A stretch of DNA of 64,000 nucleotides from Gammaproteobacteria bacterium. GTDB taxonomy: Bacteria > Pseudomonadota > Gammaproteobacteria > Xanthomonadales > SZUA-36. Below, one piece after another: positions 1 to 64,000 of the stretch (within the stretch, counting starts at the first letter, position 1; the number at the start of each line of letters is the position of its first letter). A program made the position numbers and the translations under genes. The notes under the pieces are model-generated. The model did not search any database. It was not told where the DNA came from and was given only the letters and a program-made list of their open reading frames with translations. The stretch is from NCBI GenBank assembly GCA_024279945.1, contig JAJRRA010000076.1, forward strand, positions 1 through 64,000, read 5' to 3'.

Positions 1-45
1 TTGTTCATACAACGCATCAAAGCGTTTTTGTTCAGTGGGTTTCAT
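1..45 (-). CDS. N-terminus of a possible tyrosine recombinase (partial, runs off left edge)
   Basis: Read on the minus strand, an ATG at 45 is preceded by AAAGGAG with 8-9 nt spacing (complement of 52-58), and the frame stays open to the window edge, giving MKPTEQKRFDALYEQ. From memory this resembles the start of site-specific integrases that often accompany IS91-like elements, but 15 residues are too few for proof. Its orientation, pointing away from the cassettes on its right, is what an integron integrase would have, although IntI proteins start differently. It could also be an unrelated short gene. Confidence 0.4.
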   Translation of the reverse strand, partial: MKPTEQKRFDALYEQ

Positions 46-132
46 GGGGTAAACTCCTTTGTAACTACCCGACATTGGGTAAACAGGAGCTTAACTGTAG
101 ATGAAGGTTTTATCCTGCCGCGCAGCGGCTTC

Positions 133-212
133 GTTCAACAAGGCGTTCAAGTTCGTTCGCTTCGCTCACCGGCGGACCGCCTTTCAGGCGGCCGCTTAAC
201 TCGGTGTTAGCT
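133..212 (+). repeat. attC-like recombination site 1
   Basis: The site starts with GTTCAAC (fits RYYYAAC) and ends with GTTAGCT at 206-212. Inside, GTTCAAG at 145-151 can pair with CTTAAC at 195-200 (the L boxes, one extra base), and an inner GC-rich hairpin is formed by ACCGCC/GGCGGC. The right half (from GGACCGCC to CTTAACT) closely matches the site at 815-900, which supports common origin. No + strand gene lies before it, so the cassette it belonged to is lost or outside the window. Confidence 0.65.
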
Positions 213-257
213 TCCCTAGTGCTTGCATTAAAGAAAGTGCTACTTTAGTATCACTTT

Positions 258-515
258 ATGAGAACTGAATTAGTGACTACCCTAAAACGAAAGGCAACGG
301 AATTACTCTCCGAGCTATCTCGTGACAAAGAGCCAATTTTAATCACTCAACATGGCCTTCCCTCGGCGTACTTGGTTGATGTAGAAAGCTTTGAGAGCTT
401 AAAGGGAAGAATAAAACTTCTTGAGGGTATAGCTCGTGGCGAACGCGCGGTTGAAGATGGCCGGACTTTATCTCATGAAGAAGCAAAATCGAGAATGTCT
501 CGATGGTTGAAATAG
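258..515 (+). CDS. Phd/YefM-type antitoxin of a toxin-antitoxin cassette
   Basis: 85 aa, the usual length for the Phd/YefM antitoxin family. It would bind and neutralise the downstream ParE-like toxin and repress its own promoter. The N-terminal half has the family pattern: a helix after TTLKRKA, then strands around EPILITQHG and AYLVDVESFE; the C-terminal tail is charged and likely the toxin-binding segment. The start is the ATG right after an AT-rich stretch containing TATCACTTT; no strong Shine-Dalgarno is seen. It overlaps the toxin gene by 13 bp, typical of TA operons, and the pair lies between two attC-like sites, so it is a mobile cassette. Confidence 0.85.
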   Translation: MRTELVTTLKRKATELLSELSRDKEPILITQHGLPSAYLVDVESFESLKGRIKLLEGIARGERAVEDGRTLSHEEAKSRMSRWLK

Positions 516-820
516 TCTGGACCGAACCAGCGCTTTCCGACCTTGATGCGATAGCAGATTTTATTGCCTTAGAGAATCCGGTTACTGCACAGGAATTGGT
601 GCACAGAATTTTTAGACATATTGAACAACTCAAAGATCATCCAAGAAGTGGGTCAAAACCAACTGAGCTTGAAGATTGGAATTATCGTCAAATTGTCGAA
701 CCCCCTTGTCGAGTTTTTTATCGCCACGATGATAGTTACGTCTTCATTTTGCACGTAATGCGAAGTGAACAACGACTCCGTGCCAGCAAACTGAAAAGAG
801 GTGTGAAGCGTGAGAGCTAA
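503..820 (+). CDS. RelE/ParE-family toxin
   Basis: 105 aa protein of the RelE/ParE fold: opening strand VEIVWTEPALSDL, helices over ADFIALENPVTAQELVHRIF, then the R/G loop HPRSGSKP and closing strands RQIVEPPCRVFYR and VFILHVMRSEQRL. ParE relatives poison DNA gyrase while RelE relatives cut mRNA on the ribosome; the sequence alone does not decide, though the RSG and conserved central pattern look ParE-like. Its start lies inside the antitoxin gene. The stop codon (TAA in AGCTAAC) falls within the attC-like site that follows, as is common for integron cassettes. Confidence 0.85.
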   Translation: MVEIVWTEPALSDLDAIADFIALENPVTAQELVHRIFRHIEQLKDHPRSGSKPTELEDWNYRQIVEPPCRVFYRHDDSYVFILHVMRSEQRLRASKLKRGVKRES

Positions 821-900
821 CAAGCGTTAAAGTGCGTTCCGCCAGCAAGCTGGCTTCACCGGACCGCCTTCCCGGCGGCCGCTTAACTTAGGCGTTAGCT
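815..900 (+). repeat. attC-like recombination site 2
   Basis: Best attC in the window: AGCTAAC (815-821) and GTTAGCT (894-900) are perfect complements, and GTTAA (826-830) pairs with TTAAC (883-887) as L boxes. The inner part forms hairpins CCAGC/GCTGG and CCGCC/GGCGG. The site is 86 bp, within the usual range. It closes the first TA cassette and opens the second, and its inner segment from GTTCCGCC to AGCTGGC recurs in the relic at 32.7 kb. Confidence 0.85.
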
Positions 901-966
901 ACGTTTTCAGCACCAAATTGACGTTAAGACGCTATAGCGTTAATATTCCTCTCGGAGGAACAGCCA

Positions 967-1200
967 ATGAATGAACCATCAAAACGATCCACTGTTTATT
1001 TTGAGCCTGAAGTCCATCAGGCGTTGCGACTAAAAGCAGCTTACACACACAGATCAGTATCAGAGCTCGTCAATGAGGCGGTTCGTAATATTTTGTATGA
1101 GGATCAGGAAGATCTTGCTACTTATGCCAATAGAGTGAGCGAATCGACGATGACATATGAAGAATTGCTGAATGATCTGAAGGCGCATGGGAAAATTTGA
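967..1200 (+). CDS. Ribbon-helix-helix antitoxin (CopG/RHH type)
   Basis: 77 aa. The N-terminus RSTVYFEPEVHQALRLKAA followed by RSVSELVNEAVRNIL is a classic ribbon-helix-helix DNA-binding fold, the strand STVYF contacting DNA and the two helices making the dimer. The acidic C-terminal half would wrap the toxin. A strong ribosome site, CTCGGAGGA, lies 7-8 nt before the ATG. It overlaps the RelE toxin by 14 bp. Together they form the second TA cassette, directly after attC site 2. Confidence 0.85.
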   Translation: MNEPSKRSTVYFEPEVHQALRLKAAYTHRSVSELVNEAVRNILYEDQEDLATYANRVSESTMTYEELLNDLKAHGKI

Positions 1201-1450
1201 GCTTATATTCAAGCAATCCGTTGCAAAGGATTTACGGCCCATTCCGAAGAAAGAAGTTGCAAGAATTCTAAAACGTATCCAAGCGTTAAGAATTGTTCCA
1301 CGCCCACCTGGCGTAGAGAAACTTTCTGGCCAAGAGCTATATCGTATCCGACAAGGCGTCTATCGCATTCTTTATGAGATCAAGAATGATGAGTTAATAA
1401 TTATCGTAGTCAAAATAGGTCATCGGCGTGATGTGTACAGAGTCAGCTAA
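1187..1450 (+). CDS. RelE-family toxin
   Basis: 87 aa, normal for RelE/YafQ-type mRNA interferases or ParE relatives. Visible family pattern: FELIFKQSVAKDLRPIP, helix VARILKRIQAL, PPGVEKLSGQELYRIRQGVYRILYEI and the final strand IIIVVKIGHRRDVYR, where the basic residues and the HRR triad sit at the place used by RelE enzymes for catalysis. It starts inside the antitoxin frame. Its stop lies inside the AGCTAAC that begins the next, truncated attC-like site. Confidence 0.9.
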   Translation: MGKFELIFKQSVAKDLRPIPKKEVARILKRIQALRIVPRPPGVEKLSGQELYRIRQGVYRILYEIKNDELIIIVVKIGHRRDVYRVS

Positions 1451-1490
1451 CAAGTCCTAAAATGACAAAAGAAAAGCTAAGCCATACCAG
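1445..1490 (+). repeat. Truncated attC-like site 3 (5' half only)
   Basis: AGCTAACAAG at 1445-1454 repeats the start of site 2 (AGCTAACAAGCG), and TCCTAAAA follows where an L box would be. I find no matching GTTAGCT downstream before the efflux gene at 1605. The array therefore seems to end in a broken site at the join with the RND operon. The exact breakpoint cannot be fixed. Confidence 0.5.
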
Positions 1491-1547
1491 GTGAGACAAG
1501 TGTTACTCGCAATTCATAAAATGGAGCTTAGACATGGTTCTTGAGAC

Positions 1548-1565
1548 TGCAGTGAAAACACTGCA
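1548..1565. promoter_or_regulatory. Palindrome upstream of the efflux genes (possible operator)
   Basis: TGCAGTG, AAAA, CACTGCA: perfect 7-bp arms around a 4-bp centre, 39 bp before the RND start codon. Size and position suit a TetR/AcrR-type repressor site, but no regulator gene is next to it and no clear -35/-10 pair surrounds it. It may also be part of the cassette remains. Confidence 0.35.
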
Positions 1566-1604
1566 TGGACATATATGACATGAAACAGGCTGCCGGTAAT
1601 CATC

Positions 1605-4600
1605 ATGGCTGAATTCTTCGTTCGCCGACCGATCGTCGCGATGGTCATCGCGATTATCATTGTGATCCTTGGCCTGGTGTCAATGCAGTCCCTTCCGATT
1701 GCGCAATACCCGGACATCACGCCGCCGGAAGTGGGTATTACCGAGATTTACACAGGCGCCAACGCGGAAGTGGTCGAGCAGTCGGTTGCCACGCCGCTGG
1801 AGCAAAAGGTCAACGGCGTCGAGAACATGCTGTACATGAAGTCCGTTAACGCCAATGACGGCAGCGTTAATCTGACGGTTTCCTTCGAGGTCGGCTCCGA
1901 CCTGGACATGTCCAATGTACTGGTGCAAAACCGGGTTTCAGAGGCCCAGGCGAGTATTCCGGAGGAAGTCAAACGCCTGGGTATCACGGTCAAGAAAAAG
2001 CTGTCTTTCCCACTGATGCTGGTCACGCTTTATTCGCCCAACGGCACTTATGACCAGAATTTCCAGAGCAACTATCTGACCATCAATATCCTCGATTCAA
2101 TCGCCCGCATCAAGGGCGTGGGCCAGGCCAGCGTGCTGGGCGGCAGCGAGTATGCGATGCGGGTGTGGGTCAAGCCAGATCAACTGGCCAAGCTGGGTCT
2201 GACGGTACCGGACATTACCCGCGCCATCCAGGAGCAGAATGTCATTGCACCGGCTGGTCAGATTGGCGGGCCGCCTGCGGTGCCGGGCACCATGTTCACC
2301 TACCAGGTGCGCACCCAGGGGCGCCTCTCGACCGCGGAAGAATTCGGCAAGGTGATTGTACGTTCCAACCCGGACGGTTCCCAGGTGCGTATCAAGGATG
2401 TAGCCCGAGTCGAACTGGGTACGCAGAATTACAATGCCATCAGCCGGCTCAACGGAGGCCCGGCTTCCATCCTGGCAATCTATCAATTGCCGGGCGCTAA
2501 TGGCCTGAAGCTGGCTGAAGAAATTGTAGCGGTGATGGATGGGATGTCGGCTGATTTTCCAGATGATATTGAATACATGGTGTCGTTGGATACGACCCTG
2601 GCGATCACCGAGGGTATCAAGGAAATCGTCATTACCCTGTTCGAGGCGATGGCGCTGGTGATCCTGGTGGTATTCCTTTTTCTGCAGAATGTGCGAGCCA
2701 CGCTGATTCCTTCTCTGGCAGTGCCGGTTTCACTGATCGGAACTTTTGCGGTGTTTCCTCTGTTCGGTTTTTCCATCAACACGCTTTCACTGCTGGGGCT
2801 GGTGCTGGCCATCGGTATTGTGGTGGACGATGCCATTGTCGTGGTTGAGGCGGTTACCAAAAAAATGGAAGAGGGCCTGAAGCCCAAAGCGGCAACCATC
2901 GCGGCCATGAAAGAAGTCTCCGGGCCCATTGTGGCAACGTCCCTGTCACTGATGGCGGTGTTTGTGCCGGTTGCCGCCATGGGTGGCATTACCGGAAGGC
3001 TTTACCAGCAGTTTGCGATTACGATTGCGATTTCAGTGGCGATCTCCTCCATTAACGCGCTGACGCTGAGCCCGGCCCTGAGCGCTATGCTGTTGCGGCC
3101 ACCGTCAGAGCAAAAGAAAAGTCGCTTGCAGCCGTTTTTCGACCGGTTCAACGAAGCTTTCAGCCGGTTAACCGGCGCTTACATGAAAATTGCCGCCCTG
3201 TTCTCGCGCAGGTTGATCCTTAGTATTGCTGCGCTGCTGGTCATGACCGTTGCCATGACCGGTTTGTTCGGCCTGGTGCCCGGTGGTTTTGTGCCGGAGG
3301 AAGACCAGGGATATTTCCTGGTCAATGTCCAGTTACCGGATGCGGCTTCACTGGAACGCACGGACCGGGTGACCCGCAAGGTGGAAGAATTACTTATTAA
3401 TACGCCCGGTGTTGGTTCGGTAACGGCCGTGGGTGGTTACAGCCTGTTGACCTCATCGCTGTCACCCAACAACGCCTTCCTTTTTGTTTCGCTGAAACAC
3501 TGGAGCGAGCGCGACAGCGATGATTTGCATGTCAGTTCGATCATCCGACGGGTCAATCGGGAACTGGCCCTGGGGATACCTGAGGCAGTCGCTTTTGCCT
3601 TTGGGCCGCCGGCTATTCCTGGCCTGGGTACGGGCTCAGGCTTCAGCATGATGTTGCAGGACCGGGGTGGCAACACACCGGAGTACCTGGCCCGTCAGGC
3701 CGAAGCATTTATGCAGGCGGCGAAGGAACGCCCCGAGATCGGTAACGTGATCTCAACCTTCCGTGCAAACGTCCCGCAGATTTTTGCGCAAGTGAATAAT
3801 GATCTGGTATTGAAAATGGGTGTTTCCCCGGCCGATGTGAATACCACTCTTGGTTCGTTCCTGGGCGGCGCCTACGTCAACGATTTCAACCGTTTTGGCA
3901 GGCTGTTCAAGGTTTATGTACAGGCCGAACCGGAGTACCGCGCCAATGCATCGGACATTCGCTTTTTCTTCGTCAGGAGCAGGGAAGGACAGATTGTACC
4001 GCTGTCAGCCCTGATCACCACGACTCCCACCCACGGTCCCGAATACACCAACCGTTTTAACCTTTATCGCGCAGCCGAATTGACCGGTGGCCCGGCACCG
4101 GGTTACAGCTCGACCCAGGCGCTGGATGCGCTGGAAGCCGTAGCCGCCCGTGTCTTACCCACCGATATGAGCTATGCCTGGAATGCGATGAGCTTCCAGG
4201 AACGAGCAGCGGCCGGTTCCGGCGCCCTGGTATTCGGCCTGGCGCTGTTGTTTGTATTTCTGATCCTGGCAGCACAATACGAGAGCTGGTCCTTGCCAAT
4301 GGGCGTACTGCTGGGAACTCCAATCGCCATCTTCGGGGCTATGCTTGGCCTGTGGCTGGCCGGACTTTTTCTGCCCGGTTATCAGAACAATGTTTTTGCC
4401 CAGATCGGCCTGGTCATGCTGATCGGCATGGCGGCTAAAAATGCCATCCTGATTGTCGAATTCGCCAAACTGAAAACCGATGAAGGAATGACAGCGCTGG
4501 ATGCCGCCCTGGCGGCGGCCCGCGATCGCTTCCGGCCCATCCTGATGACGGCGTTCTCTTTCGTGCTGGGTGTCATGCCCCTGCTGGTCGCCACGGGCGC

Positions 4601-4787
4601 CGGAGCTGAGGCCCGCAAAGTCATGGGTATGACGGTGTTTTCCGGCATGCTGGTCGCTACCGTGATCGGTGTATTGATCATTCCCGCTCTGTACGTGATG
4701 GTCAGCGGCGGCAGAGGAACCCCGCCGGAAACCGACGCACCGACTGATGAAAAAGTTCAGGAGAATGTTGGGGAGCAGAGACCATGA
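1605..4787 (+). CDS. RND multidrug efflux transporter, HAE1 family (AcrB/MexB-like)
   Basis: 1060 aa inner-membrane proton antiporter that captures hydrophobic compounds in the periplasm and passes them to an outer-membrane channel. The N-terminus AEFFVRRPIVAMVIAI is typical; twelve membrane segments and two large periplasmic loops are evident. The proton relay is intact: D408 and D409 in GIVVDDAIVVVE and K945 in GMAAKNAILIVEF. Its stop overlaps the ATG of the OprM-like gene by 4 bp. The adaptor (HlyD/AcrA-type) gene that normally precedes such transporters is missing; upstream are TA cassettes instead. Either an adaptor is supplied from elsewhere or the operon was cut when the cassettes arrived. 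The start codon has only a weak ribosome site. Confidence 0.95.
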   Translation: MAEFFVRRPIVAMVIAIIIVILGLVSMQSLPIAQYPDITPPEVGITEIYTGANAEVVEQSVATPLEQKVNGVENMLYMKSVNANDGSVNLTVSFEVGSDLDMSNVLVQNRVSEAQASIPEEVKRLGITVKKKLSFPLMLVTLYSPNGTYDQNFQSNYLTINILDSIARIKGVGQASVLGGSEYAMRVWVKPDQLAKLGLTVPDITRAIQEQNVIAPAGQIGGPPAVPGTMFTYQVRTQGRLSTAEEFGKVIVRSNPDGSQVRIKDVARVELGTQNYNAISRLNGGPASILAIYQLPGANGLKLAEEIVAVMDGMSADFPDDIEYMVSLDTTLAITEGIKEIVITLFEAMALVILVVFLFLQNVRATLIPSLAVPVSLIGTFAVFPLFGFSINTLSLLGLVLAIGIVVDDAIVVVEAVTKKMEEGLKPKAATIAAMKEVSGPIVATSLSLMAVFVPVAAMGGITGRLYQQFAITIAISVAISSINALTLSPALSAMLLRPPSEQKKSRLQPFFDRFNEAFSRLTGAYMKIAALFSRRLILSIAALLVMTVAMTGLFGLVPGGFVPEEDQGYFLVNVQLPDAASLERTDRVTRKVEELLINTPGVGSVTAVGGYSLLTSSLSPNNAFLFVSLKHWSERDSDDLHVSSIIRRVNRELALGIPEAVAFAFGPPAIPGLGTGSGFSMMLQDRGGNTPEYLARQAEAFMQAAKERPEIGNVISTFRANVPQIFAQVNNDLVLKMGVSPADVNTTLGSFLGGAYVNDFNRFGRLFKVYVQAEPEYRANASDIRFFFVRSREGQIVPLSALITTTPTHGPEYTNRFNLYRAAELTGGPAPGYSSTQALDALEAVAARVLPTDMSYAWNAMSFQERAAAGSGALVFGLALLFVFLILAAQYESWSLPMGVLLGTPIAIFGAMLGLWLAGLFLPGYQNNVFAQIGLVMLIGMAAKNAILIVEFAKLKTDEGMTALDAALAAARDRFRPILMTAFSFVLGVMPLLVATGAGAEARKVMGMTVFSGMLVATVIGVLIIPALYVMVSGGRGTPPETDAPTDEKVQENVGEQRP

Positions 4788-6202
4788 AACGGTTCTTCTC
4801 CCACAGTGTGACTTTTTCAATGGTGCTGATGCTGTCTGCCTGCGCGATGGGGCCGGATTACGAAAGACCGGAAGTGCCGGTTCCGGAAGCCTATCTGGAA
4901 CCCGCCATTCCAGGTGCTTCCATCGCCAATCTCGAGTGGTGGGAACTATTCCAGGACGAAGAACTCACCCGCCTGATCAAGCTGGCCTTGATTAATAACA
5001 AGGAAGTTGCGATTGCGATGGCACGGATTGAGGAAGCCCGGGCAGCGCTGGGTTTTGTGCGTGCTGACCAGTTCCCGAATCTCGATGGTGCGGCCGGAGC
5101 GACACGAGGTAATCTGATCCCCGGCGCAGGCCGGCCCGGCAGCATCAACGAAACCTTCGTGTTGGCCGGTAATCTCAGTTTCGAACTGGATCTGTGGGGT
5201 AAGTTACGTCGTTCCACCGAAGCGGCCCGGGCCGAACTGCTCGCGACCGTGGAGGCGCGCAATGTTGTCACCATCACGCTCATTGCCGATGTGGCCAGTG
5301 TCTACCTGTTGATACTGGATCTTGATGAACGAGTCCGTATCGCACGAAGAACCATCCAGACCCGGCAGGATTCCCTGGACATCATCCAGGCGCGGTTCGA
5401 CAAGGGAACCGTTGCGCTGATCGATGTGAACCAGGCGGAGATCGAACTGGCTGATGCAGTTGCCCAACTGGCGTCGCTTGAGCGCGAAAAACAGCGGGCC
5501 GAGAATCTGCTCAGCGTGTTGCTGGGACAAAATCCCGGATCAATAGTGAATATGCGGCTAAAAAATGAAGAACGGTTTCTACAGGACATTCCTGCGGGGC
5601 TTCCGTCTGAACTGTTGGAGAGGCGTCCGGATATTCGGCAGGCTTCACAGCTACTGGCTGCCCAGACCGCACGTATCGGTGTGGCTGAGGCTCTGCGTTT
5701 TCCTTCCCTGAGCCTGACCGGAACATTGGGCCTGGCCAGCACGGAATTGGATAACTTTTTCTCCTCTGACAACCAGGCCTGGGGTTTAAGCGCCAATCTG
5801 CTGGGGCCGGTATTCGATGCCGGGCGCAGCAAGTCACGGGTGGAAGCAGAACGGGCGCGAACGGTGCAATTATTGAAAAATTACGAACTCACCGTGTTGC
5901 GTGCTTTCCAGGAAGTCGAGGATTCACTGATTGACGTCAGCACCTATCGTGACGAGGCCCTGGCACGCCAGCGCCAGGTTGCCGCAGCCCGCAGCGCTTC
6001 AAAACTGTCCTTGGCCCGCTACAACGGAGGTGTAACCTCTTATCTGGAGGTATTGGAATCTGATCGTTCCCTGTTCCGCGCTGAATTGCTGGCTTCATCA
6101 ACCAGCAGACAGCAACTGGTTTCCATCATTAACCTGTATAAAGCACTGGGCGGTGGCTGGCTGGCTGAGGAGGGAGCCACAGCGGCACAGGCAAAGGAAT
6201 AA
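4784..6202 (+). CDS. Outer-membrane efflux lipoprotein (OprM/NodT family)
   Basis: 472 aa channel-tunnel subunit that would form the trimeric outer-membrane exit of the RND pump. It begins with a lipoprotein signal peptide ending in LSAC (cysteine 20), followed by AMGPDYERPEVPVP, the usual start of NodT-type factors. Two OEP repeats follow, each rich in long helices (for example LARRTIQTRQDSLDIIQARF and LERREQRAENLL-like stretches), plus the ERRPDIRQASQLLAAQTARIG motif. Translationally coupled to the transporter by an ATGA overlap. Confidence 0.95.
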   Translation: MKRFFSHSVTFSMVLMLSACAMGPDYERPEVPVPEAYLEPAIPGASIANLEWWELFQDEELTRLIKLALINNKEVAIAMARIEEARAALGFVRADQFPNLDGAAGATRGNLIPGAGRPGSINETFVLAGNLSFELDLWGKLRRSTEAARAELLATVEARNVVTITLIADVASVYLLILDLDERVRIARRTIQTRQDSLDIIQARFDKGTVALIDVNQAEIELADAVAQLASLEREKQRAENLLSVLLGQNPGSIVNMRLKNEERFLQDIPAGLPSELLERRPDIRQASQLLAAQTARIGVAEALRFPSLSLTGTLGLASTELDNFFSSDNQAWGLSANLLGPVFDAGRSKSRVEAERARTVQLLKNYELTVLRAFQEVEDSLIDVSTYRDEALARQRQVAAARSASKLSLARYNGGVTSYLEVLESDRSLFRAELLASSTSRQQLVSIINLYKALGGGWLAEEGATAAQAKE

Positions 6203-6232
6203 ATTATGGCCCGTTCTGGTGAAATATGCCTC

Positions 6233-7123
6233 TCAGAGGCCCCGCATCCACTCCTGACGCAAAGGAACCGTGTCCGGGCGGTTCAGTGCCGCTCTCACAG
6301 TCTCCAGCAGGCGGGGCTTGTCTTTGTTCAGTGTTCCCTTGAGGATCAGGTAATTGGAAGCATGGTCGCTACGGAAAATAGTATTTTCAAGTTCCAGCGT
6401 GTCCAATAGCCAGTACATTTCCTGGAACAGACCATTCTTGTCCAGCGGCTCAAACTCTCCCCGGAAACCCTGCTGATAGCGCTCCATTCCCCCGGGGAAA
6501 CTGACAACCAGAGTAGACAGGTATTCCGGTTGTGCCTGGTTCATCAGGCGAGCCGAGTTAACGGCGTGTTGCTTGCTGTAGCGCTTACCGCCCATGCCGT
6601 TGAGGATCATCACGGAACTCTTTGCGCCGGCTGCCTTGATCTTTTCCAGGGCGGCCAGTGAGGAATCAAAGTTTTCACCTTTGTTTACCCGTTTCAGCAC
6701 CAGATTATCCCCGGACTCGCAACCCACATAGAATAGCGTGAGGCCCAATTCATTCAGTTTGGCCAGTTCCGCAGTTGTGATGTTTTTAAGATTGCGGGGC
6801 AGACAATAGGAAGAGACGCGCTGCACCCCGGGAAGGTAACGGTTGATTGCCTCCATAATCAGTCTCAGCCGGCGGAACGACAGCGTCATGGCATCGCCAT
6901 CCGCCAGGAAGATACGGCGAATGTGAACCCCTGTTTTCGCCACAGAAGCCAGTTCCCGCTGGATTTCTTCAAGGGATTTGAAGCGAAATAATTTCTGAGG
7001 CTGGGTATACATATCGCAGAAGGTGCAGTTGTTCCAGGAACAACCGATGGTAATCTGCAGGATCAGGCTGCGGGCTTCTGATGGAGGCCGGAACACGGGT
7101 TCGACGTAGGGAAGCTGGATCAT
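6233..7123 (-). CDS. Radical SAM protein (COG1032-like)
   Basis: 296 aa. The cluster motif GCSWNNCTFCDMY gives three cysteines spaced x4 and x2, a spacing seen in a subset of radical SAM proteins, and it would hold a [4Fe-4S] cluster that cleaves S-adenosylmethionine. A GGE-like SAM-binding element is suggested by FLADGDAMTL, and the VGCESGD and VMILNGMGG stretches are family features. Substrate unknown. It lies convergent to the efflux operon with 30 bp between the stops and stands alone. Confidence 0.85.
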   Translation of the reverse strand: MIQLPYVEPVFRPPSEARSLILQITIGCSWNNCTFCDMYTQPQKLFRFKSLEEIQRELASVAKTGVHIRRIFLADGDAMTLSFRRLRLIMEAINRYLPGVQRVSSYCLPRNLKNITTAELAKLNELGLTLFYVGCESGDNLVLKRVNKGENFDSSLAALEKIKAAGAKSSVMILNGMGGKRYSKQHAVNSARLMNQAQPEYLSTLVVSFPGGMERYQQGFRGEFEPLDKNGLFQEMYWLLDTLELENTIFRSDHASNYLILKGTLNKDKPRLLETVRAALNRPDTVPLRQEWMRGL

Positions 7124-7296
7124 TATCGAAAGATGTGGCCGGCAGAGCCGCTTTTAAACGCCCCAGCGGCCTGCTGTGCGCACTCCCGCAGAGTGGCCGA
7201 ACCCCCTGCAAATCGTGCGGTCACAATAAGAACCGGGGTATCATGTTACATTCGACGGGCCCGGGGACCGGTCATCACAAAGATGAAGGAGGTACT

Positions 7297-8148
7297 ATGA
7301 AAAACTGGCTCATTGGTTTACTGCTGATCGTATTGGCGGGCGCTGCGGATTACTATGTGACGATTTACCGGCCTTCCACCGAGGTGCCACCGCCTCCACC
7401 GCTTCCGATAACGATTGTTGAACAGACGCCGCCCGAGCCGGAAGCAATTCCCGACGAATCGGCCCCAGAGCCTTTCGAGCTGGAACCTGAACTTGAAATA
7501 GTGGATGAAGTACATGCGTTACCGCCACTGGCCGAGAGCGATGATTTGGTCCTGGCATCTCTCTCCGGTCTCACCGGTGAAGCTTCGGTGACCCGCTTTC
7601 TGGTCAAGGACAATGTGGTCTCCCGCTTTGTTGCATCGGTCGACGCACTGACCAGTCGCCAGGTACCCGGCCACATCATGGTTGTCAGGGCCCTGGAAGG
7701 TGATTTTGTTGCAAGCGCCAATGAAGAGCCCGACATCGTGATCCGGAATGCCGAAGGTGATCCGATACCCCAGTATGTTTTGAATCCGGCGAACTACAAG
7801 CGCTATGAACCGCAGGTAGAGATGTTCGAGGCGCTGGATACGCAGGAACTGATCGGCCTGTACCGGAACTTTGACTCCCTCAGCCAGCAGGCTTATTCCC
7901 AGCTTGGCTATGCAAATGATGACTTTGACGCCAGGCTGATTGAAGTGATTGACAGTCTCCTGTCGACTCCTGAAATAAGCGAACCGCTACAACTGATCAA
8001 ACCAGAGGCATATTACCTGTATGCTGATCCGGATCTGGAAGCACTGTCTGCCGGGCAAAAAATTCTGTTGCGCATGGGCCCGGCAAATGCGCAGCGGGTC
8101 AAGGAAAAATTACGTGAAATTCGTGCTGCATTGACAACTGAAGGCTAA
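7297..8148 (+). CDS. DUF3014 membrane-anchored protein
   Basis: 283 aa. I chose the ATG at 7297 because AGGAGGT sits 6-7 nt before it and the protein then starts with one membrane helix, NWLIGLLLIVLAGAADYYV. A proline-rich linker (PPPPPLP, then many P/E residues, about 25-75) leads to a periplasmic domain. The closing segment SAGQKILLRMGPANAQRVK with LREIR is characteristic of DUF3014. Function is unknown. An open frame extends upstream to 7081 but carries no ribosome site. The trxC gene follows after 15 bp, so they may be co-transcribed. Confidence 0.85.
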   Translation: MKNWLIGLLLIVLAGAADYYVTIYRPSTEVPPPPPLPITIVEQTPPEPEAIPDESAPEPFELEPELEIVDEVHALPPLAESDDLVLASLSGLTGEASVTRFLVKDNVVSRFVASVDALTSRQVPGHIMVVRALEGDFVASANEEPDIVIRNAEGDPIPQYVLNPANYKRYEPQVEMFEALDTQELIGLYRNFDSLSQQAYSQLGYANDDFDARLIEVIDSLLSTPEISEPLQLIKPEAYYLYADPDLEALSAGQKILLRMGPANAQRVKEKLREIRAALTTEG

Positions 8149-8163
8149 GGGAAATACGCGACT

Positions 8164-8601
8164 ATGTCCAAAAAGCAAATAGTGTGCCCTCAATGCGATA
8201 CCCCCAACCGGGTGCCTGAAGAGCGGCTTGGCGATCATCCCCGCTGCGGCAAATGTCGCGAAGATCTGTTCAGTAATCAGCCGGTAGTTCTGACCGCAGC
8301 CAGTTTTGAACGCCATATTGGCGGGAATGATATCCCGGTTCTGGTCGATTTTTGGGCGCCCTGGTGTGGTCCCTGCAAAATGATGGCGCCGGCTTTTGAG
8401 GAAGCGGCCTCAGTGCTTGAACCCCAGGTTCGTCTGGCCAAGCTGAATACTGAAGATGAACAGATGATTGGGGCGCAACTCGATATTCGCAGTATCCCGA
8501 CGATGGTGTTATTCCGGGGTGGCAAGGAAATCTCCCGGCAGTCAGGTGCCATGATGACAGGCGATATTGTGCGCTGGACACAGGCGCAACTGGATACATA
8601 G
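8164..8601 (+). CDS. trxC: Thioredoxin 2
   Basis: 145 aa cytosolic disulfide reductase. The N-terminal zinc ribbon has two CxxC pairs (CPQC near residue 9 and CGKC near 28), which separates TrxC from TrxA. The thioredoxin fold carries the active site WCGPC and the cis-proline segment IRSIPTMVLF. Zinc loss under oxidative stress is the known control in the family. Convergent to the ybaK-like gene with 41 bp between the stops. Confidence 0.95.
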   Translation: MSKKQIVCPQCDTPNRVPEERLGDHPRCGKCREDLFSNQPVVLTAASFERHIGGNDIPVLVDFWAPWCGPCKMMAPAFEEAASVLEPQVRLAKLNTEDEQMIGAQLDIRSIPTMVLFRGGKEISRQSGAMMTGDIVRWTQAQLDT

Positions 8602-8642
8602 CCCGCATATTGCACCAGTATAGCGAACAAGGCGCTTCTAAG

Positions 8643-9137
8643 CTATTCCCATACCCAGCGGGACCACTCTTTTCCCGCACTGATGATGCAATGCGGCAAA
8701 GACTTCATGAGTTGTTTGAAGTCCTCACCGTTAAGGTGGACCAAGTGCTCATGATCGCCTGCTTCGATGTAAATATCTGAAGCATGCTTGAGTTGGTCAT
8801 CCCAGATTACCGTCAGCCCATAGGCATTGCTGAGGGCGGGAACGGCGCCGGTTTCACAATCTTTGAACAGTTTGCCCAGTTCGGGCTCGGTGGCCAGCCT
8901 TAAGTCACGGTTCAACTCCTCACACACCCAGCCAAGGTTGAGGCGGTTGTTAGAGGGTAAAACGCTGACGATATAGCCGTCTTGATCTTCCAGGACGACG
9001 GCTTTGGCCATTTGGTAGGGCGGTACATGTGCAGATTTGGCGGAATCAATCGCGGTATCGGTATGGGCGTGTTCAAGCGTGTCATATTCGACACCGTGAT
9101 CGTGCAGGTAGGACTTCAGAGTTGTTGCAATTGCCAT
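8643..9137 (-). CDS. YbaK/ProRS-associated (EbsC-like) deacylase
   Basis: 164 aa protein of the YbaK/aa-tRNA deacylase superfamily, which hydrolyses mischarged aminoacyl-tRNAs in trans. Family features: the AHVPPYQMAKAVVLED segment with the conserved lysine (KAVV), LPSNNRLNL, and EAGDHEHLVHLNGEDFKQLM near the end. A clear ribosome site, GAGGAGAG, precedes the ATG. Some members bind only tRNA or act in other editing roles, so the substrate stays open. No gene is seen in the 268 bp between its start and the divergent ABC transporter gene. Confidence 0.85.
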   Translation of the reverse strand: MAIATTLKSYLHDHGVEYDTLEHAHTDTAIDSAKSAHVPPYQMAKAVVLEDQDGYIVSVLPSNNRLNLGWVCEELNRDLRLATEPELGKLFKDCETGAVPALSNAYGLTVIWDDQLKHASDIYIEAGDHEHLVHLNGEDFKQLMKSLPHCIISAGKEWSRWVWE

Positions 9138-9405
9138 GGTTCTCTCCTCAAATGGTTCCAGGTGAGACTGTGGCTTGTCGGCATACGTCGCAAGTCAGGT
9201 CAACGATAGCGGGTCCGGTTCAAGGAGTCTCCAACTGGCTTCGTGCAGAATGAATCAGAGGCTTCTCAATCAAACCCGGCCCGGTAATCATAGCCCCAAA
9301 CGGGACAAACTTCATCTTACGCGGGTCACAAAGGCGTAAACATGGAGGCGGGATTGATCATTTGATTCAAGGCCCCATGTCTTGACACTATGATGAGTCA
9401 AAATC

Positions 9406-11178
9406 ATGGCTGAACCCGATCGGACCGAGCGCCCTCGGGGAAGGTCCCTGAAACCCCTGCAGACACTGATACCTTTTATTCGCCCGTATCGCGGAACGCT
9501 GGTGGCGGCTCTGACCGCCCTGCTGATTGCCTCGGGAGCGATGCTGGCACTGCCCATCGCCTTGCGTTACCTGATTGACAATGGCTTTATCGCGCAGGAT
9601 GTCGGCACGGTAAACCGGTATTTTGGCTGGTTTCTGGCGGCAGCCCTGGTGTTCAGCGTTTTTGCCGCACTGCGCTATTATCTGGTGACCTGGCTGGGTG
9701 AGCGCGTGGTAGCTGACCTTCGCAACGCGGTTTATCAACGTGTTATCGGAATGGATCCGGCCTTTTTCGAAGTCACCCGGACGGGTGAAGTTCTTTCTCG
9801 CCTGACGACCGACACCACGCTTGTGCAGAGTATTTCGGGCGTGGGTTTATCCATCGCACTGCGATCTTCGCTGAACCTGACCGGAGGTCTGCTGCTATTG
9901 GTTCTGACCAGTCCGCAGTTGGCTGCTTATACCCTGGTGGGGATTCCGGCCGTCATTTTGCCGGTGATCCTGGTGGGACGCCGGATAAGAAAGCTGTCGC
10001 GCCAATCACAGGACCGGATCGCCGACACCAGCGGTCTGGCAGGCGAAACTCTGAATGCCATGCAGACAGTACAGGCGTTTACTTTAGAGAAACTGCAGGC
10101 CCGGCGATATGCAGCGGCGGTGAATGCCAGTTTTATCACGGCGGTTCGCCGGATAAAGATGAACGCCTTGCTAACCGTCATTGCCACTTCGCTGGTGTTT
10201 GCTTCCATTACGTTCATTCTCTGGATGGGTTCGCGTGCAGTTCTGGCCGGCACGATGACCGGCGGTCAATTGGGCCAGTTTCTGATGTATGCCATGATGG
10301 TTGGTTCCTCGGCAGCGGCACTGAGCAGTCTGTGGGGTGAAATTCAGCGTGCGGCCGGCGCCATGGAGCGCCTGTCGGAACTGTTAAACGCTAAACCGGC
10401 CATTTGTGCCCCGGTCGATGCGGAACATTTGCCGGCCAAAGTGTCTGGCCGGATTCGTTTCGAGCATCTCGCCTTCCGTTATGCTTCACGCCCTGATTCT
10501 CTCGCGCTGGATGATTTCAACCTGGAGATCCGACCGGGTGAAACGGTGGCGATTGTTGGGCCTTCGGGTGCGGGTAAAAGCACCAGCTTCCAGTTGTTGC
10601 TTCGTTTCTATGAGGCGCAATCCGGCCGGATTCTGATCGATGACAATGAGATTTCCCGGCTTGATCCGCTGGACTTGAGAAAACAGATTGGCCTGGTGCC
10701 CCAGGAGACCGTATTGTTCGGCGAGAGCGCACTTGAGAACATCCGTTACGGCCGTCCCGAAGCCAGTGTAGAAGAAGTAAAACAGGCTGCACTACTGGCT
10801 GCGGCTGATGAATTCATCACCGGACTTCCGGATGGTTACGACACCTTTCTGGGTGAACGCGGTACCCGACTTTCAGGGGGGCAGAGGCAACGCATTGCAA
10901 TCGCACGGGCGATATTGAAAGATCCGCCTATTCTGTTGCTCGATGAGGCCACCAGTTCGCTGGATGCCGAGAGTGAACGGTTGGTACAAGCAGCACTGGA
11001 AGGCTTGATGAAAGACCGCACAACACTGGTCATTGCACACCGCCTGGCGACAGTAAAAAAGGTGGATCGCATCGTGGTTATGAACAGTGGTCGTATCGAA
11101 GCGGTGGGGAGTCATGAAGAATTGATTCAAAGCAACCCATTGTATGCTCGCCTGGCCGAGTTGCAGTTTGGGGGTTAA
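9406..11178 (+). CDS. ABC transporter, fused permease and ATPase (MsbA-related)
   Basis: 590 aa half-transporter that would work as a homodimer. Residues about 25-320 are six membrane helices with the coupling segment; residues about 345-585 are the nucleotide-binding domain with Walker A GPSGAGKST, Q-loop GLVPQETVLF, signature LSGGQRQRIAIARA, Walker B ILLLDEATSSLD and the H-loop IAHRL. The order and length suit the MsbA_rel subgroup seen in many proteobacteria rather than true MsbA. Likely substrate is a lipid or hydrophobic compound; the position before an envelope-export cluster fits but does not prove this. Confidence 0.9.
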   Translation: MAEPDRTERPRGRSLKPLQTLIPFIRPYRGTLVAALTALLIASGAMLALPIALRYLIDNGFIAQDVGTVNRYFGWFLAAALVFSVFAALRYYLVTWLGERVVADLRNAVYQRVIGMDPAFFEVTRTGEVLSRLTTDTTLVQSISGVGLSIALRSSLNLTGGLLLLVLTSPQLAAYTLVGIPAVILPVILVGRRIRKLSRQSQDRIADTSGLAGETLNAMQTVQAFTLEKLQARRYAAAVNASFITAVRRIKMNALLTVIATSLVFASITFILWMGSRAVLAGTMTGGQLGQFLMYAMMVGSSAAALSSLWGEIQRAAGAMERLSELLNAKPAICAPVDAEHLPAKVSGRIRFEHLAFRYASRPDSLALDDFNLEIRPGETVAIVGPSGAGKSTSFQLLLRFYEAQSGRILIDDNEISRLDPLDLRKQIGLVPQETVLFGESALENIRYGRPEASVEEVKQAALLAAADEFITGLPDGYDTFLGERGTRLSGGQRQRIAIARAILKDPPILLLDEATSSLDAESERLVQAALEGLMKDRTTLVIAHRLATVKKVDRIVVMNSGRIEAVGSHEELIQSNPLYARLAELQFGG

Positions 11179-11356
11179 GGTTCGGATCGAACAGTTTTTT
11201 GTACACTCTTTGCCTGTTTTGACGTGTTGGCAGACCCCAATGCTGCTAAAATTTGCGGCAACACCTTCTTATCCCGATTGTCATGAAAAGTCATACTCAG
11301 ATACTGGTCATTTTTGGACTGGATTCAGTCAGGCTTGAAACTGTGAAGTTTCCGGC

Positions 11357-12124
11357 ATGAGTTGGCGTCATTTTTTATATGTGTTGTATCAAACCACGCG
11401 TGCATCGTTCCTGACCCAGGAGAAAAATTCCTCGCTCGGTTTAATCTGGCATCTGCTCAACCCGATTCTGATGACGGCTGTTCTGTTCACGGTTTTCAGC
11501 AATGTGGAGAGCTTGAGGAAAATAGATCACTACCAGTTGTTTATACTGATTGGCCTGATTCACTATAATTTCTTTATCAATTCCACCACACGGTCTTCTT
11601 CTTATTTTCTGACCAGTCGCTCCCTGATCCTCAATACCACCGTTCCCCTGGAACTGTTGGTGCTGCGTCAGACCTGTGTCGAGGGTTTGACTCTGTTTAT
11701 CGAAGTCATGCTCGTTTTAGTTCTGGGAATCTTCATGGGAGCGAAATTCGGATCCGCGCTTCTGGCGTACCCTATCGTGTTTTTTGGCATCCTGGCGCTC
11801 AGTCTGGGGGCATCGCTGTTCCTGTGCGGCCTGGTGGTCTTCCTGTCGGATCTCAATTATATCTGGGGCTTGTTATGCCGCATGCTGTTCTTCATCACGC
11901 CGGTATTTTTCTCACCTGAAGTCGTTGGCGAGGGAATGGCCCGGATCGTCATTCAAATGAACCCGCTGACGGGATTGATCTGGCTGGCGCGCGAAGCGCT
12001 GCTTTATGGTGGCCCGATAGATCTTGCCCATGCCAGTCAGGCATTGTTGGGTCCGTTCCTGGTGTTGATCCTGGGTGGAATGTTATTCCATGCGGTCAAG
12101 CCGAAGATTCCGGATTATATTTGA
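11357..12124 (+). CDS. ABC-2 type permease for polysaccharide export (KpsM/Wzm-like)
   Basis: 255 aa inner-membrane protein with about six helices and the ABC2 pattern seen in capsule and O-antigen exporters: N-terminal TRASFLTQEKNSSLGLIWHLLNPI, and late SPEVVGEGMARIVIQMNPLTGL. It would form the channel for an undecaprenyl- or lipid-linked glycan. The ATPase gene starts one base after its stop codon, so the two are a transporter pair. Nothing is seen in the 178 bp separating it from the preceding ABC gene apart from AT-rich possible promoter sequence. Confidence 0.9.
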   Translation: MSWRHFLYVLYQTTRASFLTQEKNSSLGLIWHLLNPILMTAVLFTVFSNVESLRKIDHYQLFILIGLIHYNFFINSTTRSSSYFLTSRSLILNTTVPLELLVLRQTCVEGLTLFIEVMLVLVLGIFMGAKFGSALLAYPIVFFGILALSLGASLFLCGLVVFLSDLNYIWGLLCRMLFFITPVFFSPEVVGEGMARIVIQMNPLTGLIWLAREALLYGGPIDLAHASQALLGPFLVLILGGMLFHAVKPKIPDYI

Positions 12125-12125
12125 A

Positions 12126-12872
12126 ATGACCATTCAGCTTCGCGCAGTCAACAAGTCATTCATGGTATCAGGCAGGAGCCGCCGGCCACTTTATCGCGAA
12201 CTGATGAATGTACATTCCAGGCAGCGCAGGGAAGGCGCCAGGGAAGTGTTGAAAAGCATTGATCTGGAAATAGAGAAAGGCTCACGGGTAGCTGTAATCG
12301 GCCGCAACGGGGCCGGAAAATCAACCTTGTTACGAGTGATGGCCGGGATTTATAAACCCAACTCGGGCAAGGTGCGGGTTGATGGAAGAGTGTGTTGTTT
12401 TCTTGAGCCGGGTGCGGGTGTAGCGCCTGCATTGTCAGTGCGCGACAATGTTTTTCTTTACGCTTCTCTGGCCGGATTGAGCTACCGGGAAACCAAGAAA
12501 AGTCTGCCCAAAATTCTGGAATTCTGTTCACTTTCAGGCCAGGAGTATACCTGGGTTGAACACTTGTCCTTTGGTTTGCAGCAGCGTTTGTTTATGTCGA
12601 TTTTGCTCGAAACCATGCGCTTGAAGCGGGCAGAAGTATTTCTGTTTGATGAATTTCTGATGGGTGTTGACCAGTCGTTTCGCAATCGTGTGGAGGATGC
12701 ATTGACCCGGTTTCCCTCGGCTGCACAGATTGTGCTGCATGCGTCTCATGACCACGAGTTGATGCTGCGGACCTGTCCACAAGCCATACTGATTGATGGT
12801 GGGACTATTCGTCGTTATGGGGCGACCGGTGAGGTACTTGATTTGTATCGCCAGGAAATGGGTGCTGAATGA
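12126..12872 (+). CDS. ABC transporter ATP-binding protein for polysaccharide export (KpsT/Wzt-like)
   Basis: 248 aa. I set the start at the ATG at 12126, just after the permease stop; an earlier in-frame ATG lies inside the permease gene. Walker A is GRNGAGKST, Walker B VFLFDEFLMGVD and the H-loop ASHDHE. The signature region reads LSFGLQQRL, a looser form than LSGGQ, as in other KpsT-type ATPases. There is no C-terminal glycan-binding domain like that of long Wzt proteins. Its TGA overlaps the ATG of the glycosyltransferase gene. Confidence 0.9.
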   Translation: MTIQLRAVNKSFMVSGRSRRPLYRELMNVHSRQRREGAREVLKSIDLEIEKGSRVAVIGRNGAGKSTLLRVMAGIYKPNSGKVRVDGRVCCFLEPGAGVAPALSVRDNVFLYASLAGLSYRETKKSLPKILEFCSLSGQEYTWVEHLSFGLQQRLFMSILLETMRLKRAEVFLFDEFLMGVDQSFRNRVEDALTRFPSAAQIVLHASHDHELMLRTCPQAILIDGGTIRRYGATGEVLDLYRQEMGAE

Positions 12873-14062
12873 AGGAAAAGGCTGGCGCGGCAGACGGGGT
12901 GAATACCAATCACTCACCGGCAATGGTTTCCGTTGTTGTGCCGGTTTTCAATGGCGGAGATGATTTTGATCGTTGCCTGGATGCCGTATTCAGCACCGAC
13001 TGGCCGGCTTTTGAATGTATCGTGGTGGATGATGCCTCCAGCGACAGGCAGACGGCCGAGATTGCCGCACGCCACGGGGCGCAACTAGAGTGCATGGAGC
13101 AGCAGGGCGGTCCGGGTTTGGCCCGGAACCTGGGGGTGGAGAAAGCCCGGGGTGAGATCATTTTCTTCACCGATGCTGATGTATTGTTGCATGCTGATAC
13201 CATAGGCAAGGCGGTGGCGGCGCTCGAATCCGACCCTGCTCTGGGTGCTGTTTTTGGTAGTTACGATGATGCACCGGGCCATGGTTCATTCCTTTCCCGT
13301 TATCGGAATCTGTACCACCACTGGAATCATCAGGTCGGTAATGAAGAAGCCTCGACTTTCTGGACAGGATGCGGAGCGATAAGACGGGAAGTGTTTCTCG
13401 AGGTCGGAGGCTTTAATGCCGCGTATGGAAAACCCAGCATCGAGGATATCGAACTGGGTTACCGGTTGCGCGGTGCCGGGTACCGGATCCGGATGCTCAA
13501 GACGATGCTTGGCACCCATCTGAAACAATGGAAGTTCTGGGACATGTTACGGACGGACGTATTGAGGCGTGGAGTGCCCTGGGTCCTCCTGTTGTTGCGC
13601 TATCGTTCGGCGCCTGCAGACCTTAACCTGAACTTGCGGGCCAGGGCGGCCACGGTTTCTGCTGCTTTGCTGTGGCTGGTGATGTTGTTACTGCCGCTTG
13701 CAGGGCATGCTCTGGCGCTCGTTCCGACCCTGGCCCTGTTTCTGACCGCTGTGATTAGCAGTGGTTTGATGAAGGATACCGAACGGGAACGAATTCACAG
13801 CAAATGGAAGTCCCCCGCGGCACTCCTGATCGGAATTCTCATGCCCCTGCTGGTTCTTGTCTGGTTGATGGATCCCTGGGCTTTGCTGCCGCTGCTCCTG
13901 GTTGCGGTTATCGTCAGGGCTGAATCCGGTTTTTACCGATTACTGGCCAAACGGGGTGGAATCGCTTTTGCCCTTGCCGTGGTCCCGCTTCAGGTCCTGT
14001 TTTTCACGGGTTGTGCCTTGTCGATTTTTCTGGGCCTTTTTTCCTGGCTTCGCCAGCGTTGA
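12869..14062 (+). CDS. GT2-family glycosyltransferase with C-terminal membrane helices
   Basis: 397 aa. The N-terminal GT-A domain shows VSVVVPVFNGG, ECIVVDDASSD, the metal-binding FTDADVL, WTGCGAIRREVFLEVGGFN and the acceptor-side SIEDIELGYRLR. After residue 260 come four or five hydrophobic helices, so the enzyme works at the inner face of the membrane. Coupled to the export ABC genes by an ATGA overlap, it probably adds a sugar to the exported glycan. Its 3' end overlaps that of the convergent FAD oxidoreductase by 59 bp. Confidence 0.9.
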   Translation: MKEKAGAADGVNTNHSPAMVSVVVPVFNGGDDFDRCLDAVFSTDWPAFECIVVDDASSDRQTAEIAARHGAQLECMEQQGGPGLARNLGVEKARGEIIFFTDADVLLHADTIGKAVAALESDPALGAVFGSYDDAPGHGSFLSRYRNLYHHWNHQVGNEEASTFWTGCGAIRREVFLEVGGFNAAYGKPSIEDIELGYRLRGAGYRIRMLKTMLGTHLKQWKFWDMLRTDVLRRGVPWVLLLLRYRSAPADLNLNLRARAATVSAALLWLVMLLLPLAGHALALVPTLALFLTAVISSGLMKDTERERIHSKWKSPAALLIGILMPLLVLVWLMDPWALLPLLLVAVIVRAESGFYRLLAKRGGIAFALAVVPLQVLFFTGCALSIFLGLFSWLRQR

Positions 14063-15551
14063 GACGGCGGGGAACCAGGCGTTCACTCATTGCCAGAGTC
14101 CGGTCCTCACCTGATTCGTGGTATTCAGCGTCCTGGTTGACCTGCCAGACATCCCATTTTTTCTCACCCGCCAGGATGTTCTCTGCCGTCAGCAGGGCAG
14201 TCATCATGGCGTGGTCCTGGTTGTTGTACTTGTGCATGCCGTTACGTCCAACGAGATGCAGTCCGGGCATGTTCTGTTCTTGCCAGCTTCGGAACAGCTT
14301 GATGCGTTCCTCATAATTTTCATCATAGACCGGGTAGGCTCTGGCCTGCCTGATGACGGTGCCATCAATAACGTGCCCGGCCGTAACCAGGCCGAGTTGG
14401 ATCAGTTCCTCGTCCGCCAGGCGGATCAATGCCTCATCCTCTGAATCCCACAAGCCGTCGCCACGGAAGCAGAAGTACTCGAGGCCGAGACAACTCAGGT
14501 CGGGGTCAGGCACCAGGTGGGGTGACCAGGATTTGAAATTCTGAATACGCCCGACCCGTACACTTGAGTCATGGATATAAATCCAGTTGTCATCAAAGCA
14601 GTCAACGTCCCGGATAATCAGGGCTACGGTCAGGAAGTCACGATAGCGCAGTGATTTTGCCGCCGTCAGCACCGGTTCGGGCGGTAGTGGTTTGATGATT
14701 GAAGCCAGTTCGGACAAAGCGGCCGAAGAAATGACGTGGTCTGCCTTGAACTGTTGCTGATTGCCCTCGCTGTCCGTGGCAAAAACCGTCCACTCTGTGG
14801 AGTCCTCGTCACGCTGCAGGCAGTTGACGTCCATGCCCAGAAGCACTTTTCCCCCATGTTCGCGGACCTGCTCCGCTGCTGCTTCCCACATCTGGCCCGG
14901 GCCGAGCCGGGGGTAGCGGAAACTTTCAATCAGGGTCTTGGGCGTATTGCGCTGGCGGGTCGCCCATTTGGGTGTCAGGGCCGTGCGAACTGCGGTCCCC
15001 AGCGACAGACCCTTGATTCTTTGTGCCGCCCAGTCTGCTGATATTTCCTTGCATTTCATGCCCCAGACTTTTTCGGTATAGGTTTCAAAAAATATGCTGA
15101 ACAGACGATGACCAAACTGGTTGGTCACCCACTGTTCAAATGTTCTGGGGTCACGAATCGGAAACAGCCGGGAGCGACCATAGGATGCCATGCATAGAAA
15201 AGATTCGAGGAAGCCCAGCTTGCTGAGTGCATTGACTGCCCGCAAGGGATAGTCAAACAACTTGCCATCGTAGAAAATCCGTGACTTGCGTGGTCGGGTG
15301 ATCAGTTGGTCGCCAAGAATTTCATCCCACAAGGCTTCGATCTCAGTGGATTTCGAGAAAAACCGGTGCCCACCGACATCAAACCGGAACCCTTTGTACT
15401 GCTCCGTGCGCGAAATGCCACCAACGTGCCTGGGATCCCGCTCGAGTACGATGACATCAACTCCTTCCATGGCGAGGCGTCTGCCTGCAGTCAGCCCGGC
15501 CGGGCCGGCGCCGATACAGATTACTTTTGTATTTTCCTGAGGCCTGTTCAA
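14004..15551 (-). CDS. FAD-dependent oxidoreductase (Glf/protoporphyrinogen-oxidase-like)
   Basis: 515 aa. The dinucleotide fold is clear in VICIGAGPAGLTAGRRLA, with the ribose-binding acid in VIVLERD and GGISRTEQYKGFRFDVGGHRFFSK, as in UDP-galactopyranose-mutase-like and amine-oxidase-like enzymes of polysaccharide loci. The C-terminal FAD segment MPGLHLVGRNGMHKYNNQDHAM is present. A TTG codon is the only start that includes the full fold; it lies 4 bp after the ctaA stop, so both are probably in one transcript. Role in glycan synthesis is inferred from its neighbours. Confidence 0.8.
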   Translation of the reverse strand: MNRPQENTKVICIGAGPAGLTAGRRLAMEGVDVIVLERDPRHVGGISRTEQYKGFRFDVGGHRFFSKSTEIEALWDEILGDQLITRPRKSRIFYDGKLFDYPLRAVNALSKLGFLESFLCMASYGRSRLFPIRDPRTFEQWVTNQFGHRLFSIFFETYTEKVWGMKCKEISADWAAQRIKGLSLGTAVRTALTPKWATRQRNTPKTLIESFRYPRLGPGQMWEAAAEQVREHGGKVLLGMDVNCLQRDEDSTEWTVFATDSEGNQQQFKADHVISSAALSELASIIKPLPPEPVLTAAKSLRYRDFLTVALIIRDVDCFDDNWIYIHDSSVRVGRIQNFKSWSPHLVPDPDLSCLGLEYFCFRGDGLWDSEDEALIRLADEELIQLGLVTAGHVIDGTVIRQARAYPVYDENYEERIKLFRSWQEQNMPGLHLVGRNGMHKYNNQDHAMMTALLTAENILAGEKKWDVWQVNQDAEYHESGEDRTLAMSERLVPRRLNAGEARKKGPEKSTRHNP

Positions 15552-15555
15552 CGGC

Positions 15556-16554
15556 TCAAACCCCGTGTTGCGCCAGGGATCCGGTCCGCGTCGTACGCGT
15601 CAGGGCCACCTGCCTGAGAAGCGCCAGCAGTATCAGGCCGGCCAGCCAGTTGTGGGCGACTGCCAGGCTGATCGGCAGACCGGTCAGGATCGCGGTGATC
15701 CCGACCGAAAATTCCAGCGTGACCAGTACCAGTGTGATCAGCGCTGTCATCCGGTAACGTGGTCCGGCGCTTAGAGCGGTTAATGCAGCGAGCAGGGTTA
15801 CCACCAGTGTAAGGACTGCGCCGATGCGGTGGGCCTTGTGGATGGCAAGACGTTCCTGCCCTCCGATAGCCTGGCCCATTGGGGTAACTTCATGCTGTCG
15901 TGACAGATCAAAAGCAGTCAGCAATGCACTGCCTGGTAACCAGCTACCGTGACAGTCAGGGAGCGTCTGGCAGGAAGTGGCTGCGAAGTTGGCGCTGGTC
16001 AACCCGCCCAGTACGATTTGCATGGAAAGCACGATGGTGGCGAGTATGGCCGTGCCTCTGACCGCAGTTGCCTTGTCCGGCGCTTTGGCTGCCACCCTGG
16101 AATCAGGCTTGAACACCATCCATCCCAGCAGGCCCAGCATACTGAAGCCGCCGGCCAGGTTCCCCATCACCACAGCCGGATTGTGCAGGCCGCCGGAACG
16201 GATGCCCAGTACCGCCAGATAAACCGTTAGGCCGAGCAGGGTCAACGCGATGAGCCGCTGCCTTTTCCTCCGCATGGCGATGAAAGTCAGAAACACGATA
16301 AGCAAGCCCAGAATGCTGGCCACCAGACGATGCAGAGGCGTTGCCCACGCCATGGGCTTATTGGCCTGTTCGACCATCCGCTGGTAGGCGTTGCCGGATG
16401 TGGCAGGCAGGCTGACTGAAGTTGCTGCACCTATATGCCCATAACATTCAGGCCAATCGGCACAACCAATGCCTGAGTGCGCCAGTCTCAGGTAGGCACT
16501 CAGGGACACCAACAAAATAACCAGCAGCAGTGAAATTTTAGCCAGGCTGTTCAT
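15556..16554 (-). CDS. ctaA: Heme A synthase
   Basis: 332 aa integral membrane protein (COX15/CtaA) that oxidises the C8 methyl of heme O to give heme A for cytochrome oxidases. Eight helices are predictable. The N-terminal AYLRLAHSGIGCADWPECYG with the cysteine pair, the histidines in MAWATPLHRLVASIL, the second-half CQTLPDCHGSWLP and HKAHRIGAVLTL, and the final VAHNWLAGLILL all match. It lies near a heme-copper cluster on the opposite strand, which hints that one of those enzymes could use heme A. Confidence 0.93.
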   Translation of the reverse strand: MNSLAKISLLLVILLVSLSAYLRLAHSGIGCADWPECYGHIGAATSVSLPATSGNAYQRMVEQANKPMAWATPLHRLVASILGLLIVFLTFIAMRRKRQRLIALTLLGLTVYLAVLGIRSGGLHNPAVVMGNLAGGFSMLGLLGWMVFKPDSRVAAKAPDKATAVRGTAILATIVLSMQIVLGGLTSANFAATSCQTLPDCHGSWLPGSALLTAFDLSRQHEVTPMGQAIGGQERLAIHKAHRIGAVLTLVVTLLAALTALSAGPRYRMTALITLVLVTLEFSVGITAILTGLPISLAVAHNWLAGLILLALLRQVALTRTTRTGSLAQHGV

Positions 16555-16565
16555 CGAATATCACA

Positions 16566-17222
16566 TCAGTCTTTAATTCGTTTGAGTTGGATGGCTTGCC
16601 CCCGGACCAGGCGTACATAGCGGGGAGAATACTTCCATTCCACGCGGTCCAGGCCGTTGCCGAAATTCCACAACCAGGCCGAATTCCAATGGAGTTGGTA
16701 GTCGTTGCCAGACCAGTATTCACCGGCCTGAGTATAAGGGAAATATTTCATGTTAATGGTGGGTGGTGTGGAGGTCTTGCGCGGGTCGCTGATGGAGCCC
16801 AGTTCGTCTCGAGTGGGCATGCGCCAGTCATTGAAACCACAGTAGCCGGCCGCATTGACCGCCTCAACCACAGCGTATGTATCGCAGGCGCTGCCCGCGC
16901 ACTCCCCACCATCAGCTTTGCCGCGGTAATCCAGTTCTTCACCGACGGTTTCATCTGGGCTGAACCAGGAATAGGTATTGCGCCAGTCGTGGAGTCCGGG
17001 CGTGTCGGTTTTTACTTCCCACACCAGTCCGATGAATTGATCCAGCACGCAGGGCCCTTGCTGGCCCGCTTCCAGTTGCTCACCGTTGGCGTCCAGCGCG
17101 ATGTACTTGGTGTCGTGAATTTCCGGTCCGGGGCCAGGCTGGGAGTTACAGGCACTGAGAAATACCAGCAGGCCGGGGGCGGCAATTTTCAGAGCCGGGA
17201 TAATTGATGATATTTTTTTCAT
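16566..17222 (-). CDS. Lcl-domain (DUF1566) lipoprotein
   Basis: 218 aa from the ATG at 17222, chosen because it gives a lipoprotein signal, MKKISSIIPALKIAAPGLLVFLSAC in outline with LSAC as lipobox. The mature part carries the Lcl C-terminal domain: FIGLVWEVK, NAAGYCGFNDWRMPTRDEL and EYWSGNDY, followed by RYVRLVRG. In other bacteria such domains bind glycans or contribute to adhesion. Here it is an isolated lipoprotein just upstream of ctaA (11 bp). Frames further upstream to 17381 are unlikely to be used. Confidence 0.8.
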   Translation of the reverse strand: MKKISSIIPALKIAAPGLLVFLSACNSQPGPGPEIHDTKYIALDANGEQLEAGQQGPCVLDQFIGLVWEVKTDTPGLHDWRNTYSWFSPDETVGEELDYRGKADGGECAGSACDTYAVVEAVNAAGYCGFNDWRMPTRDELGSISDPRKTSTPPTINMKYFPYTQAGEYWSGNDYQLHWNSAWLWNFGNGLDRVEWKYSPRYVRLVRGQAIQLKRIKD

Positions 17223-17356
17223 GATTGACTTATCTTTTGCATCGAAGCAATACTGATTATGAGGTATCGGCAAAGATAACTCATGACTGTGGGCAAAGAT
17301 AACTTTTTTCACGAGAGATTGCAGATGCTGATAAAAATAAACAGACTTGGCAGCAG

Positions 17357-17431
17357 AATAAATCAGGTATATGCTTTGCATGATAAATCAGGTATGTGTC
17401 CTGCATCATTAATAAGGTATATGACCTGCAT
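17357..17431. repeat. Three tandem 25-bp repeats in the promoter region of the NO/oxidase operon
   Basis: Units at 17357-17381, 17382-17406 and 17407-17431 share the frame AGGTATATG followed by TGCATC (AGGTATGTG in unit 2; TTTGCATG at the end of unit 1). The period is exactly 25 bp. They lie 85 bp before the first gene of the operon. Reading the reverse strand, each unit gives GATGCA-N4-ATATACC, loosely like half-site patterns reported for the NO-sensing repressor NsrR; this resemblance is only suggestive. Confidence 0.6.
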
Positions 17432-17515
17432 CAATTTGCCGCAAGAAAAAGTTTGATAGATTTAATATGCCGATCTGTTTTCTGGATGTTTGTTAATCTG
17501 ACTGGACCTTCAACT

Positions 17516-17680
17516 ATGAACCAAGAAGTTACCGACACGGAAAAAAATGAGCGCGTTCCTGTTATGCAGCGCATCATTGATAATCCGTTCTTACTGCTAT
17601 TCATCGGTGTGGTCGTTCCCACCGTTTTTTATGTTATTTGGGGAATCATGGAAATTATTACCATTCCCATGGCCCCCTGA
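17516..17680 (+). CDS. Small single-span membrane protein at the head of the norSY-like operon
   Basis: 54 aa from the ATG at 17516 (earlier in-frame starts run through the promoter repeats). Residues 1-20 are polar, then PFLLLFIGVVVPTVFYVIWGIMEII is one membrane helix. It is 39 bp before the CuA subunit gene. Small one-helix subunits occur in B-type heme-copper oxidases (subunit IIa of the Thermus ba3 enzyme), so it may be a structural subunit; no sequence family is recognised. Confidence 0.7.
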   Translation: MNQEVTDTEKNERVPVMQRIIDNPFLLLFIGVVVPTVFYVIWGIMEIITIPMAP

Positions 17681-17719
17681 ATAATTCAACCCACATGAAA
17701 ATAATACACAGGTGATAAT

Positions 17720-18271
17720 GTGAGCTCCATACAACCGCCTTCTGAGACGATTTGGTGGAAACAACCACTGGATCGGGTCGAAGGGACCTGGATCGGCATC
17801 GCGCTGGTCTGGTCCTTGATTATGTTCTTCATGATGCCCCTGTGGCACATCTACGGTAAGCAGAATCTTTCCAATGAAGCATACCGGACGACGCCCGAGG
17901 CCTTCATGGCCAAAACGCAGGCAATGGTCGATCAGTACACGATCCGTACCGAGACCAACCAGAATGTGCCTGTGGTTCGTCCACCACCAGGCAGCGATGT
18001 CTACTTGATTGCCAGATTATGGCAATGGTGGCCGCTACTGGAACTGGAGAAAGGCCAAACCTACCGTTTGCATATTTCGTCCCTGGACTGGCAGCATGGT
18101 TTTTCCCTGCAACCGGTCAATATCAATGCCCAGATTCTGCCCGGGTATGAAATGGTTTTGACCGTCACACCTGACACCAGCGGGGATCAGACGATTATCT
18201 GTAATGAGTATTGCGGAATCGGCCATCACACCATGGTCGGTAAAATTTACATCACGGAGGGCGGATCATGA
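17720..18271 (+). CDS. CuA-containing subunit II of a heme-copper enzyme (NorS-like)
   Basis: 183 aa from a GTG, with AGGTG just before. One N-terminal helix (GTWIGIALVWSLIMFFMMPLW) anchors a periplasmic cupredoxin. The dinuclear CuA site is complete: H126, C161, E163, C165, H169 and M172 in CNEYCGIGHHTM. This subunit would take electrons from cytochrome c. The order subunit II, subunit I, senC matches the norSY-senC cluster described in ammonia-oxidising bacteria for the sNOR nitric-oxide reductase. Overlaps the next gene by 4 bp. Confidence 0.85.
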   Translation: MSSIQPPSETIWWKQPLDRVEGTWIGIALVWSLIMFFMMPLWHIYGKQNLSNEAYRTTPEAFMAKTQAMVDQYTIRTETNQNVPVVRPPPGSDVYLIARLWQWWPLLELEKGQTYRLHISSLDWQHGFSLQPVNINAQILPGYEMVLTVTPDTSGDQTIICNEYCGIGHHTMVGKIYITEGGS

Positions 18272-19980
18272 AAACCCAGGAATTCAGGATTTGCCCGGAA
18301 TCGGGATTGCAATTCCACAAACCGGCGGAAAGGCTGATGCGCTTCCATGCTGTAGCAGCAATTGTGTGTCTGCTCATTGGTGGTATCACCGCCCTGCTGG
18401 TAACACTCACGCGCTGGCCTGCCGTTCACCTGCTTCCGGCAGACAAGTTCTATATGCTTTTAACCACGCATGGCATCAACATGCTGATTTTCTGGATCAT
18501 CTTTTTTGAGATGGCCGTATTGCATTTCTGTTCGTCGACATTGCTTCGTTGCCGTATTGCGACACCAAAACTGGGCTGGGTCGGTTTCGGCCTGATGGTG
18601 ACCGGTGCGGTTATCAACAACCTTTCGGTGTTCAGCGGCAAATCCTCGGTCATGATGACCTCGTATGTGCCCATGCCGGCAGAACCGACGTTCTACCTGG
18701 GTTTGATCCTGTTTGCGGTCGGAGCACTGATTGGTTGCTTCATGTTTCTTGGAACCCTGGTGATCGCCAAGGAAGAGAAAACCTATGAAGGCTCCATCCC
18801 GCTGGTTACTTTTGGCGCGTTGACAGCCTGCATCATCGCCATCTTCACCATCTCCATGGGCGCGGTGATTCTGATTCCGACTTTCCTCTGGTCAGTTGGT
18901 CTTATTTCCAATATCGATGCACCCATGTACCGCTTGATCTGGTGGGCGTTTGGACATTCCTCACAGCAGATTAACGTGGCGGCCCATGTGGCGGTCTGGT
19001 ACGCCATTGCAGCCATCGTCTTTGGCGCAAGACCGCTGTCTGAAAAGGTCAGCCGTACTGCATTCATACTGTACATCGCCTTCCTGCAACTGGCGTCCGC
19101 CCACCATCTCCTGGTGGATCCCGGTCTCAGTTCAAGTTGGAAAATCTTCAATACATCGTATGCCATGTACCTTGCGGTGCTGGCCAGCATGATCCACGGT
19201 CTCACCGTGCCCGGATCCATCGAAGTGGCGCAACGGGCCAAGGGGCTGACCAAGGGTCTGTACGAATGGCTGCGCAAGGCGCCCTGGGGTAACCCGGTAT
19301 TTTCCGGCATGTTCCTATCGCTGATCGGGTTTGGTTTCATTGGTGGAATTTCCGGTGTGGTGATGGGCACCGAGCAGATTAATATCATCATTCATAACAC
19401 CATCTACGTACCGGGACATTTCCATGCCACGGTCGTGATCGGAACCACGCTGGCCTTCATGTCACTGACTTACTTCCTGATTCCGGTACTTTTCCGGCGC
19501 CAGGTATTTTTGCCGGGTCTGGCCAAGTGGCAACCGTATATTTTCGGTATCAGCATGATGGTCTTCACTCTGGTGATGATGGGCGCGGGAACACTTGGCG
19601 TTGAGCGCCGCCACTGGGATATGGCGTTCACGGATGCGGCCATAGGCTTCGATTATCCAGCCAGCGCTTACGCCTTGATGGGGCTGGTTGGCATCAGCGG
19701 TGTCGGCGCTGTCCTGGGCGGAGCAATTTTCGTCCTGATTGTAGTGGTCTCTGTGTTCCTGGGTAAACGTGTTGAATCTGAGTCCAACTACGGTGCGGAA
19801 CCTACACGCCTGATGAAGGCACCGCCGATTGTTCTGCCGGAAGGTGGGCATGTTGCCGCGGGCAAATGGGGCTTTGCCGCTCCGGGTACTTTTGCCCTGG
19901 CGATGCTCTTCCTGGCCATATTCGTAGCGTATTACGCGGTCAACTGGAAGTATCTTGCTTCAGTCTGGCCTCTGGCTTAA
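18268..19980 (+). CDS. Heme-copper subunit I lacking the active-site tyrosine (NorY-like, probable NO reductase)
   Basis: 570 aa with 12 or more helices. Metal ligands are present: H68 and H386 for the low-spin heme, H384 for the active heme, and H230, H279, H280 for CuB. The AHHLLVDPG stretch is close to the B-type (ba3) oxidases. In oxygen reductases H230 is followed four residues later by the cross-linked tyrosine (GHPxVY); here the motif is GHSSQQ, with glutamine 234. Loss of that tyrosine is a shared trait of nitric-oxide reductases. With the CuA subunit and SenC next door I infer an sNOR-type enzyme, but an unusual oxidase is not excluded. Confidence 0.85.
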   Translation: MKTQEFRICPESGLQFHKPAERLMRFHAVAAIVCLLIGGITALLVTLTRWPAVHLLPADKFYMLLTTHGINMLIFWIIFFEMAVLHFCSSTLLRCRIATPKLGWVGFGLMVTGAVINNLSVFSGKSSVMMTSYVPMPAEPTFYLGLILFAVGALIGCFMFLGTLVIAKEEKTYEGSIPLVTFGALTACIIAIFTISMGAVILIPTFLWSVGLISNIDAPMYRLIWWAFGHSSQQINVAAHVAVWYAIAAIVFGARPLSEKVSRTAFILYIAFLQLASAHHLLVDPGLSSSWKIFNTSYAMYLAVLASMIHGLTVPGSIEVAQRAKGLTKGLYEWLRKAPWGNPVFSGMFLSLIGFGFIGGISGVVMGTEQINIIIHNTIYVPGHFHATVVIGTTLAFMSLTYFLIPVLFRRQVFLPGLAKWQPYIFGISMMVFTLVMMGAGTLGVERRHWDMAFTDAAIGFDYPASAYALMGLVGISGVGAVLGGAIFVLIVVVSVFLGKRVESESNYGAEPTRLMKAPPIVLPEGGHVAAGKWGFAAPGTFALAMLFLAIFVAYYAVNWKYLASVWPLA

Positions 19981-20021
19981 GGCAAACGTTAACAGGCCCT
20001 GAGACTTTTTATGTCATAAAT

Positions 20022-20051
20022 CGCCGGGTGGGTACGCCCGGCGTTTTTTTT
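20022..20051 (+). terminator. Rho-independent terminator after the subunit I gene
   Basis: CGCCGGG (20022-20028) pairs with CCCGGCG (20037-20043), extended by two inner pairs, followed by eight T. It sits between subunit I and senC, so senC and later genes depend on read-through or a separate promoter. Confidence 0.85.
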
Positions 20052-20068
20052 GAGCTATCCTTATACAG

Positions 20069-20932
20069 ATGAAGCTAACCCGTACACACTGCTGCCGTAT
20101 TCAGGCTGGAAAATGTCTGTTGGTTCTTATGTCCGGTCTGCTGCCCATGACTGTTTTCGGGCAGACAGGCAGTAAGGATAATCCTGCTGCTTATGATGCG
20201 GATAAAACCGTTCAGGTCTCACAGGCGGCGGTGGGAAATACCTTGCAGGATTACGAATTCACTGACCGTGATGGCCGCACAGTCAGCCTGTCCCGGTATC
20301 GGGGTAAACCGTTGCTGATCAGTATGATTTTTACATCCTGCCACCATGTCTGTCCTGCCATCACGAAACACCTGGCAACTGCAGTAGATGCAGCCCGCGA
20401 AGCGCTCGGTGATGACAGTTTCCAGGTGATCACGGTGGGTTTTGACACCCCGGTCGATACTCCGGATGCAATGCGGGTGTTTGCGAACCAACAGGGTATT
20501 GATGATCCCCATTGGGATTTCCTCAGCGCTTCGGCGGAAACCATTGCCGGTCTGGTCAATAACATCGGTTTTGTTTATTATCCATCTCCACGCGGATTTG
20601 ATCACATCAACCAGGTGACGGTTGTCGACCGGGATGGTGTCGTTTACCGCCAGGTATACGGTGCGGCTTTCGATTTACCCTGGCTGGTGGAGCCGCTGAA
20701 GGAATTGGTATTCAACCGTCCGCAGCCCGGCAGTCACTTTACATCGAATATACTGGGCCGGATCAAGTTGTTCTGCACCGTCTACGACCCCAATACAGGC
20801 CGTTATAAATTCGATTACTCCCTGTTTGTTGGCATGGGCATCGGTCTGCTGAGCGTATTGGCGGTTATCACTTACCTGTTACTGGAATTCTTCCGCGCAC
20901 GGCGCAGAAAAAAAGGCTCTGATCTTGCATAG
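20069..20932 (+). CDS. SCO1/SenC copper-delivery protein
   Basis: 287 aa. After a signal sequence ending near VFGQ, the thioredoxin-like domain carries the copper site SCHHVCP (C-x3-C) and the distal histidine in GFDHINQV. A C-terminal membrane helix (FVGMGIGLLSVLAVITYLLLEF) is an addition beyond the shortest SCO proteins. It would load CuA of the adjacent subunit II. Starts 17 bp after a terminator T-run and overlaps the next gene by 8 bp. Confidence 0.9.
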   Translation: MKLTRTHCCRIQAGKCLLVLMSGLLPMTVFGQTGSKDNPAAYDADKTVQVSQAAVGNTLQDYEFTDRDGRTVSLSRYRGKPLLISMIFTSCHHVCPAITKHLATAVDAAREALGDDSFQVITVGFDTPVDTPDAMRVFANQQGIDDPHWDFLSASAETIAGLVNNIGFVYYPSPRGFDHINQVTVVDRDGVVYRQVYGAAFDLPWLVEPLKELVFNRPQPGSHFTSNILGRIKLFCTVYDPNTGRYKFDYSLFVGMGIGLLSVLAVITYLLLEFFRARRRKKGSDLA

Positions 20933-23033
20933 GATATTGCTTGGGGCGTTGCAAAAAACCGGACGGGTCATTTTTGAATACTTGCGCAGGGTTCTCGATC
21001 GCGGTTTCGGCCCTGAGCTGAACCCGATGAATCATCTGGGTGCCCTGACCATCTATTTTTTCTGGATCGTCACGGTCAGTGGGATCTGGTTGTTTCTCTT
21101 TTTTAAGACCAGCGTTAGCGGCGCCTATCAATCGGTCGAGTACCTGACTCACCAGCAGTGGTACCTGGGTGGCGTGATGCGCAGTCTCCACCGTTATGCT
21201 TCGGATGGGGCCATTATTACCCTGGCGCTCCACATGATCAGGGAATTTTCCTTTGATCGGTATCGCGGCAATCGCTGGTTCAGCTGGATCACCGGCATTC
21301 CCCTGTTGTGGATGGTGATTCCACTGGGTATCACCGGCTATTGGCTGGTTTGGGACCAATTGGGCTGGTACGTTGCACTGACTTCCGCCGAGTTGCTGGA
21401 CTGGCTACCGATCTTCAGTGATTCCATGGCGCGTAACTTCCTCAGCGCCGATGTACTCAGTAACCGCTTTTTTACCCTGATGGCGTTTGTGCACCTGATC
21501 GGTCTGCCCCTGTTCCTGGTGTTTGGCATCTGGCTCCATGTGTTGCGCATCAATGGTCCGCGGATCAATCCGCCCCGGGCTCTGATGGCGGGCAGCCTGG
21601 CGGCGATGACGCTCCTGTCCTTTGTTTACCCTGCTCTGAGCCAGGGTGAAGTCGATATGACGCAAGTGCCGCAGAGTCTGGGTCTGGACTGGTACTACTT
21701 GCTGGTCTATCCCCTGGTCAAGGCCTGGTCGCCGGCCTGGGTGTGGGGGCTTTTGTTCGGCGTCAGCCTGTGGCTGTTCATGGCGCCCTGGTTGCCACCA
21801 CAGCGGTCTAAATCGGCCGCGATGGTTGACCTTGATAACTGTAACGGCTGTGCACGCTGTTCTGATGATTGCCCCTTCGGCGCCATCACCATGATGGAGC
21901 GTAGCGATGGCCTGGCGTACGAAAAAGAGGCCGTGGTTGATCCGTCGCTTTGCCTGAGTTGTGGCTTGTGCGTTGGCTCATGCCCCACGGCAACCCCGTT
22001 CCGGCGGCATACTGCCCTGTTACCGGGTATCGATATGCCTGATCTGTCAGCCGCCGCACTGCGGGAAACCATTCTGAAAGTCTCACAGGGGCTGAGTGGG
22101 AATCACCGGATTCTGGTCTTTGGGTGCGAAGGTCAGAAACAGACTGCAAAATTGAAATCCAGGCTTAATGACAAAGCAACCGCCACGGTAGATATCATCT
22201 GCGTAGCGCAACTCCCACCGGCCTTTCTTGATTTCATTCTTAACCGTGACCTGGCGGACGGTGTTGTGCTGGCCGGTTGTGGTGGCGGGGAATGTCTGTA
22301 CCGTTTTGGTGAACTGTGGACCAGTTTGCGCGTTGAGCGCCAACGCGACCCCCGTTTACGTAAACGCGTGGATACACAGAAGATTGCCCTGACGTGGCAG
22401 GATCCGTGGTCCGGCTTGTCTGATGTCTCCTCGGTCGTTGCAGCATTGCGGAAATCTCTCCCGGAGACCCCTGCTGCCGGACACGTGACCGATGAGAACA
22501 TCTCTTTACCTCCTGTCCGGGGAACATCATGGAAGTTGCCGCTGACGCTTACCGCCTATGCGCTGTTTGTCATTTTCGTGGGGTGGTTCTCCGTCTGGCC
22601 GCGGCACCAGTTGCTGAAACAAAACCAGGCCATGGTCTCCCTGTCTTTCTCTCATGCAGGTCATCGGGTGGGGGATTGCCGCAAGCTTTCCCAGGAAGAG
22701 TTGAACAAGCTCCCGCCGAATATGCGTAAAATTGACGATTGCCCGCGTGAACGATTGCCGGTTCGTATTATCTTTCGACTGAATGGAAAAATCCTGTACG
22801 AAGTCAGCAGACCACCCACTGGCCTGTGGAGTGACGGTGAGTCCAATATTTACCAGCGCATGGTGATTCCCGCCGGTAAGCAGAAACTGTTTATCGGTAT
22901 GATCGACAGCAACCGTGAACAGGGCTTCGATTACTCCTTTGAACAGGAACTTGACTTCTTACCCGGCCAGCATATCGTTGTGGAGTTTAATAATACGCTG
23001 CAATCTTTTGTCCTTATTGGGGGATCATCATGA
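20925..23033 (+). CDS. Fusion: cytochrome b, two [4Fe-4S] ferredoxin motifs, FlpD/MvhD-like domain, periplasmic tail
   Basis: 702 aa from a TTG (AAAGG 8 nt before); no ATG occurs before residue 35. Residues 35-290 are a cytochrome b/b6-like membrane domain with heme ligands H89/H103 (13 residues between) and H190/H205 (14 between). Residues 300-355 hold two clusters, CNGCARCSDDCP and CLSCGLCVGSCP. Residues 395-485 match the hydrogenase iron-sulfur (FlpD/MvhD) domain with C401, C426, C452 and C457 (GCGGGEC). A further helix at about 538-558 leads to a periplasmic C-terminus with no recognised fold. It could link quinol to a cytoplasmic iron-sulfur carrier. Coupled to senC and to the hemerythrin gene by overlaps. 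Confidence 0.85.
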   Translation: MHRILLGALQKTGRVIFEYLRRVLDRGFGPELNPMNHLGALTIYFFWIVTVSGIWLFLFFKTSVSGAYQSVEYLTHQQWYLGGVMRSLHRYASDGAIITLALHMIREFSFDRYRGNRWFSWITGIPLLWMVIPLGITGYWLVWDQLGWYVALTSAELLDWLPIFSDSMARNFLSADVLSNRFFTLMAFVHLIGLPLFLVFGIWLHVLRINGPRINPPRALMAGSLAAMTLLSFVYPALSQGEVDMTQVPQSLGLDWYYLLVYPLVKAWSPAWVWGLLFGVSLWLFMAPWLPPQRSKSAAMVDLDNCNGCARCSDDCPFGAITMMERSDGLAYEKEAVVDPSLCLSCGLCVGSCPTATPFRRHTALLPGIDMPDLSAAALRETILKVSQGLSGNHRILVFGCEGQKQTAKLKSRLNDKATATVDIICVAQLPPAFLDFILNRDLADGVVLAGCGGGECLYRFGELWTSLRVERQRDPRLRKRVDTQKIALTWQDPWSGLSDVSSVVAALRKSLPETPAAGHVTDENISLPPVRGTSWKLPLTLTAYALFVIFVGWFSVWPRHQLLKQNQAMVSLSFSHAGHRVGDCRKLSQEELNKLPPNMRKIDDCPRERLPVRIIFRLNGKILYEVSRPPTGLWSDGESNIYQRMVIPAGKQKLFIGMIDSNREQGFDYSFEQELDFLPGQHIVVEFNNTLQSFVLIGGSS

Positions 23034-23431
23034 CACTGATCAAGTGGCAAGCCTCGTTTTCTCTTGGCATTCCCTCAGTGGATCATGAACACCGTGAATT
23101 GATTGGGGCGATCAACACGGTTTATGACAGCATGATCAATAACGCCGACCCCGCGATCATCGAGTCATGTCTTGAAGATATTTATGCGGATGTTTCTTCA
23201 CATTTTGCGCTCGAAGAACGCCATATGCGTGAAGCGGGCTACGGGGAATATGAGGCACACAAGGAGGAGCATGAGGAATTGCTCGACCAGATACGGAACA
23301 TGATGGATCTGTTCGAAGAGAACCCGGACTCGGGCCGGATCATCTTGCAGCAGGAGTTATCAGACTGGTTCAGTGTCCATTTTTCCACTTTCGATGCCCG
23401 TCTCCACGACAAGCTCGGCGATCATCACTAA
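23030..23431 (+). CDS. Bacteriohemerythrin
   Basis: 133 aa four-helix protein with a di-iron site. Ligands in order: H in DHEHREL, H and E in HFALEERHM, H in AHKEEHEEL, and the last H with D in VHFSTFDARLHD. Such proteins bind O2 and, in several bacteria, NO. The ATG overlaps the fusion gene stop (ATGA), so both are co-translated. This context favours NO or O2 capture for the neighbouring enzymes. Confidence 0.92.
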   Translation: MTLIKWQASFSLGIPSVDHEHRELIGAINTVYDSMINNADPAIIESCLEDIYADVSSHFALEERHMREAGYGEYEAHKEEHEELLDQIRNMMDLFEENPDSGRIILQQELSDWFSVHFSTFDARLHDKLGDHH

Positions 23432-23450
23432 AAAAGGTGACCCCTTTTTT
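23430..23450. terminator. Bidirectional terminator between convergent genes
   Basis: AAAAAAGG and CCTTTTTT flank TGACC, giving a T-rich end on either strand. It lies exactly between the hemerythrin stop and the stop of the small minus-strand membrane gene at 23449. Confidence 0.75.
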
Positions 23451-23637
23451 ACGGTGCACCCATCAGGTTTTTGAGCAAGCGGAAACTGACCAGGGCCAGG
23501 CCGAGGAAGATAACGAAGAAGATAATTTGGCGTTGCCTTATGCTGCCGCCACGGCGTTTTTCGATCAGGCGCACCAGCCAGTCAGTAACCAGGTAAATGA
23601 CAATGGCGTTCAGGGTAAAGAGGACGAGATCTGTCAT
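23449..23637 (-). CDS. Small two-helix membrane protein, partner of the second heme-copper protein
   Basis: 62 aa. Two hydrophobic stretches, LVLFTLNAIVIYLVTDWLV and IIFFVIFLGLALVSFRLL, are separated by a basic loop EKRRGGSIRQRQ, so it is probably a membrane hairpin. AAAGGAG lies 7 nt before the ATG. It starts 21 bp after the stop of the heme-copper gene in the same direction and is likely its small accessory subunit. No family recognised. Confidence 0.7.
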   Translation of the reverse strand: MTDLVLFTLNAIVIYLVTDWLVRLIEKRRGGSIRQRQIIFFVIFLGLALVSFRLLKNLMGAP

Positions 23638-23658
23638 TGGCGCTCCTTTGGGTTGATA

Positions 23659-25029
23659 TTACCATGATTTTTTGCCACGGATAGACTTGTAACAAACCAG
23701 CAGAAAGAGCAGCCCGCCGATAACCGAGATCAATCCGCCCAGACCCATCAGACCCATGCCGGCGATTTCACCTAGGCGGTCAACGCCCTGGGCGAGACCG
23801 GCTGTTTTGCGTTGGACACCATAACCGCCCGACCACGCCATGCCAAGGATATGCAGCAATTGCCCCCCCCCATAGAGGTAGGGTTGCCAGGTGGCCATGC
23901 GCGGCGGAATGACGCCAAAGCCCAGTCGGGGCAGCAGATAATAAGAGAGGCCCATAAAGGCGATGGTCACGCCGACGGTGGAGCCGTGATAGTGGGCGGG
24001 GATCACGATATCCAGGCCGGAAATCAGAAATCCCAGTATGCCGCCTGCGGCGAACAGGCCCAGCGAAGACAGTAGCGCGGCCCGCAGGTACTTTCCTTCG
24101 TTGGCAAAATCTTCCGGTGGTTTGCCGGCTTTGAATACGCTCACCAGTACGGCCAGCCCCAGTGGCAGGCTGGACAGACCGCCGTATTTCATTAATTCGG
24201 TAAATGCCAGCCTGTGTCCCGGTGAGATGATATCGTGCGCGATGTAAAGAAAAGGCACGGTGATGATCGGAAGAGCCATGATAATGAGAAAGGTTAGGGT
24301 TAATCTGGGGGTTAGTTCAAACCGGCAGCCACTGGCATGAGCCAGGACAACCCAGGCCACCATCATCAGTAGCGTGTGCGTGAACTGAAGTACATGGCCT
24401 CCTCCCCAGAACAGGAATTCAAAATAAGCCTGGCCATCCATGGTGGACGGGATGCCGGCCCAGGAGGCAATAAATGCGGCAATGGCTACAGCAGTTATCA
24501 AGGTTGACAGGGTGATTCCAAATTGCAGAGCGCCCGTGCCGTCCAGATCTTGCCTGATTCCGTTTCGCGTAATTGCGGAGCGCAGAAGATGCGACGCGAT
24601 CCCTGCCGTGAACAGGCCCAGGCCGGTGTAGAACACCGGGTGACGTAACAGGGGGACATAATTGTTCATTAAGGGATCAGCTGCGCCGACGAAAGGCGAA
24701 ATAATTACGATTGCCGTCCCCGCTGCAGCAAGAAGGAAAGAAAACCGGTCCCAGCCGGGCAAGTCACGACTGGAACTCAGACTCCACATAACGCCGGCCA
24801 TCGAAAGCAGCCAGATCAATACCGACAGATCGACATGAACCACCAGCGCGACCCGGAAAAAATCAATAAAGGGGGTCATTTCCTGGATGGTCGGCGTTCT
24901 GGCCAGCACCAGCAGGATTGAGAAAATGCCGGCGCCGACCAGGGAGGCCAGGCCCAGCATCAGCCAGGCAGTCGTGGTTTTCCTGACATTTTCACTGCTG
25001 ATGTGCAGTTGGTAATCTGCGGCGTCCAT
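23659..25029 (-). CDS. Divergent heme-copper subunit I with altered CuB ligands (NOR-like)
   Basis: 456 aa, about 12 helices. Low-spin heme histidines H65 and H348 and the active-heme histidine H346 (PAHYHGS) are present. The CuB site is odd: H212 lies in GHVLQF, without a tyrosine at the +4 place (phenylalanine), and the usual histidine pair of helix VII is H265-D266 (IAHDIISPGH). A His-to-Asp change here recalls the proposed minor NO-reductase families; which one needs a tree. No subunit II gene is adjacent, only the 62-aa protein. AGGAAA precedes the ATG. Confidence 0.8.
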   Translation of the reverse strand: MDAADYQLHISSENVRKTTTAWLMLGLASLVGAGIFSILLVLARTPTIQEMTPFIDFFRVALVVHVDLSVLIWLLSMAGVMWSLSSSRDLPGWDRFSFLLAAAGTAIVIISPFVGAADPLMNNYVPLLRHPVFYTGLGLFTAGIASHLLRSAITRNGIRQDLDGTGALQFGITLSTLITAVAIAAFIASWAGIPSTMDGQAYFEFLFWGGGHVLQFTHTLLMMVAWVVLAHASGCRFELTPRLTLTFLIIMALPIITVPFLYIAHDIISPGHRLAFTELMKYGGLSSLPLGLAVLVSVFKAGKPPEDFANEGKYLRAALLSSLGLFAAGGILGFLISGLDIVIPAHYHGSTVGVTIAFMGLSYYLLPRLGFGVIPPRMATWQPYLYGGGQLLHILGMAWSGGYGVQRKTAGLAQGVDRLGEIAGMGLMGLGGLISVIGGLLFLLVCYKSIRGKKSW

Positions 25030-25126
25030 GGTGTTTGTTTCCTAGTTGAATTGGTTGACAGGGCAAGGTAACCAGCCAGGATGCCGGCGTCAATGCTGAA
25101 AGGGGTTTTAGCACCTCATGCATTCG

Positions 25127-26482
25127 TCATCTCCGGCCCATCCGGCGCAAGGCCTGGGGAGTAAATCTGGATGGATTCATGTATTGGTTAAAAGGTGGCA
25201 CCGGCTTGCGGGGATTCAGGCGATAGGAAACAAAGCGGCCCGATTGCAGATCATGGTGGATCTCGATTGTAGTCCACAGTGTGGGTACGTCATAAAACAC
25301 GATGGGATGAGCCTCAGAGAACCGCCACAGTTCATCCTTTGCATCATAATGGTCCGCCATCAGTATTTGGTAGCTGTCTTCGTCCAGGTAATAGGTCCGG
25401 TGGGGATTGATATGCCGCATACCCTTTTTGAGCCGTGCCTCGACTACCCAAACGCGATGCAGTTCATAGCGCAGGTATTGCGGATCGAGGTGGCCGGCCT
25501 GCACCAGGTCATCGTTGTCAAGATCAGCACTATGGACCCGGTAGGCGTTGTAGGGCACGTACATTTCGCGTTTGCCGGTGAGTTGCCAGTCGAACCGGTC
25601 CAGTGCCCCATTGAACATATCCGTCATATCACTGACGTGCAGGCCATCGCTGGCGGCGCTTGGGCTGTCGTAGGCGATGTTTGGTGCACGGATCACACGT
25701 CGCTGGCCCGGGTTATATACCCATGCGGTGCGGGGCTGGGCAAGCGAGTTGAGTGATTCGTAGATCAGCACGGAAGAACCGGCCAGCCGGGCAGGTGAAG
25801 TCGTTTGTTGCAGGAAATACAGCAGGTAGTTGTCGATGCTCTCCAGTGTGGCGTCCGGTTGGTAGTAGAGTCCCAGCGTCCACACCGTCATGGTCACTTC
25901 GGTGAATGAGCCACTGGCGGTAGCTGCGGCCAGACTGATGTGTCGTATGCTACCAGTGCCTTTAAAGCGCAGTCTGTGGTTCCAGATCAGTTCCTGGCCA
26001 TTTTCCGGGAAGGGAAATGGCAGGCCTTCGGCCACCCCCTCAACCGCTTCACCGTTTTCTGTCAGCATTCCCGTGCGCCCATTTTCCAGGGTCTTCTGAT
26101 ACACACGCTGCGGCAGTGCCGCGCTTCGATGCGTTGGATAGACATCGAGAAAATAGTCTGCATAGCGTTGCAGCATGGCGAGATGCCCTGCAGATAACTG
26201 TCCGGAGAAATCTTGCATATTTTCCCGGTCAATGCGAAACAGTGGAGTTTCACCCTTGAACGGATCCGGGTGGTGATCGCCGGGCTTGTAGTTCTCTGGT
26301 GCCTGGCTGATACCACCGGTCCACGCCGGTATCGTTCCGGAGGCATTTCCGGCGCGTTCGGCACCGACCGGCGTCAGGTCGCTCGAGAGGCGGGGGACAT
26401 CATTGGGTCTGGCGGCCGCAGAAAGCCCACTGGTCAAGATACTTAAGAGCAGGCTCAAGTAAAAAGGAAATACATTTCTCAT
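25127..26482 (-). CDS. DUF1329 outer-membrane-associated protein
   Basis: 451 aa from the ATG at 26482, which begins a signal peptide (FPFYLSLLLSILTSGLSAAA). The N-terminal LTPVGAERAGNASGTIPAWTGG followed by FRIDREN and the late YDVPTLWTTIEIHHDLQSGRF are hallmarks of DUF1329, a beta-rich family resembling lipoprotein-sorting (LolA/LolB) folds that often accompanies RND proteins or lipid-degradation loci. Function unknown. Nothing else shows in the 97 bp to the heme-copper gene except a weak TTGACG-type promoter. Confidence 0.85.
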   Translation of the reverse strand: MRNVFPFYLSLLLSILTSGLSAAARPNDVPRLSSDLTPVGAERAGNASGTIPAWTGGISQAPENYKPGDHHPDPFKGETPLFRIDRENMQDFSGQLSAGHLAMLQRYADYFLDVYPTHRSAALPQRVYQKTLENGRTGMLTENGEAVEGVAEGLPFPFPENGQELIWNHRLRFKGTGSIRHISLAAATASGSFTEVTMTVWTLGLYYQPDATLESIDNYLLYFLQQTTSPARLAGSSVLIYESLNSLAQPRTAWVYNPGQRRVIRAPNIAYDSPSAASDGLHVSDMTDMFNGALDRFDWQLTGKREMYVPYNAYRVHSADLDNDDLVQAGHLDPQYLRYELHRVWVVEARLKKGMRHINPHRTYYLDEDSYQILMADHYDAKDELWRFSEAHPIVFYDVPTLWTTIEIHHDLQSGRFVSYRLNPRKPVPPFNQYMNPSRFTPQALRRMGRR

Positions 26483-26618
26483 TAGACCCCAGATACGTTT
26501 GAACTTAGTCACAAAAGATACCAGGCGGCACAAAGATTCTGCCTGATGTACATAATGTTCACATATTTTCCGGATATATTACACTGGTAAGGTTAACCGC
26601 AACTTCCGGGATACGATC

Positions 26619-28973
26619 ATGTATAAAAGACTTTCCGTCAGTTTCTTTTTGGCATTCCTTCTGGTGGCTTCAGCAGGCGCCGGGGCACAGGATTTGGGAT
26701 GGCCTCGTGACATGGATATCGATTCGGGTGTCCTGACCATGTACCAACCCCAGGTTGATAGCCTGAAGGACGATATCCTGTCTTTCAGGGCTGCAGTGGC
26801 CTACAAGAAAGATGATGGCAGCGAACCCGTTTTTGGTGCTGCCTGGTTCAAATCACGGGTGGAAATTGATCGTGACATCCGCATGGTGCAAGTGGTCGAC
26901 CTGGAGGTCACTGACATGCGCTTTCCGGAAGGTTCAGAACACGTTCAGGGCGAATTGAGTAGGTACATAGAAGATGGTTTGCCGAGGTGGAATGTGGATT
27001 TTTCACTGGATGGCTTGCTGACCTCGCTTGAGGCCGCAGAAGGAGAAATCGCGGCAGCGCAGAATCTCAACATGGATCCGCCGGACATTATCTATCGCGA
27101 TCACCCGGCCCTGTTGGTCTATATCGATGGCGATCCGGTAATGAAGGAGATTGAAAATAGCAGCTACCAGGCCGTCATCAATACACCCTATCCGCTGATC
27201 TATGACGGCAAGCAGTACTACCTCAATGCTGCCACGGATGTCTGGTATCAATCCGCTGCCGCGACCGGTCCTTACGTTTTTGTAGCCAAGCCGCCGAAAG
27301 ATATCGCCGCCATGGTAGATCAGTCAGAAGTAGAGGAGGCCAGCGATGAAGTTGTCACCGCGAAGAATGCTCCCGAAATCGTTGTATCTACCAAGCCGGC
27401 GGAATTAATTGTTTCCGAGGGTAAGCCCGACTTCGAGCCGCTGGTGGATGATCTTCTGGTACTGAAGAATTCCCAAAATGACATTTTCATGCACGTCAGT
27501 GCACAGCATTACTATATTGTCTTGTCCGGGCGTTGGTTCTACGCCAAGTCGTTGAACGGTCCATGGACTTTCAGACCCTCGGATCAACTTCCGGCGGCCT
27601 TTGCTGCTATACCGGTGGACTCGAAGCAGGCTGACTCGCGTGTATATGTGGCCGGCACGGATGAAGCCAGGGAAGCGGTCATGGATGCGCAAATTCCACA
27701 AACAGCCGCGGTGAAAAGGGGAAGTGTAGATATTGAAGTGACTTATGACGGTGAGCCACGATTTGATCGTGTTGAAGGCACCAGCCTGGCCTATGCCGAA
27801 AATACGTCATCAACGGTACTGAAATCGGGCAGCAACTATTACCTGGTCGAAGATGCTGTCTGGTATATCAGTTCTTCCGCCTCCGGCCCGTGGCGAGTGG
27901 CTGATAGCCGCCCACCTGAGGTCGATGCGATCCCATCTGAGAGCCCGGTGTACAACGTCAAGTACGTCTACATTTATGAAACCACACCCGAAGTGGTGTA
28001 TGTCGGCTACACGCCGGGTTACACCGGTAGCTATGTTTACCATACGACTATCGTTTACGGCACAGGCTGGTACTATCGGCCCTGGATTTCACCATACTAT
28101 TACTATCCGCGTTATGGCACCTGGGGATTTCACATTACTTACAACCCCTGGACGGGATGGGGTTTTGGCCTGAGCTATGGCTGGGGACCGTTCCGGGTTG
28201 GTTTTTATTCCGGTGGCTACTGGCATAACCGCCATTACTGGGGTAATCCTCATCACGGTCGCTGGGGGCCAGGCGGTTACCGGCCACGCCCGGTGCACTA
28301 CGGCAACAACAATATAAATATCAACAATATAAATATCAATAACCGGAATATTAGTGTTCGGGACAACAATCTGTATCGCGACAAGGCACAAAGGGCCAGT
28401 GTAGCGCAGACACGTGACCTCCGGCCAGGCACCAGGGAATCGCGTGACAGGCTCAGCCAGATCGATCGTGCCGGTAGCCGTGACCGGGTAGCAACGGCAG
28501 ACCGCAGCGGCGTTGCCGCGACCCGGACTGCCGGTAAAGATGTCTCGGCTTCCAATTTACGCCAGCAAGCCTCGTCTGGAGCCAAGCGATCGAAAGCCCA
28601 GAACAACGTGTATACGGACAAAAGCGGGAACGTCTATCGGAAGACCGATGGAGGTTGGCAGAAAAATGATGGTAAGAAATGGAACAATGTACCTTCTTCC
28701 GGTAACAGCGCAGCATCAAGGCCGTCTACGAATCCTGGAAAAGGCGTCGGAGTTTCCAACTACAAAGGTACATCAAATCGGCAGGGGAATACATCACACC
28801 GGCAAGCGAGTCCATCTACGCGGCAGAGCAGCGCCTACCGGAATTCAAATTCAGGCTACAGCAAACGATCAAGTCTTGATCGCCAGAGTTACTCGCGCCA
28901 GCGATCCGGTACGCGCAGCCATCAGTACAAAGCACAGAGAGCCAACCGCGGGGGAGGGGGACGAAGAAAATAG
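26619..28973 (+). CDS. Large secreted protein with Tyr/Gly-rich middle and low-complexity basic tail
   Basis: 784 aa with a signal peptide ending AGAGAQ. Residues 30-330 and about 390-450 contain repeated short modules of the type YYL/V...WY...A.GPW (for example QYYLNAATDVWYQS, HYYIVLSGRWFYAKSLNGPW, NYYLVEDAVWYISSSASGPW), a beta-rich repeat. Residues 470-560 are rich in W, Y and G. The last 200 residues are low complexity with Asn-Ile runs and Arg/Ser/Gln-rich tail. Similar proteins are often labelled carbohydrate-binding; I cannot assign a function. The 136 bp divergent region to DUF1329 contains AT-rich promoter-like sequence. Confidence 0.8.
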   Translation: MYKRLSVSFFLAFLLVASAGAGAQDLGWPRDMDIDSGVLTMYQPQVDSLKDDILSFRAAVAYKKDDGSEPVFGAAWFKSRVEIDRDIRMVQVVDLEVTDMRFPEGSEHVQGELSRYIEDGLPRWNVDFSLDGLLTSLEAAEGEIAAAQNLNMDPPDIIYRDHPALLVYIDGDPVMKEIENSSYQAVINTPYPLIYDGKQYYLNAATDVWYQSAAATGPYVFVAKPPKDIAAMVDQSEVEEASDEVVTAKNAPEIVVSTKPAELIVSEGKPDFEPLVDDLLVLKNSQNDIFMHVSAQHYYIVLSGRWFYAKSLNGPWTFRPSDQLPAAFAAIPVDSKQADSRVYVAGTDEAREAVMDAQIPQTAAVKRGSVDIEVTYDGEPRFDRVEGTSLAYAENTSSTVLKSGSNYYLVEDAVWYISSSASGPWRVADSRPPEVDAIPSESPVYNVKYVYIYETTPEVVYVGYTPGYTGSYVYHTTIVYGTGWYYRPWISPYYYYPRYGTWGFHITYNPWTGWGFGLSYGWGPFRVGFYSGGYWHNRHYWGNPHHGRWGPGGYRPRPVHYGNNNININNININNRNISVRDNNLYRDKAQRASVAQTRDLRPGTRESRDRLSQIDRAGSRDRVATADRSGVAATRTAGKDVSASNLRQQASSGAKRSKAQNNVYTDKSGNVYRKTDGGWQKNDGKKWNNVPSSGNSAASRPSTNPGKGVGVSNYKGTSNRQGNTSHRQASPSTRQSSAYRNSNSGYSKRSSLDRQSYSRQRSGTRSHQYKAQRANRGGGGRRK

Positions 28974-28995
28974 CAGCGCCTGGTTCCAGCCCCTG

Positions 28996-29877
28996 CTACT
29001 TGGTGATCCGGCCCGCAACGGGCACTTGGCACACATCGAGTACCCGGGGAGGCTTGTTGTGAAAAAATTTCTGTTTTCGGTTGAGTCTGTTTTTAAGCAA
29101 CTGCTTAAAGCCCTTGCTGCTGGTGTCCGTTACATAAACTTTGAGCCTGTCTTCTTCCGGAATTTCTGACGCCAACCGCATTGTTTTGATGCGTGTACTT
29201 CTGGTTTCGTCCTGGATGATGCCGTTGTTCAGTGTCGGACCCCGCTGGATTCGTTGCACAACGTCCATGCCGAATACCACGCGACCGAAGATGTTCATAT
29301 TACGGTCCAGGTAGCGCGGCGCCTGGCCGATCACGATATAAAAATCCGTCCGGCTGGAATCCTTGTCGTCATTGCGGGCCATAGCTATGATGCCGGGACA
29401 GTGGGTCAGCCAGACCTTGCCTCTTAATGGGTCACGCGCAACCGCGAAACCATCGATGATGCCGGTTTCAGGGGCAAACATATCCGGTGCCTGAACCGGC
29501 AGGTAACTGAATTTATCATTCCAGTCGATCTCAAATTCCGCATCAATCAGGGGGACGCTACTGAGTTCTCCCATATCGCTGCCGTCTCCGCCTTGCGCTA
29601 CAAAACCATCGATTACACGGTAGAAACTGAGACCATCGTAAAAACCATCGCTGAGCAGTTGCTTGAACTGTTTTACAGTCACAGGAGCAAAATCCGGATT
29701 CAGTTCGATAAGCACAAGGCCGTCAGCCGTTTCCAGAAATACCGTATTTTCCGGATTGAGTTCCCTCCACGGTGGCGGTTCGGCAGCCTGCAGGGCCGTG
29801 GTGGTCAGTGCGCAAAACAGCGCCGCAACCCAGTAGGCATACCGGGTTTTCGATACACTATGCAGGTGGCGGTTCAT
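28996..29877 (-). CDS. Periplasmic cyclophilin-type peptidyl-prolyl isomerase
   Basis: 293 aa with a signal peptide (WVAALFCALTTTALQA). The cyclophilin core shows FYDGLSFYRVIDGFVAQGGD, GIIAMARNDDKDSSRTDFYIVIG and NIFGRVVFGMDVVQRIQRG; the catalytic arginine in FYRV is present. It would fold exported proteins. The extra C-terminal 70 residues (NRLNRKQKFFHNKPPRV) are outside the fold. Its stop lies 23 bp from that of the convergent large secreted protein. Confidence 0.93.
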   Translation of the reverse strand: MNRHLHSVSKTRYAYWVAALFCALTTTALQAAEPPPWRELNPENTVFLETADGLVLIELNPDFAPVTVKQFKQLLSDGFYDGLSFYRVIDGFVAQGGDGSDMGELSSVPLIDAEFEIDWNDKFSYLPVQAPDMFAPETGIIDGFAVARDPLRGKVWLTHCPGIIAMARNDDKDSSRTDFYIVIGQAPRYLDRNMNIFGRVVFGMDVVQRIQRGPTLNNGIIQDETRSTRIKTMRLASEIPEEDRLKVYVTDTSSKGFKQLLKNRLNRKQKFFHNKPPRVLDVCQVPVAGRITK

Positions 29878-29889
29878 GGTTGTCAGTGC

Positions 29890-30279
29890 TCAGGGTATCT
29901 GAATATTTCCACCACCCATACCGCCCATCGGGCCGCCACCGGCTCCGGGGACGACAATGGAAGAAGCTTGCTGGCGTTGCATCTCTTTGAGTTCTTCCAT
30001 GGTTTTTTCGAATGCCACTTTTGCCGCATCACCAAAATTGGCGGCAGCCTCAGCCAGCGATTTGCCCTCGATCTCGAAAGAAAGCGGTAAGGGGCCGGCC
30101 GTGGTCAATACCTGCGTTGCGCCAACGAACTGTGTGGAACGTGTTACATCCGGGTCACCGTTTGCCGTTACCGGAGTCAGCCGGCGCAAAGTGCCAACCG
30201 CATTGTCTGTGAATATTTCTTCCCGATACAGGTTCGCTGCATCCATTTGAATTTCGTTTGAGGCTTCGGGGTTGTTCAT
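29890..30279 (-). CDS. Conserved small cytoplasmic protein of unknown function
   Basis: 129 aa from the ATG at 30279, preceded by AAGGAACC. The middle is mixed alpha/beta with VGTLRRLTPVTANG and STQFVGATQVLTTAGPLPLSFEIEG, followed by a helix AAKVAFEKTMEELKEMQRQQ and a Gly/Met-rich end GGGPMGGMGGGNIQIP. No catalytic motif is visible. It stands immediately upstream of the isomerase gene (12 bp) and may share its transcript. Confidence 0.7.
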   Translation of the reverse strand: MNNPEASNEIQMDAANLYREEIFTDNAVGTLRRLTPVTANGDPDVTRSTQFVGATQVLTTAGPLPLSFEIEGKSLAEAAANFGDAAKVAFEKTMEELKEMQRQQASSIVVPGAGGGPMGGMGGGNIQIP

Positions 30280-30467
30280 GCCTGGTTCCTTGTTTGAAAG
30301 CCCCTTAAATGGGGCCACTTTTTATTCAACGCAATGTATAGTATCAACTGAGAGGCGTAAAGTATTTGGACAGGAGACAGGCGGATGAATTTTGATGCGG
30401 AACGTTCGTGCACGCGGTGTGAGTGGAATATTTGTTTTGGCCGAAGTGCTGGAAGAGCGGAAAAAGC

Positions 30468-30695
30468 ATGAACCACGAGACTTCTGATCTTGCACAACGC
30501 CTGGATGAACTGGAAAGCCGTCTGGCATTTCAGGATGACCTGATTGAGTCCCTCAATCAGGTGATCACTCGTCAGGATCGCGAGATCATCAACATGGCGA
30601 GCCAGATCAAGGATCTTTTCACCCGACTCTCTGAACAGGCCGAGCCTGCCGATCCCGGCTCAACGGCGGAACACGAAATTCCTCCGCATTATTGA
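30468..30695 (+). CDS. slyX: SlyX family protein
   Basis: 75 aa coiled coil: LAQRLDELESRLAFQDDLIESLNQVITRQ has heptads, and the end PPHY is the family signature. The ATG at 30468 fits the normal length of SlyX. Function in other bacteria is unclear. Its stop is 13 bp from a REP palindrome. Confidence 0.9.
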   Translation: MNHETSDLAQRLDELESRLAFQDDLIESLNQVITRQDREIINMASQIKDLFTRLSEQAEPADPGSTAEHEIPPHY

Positions 30696-30708
30696 TGCCA
30701 GTTCCAGA

Positions 30709-30745
30709 GCCGGGGTCAGAGTAAGGGACTTACTCTGACCCCGGC
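30709..30745. repeat. REP-like palindrome (copy 1, complete)
   Basis: GCCGGGGTCAGAGTAAG and its exact complement lie around GGA: 17-bp perfect arms. It sits between the convergent ends of slyX and srkA and can act as a terminator for both. The GGGGTCAG core recurs at 36561 and 58809-58820. Confidence 0.85.
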
Positions 30746-30748
30746 CCC

Positions 30749-31744
30749 CTAAAAAGGTAGTTCAACCGCAGGTTCCTGCATGGCAGCAAGTTGTTCCCGC
30801 AGGCTGAGTACCAGGTCTTCCCAGTAGCGGGGACTGTCGAACCAGGGAAAGGCGACCGGAAAAGCGGGGTCTTCCCAGCGCCGGGCCAGCCAGGCGGCAT
30901 GGTGCAGCATGCGCAGGGTTCGCAGGGCTTCAATCAACTGCAGTTCTCGCGTGTCAAAGGAACAGAACTGGCGGTAGCCCTCAATGACAGCGGATAACTG
31001 TTGACTCATTTCAATGCTGTCGCCGGAAAGCAACATCCACAGGTCCTGGATTGCCGGCGCGGACTGGCAATCATCCAGGTCGACAAAAAAGGGTCCGTCA
31101 CGCCACAGCAGGTTGCCCGGATGGCAGTCACCGTGTAGGCGAATACTGCGGACATCTCCAGCGCGTTGGTAAGCGTTGCGAATCGAGATCATCAGGTCGG
31201 AAGACAGGCTCTCGAATGGCGTCTCCATATGGGGAGGCAGCCATTGTCCGTCCAGGATGGTGCTGATTGAGTCATCGCCAAAGCGTTCCGGGGTCAGTGC
31301 GGGGCGGGATGAAAAAGGCCGGGATTGACCGATGGCGTGGATGCGGCCGATAAAACGGCCCAGCCACAGCAACGTGTCACGGTCCTCCAGTTCAGGGGCG
31401 TGACCACCCTGCCTGCGGAACAGTGCAAAGCGAAAATTTTCGTGGTGATGCAGTGATTTGAAATTGATAACTTCCGGAGCGATCAGCGGGATTTCGGCTT
31501 CTGCCAATTCCAGGGAGAAGTCGTGCTCCTCCTGGATCTGTTCATCCGTCCAACGACCCGGACGATAAAATTTGGCAATAACCGGCACTTCCTCTTCGAT
31601 ACCCACCTGGTAAACGCGGTTTTCGTAGCTGTTGAGCGCCAGAAGGCGCCCATCGGTGATCAGGCCGGTGGATTCCACAGCCTGGAGGATTGTATCCGGG
31701 TTGAGGCGATAGTAGGGCGTTGAGGCATGGTTGTCATTTTGCAT
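30749..31744 (-). CDS. srkA: Stress response kinase A
   Basis: 331 aa SrkA/YihE Ser/Thr kinase with an APH-like fold, which protects cells from death under envelope and oxidative stress (MazEF-linked in E. coli). Motifs: NSYENRVYQVG (P-loop), VIAKFYRPGRW with the ATP-binding lysine, the catalytic RLHGDCHPGNLLW and metal-binding FVDLDDCQSAP. Length is normal. The gene ends 4 bp before REP copy 1. Confidence 0.95.
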   Translation of the reverse strand: MQNDNHASTPYYRLNPDTILQAVESTGLITDGRLLALNSYENRVYQVGIEEEVPVIAKFYRPGRWTDEQIQEEHDFSLELAEAEIPLIAPEVINFKSLHHHENFRFALFRRQGGHAPELEDRDTLLWLGRFIGRIHAIGQSRPFSSRPALTPERFGDDSISTILDGQWLPPHMETPFESLSSDLMISIRNAYQRAGDVRSIRLHGDCHPGNLLWRDGPFFVDLDDCQSAPAIQDLWMLLSGDSIEMSQQLSAVIEGYRQFCSFDTRELQLIEALRTLRMLHHAAWLARRWEDPAFPVAFPWFDSPRYWEDLVLSLREQLAAMQEPAVELPF

Positions 31745-31855
31745 CGGTTCATCATACCGAAGGCCAGGAAAAATATTAGCAATTTTCCGTAAATCGTAGG
31801 AGCATCAAGCGGCAGAATCGCGTAGAATAACTCATCCACGCAGGACTGTTTTTCC

Positions 31856-32659
31856 ATGGCCAACGGCACCAAGAATCTCGCCCTCTTTTGTGATTTTGAA
31901 AATATAGCCCTGGGCGTCCGTGACGCCAACTATGCGCGCTTTGAAATTGAGGAAATCCTCGAGCGCTTGCTGGTAAAGGGCAATATCGTGGTCAAGAAAG
32001 CGTATTGTGACTGGGAGCGTTACAAGGATTTCAAGCGCAGTATGCATGAGGCATCCTTTGAACTGATTGAAATCCCCCATGTTCGCCAGTCCGGTAAGAA
32101 TTCCGCTGATATCCGGATGGTTGTCGATGCACTGGATCTCTGCTACACCAAGTCGCATGTGGATACCTTTGTCATCATATCCGGCGATTCTGATTTTTCG
32201 CCGCTGGTCTCGAAATTGCGTGAAAACAACAAGGTCGTCATCGGTGTCGGGGTTAAAAACTCTACCTCGGATCTGCTGATCGCTAACTGTGACGAATTTA
32301 TCTATTACGATGATCTCATCCGCACATCGGAACGCCGCAAACCCCGCAAAAAGAAAACCAACGGGCGCAAGGAAAGTGACGAGCGAGCGCAGAAAGCCCG
32401 CCAGGAGGCTCGTGCGGACAAGGCCTTTGAGCAAGTGCTGGAAACCATTGATGACCTGGTGAGCGAGCGAGGTGACGAGGAAAAGCTGTGGGGATCAATG
32501 GTCAAGCAGGCCCTGAAACGACGCAAGCCCGGCTTCAATGAGAGTTACCACGGTTTCCGTTCATTCGGGAGGTTATTGGAAGAGATGGAAGAACGTGGTT
32601 TGCTGATGCTGGAGCATGATCAAAAGTCCGGTGGTTACATTATTTCCGGTGTGAACTGA
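31856..32659 (+). CDS. NYN-domain RNase-like protein with LOTUS/OST-HTH domain
   Basis: 267 aa. Residues 5-155 form a PIN-like NYN (LabA) domain with acidic metal-binding residues in FCDFENIALG, the middle SADIRMVVDAL and SGDSDFSPLVSKLRE. A basic linker (KPRKKKTNGRKES) follows. Residues 195-267 resemble a LOTUS/OST-HTH RNA-binding domain (LWGSMVKQALKRRKPGFNESYHG, SFGRLLEEMEERGLL). Likely an RNA-processing enzyme; its target is unknown. Confidence 0.85.
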   Translation: MANGTKNLALFCDFENIALGVRDANYARFEIEEILERLLVKGNIVVKKAYCDWERYKDFKRSMHEASFELIEIPHVRQSGKNSADIRMVVDALDLCYTKSHVDTFVIISGDSDFSPLVSKLRENNKVVIGVGVKNSTSDLLIANCDEFIYYDDLIRTSERRKPRKKKTNGRKESDERAQKARQEARADKAFEQVLETIDDLVSERGDEEKLWGSMVKQALKRRKPGFNESYHGFRSFGRLLEEMEERGLLMLEHDQKSGGYIISGVN

Positions 32660-32693
32660 TCGGAATGTGAAAGCGTCTCGGATATGCTGAAGC

Positions 32694-32793
32694 ATCTAAC
32701 GCTTGGGCGTCAAGTTGACCCCTCGAGTTAAGCGGCGCAGCTTTGCTGCGTCCAGCGGAGCCAGCTTGCCGGCGGAACGAACTTGAATGTTTT
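32694..32793 (-). repeat. Decayed attC-like site of the same family as those at 133-900
   Basis: Read on the minus strand it ends with GCGTTAGAT, preceded by an L-box segment CTTAACTC, and starts near ATTCAAGTTCG. The inner part GTTCCGCCGGCAAGCTGGC differs by one base from the inner part of attC site 2. A palindrome of the REP type (32705-32722) interrupts the stretch between the L and R boxes. The outer R box on the far side is not recognisable. Confidence 0.6.
32705..32722. repeat. Short REP-like palindrome inside the attC relic
   Basis: GGGCGTCAAGTTGACCCC pairs with itself except for one position. It resembles the larger palindrome at 33011-33038 and lies where an intact attC would have only a few bases. 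Confidence 0.5.
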
Positions 32794-32845
32794 GTATGGA
32801 CATCACGCTGCCGATAGTCTGGTTACACGCCAATTGCCACTCACG

Positions 32846-32995
32846 TTCACAGCCTATTTGCCACCCGCACTGGCCCGCAAGTATCCGCGGGCGGCAGGTG
32901 AATGGATATGGCAATACGTATTCGCCTCGGCCCGGTTGGCAAAGGATCCGCGAAGTAACAGTCTGCGCCGGCATCACCATTACGAGTCTGGTTGA
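32846..32995 (+). pseudogene. Remnant of an integron integrase (IntI-like)
   Basis: The frame gives [16 protein letters not shown], then [17 protein letters not shown] and RRHHH, a stretch characteristic of IntI integrases just before the catalytic H-x-x-R-H block (IntI pattern YLPxALARKYPxAxxEWxWQYVF ... DPRS ... RRHH). The frame stops right after, and no N-terminal part or catalytic tyrosine is seen. Together with the attC relic on its 5' side in opposite orientation, the arrangement is that of an integron platform reduced to scraps. Confidence 0.8.
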
Positions 32996-33010
32996 TCGTT
33001 TGCGTTCGAT

Positions 33011-33038
33011 GGGGTCAAGGTTCGGGAACTTAACCCTG
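33011..33038. repeat. REP-like inverted repeat near the integrase remnant
   Basis: GGGGTCAAGGTTC faces GAACTTAACCC with a two-base centre and a few mismatches. The GGGGTCA head places it with the REP-like copies at 30709, 36561 and 58794. Nothing else is recognised up to the cold-shock gene; 33100-33263 is AT-rich and probably its promoter and leader. Confidence 0.55.
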
Positions 33039-33263
33039 GCCTCACTCTGGGGCTTGCCCGGTAAATATCCCGGTTAGCCTTTGCAAGCAAGTCCGTGTAT
33101 GATGCGCGTGCTGCAATACGCGTTACGAAATATCAGCTTGTTTAGGTTCTACTGCTTTTCCTTCCGGCTTTTTAATTTTCCGTTCCCGTTATAACCAGCA
33201 GGTCACCTGTCCGGATCAATGATCCGGGGTGTAATTTTTGTTCTAAATAGTGAGTTATATGTA

Positions 33264-33473
33264 ATGTCAGATACAGTTACCGGTACAGTTAAGTGGTTCA
33301 ACGATGAAAAAGGTTTTGGTTTTATTGCCCGTGAAGGCGAACGTGACGTGTTCGTGCATTTCCGCGCAATTGCCATGGATGGACGCAAGTCCCTGAATGA
33401 AGGCCAGCAGGTTGAATTCACGATTGGCGAAGGTCAGAAAGGCCCGCAGGCGGAAAACGTAGTACCGCTGTAA
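33264..33473 (+). CDS. CspA-family cold-shock protein
   Basis: 69 aa single OB-fold that binds single-stranded RNA and DNA. RNP1 (KGFGFI) and RNP2 (VFVHF) are intact, with the start [16 protein letters not shown] chose the ATG at 33264, giving the standard length. A long AT-rich leader upstream is usual for cold-inducible csp genes, but I cannot recognise a cold box. Confidence 0.95.
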
Positions 33474-33507
33474 ATCGTAACAATGCGTCATTAAAAACGT
33501 GTGGGGA

Positions 33508-33540
33508 AACCCGGTCTGCCCTGGCAGGCCGGGTTCTTTT
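33508..33540 (+). terminator. Rho-independent terminator of the cold-shock gene
   Basis: AACCCGGTCTGCC pairs with GGCAGGCCGGGTT (one G-T pair) around CT, followed by CTTTT. It begins 34 bp after the cold-shock stop codon. Confidence 0.9.
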
Positions 33541-33551
33541 ATCTTGTTCAC

Positions 33552-33576
33552 AAAAAAAACCCGACTTGCGCCGGGT
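33552..33576 (-). terminator. Rho-independent terminator, minus strand
   Basis: On the minus strand ACCCG, an 8-nt loop, CGGGT are followed by T8. It would end a transcript coming from the right, which supports a real minus-strand unit at 33.6-34.0 kb. Confidence 0.7.
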
Positions 33577-33652
33577 GATAAGATTCCTGCTGATGCCCTG
33601 ATTTCTGTGCGGTAATTCATTTCGGCACAGGGGCTATCTTTGGTGATCAGCG

Positions 33653-33850
33653 CTAGTTACTACCCCCTAAGCGCCAGATCGTTTTTGCCTGTCCCCCAAG
33701 CATCTGGGTCTTCAAGCTGTTCTGCGACACTGTCCCGTTGGACACGGGATGCATGTCAACTGATCTACAGTCAGTTTGCAGGTGGCGATAATTCTTGTGC
33801 TTTTGTGTACGCGGCGGCGAGAGAATGCGGTTTCGCAGTGCGTCATCCAT
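33653..33850 (-). CDS. Possible small protein behind a structured leader
   Basis: 65 aa, basic N-terminal half (MDDALRNRILSPPRTQKHKN). AGGAG lies 8-9 nt before the ATG, and a minus-strand terminator follows about 75 bp downstream, so transcription and translation look real. No family is recognised and the C-terminal half is of neutral composition. It may be a regulatory small protein or a degraded gene. Confidence 0.45.
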   Translation of the reverse strand: MDDALRNRILSPPRTQKHKNYRHLQTDCRSVDMHPVSNGTVSQNSLKTQMLGGQAKTIWRLGGSN

Positions 33851-33884
33851 GACAAAAGCTCCTGAAATTCATTGTTGCCTAAGC

Positions 33885-33974
33885 AACTCCTGGTAGGGTT
33901 GGGAGAGTCGGAACCCCGATTGGGCAAAGAGGGCGGGGTTCCGAATCATCCCGGCTAACTGCTACCAGTCAGTT
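33885..33974 (-). ncRNA. Candidate structured 5' leader RNA
   Basis: Nested inverted repeats: the outer stem AACT/AGTT plus CTGGTAG/CTACCAG (33885-33896 with 33962-33974) encloses a perfect 11-bp stem TCGGAACCCCG/CGGGGTTCCGA (33908-33918 with 33934-33944). A third hairpin, GTTGC/GCAAC, lies just downstream on the minus strand before the ribosome site of the small gene. A possible promoter (TTCGGT, 17 bp, ATATAT) is at about 33990-34020 on the minus strand. No known riboswitch class fits. Confidence 0.45.
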
Positions 33975-34242
33975 AGTTAGTACAACCCTATATATGCAAA
34001 AAACAGGCCAAAACCGAAAAATATAAACTATATCTGGTAAAACAATAAGTTAACGGGTTTTAAAAAAACGAGTTTGGTCATGGCAACCCACAGACTGTCC
34101 AATTGTGTCAGCAAATATGACAATAATTGTCACTTCAAAGATGACGTTTGCAGGAGTGTGGCCTGATGCAGGAGTTTGCTTGTGGGTGAGGCTTGCGCGC
34201 GGACAGATTGCCTGCGAGGAAGTCCTTACAGAAAACGGGCTT

Positions 34243-35160
34243 TTACAACGGCTCCAGCCAATTGTGCCGGTCCGGGGTCTGTCCGCTGAACAGGCCGAAA
34301 AATGCATCCTGTATCTGTCGTGTCAGGGGACCGCAGCCACCGTTGCCGATGGTCATGTGATCGACCTGGCGCACCGGTGTGACTTCGGCGGCCGTGCCGG
34401 TCATGAATATTTCATCCGCCGCATACAGTTGTTCGCGTGCAATGGATTGCTCCGTCGTTTCAATGCCCATATCCATGGCCAGTTGAATGACGCTGCTGCG
34501 CGTGATCCCGTTCAGAATGGACGCGGAGGCCGGCGGTGTGAGCAGGCGCCCCTGCTGGACAATAAAGATATTTTCACCGGCGCCTTCACTGAGCAGGCCG
34601 TCACGACCCAGGCCGATGCCTTCATCAAAGCCGCGGTCCCGGGCCTCAAGGCCGATCAGTTGGCTGGACAGGTAGTTGCCGCCAGCTTTTACGCCCGGCG
34701 GCATGGTATTCGGTGCCAGCCGGTTCCAGGATGTGATGCAGGCCCTGATGCCATTCTTCAGGCCGTCCTCGCCCAGATAAGCACCCCAGGGAATAACAAT
34801 GATGGAGACATCCACGACATTCATGTCCTTGGGAAGCACGCCCAGGCCGCAGTCACCGCGGGAAACCAGCGGGCGAATGTAGGCACTTGCCAGCCCGCTG
34901 GCGCGAACGGTATCCCGGCAGGCCTGGTGTAGTTCTTGTGCGGACCAGGGCACGGGCAGCCGGTAGACATCCGCTGAGTACTGGAGTCGCTTGAGGTGGT
35001 CGGTCAAACGGAAAACCTGCGTGCCCTCGGGCGTATCATAGGCCCTGATGCCTTCGAATACCGAGGAGCCGTAATGCAGGGCGTGGGCTTGCACATGAAC
35101 CATGCAATCGGCGTGTTCGCGCAATGCGCCATTAAACCAGATTTTGTTGTTCTCACTCAT
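34243..35160 (-). CDS. ilvE: Branched-chain amino acid aminotransferase
   Basis: 305 aa fold-type IV PLP enzyme that transfers amino groups between Val/Leu/Ile and 2-oxoglutarate. The PLP lysine is expected in SSQLIGLEARDRG-type context with GGNYLSSQ just before; the phosphate-binding GITRSSVIQLA and TGTAAEVTPVRQVD are present, and the N-terminus has WFNGALREH and HYGSSVFEGIRAY. Normal length. The following 280 bp toward 33974 hold no recognised gene. Confidence 0.95.
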   Translation of the reverse strand: MSENNKIWFNGALREHADCMVHVQAHALHYGSSVFEGIRAYDTPEGTQVFRLTDHLKRLQYSADVYRLPVPWSAQELHQACRDTVRASGLASAYIRPLVSRGDCGLGVLPKDMNVVDVSIIVIPWGAYLGEDGLKNGIRACITSWNRLAPNTMPPGVKAGGNYLSSQLIGLEARDRGFDEGIGLGRDGLLSEGAGENIFIVQQGRLLTPPASASILNGITRSSVIQLAMDMGIETTEQSIAREQLYAADEIFMTGTAAEVTPVRQVDHMTIGNGGCGPLTRQIQDAFFGLFSGQTPDRHNWLEPL

Positions 35161-35322
35161 GAACCGACTCCTGTAGAAATTTTATGGCCTGAAGTGGCCA
35201 TTGCCCTGACCCTGTATTATCCTCCAAACAGCACTCACAAGACCATAGCCGCAGATCAATTTCTATCCCTTGAGCGCTCTCGGTTACAATAGGTCTGGTA
35301 GCCGGATTCAGGAATTATTTTG

Positions 35323-35607
35323 ATGGAATGGAAACTGTATTTGACCGTGTTTGCCAGTATTTTTGTGGCTGAAATGGCAGACAAGACACAGTTGGTCACT
35401 TTGCTGTTCGCGGCGGACAAGGCCGTCAGTAAATGGGTGGTCTTTCTGGGTTCGGCATCCGCGCTGGTGCTGGCCAGCGCCATTGGCGTGCTCGCCGGCA
35501 GCATGTTGTCCGAGGTGATCAGTGTCAAAATGATGTCGGTGGTTGCCGGATCCGGATTTATCCTGATCGGCACCTGGACACTGTACCATGGCTTGATTCA
35601 AGCCTGA
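35323..35607 (+). CDS. Half-size UPF0016/GDT1-family cation transporter
   Basis: 94 aa with three helices. The family motif E-x-x-D-K-T appears once (AEMADKTQLV); full-length members have two copies in about 190-200 aa, so this protein should work as a dimer. Known relatives export Mn2+ or move Ca2+. A TTG one codon earlier is an alternative start. It is 20 bp before a CDF transporter gene, making a metal-export pair. Confidence 0.85.
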   Translation: MEWKLYLTVFASIFVAEMADKTQLVTLLFAADKAVSKWVVFLGSASALVLASAIGVLAGSMLSEVISVKMMSVVAGSGFILIGTWTLYHGLIQA

Positions 35608-35627
35608 GCAAGTTTCGGAAGGAAGAC

Positions 35628-36542
35628 GTGAACCGCGAAGTCAACCATCATCACCACCACGCATCGCCCGATTACAACCGGGCGTTTGCGGCAGGCGTGG
35701 TGCTGAATGTTGTGTTTGTGGTTATCGAAGCCTTTTATGGTGTGATATCCGATTCGCTGGCCCTGCTCACCGATGCCGGACATAATCTCAGTGACGTGCT
35801 TGGCTTATTACTGGCCTGGGGTGCCGTAATACTCGCTAAAAAACGGCCATCCATCCGGCGAACCTACGGTTTTTCCCGTGCGACCATCATTGCCTCCCTG
35901 TTTAGCGGTCTTTTGTTAATGGGGGCAGTCGGTGCAATCGGCTGGGAGGCGGCAAATCGTCTGATGGAGCCGCCTGAGCCGGCAGGCAAGACCATGATGA
36001 TCGTTGCTGCCATCGGTGTGCTGGTCAATACGGTCACTGCATTGTTCTTTTTGTCCGGCAAGGACCACGACCTGAATATCAGGGGGGCATTTCTTCACAT
36101 GGCGGCCGATGCTGTCGTATCGCTGGGTGTTGTCGCCTCCGGCGCCCTGATCATGTTTTACGGACTTAACTGGATTGATCCGGTCATCAGCCTGGTCATC
36201 GCTGCGGTGATCTTCCTGTCCACCTGGGGCTTGTTGCGGGATTCCCTCAACCTGGCTGTGGACGCTGTCCCCAGAAGTGTGGATCCGGATGCAGTCCGGG
36301 ATTATCTGTCCGGCTTGCCGGGTGTGGTGCACATGCACGATTTACACATTTGGCCGATGAGCACCACCGATACGGCCATGACGGCACACCTGGTAATGAA
36401 CACACTGCCCGACAGTGACCATTTCCTCAACGAGGTCGCACAGCGGCTTTCCGACAGCTATTCAATCAACCACGCCACCATTCAACTTGAGCGGCAGGAT
36501 AGCGAAATCGTCTGCCATCAATCGGTACATTGTGCCGATTGA
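35628..36542 (+). CDS. Cation diffusion facilitator (CzcD/ZitB-like)
   Basis: 304 aa from a GTG with GGAAGGA before it. Six helices; the metal site uses HxxxD pairs, in TDAGHNLSD and FLHMAADAVVS, the pattern of Zn/Cd/Co exporters. A histidine string (NHHHHHAS) near the start is typical of zinc transporters. The C-terminal cytoplasmic domain (GLPGVVHMHDLHIWPM) is present. Probably co-transcribed with the GDT1-like gene. Confidence 0.93.
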   Translation: MNREVNHHHHHASPDYNRAFAAGVVLNVVFVVIEAFYGVISDSLALLTDAGHNLSDVLGLLLAWGAVILAKKRPSIRRTYGFSRATIIASLFSGLLLMGAVGAIGWEAANRLMEPPEPAGKTMMIVAAIGVLVNTVTALFFLSGKDHDLNIRGAFLHMAADAVVSLGVVASGALIMFYGLNWIDPVISLVIAAVIFLSTWGLLRDSLNLAVDAVPRSVDPDAVRDYLSGLPGVVHMHDLHIWPMSTTDTAMTAHLVMNTLPDSDHFLNEVAQRLSDSYSINHATIQLERQDSEIVCHQSVHCAD

Positions 36543-36560
36543 TCAGGGCTGCGGAAAAGT

Positions 36561-36576
36561 GGGGTCAGAATTCGGA
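36561..36576. repeat. REP-like half site at the 3' end of the M24 gene
   Basis: GGGGTCAGAATTC is the left half of the REP palindrome seen elsewhere. On the minus strand it reads GAATTCTGACCCC and supplies the TGA stop codon of the M24 gene at 36565. The CDF gene ends 18 bp to the left. Confidence 0.55.
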
Positions 36577-37719
36577 TTCACCACCGTGATAAACCTTGAT
36601 TGGCACGCCGGAAAGCGGCTCGCCACAATTTCTGCCAACCCGGTAAGTTTCCTGGAAGTACAGGGCATGGGTGCGTTCAGGGTTCATGAAATGGGGGTGC
36701 ATGGAGCAGACCATATTTTCCGGTAGCACGAAATCAAAGCCCTCGCCAATGCGCGGCATCTCGATCATGGTCATACCGATGGAATGGCCGCACACATGGC
36801 CGGAGCGGTAGCCACGATCAAAGATGGGTTTCATGCAGGCCGCATTAGCCTCCTCGGCGGTGTTGCCTGCTTTCATGTGTTCTTTCGCCAGTTCATGGAA
36901 TTCTTCGTAGGCGCGCATCATTTCCTGCATGGTGTCGTCCAGGCCGTTGGGGGCCAGTACCCGGGAGAACTCCACCCAGTGGCCACCTTCCCCGGAGATT
37001 TCCAACCCATACATCAGACCGTCGCTCGCGCGCACCGGGCGCTGACTGGGGAACACCATTTGTGGCTGCAGTGAGCCATCGGGGCCGGTAAGGATCATAT
37101 TCATCGTGTTGCGGGCGCAGCCCAGCGAAGAAAATGTGTGCTCGGCCACCGCCATGAGTTCGGCCTCTGTTTTGCCATCCTGGTACGCATTGATGACAGC
37201 CAGAACTCCCGCTTTGTTGATTTCCATAGAATGGCGTACTGAGGCCATCTCCTCATCGCTTTTTTGTGCGCGGGCATAGTCGAAATGGAGTTCGAAATCG
37301 ATCAATTCAAAGTCCTGTTTGGCCAGCGCAGTGTAGTCGCGCACGTTGATGATGTATTCCAGGCCGTAGATGCCCACTCGTTTGGCATTTTTCGATTGCA
37401 GGAAATCAGCTATCCATTCACCGCAGTGCGAGGGAAATTCCCGCTGCTCTATGAAGGTAGCGCTGTGGTCTCCTACCCAGGTAGCTTCGCGCGGGAATAC
37501 ACATACCGGATCACCCTCCAGGGGAACAACAACGTAAGCGTAGCGGTGCAGAATGTGGAAGCCGCACAGGTAACGTACTGCACCCTCAAAACCACTGTAT
37601 TCGCTGCCGCTGACGATCAAGTAGTCGAGACCGTGGGCTTCCATGGCGCGGCGTGTGTTGGCATAGCGGCGCTCGATTTCTCCAGTGCTGGGCTTGAAAC
37701 GGTTGATGTACTCGGTCAT
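36565..37719 (-). CDS. M24 (pita-bread) family hydrolase with altered metal ligands
   Basis: 384 aa from the ATG at 37719, which overlaps the preceding stop by ATGA and has GGAGGAAG before it. The two-domain creatinase/aminopeptidase P fold is visible. In M24 peptidases the metals are held by D, D, H, E, E. Here the two Asp places read E (YGLEIS and WVEFSR), the His is kept (SGHVCGHSIGM), the first Glu place reads H (SMHPHF) and the last E remains (FQETYRV). So it is probably not a normal dipeptidase; creatinase, ectoine hydrolase and the DMSP lyase DddP show that this fold takes other substrates. Last gene of a three-gene catabolic operon. Confidence 0.85.
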   Translation of the reverse strand: MTEYINRFKPSTGEIERRYANTRRAMEAHGLDYLIVSGSEYSGFEGAVRYLCGFHILHRYAYVVVPLEGDPVCVFPREATWVGDHSATFIEQREFPSHCGEWIADFLQSKNAKRVGIYGLEYIINVRDYTALAKQDFELIDFELHFDYARAQKSDEEMASVRHSMEINKAGVLAVINAYQDGKTEAELMAVAEHTFSSLGCARNTMNMILTGPDGSLQPQMVFPSQRPVRASDGLMYGLEISGEGGHWVEFSRVLAPNGLDDTMQEMMRAYEEFHELAKEHMKAGNTAEEANAACMKPIFDRGYRSGHVCGHSIGMTMIEMPRIGEGFDFVLPENMVCSMHPHFMNPERTHALYFQETYRVGRNCGEPLSGVPIKVYHGGESEF

Positions 37720-38654
37720 GGCTTGAGCTTCCTCCATTCGTCTTCGCGCCAGGAATATTCCAGACCAGTGATGATGTCCGCCATGGCCTCGTTGAGCGGA
37801 GTGGGCACGCCAATTTCTTTACCGATACGTGCGATGCCGCCGTTGAGCGCATCAACCTCAGTCGGTCGTTTATTGAGTACATCGCTGAGCATGCTCGGTG
37901 GGTGTTGATAGGCCTTTTCCCGGCCGTAGTCGATCAACGCATCGGGGTCGCTGTCCAGGGTGATGTTGAGGGCTGCGGCAACGGCTTTGCCTTCATCGAC
38001 CAGGGCGCGCATGACCCGGCGCAGACCCGGTTGGTCGCAGGCCACGCCGTGGGGCAGGCGGGCAAGTGCGCCCATGGAATTGGAGGCGGAGTTGAAGATC
38101 AGCTTGGTCCAGAGCGCACCGCGTGCATCTTCCATGGCGACGATATCGGCCCCGCCACGGATCAGCATATCAGCCAATTGCCGGACTTCTTCCATGGTGG
38201 CCGGTTTGGGCGCGAAGGGGCTGATCCAGGTCTTGCCGCCGGTGTCGTGATTGACCACGCCGGGTGCGGTAGCGTGTCCGGCAGGGAAGGTCGTGCCCAG
38301 GATTACCCGGGGCACGTATTCCGCGATGATTTCCTCGTTGCCAATACCGTTTTGCACAGAACATACCGCACCATCCCGAAAGATGGCGGCAGTCGCTTCC
38401 ATTGCCGCCCGGGTGTGCAAAGTCTTGGCGGCGATGATGCCGAATTCACATTCCGGGATATCCTCTGGCCGGGTTCTGGCCTTGACGGGCACGACAATAT
38501 CGCTGAGCCCGGTCAGGCGCAGGCCCTTTTCGTTGATGGCACTGACATGGGTTTCGTCGGGGTCGTAGGCCCACACTTCGACATCATCGAGACGGCCCAG
38601 GTGAGCGGCGAACAGGCTGCCGATGGCACCGCAACCAATGATACAAACTTTCAT
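37716..38654 (-). CDS. 2-dehydropantoate 2-reductase family enzyme, copy 1
   Basis: 312 aa PanE/ApbA fold. NADPH-binding GCGAIGSLFAAHLG at the start, the VQNGIGNEE segment, and the catalytic lysine/asparagine helix KLIFNSASNSMGAL are present, as is the domain-2 KAYQHPPSMLSDV. In a catabolic operon, and with a second copy upstream, it probably reduces another 2-oxo or hydroxy acid rather than making pantoate. AAGGAAG precedes the ATG; 11 bp from copy 2. Confidence 0.88.
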   Translation of the reverse strand: MKVCIIGCGAIGSLFAAHLGRLDDVEVWAYDPDETHVSAINEKGLRLTGLSDIVVPVKARTRPEDIPECEFGIIAAKTLHTRAAMEATAAIFRDGAVCSVQNGIGNEEIIAEYVPRVILGTTFPAGHATAPGVVNHDTGGKTWISPFAPKPATMEEVRQLADMLIRGGADIVAMEDARGALWTKLIFNSASNSMGALARLPHGVACDQPGLRRVMRALVDEGKAVAAALNITLDSDPDALIDYGREKAYQHPPSMLSDVLNKRPTEVDALNGGIARIGKEIGVPTPLNEAMADIITGLEYSWREDEWRKLKP

Positions 38655-38665
38655 ATTAGTCTTCC

Positions 38666-39637
38666 TTAATTCTTATAGGGATTGTTAAATACCCAACTGG
38701 ATTCTTTGCCTTTCACCAAGCGGTACAGGGTTTCGTTAATGGGCGCGGCAATTCCGGCTTTTTCCGCCTCGCGGACGATGGCGCCGGTGATCCAGTCGAT
38801 TTCCGTCAGGCGTTTGGCGCGCACGTCCTCAAGCATGGAGGGTGCATGGGCATAGTCCTCATCACCAGACTGGCCATGACTGGTGGCCTCGACATTCATC
38901 TCCCAGGGATCCTCGAACAGTTCAACCCCGCAGGCGGCAGCCACGCGCTTGCCTTCGTCCATGGCAGCGTACACCAGGTGGCCAAGGTCTCCAAAGCCTT
39001 CGCGTTGGGCGAATGCCTTGACGTGGGGCAGGTCGGTGAGTGCCGCGACACTGTTGACCACCGCATTGAAGATCAGTTTCGACCACTGGGCAGGCAGCAG
39101 ATCTTTAAAGGCTTTTGCCTTGAGTCCGGACGCCTTGAGTAGTTTTTCAATTTGCTGAACCAGCTCATAATCGGCTTTGCCTCCAGCCCAGGGCCCCATC
39201 CAGGTAGCGGTGTCCAGCTCGTATTCCACATGGGTGTCGGCGTGCCGGATGCCACTCATGAAGGTAACGGATGAGATGATAGGCCAGTCGCCGTAGCGGG
39301 CGACTACTTCCTCACAGCCCAGGCCGTTCTGTACGGTCATTATCGCCGCGCCAGGGAAATGTCCGGCCAGCCGCCGGGCGCTGGCCTCAACGGCATTAGC
39401 CTTGGTGGCGATAATGACCAGATCAATGTCTCCCAGATCCTCTGGATCGGTGGAAGCAATGATGTCGGAGTGCAAATCACTCTTACCGCTGACTTGCAGC
39501 CCCCTGATGTTCAGGTCGTGGGCATGGTTTATCCGCCGGGTCAGGACAGTGGATTCAATGACGGTGCCGAGGTGGCCTGCAAAAAGACTGCCTATGGTGC
39601 CGGCTCCGACAACGCAGCTACGATTGATTTTTGCCAT
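38666..39637 (-). CDS. 2-dehydropantoate 2-reductase family enzyme, copy 2
   Basis: 323 aa paralogue of the next gene. It has GAGTIGSLFAGHLG, VQNGLGCEEVVARYG, the catalytic KLIFNAVVNSVAALTDLPH and YAHAPSMLEDVRAKRLTEID. Both copies share the late acidic segment typical of PanE. First gene of the minus-strand operon, 210 bp after the AraC gene. Two copies may mean two related substrates or a heteromer. Confidence 0.88.
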   Translation of the reverse strand: MAKINRSCVVGAGTIGSLFAGHLGTVIESTVLTRRINHAHDLNIRGLQVSGKSDLHSDIIASTDPEDLGDIDLVIIATKANAVEASARRLAGHFPGAAIMTVQNGLGCEEVVARYGDWPIISSVTFMSGIRHADTHVEYELDTATWMGPWAGGKADYELVQQIEKLLKASGLKAKAFKDLLPAQWSKLIFNAVVNSVAALTDLPHVKAFAQREGFGDLGHLVYAAMDEGKRVAAACGVELFEDPWEMNVEATSHGQSGDEDYAHAPSMLEDVRAKRLTEIDWITGAIVREAEKAGIAAPINETLYRLVKGKESSWVFNNPYKN

Positions 39638-39847
39638 TTGGAATTCGGTGCTCGTGTTGGTTTGTAAGCCTTGCCGGCTATTGTTTCAGAACAGACCGTT
39701 CGGCTGAGCGAAAGCCCCGTTTCTGACCAACAATACACTAAGGGAGAAGCCGGGGAAGTGCTTGCTTGGCAACGCCGCTACACTTGACCGGCGGCGCATA
39801 AACGTCGCCGGGGGTTGAAAACCGGTCCGTACCGGCACGAAGGCGCT

Positions 39848-40810
39848 TTATGAGTTGCCCTGTTCCTGCTGCTCGCGCATCTTGTTACGCAAGGCGCTGG
39901 GTGAGATACCGAATTTACTCCTGAAAGCACGGCTGAAGTGGGCGGAGTCGTTGAATCCCTTGCCGTAGGCGATATCGCTGATGGTCTTGTTGCTCATGGC
40001 CGGATCAATGAGATCCTCCCGCGCAGACTTCAGTCTTCGATCCCAGATCCATTTGCACACCGTCATGTCAGACTGACGGAATAGATTGTGCAGGTGGCGT
40101 ATCGAGACCGCGTTGGCCGAGGCCACTTTCGCAGGAGTAAGCTCGTGATCTGAATAATTTTCTTCCAGGTAGGAAAGAATCTTGCACATGCGGGCGGCCT
40201 GGGCGCTCCCCCGGTGTTCGCCGTTGAGACCGTTTTGTGACCGGCACAGGAAGCTGATCAATTCCAGCAGGCTTTCGGCTACCGTGTATTGCTCCGTCAA
40301 ACTGAGTTTGTCTGCTTCCTCACTCAGCGAGGCAAGCAGGTTGATCACGATCCGGGGCAGTCCGCCGCCGGTGTAGATCCGGGCGCCGAATTCGCAGATC
40401 TGGCGTCCGAGGACACGTTCGTGGAAAACCTGGTGGGGCACGCGCAGTATCAGCCGGCTTCCCTTCTGCGTGTAGTCTATGGAGTAAGGCGTGCCACCCG
40501 CGACAACCGCCAGAGCGCCGGGTTCCAGGGTGAACTCCGCTTCACCCTGAACAATTTCGGCAGATCCCTTTAAATGGGTGTGGACGAAGAAATCAAATAC
40601 CGAATCGTCCGCGATGTGTTCATCGAATCGGCGCACGGTGAACGGATCACTCTCAATTCGGTAGAGTTCAGGCTTTGCCAGCGGAATCCGTTGAAGGGAG
40701 TGGTGCCTGAATTTTCCATGCGGGAGCGGGGATATCCTGTAAATACCCCTGGAAACTGATTTTAGAAATTTCCGGTCATCAAAGTTTGTTGATGTGTGCG
40801 ACATATTCAA
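39848..40810 (-). CDS. AraC-family transcriptional regulator
   Basis: 320 aa. The N-terminal cupin-like domain (about 60-180, for example GEAEFTLEPGALAVVAGGTPYSIDY) should bind an effector; the C-terminal 100 residues hold two helix-turn-helix motifs, TPAKVASANAVSIRHLHNLF and ISDIAYGKGFNDSAHFSRAF, and end SPSALRNKM. An ATG two codons later is an alternative start. It is divergent from the first Mo-hydroxylase operon and upstream of the PanE/M24 operon, so it probably controls one or both. Confidence 0.93.
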   Translation of the reverse strand: MNMSHTSTNFDDRKFLKSVSRGIYRISPLPHGKFRHHSLQRIPLAKPELYRIESDPFTVRRFDEHIADDSVFDFFVHTHLKGSAEIVQGEAEFTLEPGALAVVAGGTPYSIDYTQKGSRLILRVPHQVFHERVLGRQICEFGARIYTGGGLPRIVINLLASLSEEADKLSLTEQYTVAESLLELISFLCRSQNGLNGEHRGSAQAARMCKILSYLEENYSDHELTPAKVASANAVSIRHLHNLFRQSDMTVCKWIWDRRLKSAREDLIDPAMSNKTISDIAYGKGFNDSAHFSRAFRSKFGISPSALRNKMREQQEQGNS

Positions 40811-41261
40811 CCATAGACTCCGGTCAATAATTCATCCACGAATGCAGCGCCTCATCATAACACAGGGTGGCACCCCGCCAGAGTCCACGTGATTCCATTT
40901 TCCGACCGGAGTATTGGTTGATACGGCACGTTCATGTGCAGGTCATATCCTTCGTTCACAATTGGTTTTTATAGTTGTTTCCATGCACGCACATACAAGA
41001 CTTTCTGCTCTGACCGGCAAGATGTTTGCGGGGTTCAGCAGTAGTTTAATCTAATATGCCCACTGTTGAGTTTTTGGCAAGCGTCATTGTGGGTAGCGTT
41101 ATCTATTGAGCCTGCCGCAATGGGGTGGGAGCTTGTAGCGTCCTCCTTAAGGAACTTGATATGATACGCAATAATTTCCGGGGCATAAGTTCCGGTGACG
41201 TCAGTGTGTCGATTGCTTGGACACCTTGATGCTTTTCTCGATTCGAGTATGAGGAGTACCT
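40811..41261. promoter_or_regulatory. Divergent control region between the AraC gene and the Mo-hydroxylase operon
   Basis: 451 bp without a gene. It holds repeated CCGGTCA-type stretches near the AraC start (about 40830) and a similar TTCCGACCGG near 40898, small palindromes TCCTTAAGGA (about 41143) and CTCGATTCGAG (about 41238), and GAGGAGT before the coxM-like ATG. These could include AraC binding sites, but I cannot pair them confidently. Confidence 0.4.
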
Positions 41262-42158
41262 ATGTATCCTGCGCCTTTTTGTTACCATCGTCCTGGATCG
41301 CTTAAAGAAGCGGTCGGTCTGCTATCTGAGTTGGGCGAAGCGGCCAAGCCCCTTGCCGGCGGGCAGTCGCTGATTCCAATACTTAAGCTGCGCATGGATG
41401 AACCCTCGGACCTGGTGGATATTTCCCGCTTGCCCGGCCTGCATTTTATGCAGAATGATGATGGAAACGTGCGTATTGGCGCGCTTTCAACACATGCTTT
41501 GATCGGCCGGTCCGATTTGGTCGGCGCCGTTCCCATTCTGGGCGATTGTGCCAACGGGATTGCTGATCCCCAGGTGCGCGCACGCGGTACCATCGGCGGT
41601 TCAGTCAGTTCTGCAGACCCGAGTTGTGACTGGCCAACTTTACTGCACACGCTGGATGCGGTAATTGTTTGTCATGGTAAGGCCGGTGTTCGCACCGTGC
41701 CCATCAGGGAATTTATCCGCGACTCCTATACTACTGTTCTGGACGACGCAGAACTGGTGACCGAGATCCGTTTCAAAGTGCCCCCCGCCAACAGCGGTGG
41801 AGCCTACATCGGCTTTAAAAAATCAGCACCTGCTTATCCTACCGCTGCCGTTGGTATCCAGCTTACCCTGGCGGATGGTGATGTTTGCCAGCAGGTACGA
41901 CTGGCGCTCGGCGCGGCCGGCCCCAGGCCGGTGACTTCAGACGAGGCTGAAAACCTGCTTCGCGGTAAGGTTCTGACTTCGGAACTGCTTAAGCAGGCTG
42001 CGGAAGCGATTGTAGAAGCGTCGGATCCGCCAGCGGACGCACGCGGATCATCGGACTTCAAGCGCGCCGTTCTTCGTTCCCTGTTCATGCAGGCAGCGGA
42101 TCGGGCCATTGAGCGGGCGGCGGGCACACAGATCATGGGGAATCACGAATATGTCTGA
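41262..42158 (+). CDS. FAD subunit of a molybdenum hydroxylase (CoxM-like)
   Basis: 298 aa medium subunit. FAD-binding motifs: [13 protein letters not shown] (residues 32-44) and the second loop [18 protein letters not shown] (about 109-126). It passes electrons from the iron-sulfur subunit to an acceptor. A good ribosome site (GAGGAGT) precedes the ATG. It overlaps the iron-sulfur gene by 8 bp, and the order M-S-L is that of CoxMSL-type operons. Confidence 0.92.
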
Positions 42159-42639
42159 GCAAATACAACGGATTCCAGTGGAAATCACTGTTAACGGAAC
42201 GTGTTACAAGCGTGAGGTTGAACCGCGCATGTTGTTGGTGGAGTTCATTCGCGAGGAGATCAACCTGACCGGCACCCACATCGGTTGTGACACCAGCTAT
42301 TGCGGCGCCTGCACTGTGATCCTGGATGGAAATGCAGTGAAGTCCTGCACCCTGTTCGCGGTACAGGCTGACGGTGGTGAAATCCTTACCGTAGAGGGGC
42401 TGGAAAAAGAGGGTGAATTGCATCCTCTGCAACAGGCTTTTTCCACTGAGCACGGCCTGCAATGCGGCTACTGCACGCCCGGCATGTTGATGTCCTCGCT
42501 GGTGCTGCTGGCGGAAAAACCTGAGCCCGAGGACAAGGATATCCGTAAGTGTCTCAGCGGTAATCTTTGCCGCTGCACCGGGTATCAGAACATCATCAAT
42601 GCGGTTCAGACCGCTGCGAAAGATCTGCGGGAGGCTTGA
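42151..42639 (+). CDS. [2Fe-2S] subunit of a molybdenum hydroxylase (CoxS-like)
   Basis: 162 aa from the ATG at 42151. The plant-type cluster is bound by CDTSYCGAC and a later C in KSCTLF; the second cluster by CGYCTPG and CRCTGY. Both are complete, as needed to move electrons from Mo to FAD. It starts inside coxM and ends 3 bp before the large subunit. Confidence 0.93.
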
Positions 42640-42642
42640 CAG

Positions 42643-45600
42643 ATGGAGATGAAATTCAAAGGTAGCTTCAAGGTTAGCCTTCCACGCGCAGAGGTATTCG
42701 AAGTTCTCTGCGATCCACAGAAATTTGCTCCCATGCTTCCCACCTTTCGCAGCATGGAGATGAAAGATGAGCGTACCGCCAATGTACGGATCAAAGTCGG
42801 CGTCGGCAGAATCCGTGGTACCGCATCGACTGACCTGACCCTGGAAGAATCCGAGCCGCCCTTACGCGCCCACTATGTCGGCCGCGGGAAAGTCATGCAG
42901 AGCGCGTACCAGATCAGCTACACATTCGACCTGGAAGATACGCCGGATGGTGGCACGCAGATTAACTGGGCCAGTGATACGGAGTTGGCAGGCAAAATCC
43001 TGTCCCTGGCCGGCGGCGGTTTGAAAGGGTATGCAGAAAAAGAGATCAACAAGCTGATCCTCAGTGTGCAACAGGGCATGACGCCGGGTGCTCCGCCCGT
43101 TATCCTGCCGCCGGAGCACGTGGGCTGGTTGACGCGGCTACTCAACTGGCTGCGTGGTGAACCCAAAGTCGAGCAGGCAGCCGAACCGACTGCGCCGCAA
43201 GAGACTTTCCAGGCCTCTGAAGGACTGGCGGCACAACCGGATGATGTGCTTCAGGAGCAGCAGGAGGCCAGAGATCGAATCAGCAGTATTCTGCAGGTCA
43301 CACGTAAAGACAAAGCGATGGGCCGCAAGGAAGACAGCCGCTTGGTGCGGGGGCGAGGCTTGTTTGTCGATGACTACAAACCTGCCGCTACGCATCACAT
43401 GGCATTGGTGCGTTCACCCTACGCCCATGCCAAAATTCTTAAAATCGATACGACAGCAGCCGAGGCGGCGCCCGGTGTCATGTGCGTCCTGACCGGAGAG
43501 GAACTCGCCGGTCAGATCCAGCCCTTCCTGCAGATCGGAGCACAGGCCTGCGCGCTTATCGAGGACTACCCACTGGCAGTGGGGACGGTTCGCTACCAGG
43601 GTGATCCGGTGGTAGCTGTGGTGGCTGAAACGCTCAGCCTGGCCCAGGATGCGGTGCAATTGGTGGATGTAGAGTACGAAACCCTGGATGTGGTTATCAA
43701 CTGCGAACAGGCGCTGGAGGGCAAGACCCTGGTGCATGAGCAGATGGGCACCAATGTGGACTGGCAGGGCGTATACGAGTACGGCGACGTTGACGCTGCT
43801 TTCGCTGAGGCAGCCCATGTGGTGAAGATAGACAAGTTGCATTTTCATCGCTTCGGCAGCACTGCTGTGGAACCGAACGCTGTGGTGGCCACCTGGAACG
43901 ATGCCCTGGGCGGCATCGACTTTCTCTCCAACACACACATGACCATACCCATCACCATGGTCAGTCTGGCCCTGGGAGTCAGCGCAGATCGCATCCGTCT
44001 GCGCACGGTGGATATCGGCGGTTCCTTCGGCAACAAGATTGGCAATTACCCTTACATGACACTGGCGGCGATTGCCTCGCGCAAACTCGGCGGCCGTCCG
44101 GTGAAATGGATTGAGACCCGCAGTGAGCATATGCAGGCCGGCACGCAGGGCAGCGAGCGCAGCTACTTTGACACTGAGGTGGCGCTGGACCGGGACGGTG
44201 TCATCACCGCCCTTCGCTCCCGCCACGTCGACGACTGCGGTGCTTACACGCGCTACGAACCTCTCGGCGCCGTGATATGGGCCCAGGTTCTGCCCGCCGC
44301 TTACAAACTGCGCAATATCCGTATCGATTTTTCCCAGGAGGTTACCAATAAAGGGCCGGCAGCGCCCAACCGGGGTTATTCGCGTCTTCCGCACATGTGG
44401 TTTATGGAGCGGGTTGTGGATATTTGTGCCCTCGAATTGGGTATTCCTGCTGACGAGATGCGGGTTCGCAACTACATTCGGGAGTTTCCCTACGAGACCC
44501 CTAACGGGTGTGTCTATGATTCCGGCGACTTCGTCTTGATGCTGGAACAGGCCAAGGATCTGCTGGGCTGGGATCAGTGGCAGCAGAAAAAAGAGGAAGC
44601 GAAACAGCAGGGCCGTCTTATTGGCATCGGAATCGGCACCACGCTGGATTCAGGAACCAATAATTTTGGCCAGTCGATAATAGTCAATCCGGAATCACCC
44701 TTTTCCGGAAATGCCGTACCGGCGATCGCCAAGCTGGATATTGACGGCTCGGTCAGTGTTACCGTCGGCTCATTCCCACACGGGCAAAGTCATGAAACGG
44801 TGGTGGCCCAGGTAGTGGCTGAGGAACTTAGCCTCATTCCGGACATGGTCAATGTCGCCATTGGATTCGATACGGAACGGAACGTCCACACGGGCCAAAA
44901 TGGTACTTATGCCAGCCAGTTCGCAGTAACCGGACTGTCAGCCGTGCACGGCGCTGTCGAATTACTCAAGGCAGAGTTGAAGACTCTGGCTGCTTTTGCC
45001 CTCGACGCCGTCGGGGAAGAGTTCGAGTTTGGCATCGGTGAGATGGGACCGGAAGTACGCGTTAAGGGTAGTGACCGCTGTATCAACTTCTGGATGCTTT
45101 CAAATCTGGTTAACGCCAACAGCGCACAGTTGCCGGAAGAACTTCGCAGCCTCGACCTGAATTGCCGTTACACTTATCGTCCGCCCTTTGATCCCGTGGA
45201 CCTGGACAAGAAATTCGGTAACCTGACCCTGACCTACGCGATGCAGACGCATCTGTCAGTGGTTGAAATCGACCCGGATACCGGTCGCGTTCAAATTCTT
45301 GATTACGCCATCGTCGATGATTGCGGTAAGGTGATCAACCCCATGGTCGTGGATGGCCAGGTGCAGGGCGCTACCGCCCACAGCCTGGGTGCCGTATTGC
45401 TGGAGAATATGCCCTATGATGACAGTGGTAACTTGCTGACAGGGTCTTTCACAGACTATGCGCCCATCACCATCAACAACATTCCAAAGATTAAATTTGG
45501 TCATCGGGAGTCGCCTTCACCGTTCAGCTACAACGGCGCAAAAGGTATGGGTGAGGGCGGTGGTGCGGCACTGCACTCCATCGCGTCGGCGGTGCAGGAT

Positions 45601-45717
45601 GCGCTCTTTGCAAAGGGCGTCATCGTGCGTAATTCTCATTGCTCATCCAATGCCGTATTCGACATGTTGCAGCAACCGAACCGTGAAGGGATGGTGCAGG
45701 TGGAAAGCCGTAGCTGA
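42643..45717 (+). CDS. Fusion of CoxG-like SRPBCC domain with the Mo-binding large subunit (CoxL-like)
   Basis: 1024 aa, against about 780-800 for CoxL alone. Residues 1-150 are a CoxG/SRPBCC domain (KFKGSFKVSLPRAEVFEVL, DGGTQINWASDTELAGKI, then a LSLAGGGLKGYAEKEINKL helix). A 70-residue Pro/Gln-rich linker follows. From about 232 (RLVRGRGLFVDDYKPAATHH) the xanthine-oxidase-type large subunit begins. The catalytic Glu is in GMGEGGGAA. The active-site loop reads NRGYSRLPHMW, not the AYRCSFR of CO dehydrogenase, so CO is not the substrate. CoxG normally is a separate membrane-anchoring protein, so the fusion is notable. Confidence 0.9.
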   Translation: MEMKFKGSFKVSLPRAEVFEVLCDPQKFAPMLPTFRSMEMKDERTANVRIKVGVGRIRGTASTDLTLEESEPPLRAHYVGRGKVMQSAYQISYTFDLEDTPDGGTQINWASDTELAGKILSLAGGGLKGYAEKEINKLILSVQQGMTPGAPPVILPPEHVGWLTRLLNWLRGEPKVEQAAEPTAPQETFQASEGLAAQPDDVLQEQQEARDRISSILQVTRKDKAMGRKEDSRLVRGRGLFVDDYKPAATHHMALVRSPYAHAKILKIDTTAAEAAPGVMCVLTGEELAGQIQPFLQIGAQACALIEDYPLAVGTVRYQGDPVVAVVAETLSLAQDAVQLVDVEYETLDVVINCEQALEGKTLVHEQMGTNVDWQGVYEYGDVDAAFAEAAHVVKIDKLHFHRFGSTAVEPNAVVATWNDALGGIDFLSNTHMTIPITMVSLALGVSADRIRLRTVDIGGSFGNKIGNYPYMTLAAIASRKLGGRPVKWIETRSEHMQAGTQGSERSYFDTEVALDRDGVITALRSRHVDDCGAYTRYEPLGAVIWAQVLPAAYKLRNIRIDFSQEVTNKGPAAPNRGYSRLPHMWFMERVVDICALELGIPADEMRVRNYIREFPYETPNGCVYDSGDFVLMLEQAKDLLGWDQWQQKKEEAKQQGRLIGIGIGTTLDSGTNNFGQSIIVNPESPFSGNAVPAIAKLDIDGSVSVTVGSFPHGQSHETVVAQVVAEELSLIPDMVNVAIGFDTERNVHTGQNGTYASQFAVTGLSAVHGAVELLKAELKTLAAFALDAVGEEFEFGIGEMGPEVRVKGSDRCINFWMLSNLVNANSAQLPEELRSLDLNCRYTYRPPFDPVDLDKKFGNLTLTYAMQTHLSVVEIDPDTGRVQILDYAIVDDCGKVINPMVVDGQVQGATAHSLGAVLLENMPYDDSGNLLTGSFTDYAPITINNIPKIKFGHRESPSPFSYNGAKGMGEGGGAALHSIASAVQDALFAKGVIVRNSHCSSNAVFDMLQQPNREGMVQVESRS

Positions 45718-45801
45718 TCCGTATTTGTTCCGACACTCGCCTGTGTATGGCGAGTCGAGGAGTGGGTTTCGATGCTGACCTGGCCGCTCATTGCACCGGT
45801 C

Positions 45802-45843
45802 GGCCGCAAGCGGCCTCTTACGTGTAAGAGCGCCCTTGGGCGC
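45802..45843. repeat. Three adjacent perfect hairpins
   Basis: GGCCGC-AA-GCGGCC, CTCTTAC-GT-GTAAGAG and GCGCCC-TT-GGGCGC follow each other, sharing single bases at their borders, each with a two-base centre. They lie between the fused large subunit and the MFS gene. They could be a terminator cluster or a repeat element; there is no T-run. Confidence 0.6.
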
Positions 45844-45894
45844 GACATGGGGGAAGTGGTCGGCCGGCGCAGTCATCCTGGCTACGGGTGCTGA

Positions 45895-47172
45895 ATGCCG
45901 GATAACAAAGTGTCCGCAGGGTTTTTCTACGGCTGGTGGAATGTGGCGGCCGCCTTTACGGGCATGGGCTTGAGCTACGCCATGTTCACAGTCTTTGCCT
46001 TCGGTACCTTTGTCAAACCGCTTGAAGCCGAATTCGGCTGGCAGCGCGGAGAAATGTCCTTCGCTCTGACCATGACCAACATCGCGGTCGTGATCGCCTC
46101 ACCTTCCCTGGGTTTTATTGTCGACCGCCTGGGTGTTCGCCGGGTGCTGATTCCCTCAACGGTTCTGATGGCCCTTGCCGTTGCTTCCATGGTTTTTCTT
46201 GGCGGTAACATCTGGCACTTCTACGCTATGTTTCTGCTGATCCCGATGGTGGGTGCAGGTACTCTGCCACAAAGCTATTCCCGGGTTATTATCGCCTGGT
46301 TTGCACGCCGCCGCGGTATTGCTCTGGGTATTTCACTGGCCGGTTTCGGCGTTGGCGCGGTCATGGTTCCGGCTTTTGCCCAGTACATGATCGAGCATCA
46401 TGGCTGGCGTATGGCTTACCTGGGTTTTGCAGCGGCCATTGTATTCATTGCATTGCCCATGGTGTTTTTCCTGCTCCGGGAAACGCCCGGCGAGATGGGT
46501 CTGAGCCCGGATGGAGATCCCCCAAACTATGCGGCAGGCAACGGCGGCGATCAGCTACCGGTCACGGCATCCCACATTGGCTTGTCGGGCAGAGAGGCGG
46601 CCGGAACCCGAAGTTATTGGTTGATACTGATTTCATTTCTACTGGTTGGTGTTGGCATTACCAGCATTCTGGCACACCTGGTTCCCCTGCTGATTGGCCG
46701 TGGTGTCGCCCCCGGGGTGGCTGCGCTGTGTATGTCCTCCCTGGGCCTGGGTCTGATTTTCGGCCGTATATTTGCCGGTTATCTGATGGATCGCTTCTTC
46801 GCACCGTATGTCGCTGCAGTCTTTTTGCTCGGACTGGTGGCGGGCATGGTGATTTTGGCGCTTGGCGCAGACGGTTATATGGTGTTTGTCGCCGCCGTGC
46901 TGGTGGGCCTGGCAACCGGTTCGGAGATCAGCGAGATCGCCTATATCGTCAGCCGTTATTTTGGGCCGCGCGCCTTCGCGCTGAATTACGGCATCATGTT
47001 TGCCGCGTTTCAGGTCGGATCGGCGTTTGGGCCGCCGATAATGGGTAGCTATTATGACAAGGCGGGGGACTACATAGGAGTGCTTTGGGTGTTGACCGGG
47101 GTGGTTTTACTGGGCACCGTATTAATCACCCTGCTGGGAAAGTATCCTGACCTCAGGCTGGAGGAGTCCTGA
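45895..47172 (+). CDS. MFS transporter, oxalate/formate-antiporter-like
   Basis: 425 aa, 12 helices. The N-terminus FFYGWWNVAAAFTGMGLSYA and the loop GFIVDRLGVRRVLIPS are typical of the OFA/monocarboxylate porter group, as is the long central loop with RETPGEMGLSPDGD. It would import a carboxylate substrate or export a product of the surrounding pathway. Confidence 0.88.
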   Translation: MPDNKVSAGFFYGWWNVAAAFTGMGLSYAMFTVFAFGTFVKPLEAEFGWQRGEMSFALTMTNIAVVIASPSLGFIVDRLGVRRVLIPSTVLMALAVASMVFLGGNIWHFYAMFLLIPMVGAGTLPQSYSRVIIAWFARRRGIALGISLAGFGVGAVMVPAFAQYMIEHHGWRMAYLGFAAAIVFIALPMVFFLLRETPGEMGLSPDGDPPNYAAGNGGDQLPVTASHIGLSGREAAGTRSYWLILISFLLVGVGITSILAHLVPLLIGRGVAPGVAALCMSSLGLGLIFGRIFAGYLMDRFFAPYVAAVFLLGLVAGMVILALGADGYMVFVAAVLVGLATGSEISEIAYIVSRYFGPRAFALNYGIMFAAFQVGSAFGPPIMGSYYDKAGDYIGVLWVLTGVVLLGTVLITLLGKYPDLRLEES

Positions 47173-47366
47173 TCCGGTAAATTATCCAGTGGTACAAAAA
47201 ACGTTGCGCTGAGAATCAATAACTAAGTCCCCGAGGAGCAAGACCCCAGGGCTGCGCAAACCTAATATCTTTGATAGTTTCCGGAATCAGTGCCTATTTT
47301 CTGGGTGTCAAACATTTTATGGCGAATAGAAAAACGGTTTTTTTACACGGACTGCTCAGGAAAATA

Positions 47367-47418
47367 TTTACAAGATATTCTCAGAATCACTATATAGTTG
47401 CCATAATGATCGGTCATT
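47367..47418 (+). promoter_or_regulatory. Promoter and TetR-type operator of the TonB receptor gene
   Basis: TTTACA (47367-47372), 18 bp, TATATA (47391-47396) form a plausible sigma-70 promoter. Just after the -10 lies AATGA-TCGG-TCATT (47405-47418), a palindrome like those bound by TetR-family repressors. GGGAGGAG precedes the ATG at 47444. The remainder of 47173-47443 shows nothing else. Confidence 0.5.
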
Positions 47419-47443
47419 GGAATAGCTCTCGGGAGGAGTAATA

Positions 47444-49900
47444 ATGCACAGTCACTTCAAATGGGTTTTATTGTTCGCAATCAGCATTACGTCACTTGGT
47501 ATGCCGGTTTTAGCAAGCGCCCAAAATGTCCTGGAAGAAGTCACAGTCACGGCTCAGAAGCGTGAACAAAGTATGCAGGACGTTGGTATTGCCATTAATG
47601 CCTTCACCGGCGATCAAATGAGGGCATTGGGTGTAGAGGACAGTTTTGATATCGCAGCATTTACACCCGGCGTCCATATCAGTGGAAACATTGCAGGGCA
47701 AAACACGCAATTTACCATCCGTGGCGTAACCCAGAACGACTTCAACGACATCATTGAGGCGCCGACTGCCGTCTACCTCGACGAAGGCTATATTGCTATT
47801 GCCCAGGCACAGTCGTTCGCCCTTTTTGATATTAAGCGTGTAGAGATACTGAAAGGCCCGCAGGGAACCTTGTACGGCCGTAATGCAACCGGTGGCCTGG
47901 TTCATTACGTCAGTAACAAGCCTTCCCTGGATGAGGCCGAAGGTTATCTGGATGTAACCTATGGCATATTTGATACGTCCGCAAATGCAGATCAAAAACG
48001 CGTTGAAGGCGCTTTTGGCGGCCCTTTAAGCGATACCCTGGCCGCACGTGTGGCCTTTATTTACAACCAGCACGATGGCTATCTTGATAACCTCTATCCT
48101 CTGGATGCGGTAGGTGCGCCCCCGGGACCTGGGGCCGGGGCTGATATGGGCGACGATGACACCATCGGCTTCCGCGGTTCTTTGCTGTTTGAGCCCAATG
48201 ATAAATTGTCGGTAAACATGTCCGTCAACATCGTAAACTCAGACCTTTCTACCGGACCCTATCAGTCGAAACCCACCATTGGTGTCTATAACGCGGATGG
48301 GGAGTTGACCAATTCACTTGATGTAGGTCCTGATGAAACCCGCCGGACTATTTGTGCTGATGGCTCGGACTGCGGTTCTGATTCGGATGATAATGGGGTT
48401 CCGGATGATTTCTTCAATAATGTAACCGGCGCCTTTGGACCCGATGGACTGATTGATGTCGGACGGCCAGCGGGTGCAGATTTCTGGGGCTATATTGACC
48501 CGGACGGTTTGGGCTGGAAAACCTCCGGAGACTTTGCTTTTGATGATTCAGCATTTGTTGATACCTGGGGCGTTAATCTCAATATCGCCTATGAATTGAA
48601 CGATTACATGAATCTGACCCTGATTTCAGATTACAAGAGCTATGAGAAATTGGTTTTTATCGATGTGGATTCCGGTCCCGCCAATTATCTGGCGAACTAT
48701 GCCGGTGTGGATGGAAACAGTTTCACTCAGGAAATACGCTTGAATGGTGAAACAGATCGCAGTCGCTGGGTGCTTGGGTTTTTCTATCTTAATATCGAGT
48801 CAGATTCGGATAACGGCCTCAAAATATCAAAGGGAGGCGTTGCGGGTCCTGCAATGGATGTGGGCACAGACGCTTTGCTGAAGACGGATTCCTACTCTTT
48901 GTTTGGCCAGTATGAATGGGATCTGACTGATCAACTCACGCTGATTGGTGGCTTGCGGATTATCCAGGAAGAAAAGGATTTTCAGTTGCAATCAGGCCTT
49001 TATTTTGGAAGCACCGATGCCCGCACCATTCATCAGGGTCCAATATTTCTGCCGCCACTGCCCTTTGGACTTGCCACCAAATATGCTGGCAGTTCGTCAG
49101 ATACCTTATGGGCGGGAAAACTGCAATTGGATTACACGGCGTCGGATCATCTGCTGCTCTATGCCGGCGTAAACCGTGGTGTTAAAGCCGGAAGCTTCAA
49201 TGCCCCTCTGCTCGGCTCCTATATTTCATTGTTGTTCGCCCAGGGAAATGATGGCATTCCGTACAAGGAAGAGATTCTGTGGAACTACGAAGGCGGATTC
49301 AAGTACACCATGCTCGATGGCAGAGCCCGTCTGAACGGTTCTGTTTTCTATTACGACTATAAAGACTATCAGGCATTTTTGTTTACCGGCATCGGTGGCG
49401 TGGTAATTAATGCAGATGCCGAAAACTACGGTGCTGAGTTGGAATTGCAGGTTTCACCATTTGATGGTTTTGATGCCTTGCTGGGCGTGAGTTGGTATAA
49501 CGCGACCGTAAAAGATGTCCCGCTTCTTATCGGATCTTCCAACACCCGAAATGTCAATCCGACCTACGCTCCTGAGTTTCAGGCTACTGCCATGCTCCGT
49601 TATGCGTGGCCCGTGTTCAATGGCCTGATGAACATTAGCGGAGATGTCAGCTACTCGGATCAGTTTTACTATAATTTGAGAAACTTCGATGCCGATAAGT
49701 TCGATAGCTATGTCATGGTTAACGTGGGGCTGGGCTGGGCTAACCAGGATGGTCGTTGGGAAGCACGATTCAAGATCAACAACCTGACGGATGAAAAAGC
49801 CGGTATTCAGGGCTTCAATATTGCAACCGGTTGCGGCTGTAATGAAATATCGTTCCGCGCGCCACGCTGGTATGGTTTTTCTATTCGATATAGTTATTGA
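47444..49900 (+). CDS. TonB-dependent outer-membrane receptor
   Basis: 818 aa. Signal peptide ends near VLASAQ; the TonB box region is LEEVTVTAQKREQSMQDVG. The plug domain has TIRGVTQ and ILKGPQGTLYGRNATGG; the barrel ends RAPRWYGFSIRYSY with the terminal aromatic. This subclass (FecA/CirA-like, no N-terminal signalling domain) is often tied to uptake of aromatic, steroid or lignin-derived molecules. Its place between Mo hydroxylases and CoA enzymes suggests it imports their substrate. Confidence 0.95.
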   Translation: MHSHFKWVLLFAISITSLGMPVLASAQNVLEEVTVTAQKREQSMQDVGIAINAFTGDQMRALGVEDSFDIAAFTPGVHISGNIAGQNTQFTIRGVTQNDFNDIIEAPTAVYLDEGYIAIAQAQSFALFDIKRVEILKGPQGTLYGRNATGGLVHYVSNKPSLDEAEGYLDVTYGIFDTSANADQKRVEGAFGGPLSDTLAARVAFIYNQHDGYLDNLYPLDAVGAPPGPGAGADMGDDDTIGFRGSLLFEPNDKLSVNMSVNIVNSDLSTGPYQSKPTIGVYNADGELTNSLDVGPDETRRTICADGSDCGSDSDDNGVPDDFFNNVTGAFGPDGLIDVGRPAGADFWGYIDPDGLGWKTSGDFAFDDSAFVDTWGVNLNIAYELNDYMNLTLISDYKSYEKLVFIDVDSGPANYLANYAGVDGNSFTQEIRLNGETDRSRWVLGFFYLNIESDSDNGLKISKGGVAGPAMDVGTDALLKTDSYSLFGQYEWDLTDQLTLIGGLRIIQEEKDFQLQSGLYFGSTDARTIHQGPIFLPPLPFGLATKYAGSSSDTLWAGKLQLDYTASDHLLLYAGVNRGVKAGSFNAPLLGSYISLLFAQGNDGIPYKEEILWNYEGGFKYTMLDGRARLNGSVFYYDYKDYQAFLFTGIGGVVINADAENYGAELELQVSPFDGFDALLGVSWYNATVKDVPLLIGSSNTRNVNPTYAPEFQATAMLRYAWPVFNGLMNISGDVSYSDQFYYNLRNFDADKFDSYVMVNVGLGWANQDGRWEARFKINNLTDEKAGIQGFNIATGCGCNEISFRAPRWYGFSIRYSY

Positions 49901-49924
49901 CGAACCAGGCAGAACTATAAAATA

Positions 49925-49991
49925 ATGATGCCACCTCTGGGTGGCATCATACTGCTGACGGACCCCGGCCTTTTACCGGGGTTCTGTTTTT
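49925..49991 (+). terminator. Double-hairpin terminator after the TonB receptor
   Basis: ATGATGCCACC/GGTGGCATCAT (loop TCTG) is followed by ACCCCGG/CCGGGGT and TCTGTTTTT. The second hairpin with the T-run is the likely terminator. Confidence 0.8.
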
Positions 49992-50060
49992 AGAGATACA
50001 CAACACATTTCTGAAGAGTTGAATCTCAAGCTGCCGCACCCGGAATAAGTTCGGGGCAGC

Positions 50061-51104
50061 CTATATGTGTGGAAAAACTTCCTCCGCAAACCGCTTCAGG
50101 ATCCGGTGTGATCCTTCTTCATCCTGCGAAGTAATGAAGATGGAAATTTCATTGATCCCGGCCTCTTTCAGTTCCTTGCCCTTGGCAATGCAATCTTCCG
50201 GCGTGCCGGCAATGCAGCACTTCATTGCAACTTCGTCAGTGACCAGTGCTTTGTGTTTCGCCGTCAAATCCAGATGCTGATAGAATTTGTATGACTCGGT
50301 TACTTTTTTAACCACATCGGCGTGTTCCACGCCCAGCGTGTCGGGCAACCAGGGCTTGTTGGCAATATTGCGGGCTGCAGTGGGCCGGACTTCGTCCAGC
50401 GCCTTGACGCGGTCGTCATCAATCGCGGCATCGATGGCTGCAATGAAACGTAACGATGTCGCATCTTTACCCACACTTTTCGCCCCTTCAATGGCTGACT
50501 CGACTGTTTTTCTCACACCCTCGGCATTACCGCCCATATGGCCGTCGACAATCACACCGTCACAAATTTCCCCGGCGGCTCGCACTGATTTCGGACCCAT
50601 GCAAGCCAGTTGAATGGGCAGTTCACCCCACTCATCAGCGCCAATAATGCGTATTTTGGTTTCACTGCCCCAGGTGTTTTCTTCGCGATCGACTCCCCAT
50701 TCAAGGGCATCCACTTCCTGCCCTTGCAACAGATTACGTACGAATTCTATCCGTTTACGAATCTGAGGTAACCGGGCGGGCGACAGACCTGCTGTGCGCA
50801 CGGCTGAATCACCAGCACCCAGGCCGAGGACCGCGCGACCCTTACTCAACATGTTCAAACTCATTGCAGCATTGGCCGTCACCGCCGGATGCCGTGTCAC
50901 CAAATTGGTCACACCGGTTCCCAACCGGACTCTTTTTGTCGCCACCGCGCAGGCCGCGAGTGTCACCCACACGTCATTCCATATCATTTGTGAATCACCG
51001 ACATAAACCGTTTCAAAATCACAGGCTTCGGCGGTTTGCGCAAGGCGTACTACCGGGTCCACGCCATTTCCCGAATGGGGCCATATCATGCAGCTGAATT
51101 TCAT
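50061..51104 (-). CDS. LLM-class flavin-dependent oxidoreductase
   Basis: 347 aa from the ATG at 51104 (GGAGA before it; the open frame further upstream is not supported). TIM barrel of the luciferase/F420-dependent reductase family: FETVYVGDSQMIWND, RLGTGVTNLVTRHPA, GRAVLGLGAGDSAVRTAG and CMGPKSVRAAGEICDGVIV. Relatives use FMN or F420 to oxidise or monooxygenate organic molecules. 31 bp after the ligase gene in the same direction. Confidence 0.9.
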   Translation of the reverse strand: MKFSCMIWPHSGNGVDPVVRLAQTAEACDFETVYVGDSQMIWNDVWVTLAACAVATKRVRLGTGVTNLVTRHPAVTANAAMSLNMLSKGRAVLGLGAGDSAVRTAGLSPARLPQIRKRIEFVRNLLQGQEVDALEWGVDREENTWGSETKIRIIGADEWGELPIQLACMGPKSVRAAGEICDGVIVDGHMGGNAEGVRKTVESAIEGAKSVGKDATSLRFIAAIDAAIDDDRVKALDEVRPTAARNIANKPWLPDTLGVEHADVVKKVTESYKFYQHLDLTAKHKALVTDEVAMKCCIAGTPEDCIAKGKELKEAGINEISIFITSQDEEGSHRILKRFAEEVFPHI

Positions 51105-51135
51105 GGGCTTTCTCCGTAGCTGGTATCTGGTTTCA

Positions 51136-52668
51136 TCACTGGTTTGCCAACTGCCGTAACGCAAGTTTGTCGATCTTACCGACACCGGTTTTTGGCAGCA
51201 CGTTAAGGAATTCGTAGCTGCGCGGCACTTTATAGGGCGCAAGGTGCGCGCGGCAGAAAACATCGAGTTGGTAGGCATCGACCGCGGGGGCCGACGCAGG
51301 TGTGACATATGCACATACGGTTTCACCGCGATACGCGTCCGGTATGCCGATAACAGCAGCTTCGAGTACGCCCGGATGCCGGTGCAGGACTTCTTCAATC
51401 TCGCGCGGGTAGACGTTGTAGCCGGAAACCAGAATCATGTCTTTTTTGCGGTCGCGGATGTACAGATAGCCGTCTTCATCCCGTTCGCCGATGTCTCCGG
51501 TATACAGCCAGCCATCGCGCAAGGCCTGTGCTGTTTCCTGCGCACGGTTGCGGTAGCCGGACATCACCTGTGGACCGCGAATACGAATTTCGCCGGGCTG
51601 ACCGCTATCCAGTACGCGGGTGCCGTCGGTGGCATCGACGATTTCAAGTAGAGTCTCCGGTACAGTCAGCCCTACCGAGCCGGCTTTTTTTGTTCCGGCA
51701 AGCGGATTGAAACTGATTACCGGACCCGATTCAGACTGGCCATAGCCTTCCAGTACCGGGGCGCCGGTGGCATTTTCCCACTGTTGCAATAATGTGCCCG
51801 GCAAGGGCGCAGCCCCCGAATAACTCAGGGACAGGTGGGGGAAATCCAGAGTGGTAAATCGTGCATCGGCCATCAGGCCGGTAAAAACCGTCGGACTACC
51901 CGCCAGGATCGAGATACGCTCTTCGGCAAGCAAGGCAAAAGTCGCTTCTGCTGTGTAACGCGGTAGTATCACCAGTGTCGCACCGGCGTAGACCGCATTG
52001 TGCAGGCACATAGCGACGCCATAGATATGGAACAACGGCAATATGCACAGGATGCGCTCGCCGTGCGTCGCAGTCGGCAGCAGTGCTTCGCGTTGGCTGA
52101 TATTCACTGCGATATTGCGATGACTGAGATTGACGCCTTTCGAAACACCGGTCGTTCCGCCGGTATATTGCAGGGTCGCCAGATCTTGTGGCTGCGGTTG
52201 TGGTTCGGGCAGCCCCCCGCCGGTGCTGTCGGTCAGTCTCCGCCCGGCGGTCGGCCCAAGTTCCATAATATGCGGAATGCCCAACTTGCAGGTGGCGGCT
52301 GTGACGGCCCGAGCGGTCTGGACATCATGGAGTAGAACCTGAACCTGTGCATCGGCGAGTATCGGCTCCAGTTCTGAAGCTGTGTACAAGGGGTTCAGCG
52401 GCACGGCCTGAGCGCCGGCGGCATGGGCGGCGAACATCGCGATACAGATATCGATGGAATTACCCATCAGCAAGGCAACCCGTTTCCCGGCAGCGCCCAG
52501 TTCACGCAGTTCGGACGCGAAGCCGGATACCGCAGCAATATATTCCTGGTAGCTCAGGCGGTCCTCGCCGCAGACCAGTGCCTCACGGTCGGGCCAGCGT
52601 TTGGCCGCATCGGCAAGCATATGTACTACAGTTGGATGGATTCGGGGCAAACCGGTCATGGTGGTCAC
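51136..52668 (-). CDS. Acyl-CoA synthetase / AMP-dependent ligase
   Basis: 510 aa class I adenylate-forming enzyme: P-loop YTGGTTGVSKGVNLSH, YGQSESGPV, YTGDIGERDEDGYLYIRDRKKDMI and the catalytic lysine in KTGVGKIDK. It would turn a carboxylic acid into its CoA thioester. The frame begins with GTG directly after the upstream TGA; the ATG at 52659 is an equally good start. Forms an operon with the dehydrogenase and LLM genes. Confidence 0.92.
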   Translation of the reverse strand: MTTMTGLPRIHPTVVHMLADAAKRWPDREALVCGEDRLSYQEYIAAVSGFASELRELGAAGKRVALLMGNSIDICIAMFAAHAAGAQAVPLNPLYTASELEPILADAQVQVLLHDVQTARAVTAATCKLGIPHIMELGPTAGRRLTDSTGGGLPEPQPQPQDLATLQYTGGTTGVSKGVNLSHRNIAVNISQREALLPTATHGERILCILPLFHIYGVAMCLHNAVYAGATLVILPRYTAEATFALLAEERISILAGSPTVFTGLMADARFTTLDFPHLSLSYSGAAPLPGTLLQQWENATGAPVLEGYGQSESGPVISFNPLAGTKKAGSVGLTVPETLLEIVDATDGTRVLDSGQPGEIRIRGPQVMSGYRNRAQETAQALRDGWLYTGDIGERDEDGYLYIRDRKKDMILVSGYNVYPREIEEVLHRHPGVLEAAVIGIPDAYRGETVCAYVTPASAPAVDAYQLDVFCRAHLAPYKVPRSYEFLNVLPKTGVGKIDKLALRQLANQ

Positions 52669-54426
52669 TCAGGTTTCACAAAAGACATCGTCGGGGACTG
52701 CATCCAGGTTTTTTGCTCCGGCAAAAATCTGCCGTTCCAGCCAGTCGGATTCAGGCATTAAATGCTGGGCGAAAAAGGCAGCGGTATTGCGCTTATTCTG
52801 ATGCAGCACCGAGTCACCGTTCGCGGCGGCAGCCATCCTCAGCCACATCCAGCCGCAACCGACCAGTCCGGCCAGCTTCAGAAAGGGTGTGGCGGCGGCT
52901 GCGCTGTCGCGCGGTTCCAATGACGGCCGCAACAGGTAATGCGCACAACGTTCCAGACCTTCCAATCCCGTAGTCAAAGCCCGATGTATGGACGCGGCAT
53001 CTTGACAACCCACCGTACGCGAAAGGTCTGAACGGATACGTTCGATGAATAATTGTAATCGCTGTCCACCATCCCGGATCAGTTTGCGCGAGACCAGGTC
53101 CAGCGCCTGGATGCCGTTGGTGCCCTCGTAAATGGCGCCGACACGCACATCGCGTACATACTGTTCGACTCCCGTCTCGCGAACATAGCCATAACCGCCG
53201 TGTACCTGCATACAGAGGTTGCTGACCTCAGAGCCTGCCTCCGTTGCACAGGCCTTGCAGATCGGCAGCAGCCAGTCTGCCAGCGTGCCGGCGGTACGGC
53301 GCTGCTCAGGGTCCGGATGGTGCTCGGACAGGTCAAGCTGGCGTGCAGCCTCCAGCGTCAGGGCGCGCAGCCCCTCGGTGCGCGCGCGCATGGTCAGCAG
53401 CATACGGCGCACATCCGGGTGACGGATGATGGCAATCGGCGCCGCGTCGGACGGCCCGCCCTGGCAACGCTCTGTGGCGTAGCGCAAGGCCTGGGCAGTG
53501 GCTGCACCGGCGATGGCGACACCCTGCAGCGCGACTTCCAGGCGCATGGTGTTTACCATGGTGAACAGGCTGATCAAACCGCGACCTTCCGGCCCGACCG
53601 GCCAGGCCAGCGCATGGTCAAATTCGAGTACGCAGGTGGGTGAACCTTTGAGGCCCATTTTGTGTTCGATTGACTGCACGCGGACACCGTTCGGACGTGA
53701 TGGTGATTCGTTCGTGCACCGTTTCGGCACCAGGAACAGGCTGGTGCCGCGTGTGCCGGGTGCCGCCTCAGGAGTACGTGCCAGCACCATGTGAGCAATC
53801 TGTTTCGTCAGTCCGTGATCGCCGTAGCTGATCCAGATTTTGCCGCCGGTCAGACGGAAACTGCCGTCACCGACCGGTATCGCCCGGGTCTGAATTCGTC
53901 CCACATCAGACCCGGCCTGTGGTTCAGATATGCAGATAGTGGCAGTGGTCTCGCCAGATACCAGGGCAGGTACGAATTCATCGATCAGGTCCGCTGTGGC
54001 ATGTTTCAGCAGCAGCCGTGCTGCCGCGCGTGACATCAGCGGCAGCATGCAGAAACTCATGCATGCACCGTTGGTCATTTCCGCGAATGCCGCCTGCAGG
54101 AGCCGGGGCAGCGCCTGCCCACCGTATTGAGTTGGCAGGTCGATTCCCAGCCAGCCATCCCGGCGTAAAGTGTCCCAGACCTGCTCGAATATTTCCGGTA
54201 ACAGGATCCGGCTATCTTTCAGTCGGGCACCTTCCAGATCACTGATTGCATTGGCTGGCGCAAGCGTCTGTTCTGCGAAACGGGCGCCTTCGCGTAGAAC
54301 GGCATGTGCGACCTCAGTATCGGCGTGGGCGAAGTCCGGTAAGGTGAACAACTCTTCGATTTGCAGGATGTCTTCCAGCAAAAAATGCAGGTCTGCCAGT
54401 GGTGCGCGATAGTGACTCAACGGCAC
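52669..54426 (-). CDS. Large acyl-CoA dehydrogenase (DmdC/FadE-like)
   Basis: 585 aa, longer than classical members (about 380), with the extra C-terminal domain seen in 3-methylmercaptopropionyl-CoA dehydrogenase-like enzymes. FAD-binding segment ICISEPQAGSDVG and IWISYGDH; the catalytic base lies in AIYEGTNGIQALDL. The start is a GTG with AAGGTGA close by. First gene of the minus operon with the ligase; it probably makes an enoyl-CoA from the ligase product. Confidence 0.9.
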   Translation of the reverse strand: MPLSHYRAPLADLHFLLEDILQIEELFTLPDFAHADTEVAHAVLREGARFAEQTLAPANAISDLEGARLKDSRILLPEIFEQVWDTLRRDGWLGIDLPTQYGGQALPRLLQAAFAEMTNGACMSFCMLPLMSRAAARLLLKHATADLIDEFVPALVSGETTATICISEPQAGSDVGRIQTRAIPVGDGSFRLTGGKIWISYGDHGLTKQIAHMVLARTPEAAPGTRGTSLFLVPKRCTNESPSRPNGVRVQSIEHKMGLKGSPTCVLEFDHALAWPVGPEGRGLISLFTMVNTMRLEVALQGVAIAGAATAQALRYATERCQGGPSDAAPIAIIRHPDVRRMLLTMRARTEGLRALTLEAARQLDLSEHHPDPEQRRTAGTLADWLLPICKACATEAGSEVSNLCMQVHGGYGYVRETGVEQYVRDVRVGAIYEGTNGIQALDLVSRKLIRDGGQRLQLFIERIRSDLSRTVGCQDAASIHRALTTGLEGLERCAHYLLRPSLEPRDSAAAATPFLKLAGLVGCGWMWLRMAAAANGDSVLHQNKRNTAAFFAQHLMPESDWLERQIFAGAKNLDAVPDDVFCET

Positions 54427-54507
54427 TCACCTTCATGACAGTATTCCCGGTATTTTTCCATCACAAATAAAGTTTTACTGTTGTCGTTTGAAGCCGGTGG
54501 ATTGGAT

Positions 54508-54708
54508 TCAGCCGGACGAGCCAACCGGAGATATTATACCGAAAAAGGCATCGGCGCTTTCCACGCAATTTTCTTCGTCATCCAACTGGAAAGTCACCTT
54601 CCAACCGGGTTTGTATGAAGTTTCGCAATACTGTTTCGCAGCAAAAACAGCCAGCCGTTCAACGATAATACTTCGCCGTTCATTAATACCGTTCAGTGTA
54701 CTCCTCAT
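54508..54708 (-). CDS. Possible small protein upstream of the acyl-CoA dehydrogenase
   Basis: 66 aa starting at the ATG at 54708 with CAGGAG 8 nt before. Sequence RSTLNGINERRSIIVERLAVFAAKQYC then GWKVTFQLDDEEN; no family recognised. A + strand frame over the same bases encodes a protein with one hydrophobic helix but lacks a ribosome site. Coding status is uncertain. 54709-55065 otherwise holds only possible divergent promoters (for example TTGGAA, 18 bp, TACGAT at 54911-54940). Confidence 0.4.
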   Translation of the reverse strand: MRSTLNGINERRSIIVERLAVFAAKQYCETSYKPGWKVTFQLDDEENCVESADAFFGIISPVGSSG

Positions 54709-55065
54709 CGTTGCGCTCCTGGCGTTCATTTTTATTCTTTTTGGCAAAATTGCCCTGGCCTTTCGGTTGTGGAAAGCTTTCCAGGCAAATCGATGAAAAC
54801 AGTAAGCAGATTCTGATTGCCTGCGATCAGAGTGCAGGCGTTCGTAACATCGGTGACATTCTGGGCCGTCTCATGAGCAAAACCCCGATGAGCTCACCAG
54901 GCGGGCGCTCTTGGAAATGAATACAATGACGTGATACGATTGGCAATTACCGGATAATAACGGTCCGATACTTTGATACGGGCTGACGCGGGGCATCATC
55001 ACAAGGATGTTCCGTATGGAAGTGCTTGGAAGTTTTCGTGTATTGCGTACGCAAGAGGAGAACCC

Positions 55066-55941
55066 ATGGCGCTATCCAGGCTGAAAAAATTCTGTATTCC
55101 GGAAAATTCACACCAGGTCGATGATTGCGTGGCGGAGTATGGCGATAATGCCTTGATTCTGGCCGGAGGCACATTCATACGCGGCCTCGAGGTGCGGGGT
55201 CTGCTGTCTGAAGTAGAAGCCCTGATCGACGTTCACAAGCTGGGGATGGATGGATTGGTCTCAGGCGTGGGGAATGTGCGTATCGGCGCCATGGTGACCT
55301 TCGCCGCGCTGGAGCAATTGGCGGAGTTGCACAGCGCCGCTTGGCTGGCCGCTGTCAGGGATGCGCTCGCCTGTCCCCCACTGCAAATCAGGAACATGGC
55401 GACCGTGGGAGGTTGCCTTGCCGCCTCTTGCCCTTTCTACGACCTGCCGACCGCCTTTCTGGCGCTTGACGGCAGCGTGACCGTCAGCGGTGCCGGAGCA
55501 CAGCGGGAGATCGGGCTGGCCGATCTGTTTGTGAGTTTGTTCGAGAACTCGCTGGAACCCGGAGAACTGATCACCGAACTGACTTTGCCCAGGCCTCCGG
55601 GCCGTTCGGCCAGTGCTTTCATCAAGCTCGAAGGCACGGCCAACGACCTGGCCATTGTCAACGTCGCGGTGAGCATCAGCGTGGACGCTGCAGGTGTATG
55701 TGAGGAAGCGCGTGTTGTTCTGGGCGGCGGCGTTGGGGACCGTGTCGTGCGTTCGGCCACGGCAGAGACGGTGCTGAAGGGGCAACAGCTTACGCATGAG
55801 GTGATCGAGCACGCCGCCGCCGCAGTCGGGCAGGATATTGAGCCCATGGCGGATCACCGCGCGACGGCCGCTTATCGCCTGGCGATGGCCGGGGTATTCA
55901 CAAAACGTGCATTGAACCAGGCCTTGAGCCGGTTGAATTAA
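55066..55941 (+). CDS. FAD subunit of a second molybdenum hydroxylase (CoxM-like)
   Basis: 291 aa from the ATG at 55066, with GAGGAG 5-6 nt before. FAD loops: LAGGTFIRGLEVRG (about 31-44, replacing the usual AGGQSLLP) and MATVGGCLAASCPFYDLPT. The C-terminal domain (LGGGVGDRVVRSATAE) is complete. Starts the second M-S-L operon, divergent from the small gene and acyl-CoA dehydrogenase. Confidence 0.9.
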   Translation: MALSRLKKFCIPENSHQVDDCVAEYGDNALILAGGTFIRGLEVRGLLSEVEALIDVHKLGMDGLVSGVGNVRIGAMVTFAALEQLAELHSAAWLAAVRDALACPPLQIRNMATVGGCLAASCPFYDLPTAFLALDGSVTVSGAGAQREIGLADLFVSLFENSLEPGELITELTLPRPPGRSASAFIKLEGTANDLAIVNVAVSISVDAAGVCEEARVVLGGGVGDRVVRSATAETVLKGQQLTHEVIEHAAAAVGQDIEPMADHRATAAYRLAMAGVFTKRALNQALSRLN

Positions 55942-55954
55942 GGGATGGAAGGAC

Positions 55955-56416
55955 ATGAAACAACTAATTTCGCTGGAAGTGAACGGGGATCGACACGAAA
56001 TTGCCGTAGAGCCCGATGCGACGTTGCTCGAGGTGCTGCGCGATCACCTGGGCCTCCTGGGCACCAAACAGGGCTGTGACAGCGGCGGTTGCGGCTGTTG
56101 CACCGTGCACATCGGTGACCGGGCGGTATATTCCTGCATGAAGTATGCCCTGTCGGCGCAGCATCAAAAAATCACCACGATTGAAGGCCTCGGTGCGGAT
56201 GGGAAGTTGGATGCGGTGCAGGATGCCTTCGTCCGGGAAGGTGCGGTGCAATGCGGCTACTGCACCTGCGGCATGATCATGACGGCGAAGCAGTTGCTGC
56301 ACGACGACCCGCACCCGGACGAAGACGCCATTCGCCATGGGATCGCCGGCAATCTTTGTCGCTGCACCGGCTACCACAAGATTGTCGAGGCCATCAGGAC
56401 AGCGGCAAGGGACTGA
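55955..56416 (+). CDS. [2Fe-2S] subunit of the second molybdenum hydroxylase (CoxS-like)
   Basis: 153 aa. First cluster CDSGGCGCC plus a later C (YSCMKY); second cluster CGYCTCG and CRCTGYH. A cysteine stands where most relatives have proline (CGYCTPG), adding an extra thiol beside the cluster. AAGGA precedes the ATG; 13 bp after the FAD gene. Confidence 0.92.
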   Translation: MKQLISLEVNGDRHEIAVEPDATLLEVLRDHLGLLGTKQGCDSGGCGCCTVHIGDRAVYSCMKYALSAQHQKITTIEGLGADGKLDAVQDAFVREGAVQCGYCTCGMIMTAKQLLHDDPHPDEDAIRHGIAGNLCRCTGYHKIVEAIRTAARD

Positions 56417-56440
56417 TTTACATTAAATGTAAGTAGGGCA

Positions 56441-58777
56441 ATGATAATGACAAACATGAATGTCGTTGGTAAGCGCGTCCTGCGTCAGGATGCATTCGAA
56501 AAGGTCGTCGGGGGCAAGGGTTTCCCGGTCAATGTCAGGCTGCCCGGAATGTTGCATGGCAAGTTGTTGCGCAGCCCCTACCCACACGCCCGTATTGTGC
56601 GCATGGATACTGCACGCGCGGAACAGATGCCGGGTGTCAAGGCGGTGATTACCCCTGCCGATGTTCCACAGATCCCCTACAACCCCATCTTCTTCATGCC
56701 GGTGACCTCCGCGGGCCTGGTCCGGGACATGCTGATATTGAGTGATACGGTGCGCTTCGCCGGCCAGCCGGTAGCAGCCATCGCGGCGATCAGCGCAGCC
56801 ATTGCCGAACAGGCGCTGCAGATGATTGAAGTCGACTATGAAGAATTGCCGGCGGTATTCGATCCGGACGAGGCGACGCGCGACGGCGCCCCCGAAATCC
56901 ACGCCGGTGTGAAGAACAATATCAGCGACACACCGTCGTTCGCCATTGGGGATATCGAAGCCGGCTTCCGGGAAGCCGACCATATCTTCGAGGGAACCTA
57001 TGAAACCCCGCGCGTGCATACCTGTTACATGGAACCGCGGGTCTGTGTTGCCGACACTGATACCAACGGTCATATCACCATATATTCATCGATCCAGCAT
57101 CTCTTTGGCCTGCGCGAGCGAATGGCCTACGCGCTGGGTCTGTCGGTGAGTCAGGTTAAGGTTGTCCAGCCCCCTTATATCGGTGGTGGTTTCGGCAGCA
57201 AGCTCGACATGGTCTACGCCGAGCCCCTGGCGGCCCTGCTCAGCGCCAGGACCCGCCGGCCGGTGCGAATCAAGCACACCCGCTATGAAGATTTCATCAC
57301 CAATGCCCGTCACCCGATGAAAGTCTATCTTAAAACCGGGATCCGAAAGGACGGCACTTTTTGCGCGCGTTACGCCCGCACGCAATGCGATACCAGCGCT
57401 TACGCGTCACAAGGGCCCGTGGTCATCATGGTGCACGCCCACTATGGCCTGATGCTCGGTTACCGCAGCCCGCACCTGAAGTGGGAGGGCAAGGTGGTGC
57501 TGACCAACAACATCCCCGGAGGTGCCTTCCGTGGCTATGGTGCGCCGCAGGCCTGTTTTGCCGTGGAGTCACAGATCGACGAAATCTGCGAAGAACTCGG
57601 CTTCGACCCGATCGAGTTTCGCCTCAAGAACACACCGCGTCGTGGCGATCCGCACCCCTTTAATCCGGAATGGAAGCTAGACACTTATGCACTGGATGAG
57701 TGCCTGGCGCGCGGCGCCGAGCGCATTGGCTGGTCGCAACGCGCCCGGGCGGGCAGTAGCAGCAGCACGAAGAAACGCGGCATTGGCATGGCCGCGCATC
57801 CGCTGTGGGTCAGTGGTTGCGTCGGTTTTCCGGACATTTACGAGCATTCCGGGGCAATCATTAAGCTGAACGTGGACGGCACCGCCAATCTCTCCTCAGC
57901 GACCATGGATATCGGTTCTGGCCAGAACACCGTCCTGTGCCAGATTGCCGCCGAAGAGCTGGGCCTGGCGGATGGAGCGGTGCTGATGTCCCCGGGTAGT
58001 ACCGATACTTTGCCTTTCGATGCGCCAACGCATGCGAGCCGGGGCACTTATTCTTCCGGGAATGCCGTCAAAGTGGCGGCTGCTGCCGCGAAGAAACGCT
58101 TGTTGGAGGTTGCTGCCGTCATCATGGAAGCGAATGCCGACGACCTGGAGGTATGCAATGGCGTGATCACGGTTAAGGGCTCGCCGGCCCGGTCGATGTC
58201 GGTAGCCGACGTGGTCAAGCGGGCCGAGTCGCCCTACATGGTGATTGGCGAGCAGGGGCCAGCGCCAACGGTGTTGGAGGAAAAAGGCACCATCATGGGT
58301 CTGTCCAGCCTGGCGCCCAGCACGAATCCGTCTCCGGCTGTAGCCGAGTTCGTGGAGGTGGAAGTAGACACCGAAACTGGCCAGGTGAAAGTGCTGCGCG
58401 CAGTGTATGCGCACGACCTTGGCCGGGTGATCAACCCCGCTGCTGCGGAAGGACAGGTAGAGGGTGGCTTGCAGCAAGGCATTGGATTTGCGCTGATGGA
58501 AAATATGCTTTTCGACCCGGAGAGCGGGGCATGTCTCACCTCGGATTTCCTAGACTACAAAATGCCGACCGCAGTGGAAATGCCACGCCACATCGAGTCC
58601 ATTTTCATCGAGTCGAATGAGCCCAGCGGCCCGTTCGGCGCAAAAAGCCTGGCCGAAGCCTGCCTTATCGTTCCGGCGCCCGCCATCGCCAACGCGATTT
58701 ACAACGCGACCGGTGCACGGATTCGCAGCCTGCCGATTACCCCGGAGAAAATACTGAAGGCTCTGGGCAAGCTGTAA
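56441..58777 (+). CDS. Molybdenum-binding large subunit (xanthine oxidase family, CoxL/HcrA-like)
   Basis: 778 aa, normal length, without the CoxG fusion of the other copy. Mo-pterin motifs: GGGFGSKLDMVYAE, the loop GGAFRGYGAPQACFAVE, GSGQNTVLCQIAAEELG and the catalytic Glu in AKSLAEACLI. The GAFRGYG loop groups it with xanthine dehydrogenase/4-hydroxybenzoyl-CoA reductase-like enzymes, so it probably hydroxylates a ring carbon. ATGs at 56447 and 56456 are alternatives. It ends just before REP copy 58794 and faces the ligase gene. Confidence 0.92.
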   Translation: MIMTNMNVVGKRVLRQDAFEKVVGGKGFPVNVRLPGMLHGKLLRSPYPHARIVRMDTARAEQMPGVKAVITPADVPQIPYNPIFFMPVTSAGLVRDMLILSDTVRFAGQPVAAIAAISAAIAEQALQMIEVDYEELPAVFDPDEATRDGAPEIHAGVKNNISDTPSFAIGDIEAGFREADHIFEGTYETPRVHTCYMEPRVCVADTDTNGHITIYSSIQHLFGLRERMAYALGLSVSQVKVVQPPYIGGGFGSKLDMVYAEPLAALLSARTRRPVRIKHTRYEDFITNARHPMKVYLKTGIRKDGTFCARYARTQCDTSAYASQGPVVIMVHAHYGLMLGYRSPHLKWEGKVVLTNNIPGGAFRGYGAPQACFAVESQIDEICEELGFDPIEFRLKNTPRRGDPHPFNPEWKLDTYALDECLARGAERIGWSQRARAGSSSSTKKRGIGMAAHPLWVSGCVGFPDIYEHSGAIIKLNVDGTANLSSATMDIGSGQNTVLCQIAAEELGLADGAVLMSPGSTDTLPFDAPTHASRGTYSSGNAVKVAAAAAKKRLLEVAAVIMEANADDLEVCNGVITVKGSPARSMSVADVVKRAESPYMVIGEQGPAPTVLEEKGTIMGLSSLAPSTNPSPAVAEFVEVEVDTETGQVKVLRAVYAHDLGRVINPAAAEGQVEGGLQQGIGFALMENMLFDPESGACLTSDFLDYKMPTAVEMPRHIESIFIESNEPSGPFGAKSLAEACLIVPAPAIANAIYNATGARIRSLPITPEKILKALGKL

Positions 58778-58786
58778 CAATTACAA

Positions 58787-60375
58787 TTACGAAGGGGGCA
58801 GGTTCGCAGAACCTGACCCCGGCCCCTGCAAGGCTTGCCGCAGTTTGCGTTTCAAGACCTTGCCGCTCGGATTTTTCGGCAGTTCCGCCTGAAAAAACAC
58901 CTTGCGTGGCTTCTTGTAACTCGCCAAGGACTGCCGACAGTAATCGATGACCTCCTGCGCGGTTAATTCCTGATCGTCCCGCACAACGCCGACGGCCGTA
59001 ACCACCTCACCCCATTCATCATCTGGCAAGCCGAATACTGCCGCCTCGAGGACAGCCGGATGCGTGAACAACACGCTTTCGATTTCCTTGGTATAGATAT
59101 TCACGCTGCCGCTGACGACCATGTCCTTTTTGCGGTCGACGACGAACAGATAGCGGTCTTCATCGAAATAACCCAGGTCGCCGGTATAAAACCAGCCATC
59201 ACGAATGACGCGCGCGCTTTCTTCGGGTGCTTTCCAGTAAGCCGAAATGACCGAATGGCTTTTGACCAGTATCTCTCCGACATCTCCCGGCGCGACCGCC
59301 TCACCGTCATCGTCCACGATACGCACTTCGGCGCCGACCGCTTCCCGGCCTGCGGAGTGCAGTCGCCGCCGTTGCTGTTCCGTGCCGTTCAATACGTGAT
59401 CACGGGCAACCAGGAACGTTGCTTCCAGTGTTTCCGTCAGGCCATAGCCCTGGGTAAAAGTACAGCCCAGTTTTGCGATCGCCCGCTCCAGCACCACCGG
59501 CGGCATCGGCCCGCCGCCATAGAAAATCAGTCTTAATGCAGACAAGTCAAATCGATCCAGTTTTTTTTGTTGAGGACCATATTGATCATGGTGGGGATCA
59601 GTAGGGAGACCGTCGCCCGGCTCTCCTCCATGGCGCTCAGCCACGCGGTGGGTTCGAACCGGGACAGTATGATCTGGGTGCAGCCGAGCATCATATAGGT
59701 GACCGCCATGAACACCGCACCCATATGGTACAGCGGTGTCGCGACCAGGTTGATGTCCGTCGGCAGGCTCCCATCCGCAACAAATTGGTTATAACTGTTC
59801 ATCTCCAGGTTGAAGTGCGAGACCATTGCCCCCTTGGGCAGGCCGGTGGTGCCGCTGGTGTAAAATATAGCAAAGGTGTCATGTTGGCCGTTTTGAAGCT
59901 GTACCGGAGTTGCGACTGTCGCGGCAGCCACATCGTCGAAGCGTCTGGCGTCTCGCGCGTCGCCCTCTCCGACCACCCAGCTTTCCCGTAACTGCGGAAA
60001 AACCACCATGAGTTTCTGCATCAGTCCGACGTACTCGGTTCCAACCACGAACAGAACGGGCTCGGCGTGGCCAAGCATCTGTTCCAGTTCACCCACCGTC
60101 AGGCGATAACTGAGGGGGACGGCAATCAGCCCGCTACGTGCAATGGCGAAATATAGCTCGATGTATTCTGGGCAATTGGGCAACAACAGCGCGACGCGAT
60201 CACCCCGGTTGAGGCCGGCGCCCAGCAAGGCATTGGCGACCCGGTCGACGCGCGCATCCAGTTCCTTCCAACTGTAGGCGATGTCACCGCACCGCAGCGC
60301 CCGTTTACCGGGGAAGCGCAGTGCATTACGTCTGACGATCTCGTCCAATGTCATTATTACAGGCCGCGTCCCCAC
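58787..60375 (-). pseudogene. AMP-dependent acyl-CoA ligase split by a frameshift at an A8 run
   Basis: The N-terminal frame (60375 to 59533) has the P-loop YTSGTTGLPKGAMVSH and ends INMVLNKKNWIDLTCLH. The C-terminal frame (from about 59568 to 58787) continues QKKLDRFDLSALRLIFYGGGPM, with YTGDLGYFDEDRYLFVVDRKKDMV and KNPSGKVLKRK. Both halves join into a normal ligase of about 525 aa if the A8 run (T8 at 59561-59568 on the + strand) is read as nine. It may be a true mutation, a sequencing slip or transcriptional slippage. GTG at 60375 or ATG at 60354 is the start. Its last 12 residues are encoded by a REP palindrome. Confidence 0.85.
58794..58820. repeat. REP-like palindrome (copy at the ligase 3' end)
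   Basis: GGGGGCAGGTTC and GAACCTGACCCC flank GCA (one mismatch). Same GGGGTCAG core as the copy at 30709. It encodes the end of the ligase and separates it from the convergent CoxL-like gene. Confidence 0.7.
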
Positions 60376-60382
60376 ACATTGT

Positions 60383-60790
60383 CTACTTTCCGCTTTTTAC
60401 CGCCGCATCGACCAACTTCAGAATATCTTTCGTCAGAGTCCCTGGCCTGATCACCTCCGCCACCCCCATCACCCGGAGTGCACTTTTATCATCATCAGGA
60501 ATAACCCCGCCGCAGATAACCGGCACATCGAGGTCTTGCGCTCGCATGGCGCTCATCAGTAATTTCATTTGCACCATATGCTGACCGGAAAGAAAACTGA
60601 TGCCGATGGCATTCACGTCTTCCTGTTGGGCCGCCTTAACCACATTGTCGGCATCGTTATGCAGGCCGAGATAGATCACCTCGTAGCCCCCATCGCGCAA
60701 CTGTTGCGCCACGGTTGCGATACCCGTGTCGTGACAATCGAGGCCCATTTTGGCCAACAAGATGCGTTTTTGCTCACCCACCGAAATCAC
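60383..60790 (-). CDS. B12-binding small subunit of an acyl-CoA mutase
   Basis: 135 aa cobalamin-binding domain of the methylmalonyl-CoA mutase C-terminal type. The DxHxxG motif is GLDCHDTGI, whose histidine replaces dimethylbenzimidazole on cobalt; FLSGQHM and CGGVIPDDD complete the fold. A separate small subunit is the arrangement of isobutyryl-CoA, 2-hydroxyisobutyryl-CoA and related mutases. 43 bp after the large subunit, 7 bp before the ligase. Confidence 0.93.
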   Translation of the reverse strand: MISVGEQKRILLAKMGLDCHDTGIATVAQQLRDGGYEVIYLGLHNDADNVVKAAQQEDVNAIGISFLSGQHMVQMKLLMSAMRAQDLDVPVICGGVIPDDDKSALRVMGVAEVIRPGTLTKDILKLVDAAVKSGK

Positions 60791-60833
60791 TCCTGGTGTC
60801 TTTAATGTGTGTCCTACCGCCGCACATGTGGAA

Positions 60834-62474
60834 TCACCTGAACGACCAGTTCTGCGCTCGCCGCAACGCCTCGTGGATTTCTCCCATGGTCGCCTTGTTT
60901 TTCAGTGCATGCATAATCACCGGCACCATGTTTTCATTATTATTCCATGCTGACTCCAGTTGAGACAAAGCGTCGTTCCACCTTTGCCGATCCCGGTCAG
61001 CACGGTACTTCCGCAGGTATTCGGCGCGTCGCTTGCCCCACTCATCGGCCTTTGTTTTATGCACCTTGATCGGTTTTTCTTCTTCCGGGGGTATGGTAAA
61101 ACAGTTCACGCCCACCAGTGGTCGCCGGCCACTGTCGATTTCACCTTGGTTGCGAAACCGGGCCGCGTTGATCTGCTCCTCGAGCCAGCCACTTTTGATT
61201 GCCCTGCTCATTCCACCCAGGGCATCGATTTCCGCTATTTTGTCCCTGATCGCGTGCTCAAGCCGGGTGGTCAGGCTTTCCACATAATAGGAGCCAGCCA
61301 GCGGATCGACGGTCTTGGTCACACCACTTTCATAGGCCACCACCTGTTGCGTCCGTAGCGCGATGCGGGATGACTCCTCGGTCGGCAGACCATGACCTTC
61401 GTCGTAGGAGCACAGATGCAGTGACTGCGTGCCGCCAAAAACTGCCGCCAGCGATTCAATCGTCGCCCGCACAATATTTACTTCCGGCTGTTGCGTGGTC
61501 AATGTATTGCCCGCAGTTTGCACGGAAAAGCGCATGCGCCAGCAGTTCGGCTCGCTGGCCCCGAATTCTTCCTTCATGGTGCGTGCGTACAAGCGCCGCA
61601 TTGCGCGGAATTTTGCAATTTCCTCAAAGAAGTCGATTGAGCTCGACAGGAAAAAAGAGGCCCTTAGCGGAAATCTGTTGACGTCCAGCCCCCGTTGTTG
61701 CGCCATGCGGAAAATATCGAAGGCATGACCCAGGGTGAATGCACCGTCTTCAATCGCGTTGACGCCGGTTTCGCGCAAGTTATAGCCGTTCGTCACCATC
61801 CAGTTCAGGCGCGGCATGTTATTGCAGATGAATTCAATATTGTCGATACACAGCCGCAATGTGCCGTCGAGGGGAAAAAATTGTGTGATCGTCTGTAACG
61901 GTCCGCCGCTCATCTGGTAGAACGGATCATTCTGCTGGGTGCCGATGACCTGCGCGAGCGGTATGCCCTTTTTCTCGGCGACACAGGCCAGCATGGCGAG
62001 TGTTACGGAAGAAACGGGCGGCCGGATGGACAAGGCATAGGATACCGAATCCGGGCCAAAGCCGTCGTAGAGGTTTTCCATGTCTTCCAGGGTGCTGATG
62101 GTGACGCCGGTAACGCCCACCTCGCCCGCGGCAAGGGGATCGTCCGAATCAAAACCGTAAGAAGTCGGCAGGTCTATGGTGATGACAAAGCCGTTGGCGC
62201 CGTTCTCGTACAGGTACTTGATGCGCTGATTGCTTTCCTGTGGTGAGCCAAAACCAACCTGGAAACGCCGCGTCCAGATTCGCTCCCGGTACATTCCGGC
62301 GTAGGGTCCGCGGGTAAACGGGAATTCACCGGGCTGGCCCAAATCGGTGGCCGGGTCAAAATCGCTGAGGTCTCCGTCCGTATAAGTTTCCCTGATTTCG
62401 ATGCCGGAGTTGGTTTCGAATTTCCGGGTCTCCTTGTCCCTGGGCACCTGCTGCTGAGGAGTCCCGACCCCCAT
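60834..62474 (-). CDS. Divergent large subunit of a B12-dependent acyl-CoA mutase
   Basis: 546 aa TIM-barrel subunit: FTRGPYAGMYRERIWT, FVITIDLPTSYGFDSDDP, GTQQNDPF and VQTAGNTLTTQQPEVN. Aligned by eye to Propionibacterium methylmalonyl-CoA mutase, Tyr89 becomes Q72 (RRFQVGF), Arg207 becomes G181 and catalytic His244 becomes N232 (NGYNLRETG, versus SGYHxxEAG). The first two residues bind the substrate carboxylate, so methylmalonyl-CoA is unlikely; the third normally supports the radical rearrangement. The pattern also differs from isobutyryl-CoA mutase (F and Q). Two bp after the HyuB-like gene, so one operon with it, the B12 subunit and the ligase. Confidence 0.9.
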   Translation of the reverse strand: MGVGTPQQQVPRDKETRKFETNSGIEIRETYTDGDLSDFDPATDLGQPGEFPFTRGPYAGMYRERIWTRRFQVGFGSPQESNQRIKYLYENGANGFVITIDLPTSYGFDSDDPLAAGEVGVTGVTISTLEDMENLYDGFGPDSVSYALSIRPPVSSVTLAMLACVAEKKGIPLAQVIGTQQNDPFYQMSGGPLQTITQFFPLDGTLRLCIDNIEFICNNMPRLNWMVTNGYNLRETGVNAIEDGAFTLGHAFDIFRMAQQRGLDVNRFPLRASFFLSSSIDFFEEIAKFRAMRRLYARTMKEEFGASEPNCWRMRFSVQTAGNTLTTQQPEVNIVRATIESLAAVFGGTQSLHLCSYDEGHGLPTEESSRIALRTQQVVAYESGVTKTVDPLAGSYYVESLTTRLEHAIRDKIAEIDALGGMSRAIKSGWLEEQINAARFRNQGEIDSGRRPLVGVNCFTIPPEEEKPIKVHKTKADEWGKRRAEYLRKYRADRDRQRWNDALSQLESAWNNNENMVPVIMHALKNKATMGEIHEALRRAQNWSFR

Positions 62475-62476
62475 GG

Positions 62477-64000
62477 CTACGCAAGCCCCCGTAACTTCCC
62501 CGTCGCCGCATGGTCGATTTCCCAGGTTTCGGGGTCGATAACCACACCATAGTCATCGCGTGCCCGGTCGACAGAGACCAGGCCATCCATTACATCGTCA
62601 CGCACCCGTTCCAGCTCGCGTTTCCGTGGGTTGCCATAACCACCGCCGCCACTTTCGTAAATCTCGAAGACATCGCCGCTGTCGTAGGAATAAATACTCT
62701 CCACATCGACGTCGATGACTTCATCGCGCTTGCGCAGATACAACTCGTGCGGCGGTGCCGATTTGCCGCCCGCCAAACCGAACGGTACCGTCTCCGGTCG
62801 GTTCCCGCCACCGAAATTGGCCACAGCGATATCGTCCGCCTCAACGCGCCAGCGGTAGATCGTGCCGACTCCACCACGCCACTGACCGGCCCCGGCACTG
62901 TCCGGCCAGTATTCATATTGCAACACCGTGTAAGGATTAATCAGTTCATGCAGTTCCGGATCCGGGGCGCGCAAGCCACCGGCGCAGACAACCGTGCCCA
63001 GGTGCTCCCAACCGTCCAGGCCCTTTGAGGCGCCGCCGCCCCCTTTGCACATAAAATGAATGTCACCAAACATCCGTCCGGTCCGTGGGTTGAATCCCAT
63101 CGATGCCGGGCCGCACCAGCGTGACCAGCCGGCATCGACCTTGTCTGGCACCGATTGCGAAAGCGCCAGCCAGACCGCCTCGATGATGGCTTGTGCCGTC
63201 GCGATAGTGCATCCGGTGACCGGCGCCGGCTCGGCTGCATTGACAATCGACCCGATTGGCGCAATGACATGCAGCTTGCGCAACGCGCCTTCATTGAAGC
63301 GTACTTCAGAGCCGATGGAAGTAAATAATGCCAGGAAACAGGATGAGGCGGTATTGGGCATGGTGCTGTTGATATAACCCTCCGCCTGGGGGTCGCTGTC
63401 CGAAAAATCAAAGGTGATCCCTTCGTCGTCCACCCTCATGCTAACCCGCACCGCGATCATTTTATCCTTGTTGATTCCATCGTGATCGATGAGCCGCTCC
63501 GCCTTGAACACACCATTCGGCACCTCGCGGATAACGGCGCACATCTGTCGCTCGGATGCGGCAAAGATCTCCTCGATCGCTGTATTGAGCAGGTCTACCC
63601 CATATTTTTCCAGCAGCGCAACGAGACTCCTGCCGCCGATGGTGACCGCACCAACCTCGCAGTGCAAATCTCCCTCGACGAGAAAGGGCAGATGCACATT
63701 GAGCAGAATCGTATCCCATAGCGCCTTGTTGGGCTTGCCCGCCATGTACAGTTTTGCCGGCGGTATGCGGATACATTCTTCCCAGATACTGCGCGCGCGT
63801 GGATTATAGCCGGCCACGCCGCCACCGCCCACGTCGGCATGATGCCCCTTCGCCGCCGACCAGAAATGGATCTCGCCGTTGAAGAATACCGGCTTCGCAA
63901 TGGTGATGTCGGGCGGGTGATTATTGCCGTGATAGGGATCGTTCAAGATGAAAATGTCACCGTCCTCGATATCGCCGGCGAAGGTTTCAGCAATGCTTCT
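62477..64000 (-). CDS. Hydantoinase/oxoprolinase B-type subunit (partial, 5' end beyond window)
   Basis: 508 residues present; the frame is open to the window edge (AETFAGDIEDGDIFILNDPYHG), so the start lies outside. HyuB features: LNDPYHGNNHPPDI, KGHHADVGGG, NTASSCFLALF-like middle and the glycine-rich end GNFGGGNRPE and ESGGGGYGNP. Family members, with an ATP-binding HyuA partner expected upstream, open lactam or hydantoin rings (5-oxoproline, caprolactam, N-methylpyrrolidone) or carboxylate acetone or acetophenone. The operon link to a mutase and ligase is unusual. Confidence 0.92.
   Translation of the reverse strand, partial: RSIAETFAGDIEDGDIFILNDPYHGNNHPPDITIAKPVFFNGEIHFWSAAKGHHADVGGGGVAGYNPRARSIWEECIRIPPAKLYMAGKPNKALWDTILLNVHLPFLVEGDLHCEVGAVTIGGRSLVALLEKYGVDLLNTAIEEIFAASERQMCAVIREVPNGVFKAERLIDHDGINKDKMIAVRVSMRVDDEGITFDFSDSDPQAEGYINSTMPNTASSCFLALFTSIGSEVRFNEGALRKLHVIAPIGSIVNAAEPAPVTGCTIATAQAIIEAVWLALSQSVPDKVDAGWSRWCGPASMGFNPRTGRMFGDIHFMCKGGGGASKGLDGWEHLGTVVCAGGLRAPDPELHELINPYTVLQYEYWPDSAGAGQWRGGVGTIYRWRVEADDIAVANFGGGNRPETVPFGLAGGKSAPPHELYLRKRDEVIDVDVESIYSYDSGDVFEIYESGGGGYGNPRKRELERVRDDVMDGLVSVDRARDDYGVVIDPETWEIDHAATGKLRGLA

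Follow-up and report, generated by a model that had tools for sequence, protein, structure and literature searches.

A cytochrome b protein with [4Fe-4S] and FlpD domains, inherited with eNOR, as a candidate electron-transfer module for nitric oxide reduction

What would a protein that joins a cytochrome b to iron-sulfur motifs and an FlpD/MvhD domain be doing among genes for nitric oxide (NO) reduction? The question is raised by one reading frame in a 64,000-nucleotide stretch of gammaproteobacterial DNA (the window; Table 1). Its product, here called the module, runs from the cytochrome b through two [4Fe-4S] motifs and FlpD/MvhD to an additional membrane helix and a tail with a beta-sandwich fold; RefSeq labels its parts 'cytochrome b N-terminal domain-containing protein' and 'hypothetical protein'. 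An earlier note on this DNA had read the locus as a putative NO-reductase operon and its product as possibly a quinone-linked electron module. Our analysis supports those two points; it does not support the single polypeptide as a rule or the usual partners of FlpD. We put at roughly 50% the probability that this is a dedicated membrane electron-transfer module of proteobacterial eNOR, through which electrons would travel towards CuA from the quinone pool and/or a cytoplasmic donor.

Table 1. Coordinates of the module, its domains and neighbouring genes in the window
Feature	Coordinates	Strand	Basis or remark
COX15/CtaA-type (haem A synthase-like) protein	15556..16554	-	Pfam E 8.9e-44
Small protein	17396..17680	+	Conserved; head of many of the clusters
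eNOR subunit II (by signature), CuA motif CNEYCGIGHHTM	17720..18271	+	TIGR02866 CoxB-like E 2.4e-9, below its cut-off
eNOR subunit I (by signature)	18268..19980	+	Pfam COX1 E 6.6e-63; helix VI FGHSSQQI
SCO1/SenC protein	20069..20932	+	Pfam E 4e-14; overlaps module start
Module: cytochrome b / 2x[4Fe-4S] / FlpD / membrane helix / periplasmic beta-domain	20925..23033	+	702 aa, TTG start
b6-type four-helix cytochrome b, residues 33-205	21021..21539	+	His invariance; cytochrome b6 profile match
Region homologous to b6f subunit IV (two helices and a loop), residues 218-289	21576..21791	+	Profile match; D255-W256
Two [4Fe-4S] motifs, residues 306-353	21840..21983	+	Pfam Fer4
FlpD/MvhD domain, residues 396-491	22110..22397	+	Pfam; MvhD profile match; Cys 401, 426, 452, 457
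Membrane helix and beta-sandwich tail, residues 537-702	22533..23030	+	Separate gene in most relatives
Bacteriohemerythrin	23030..23431	+	NF033749 over cut-off
Divergent haem-copper oxidase-like protein (HCO2)	23659..25029	-	Pfam COX1 E 1.7e-12

An intact frame with a separable tail

The frame is intact across 702 codons, its TTG being the earliest possible start downstream of the preceding stop, and the AlphaFold2 model of the whole protein has a pLDDT of 92.6 and a pTM of 0.89. Genes overlap on both sides: the 3′ end of the SCO gene lies over the TTG start (20925-20932), and the module's stop shares the sequence ATGA with the ATG of the bacteriohemerythrin gene (23030-23033). One-piece homologues, 59-73% identical, occur in seven related genomes, and fused forms in 11 of the 80 named loci (the best 80 of 211 confirmed contig loci), two sets that partly overlap. 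They exclude a frameshift between domains or an assembly artefact, a concern voiced in the earlier note. The reading frame, the Pfam matches and residue conservation bear out that note's picture of one protein with haem-b His, both cluster motifs and four FlpD Cys.

The single polypeptide is real in the window, but it reflects a lineage-specific fusion; as a rule the two genes stand apart. In 67 of the 80 named loci (best 80 of 211), the tail is a gene of its own of about 165 aa, and fusion as the norm is therefore rejected. Since the fused and split states need at least four changes on a quick 84-row tree, the fusion is recurrent or reversed. At split loci, the genes overlap in 35 of 60 measured pairs, an approximate figure because a script took the start codon nearest the alignment as the start. 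Two loci in which no tail was seen (L072 and L091) are second copies, in genomes that also hold a tail-bearing module inside an eNOR cluster; the tail gene is thus kept with the eNOR-side copy.

The claim of an extra membrane helix with a periplasmic tail stands, given the high-confidence model (mean pLDDT of the tail, 94.6). Within the tail, two Cys are almost invariant: C606, like R608 and R610, occurs in 79/79 sequences and C585 in 78/79. Against known periplasmic families it gave no Pfam match above cut-off, and even with E values as high as 5 allowed, neither FixG nor FixH matched any of 67 tails, a search that leaves room for a distant relation. We therefore do not assign the tail to FixH/CcoG or a known periplasmic family; the fold search gave generic beta-sandwiches only. 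The best fold match is the HGSNAT luminal domain (Foldseek E 8.3e-4; VIA Z 9.7, 3.1 Å, 97 residues), followed by unrelated beta-sandwiches, most at Z 6-8, and for this reason we draw no function from the fold. Toxins in the fold list share the sandwich shape only.

A b6f-like core with an exchangeable arm

Residue counts for the rest of the module come from 82 aligned sequences (the window and 81 copies), with two reductase-swapped copies left out; loci L001-L012, duplicates or off-family, were omitted from the conservation alignments and the tree. The N-terminal part matches Pfam Cytochrome_B (residues 30-209, E 3.4e-17) and solved cytochrome b6 (profile match over residues 33-205, E 6.2e-28), and residues 29-294 match bc1 cytochrome b at a structural Z of about 20. 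H89, H103, H190 and H205 are invariant (82/82), which predicts two bis-His haem-b sites; by bc1 homology, we take the ligand pairs to be H89/H190 and H103/H205. The following half resembles subunit IV of b6f (profile against 2e74_B, E 5.7e-6). Its loop at the place of the PEWY quinol site faces the periplasm, according to sequence and model, and holds a variant Asp-Trp, D255 and W256, invariant in 82/82.

The module thus shares with cytochrome b6f a four-helix cytochrome b6 domain with haem His, and subunit-IV helices with a PEWY-place loop. It differs in having both halves in one chain, a cytoplasmic FeS-FlpD arm, and Asp-Trp in place of Glu-Trp. It differs as well in the company it keeps: no Rieske motif (CxHxGC..CxCxxH) was found in the ORFs of the 81 stretches scanned and no Rieske Pfam match among ten window ORFs, both searches being at the level of the locus. 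A stretch here is the fetched locus with at most 10 kb on each side, not the whole contig. Judged from sequence and model, the module consists of a b6f-like core, a cytoplasmic [4Fe-4S]2-FlpD arm, and another helix followed by a beta-domain in the periplasm, the latter mostly encoded by its own gene.

In the arm, Pfam places the Fer4 motifs at residues 301-356, and all eight [4Fe-4S] Cys (C306, 309, 312, 316 and C343, 346, 349, 353) are invariant (82/82). FlpD is matched by Pfam (E 1e-5; 26.0 bits, above the 22.3 cut-off), and the family profile matches solved MvhD (9sw2_D, E 4.5e-12). Canonical FlpD has five Cys (CxxC, C, Cx4C). The module keeps four, lacking the second Cys of CxxC; Cys 401, 426 and 452 are invariant in 82/82 and Cys 457 is present in 81/82, and the four could bind one cluster. 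The domain is homologous to MvhD/FlpD, the carrier of HdrABC-MvhAGD, including three aligned Cys. Unlike that carrier, it is fused to a membrane cytochrome b, lacks one canonical Cys, and has no Hdr or hydrogenase recognised nearby, among the neighbours identified at related loci. The link to hydrogenase or formate dehydrogenase that FlpD usually brings with it finds no counterpart here, as neither these genes nor Hdr occur among the window's ten neighbouring ORFs. In the recurring neighbour families that were examined, nothing was recognised as a flavoprotein partner for FlpD.

Three clusters (L064, L087 and L130) each contain one copy in which a [2Fe-2S]-FAD-NAD(P) reductase stands in place of FeS-FlpD. 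On the quick 84-row tree, the swapped pair from L064 and L087 is sister to the FlpD pair from the same two genomes. This swap suggests that electrons are exchanged at the level of NAD(P)H.

Partnership with eNOR

In helix VI of subunit I, the enzyme encoded upstream of the module has Gln where an oxidase has Tyr. Gln at this active-site position is the diagnostic mark of eNOR subunit I (PMC8756737). HSSQQ or HASQQ occurs in 57/57 full-length subunit I sequences, the window counted; the adjoining cupredoxin/CuA subunit II has the form C-N-E-[YF]-C-x3-H-x2-M in 56/56. By signature, then, the neighbouring enzyme is eNOR, and with the near-perfect co-occurrence described below this upholds the NO-reductase operon. 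Described eNOR clusters likewise pair subunit II with a subunit I bearing the Gln signature; the sections of that paper cited here name only these two subunits with eNOR, and an appendix table includes a single ORF (RME88945.1) that combines cytochrome b6, DMSOR_beta-like and FlpD domains, for which no tie to eNOR was found (PMC8756737). In the literature searched, we found no description of the module with eNOR, although the main eNOR paper (Murali et al., PNAS 2024) may mention it, and the portions covered state no physiological electron donor for proteobacterial eNOR.

The module is inherited together with eNOR across many Proteobacteria. Cultured carriers include Defluviimonas sp. SAOS-178_SWC, whose cluster is on a plasmid, and Magnetovibrio blakemorei MV-1 (L050). 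Among 398 Pseudomonadota genomes, 34 have the module, 30 have eNOR subunit I and 29 have both, leaving five with the module alone and one with eNOR alone (Fisher p 8e-38, relatedness ignored). In the sole eNOR-only genome the contig stops directly after the SCO gene; of the five module-only genomes, four are 69-82% complete and one is 96% complete (6% contamination). For named loci (best 80 of 211) with at least 4.5 kb upstream, eNOR lies on the fetched stretch in 52/61; the other 9/61 are mostly Magnetococcales and Thiotrichaceae-type. Eighteen named loci lack eNOR on the stretch, four of them adjoined by cd1 nitrite reductase. Sixteen of their genomes were searched, leaving out the short contigs L013 and L048, and 14 carry eNOR elsewhere (13 near full length, one a short piece). 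This neighbourhood survey turned up no fusion in an unrelated operon with another proven role.

Could the module be an oxidoreductase between a cytoplasmic donor and quinone that only accompanies eNOR, keeping the quinone pool filled during NO stress without touching the enzyme? The swapped copy shows the Fer2-FAD-NAD order of NqrF, a subunit of an NADH:quinone enzyme, and module and eNOR sit on different contigs in 12 of the 29 sampled genomes with both, in addition to the nine loci noted above. We nonetheless hold this to be very unlikely in view of the tight co-occurrence, the SCO gene overlap in the window and the tail gene that stays with the eNOR-side copy.

Among the module's partners are a UbiA/heme O synthase-type gene, COX15 and SCO, the last on 63/80 stretches (best 80 of 211). 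Such maturation genes could point to an assembly factor, a transmembrane reductase that keeps Cu(I), SCO or CuA Cys reduced while eNOR matures, CcoG-like though unrelated to CcoG. CcoG/RdxA is a cupric reductase with two [4Fe-4S] clusters, a helix and a periplasmic beta-domain, encoded beside a haem-copper enzyme; the module has this same order and a haem-copper neighbour, and the nearly invariant Cys pair of the tail would suit such a role. It departs from CcoG/RdxA in its haem-b cytochrome and FlpD and in the lack of FixG/FixH matches among the 67 tails, and an assembly factor would have no need of a quinol-site half that is b6f-like and keeps invariant residues. The Thermus and Thermomicrobium plasmids bear on this in two ways. 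Their eNOR relatives (one record each) have no module gene nearby, which argues that the module is not catalytic there, but these enzymes also appear to do without it altogether. We consider an assembly role improbable. A subunit I match occurs in 24 plasmid records, and on these plasmids only Defluviimonas has the module. Given this and the Thermus and Thermomicrobium enzymes, eNOR may not require the module as an obligate subunit.

Other neighbours are consistent with a nitrogen-oxide setting. cd1 nitrite reductase (NirS), by direct search, is on 23/80 stretches (best 80 of 211) and also in the window's own genome, and a NirI/NosR-like protein and ApbE adjoin some modules. HCO2 is on 18/80 (best 80 of 211); its alignment has 17 rows for 16 distinct sequences, the window protein being entered twice. 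Cytochrome c is not regularly encoded in the clusters.

Possible electron routes

We think that electron transfer through the module probably connects eNOR with membrane quinones and with the cytoplasm. We imagine that quinone would bind at the periplasmic site, that two haems would cross the membrane, and that a flavoprotein working at the level of NAD(P)H would dock on the iron-sulfur/FlpD arm in the cytoplasm. The quinone pool and/or this cytoplasmic donor would send electrons towards the CuA of eNOR, whose subunit II the periplasmic beta-domain may help to dock. NO can inhibit the bc1/cytochrome c route, and NO reduction would in this way not depend solely on bc1 and cytochrome c.

This reading draws on the co-occurrence in 398 genomes and the synteny in 52/61 loci, on the quinol-site half with its invariant Asp-Trp, the bc1-like structure and the MvhD match, and on the reductase swap, the tail gene kept with the eNOR-side copy and the context of NirS, NirI/NosR-like protein and ApbE. 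The quinone link in particular is supported by the subunit-IV-like half, the eNOR signature and the co-occurrence. Against it stand the Thermus and Thermomicrobium enzymes without a module nearby, the five genomes with the module alone, the nine loci with eNOR off the stretch, and the lack of a recognised flavoprotein partner for FlpD. In the stretches scanned, neither a Rieske motif nor a regularly encoded cytochrome c bridges haem b to CuA, and we know of no precedent for direct transfer between the two. Because the window's genome also encodes a bc1-type cytochrome b, bc1 could feed eNOR via cytochrome c.

One can also envision quinol bifurcation, in which quinol is oxidized at the periplasmic side, one electron going to eNOR CuA in Rieske's stead and thereby driving its partner through the haems to [4Fe-4S]/FlpD, where NAD(P)+ or ferredoxin would be reduced as the low-potential acceptor in the cytoplasm. 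The retained quinol-site half with invariant Asp-Trp and the exchange of the arm for an NAD(P) reductase would fit, and hosts, by their record titles, include Gallionellaceae, Mariprofundaceae, Thioploca, Parabeggiatoa and Halothiobacillaceae, iron- or sulfur-oxidising groups that need reverse electron flow. Many other hosts, however, are alphaproteobacterial MAGs of unestablished physiology, so the lithotroph link is not general; [2Fe-2S]-FAD-NAD(P) modules usually run outward from NAD(P)H; and the stretches hold no Rieske-type acceptor. On balance we regard bifurcation as unlikely. A fuller form, an NO-respiring supercomplex, seems quite doubtful to us: CuA would replace Rieske, NO reduction would pay for NAD(P)H or reduced ferredoxin, the low-potential electron would be driven via the haems to an exchangeable head, [4Fe-4S]2-FlpD or [2Fe-2S]-FAD-NAD(P), and, where a lineage has two copies in tandem, these would pair as heterodimers carrying both heads.

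Bifurcation has a close parallel in what is proposed for b6f-like anammox complexes with NAD(P) oxidoreductases (PMC12954380). As far as the cited part of that work describes them, these Rieske/cytochrome b complexes (Kuste4569-4574 and Kustd1480-1485) share with the module a b6-like cytochrome b, a subunit-IV-like part, a cytoplasmic iron-sulfur/flavin module and a nitrogen-oxide context. They differ in including Rieske and multihaem cytochrome c, neither of which turned up as a regular element of the module clusters, whereas the module's partner is the CuA-bearing eNOR (PMC12954380).

To return to the dedicated electron module that we favour, eNOR is a recently recognised NO reductase, and its wide distribution makes it a potential source of N2O. 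The gene set described here offers a concrete electron-donor candidate for proteobacterial eNOR, one that can be put to the test. Should electron flow follow the anammox proposal, quinol chemistry of the b6f type would be coupled to NO reduction, and the head on the cytoplasmic side would be exchangeable.

The module, its core and its cofactor residues

The module (the 702-aa cytochrome b, [4Fe-4S], FlpD and periplasmic beta-domain protein and its relatives) had been presented in the earlier note as a single polypeptide translationally coupled to SenC and a hemerythrin; in the window the frame is unbroken and its ends overlap both neighbouring genes (table). The TTG is the first possible start 3′ of the preceding stop. 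Cytochrome_B, Fer4 (two stretches) and FlpD exceed their Pfam gathering cut-offs, and an AlphaFold2 model from a 112-row alignment, covering the residues 290-702 for which prediction had been suggested, is confident (pLDDT 92.6, pTM 0.89). The predicted topology, which loop charge counts fit on our reading, places the N terminus and FeS-FlpD in the cytoplasm and the tail (residues 537-702, its membrane helix included) on the periplasmic side.

The family profile matched a solved cytochrome b6 (E 6.2e-28, over profile positions 14-210) and MvhD (E 2.3e-13). A 19-sequence profile restricted to residues 205-300 matched b6f subunit IV (2e74_B, E 5.7e-6), aligning the Glu-Trp of PEWY with the family's Asp-Trp. 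The bc1 cytochrome b 9ftz_H superposes on residues 29-294 (VIA-align; Z 21.2, 2.9 Å, 257 residues). Because of these profile and structure matches, we take the core to be a b6f-like cytochrome b plus a subunit-IV-like half. In many rows of the VIA-align comparison the model range, reported by its ends alone, reaches about 564, so that a further cytochrome b helix seems to be matched by the membrane helix of the tail.

The alignment of 82 module sequences (the window's and 81 copies drawn from the named loci, the best 80 of 211 confirmed, with two swapped copies set aside) shows no substitution at the four haem His, at D255 or W256, at any of the eight ferredoxin Cys, or at FlpD Cys 401, 426 or 452; 81 of the 82 keep Cys 457. 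No Rieske motif was found in the ORFs of the 81 stretches (those loci and the window). Another, much higher-scoring FlpD domain lies elsewhere in the same genome.

Features and their positions
Feature	Position	Strand	Remark
Lcl_C-domain protein	window 16566-17381	-	adjoins COX15 gene
SCO1/SenC gene	window 20069-20932		end contains module's TTG
Module ORF	window 20925-23033	+	unbroken frame, 702 codons; TTG start
Tail residue 653	window 22881-22883		Gln
Bacteriohemerythrin gene	window 23030-23431		ATG overlaps module stop
HCO2, divergent haem-copper oxidase-like protein	window 23659-25029	-	
DUF1329 protein	window 25127-26533	-	other flank
Swapped copy, cytochrome b + [2Fe-2S]-FAD-NAD(P) reductase	L064:5990-7915	+	in eNOR cluster
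Swapped copy, same type	L087:6033-7955	+	in eNOR cluster
Swapped copy, same type	L130:6640-8631	-	in eNOR cluster
Tail-less second module copy	L072:9971-11530		away from eNOR cluster
Tail-less second module copy	L091:1096-2655	+	away from eNOR cluster
Other FlpD domain (L149)	G000 contig C87:4227-4604	-	829-aa frame, E 1.6e-42

Association with eNOR

The operon had been claimed as a putative NO-reductase operon, and the adjoining enzyme is, by its signature, eNOR, the CuA-bearing NO reductase. Helix VI of the window's subunit I reads FGHSSQQI; Gln at the Tyr place of oxygen reductases is the eNOR hallmark according to PMC8756737. This Gln is present in 57/57 full-length subunit I sequences, the window's included, and the CuA motif in 56/56 of subunit II.

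The neighbourhood survey proposed in the earlier note revealed a recurrent cluster order among the 80 loci (best 80 of 211), commonly small protein, II, I, heme O synthase type (UbiA), SCO, module, tail and hemerythrin, often with COX15 in gammaproteobacteria. On these 80 stretches, again the best 80 of 211, hemerythrin occurs on 46 (39 sharing the module's strand), cytochrome cd1 nitrite reductase on 23, including four from Magnetococcales without eNOR, and an HCO2-type protein on 18. Some clusters are flanked by a NirI/NosR-like Fer4_5 protein (our own naming), ApbE and Crp-type regulators. The window's genome encodes cd1 nitrite reductase, gave no match to Cu nitrite reductase, and holds four COX1-family genes, eNOR and HCO2 among them.

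In 16 distinct HCO2 sequences, the window's included, the haem His and helix-VI His are conserved; the helix-VII stretch has no conserved His (the window reads AHD), so two usual CuB ligands are not conserved and HCO2 is possibly a CuB-less or altered-site relative. The Lcl_C-domain protein recurs beside eNOR clusters (nine stretches with the window).

Among 398 evenly drawn Pseudomonadota genomes, the module (E <= 1e-60) was found in 34, eNOR subunit I in 30 and both in 29, on one contig in 17 of the 29. In the sole eNOR-only genome the contig stops 34 bases past the SCO frame. Completeness is 69-82% for four of the five genomes with the module only, and 96%, with contamination of 6%, for the fifth. 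Consistent recurrence of the fusion in unrelated operons with another proven role would have spoken against the original interpretation. Eighteen of the named loci (best 80 of 211) do lack eNOR on the stretch (up to 10 kb each side), yet 14 of the 16 genomes searched from these encode it elsewhere, 13 near full length. The module is a consistent companion of proteobacterial eNOR, an association for which we found no prior description in the literature searched.

Searching plasmid proteins throughout (E <= 1e-20) gave a single module, in a complete cluster of Defluviimonas sp. SAOS-178_SWC. Relatives of eNOR (43.7-47% identical) are also encoded on plasmids of Thermus and Thermomicrobium; neither of the two records examined shows the module near them, which counts against a universal role. 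Both subunits I (L142, Thermus thermophilus; L141, Thermomicrobium roseum) are annotated as cbb3-type oxidase, with a gene for nitrite reductase about 5 kb from the Thermus one.

Separate tails and exchanged heads

The one-polypeptide architecture is real in the window, and the original interpretation holds in part; the fusion itself is ordinary. In the named loci (best 80 of 211), 67 encode the tail separately, in a gene of some 165 aa, the module is in one piece in 11, and the tail is missing in two (L072 and L091), whose genomes each carry, within the eNOR cluster, a further module that has the tail and is accompanied by HCO2. The tail gene's start, as chosen by script, precedes the first gene's stop in 35 of 60 measured pairs; in L027, L029 and L046 a hemerythrin gene lies between the two. 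In a quick tree (84 rows) the fused and split states must change at least four times, and such recurring, or repeatedly undone, fusion is evidence that the two products act jointly.

The tail is predicted to be a beta-sandwich (pLDDT 94.6), with C606, R608 and R610 in 79/79 sequences and C585 in 78/79; no Pfam family exceeded its cut-off and the fold search gave generic matches only. Residue 653 is His in 68/79 tails, whereas the window protein has Gln, and a metal site at this place, if any, would not be universal.

In three loci (L064, L087 and L130) the copy on the eNOR side keeps the cytochrome b half, followed by Fer2, FAD_binding_6 and NAD_binding_1 in place of FeS-FlpD, with an FlpD-type second copy in tandem after it. 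The L064/L087 swapped pair is sister to the FlpD pair from these two genomes (SH-aLRT 99). An NAD(P) reductase can therefore take the place of the cytoplasmic head. Two FlpD copies stand in tandem in L026 (Mariprofundaceae).

A possible electron path

This head swap is the strongest clue to the partner of the FeS-FlpD arm. A flavoprotein partner would fit the methanogen MvhD, whose [2Fe-2S] gives electrons to the FAD of HdrA (PMC6019823). A reverse scheme, quinol bifurcation driven by its NO-reducing branch, seems unlikely to us; a published parallel is the proposal in PMC12954380 for anammox, pairing b6f-like complexes with NAD(P) oxidoreductases. That the module serves in assembly we consider similarly improbable. 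Taking the cofactor-type residues, the eNOR association and the exchangeable head as observed, and the topology as predicted, we propose instead that the head would exchange electrons with a cytoplasmic flavoprotein, that the haems b would bridge the membrane with quinone binding near D255, and that electrons may pass to the CuA of eNOR, with the tail serving as a dock.
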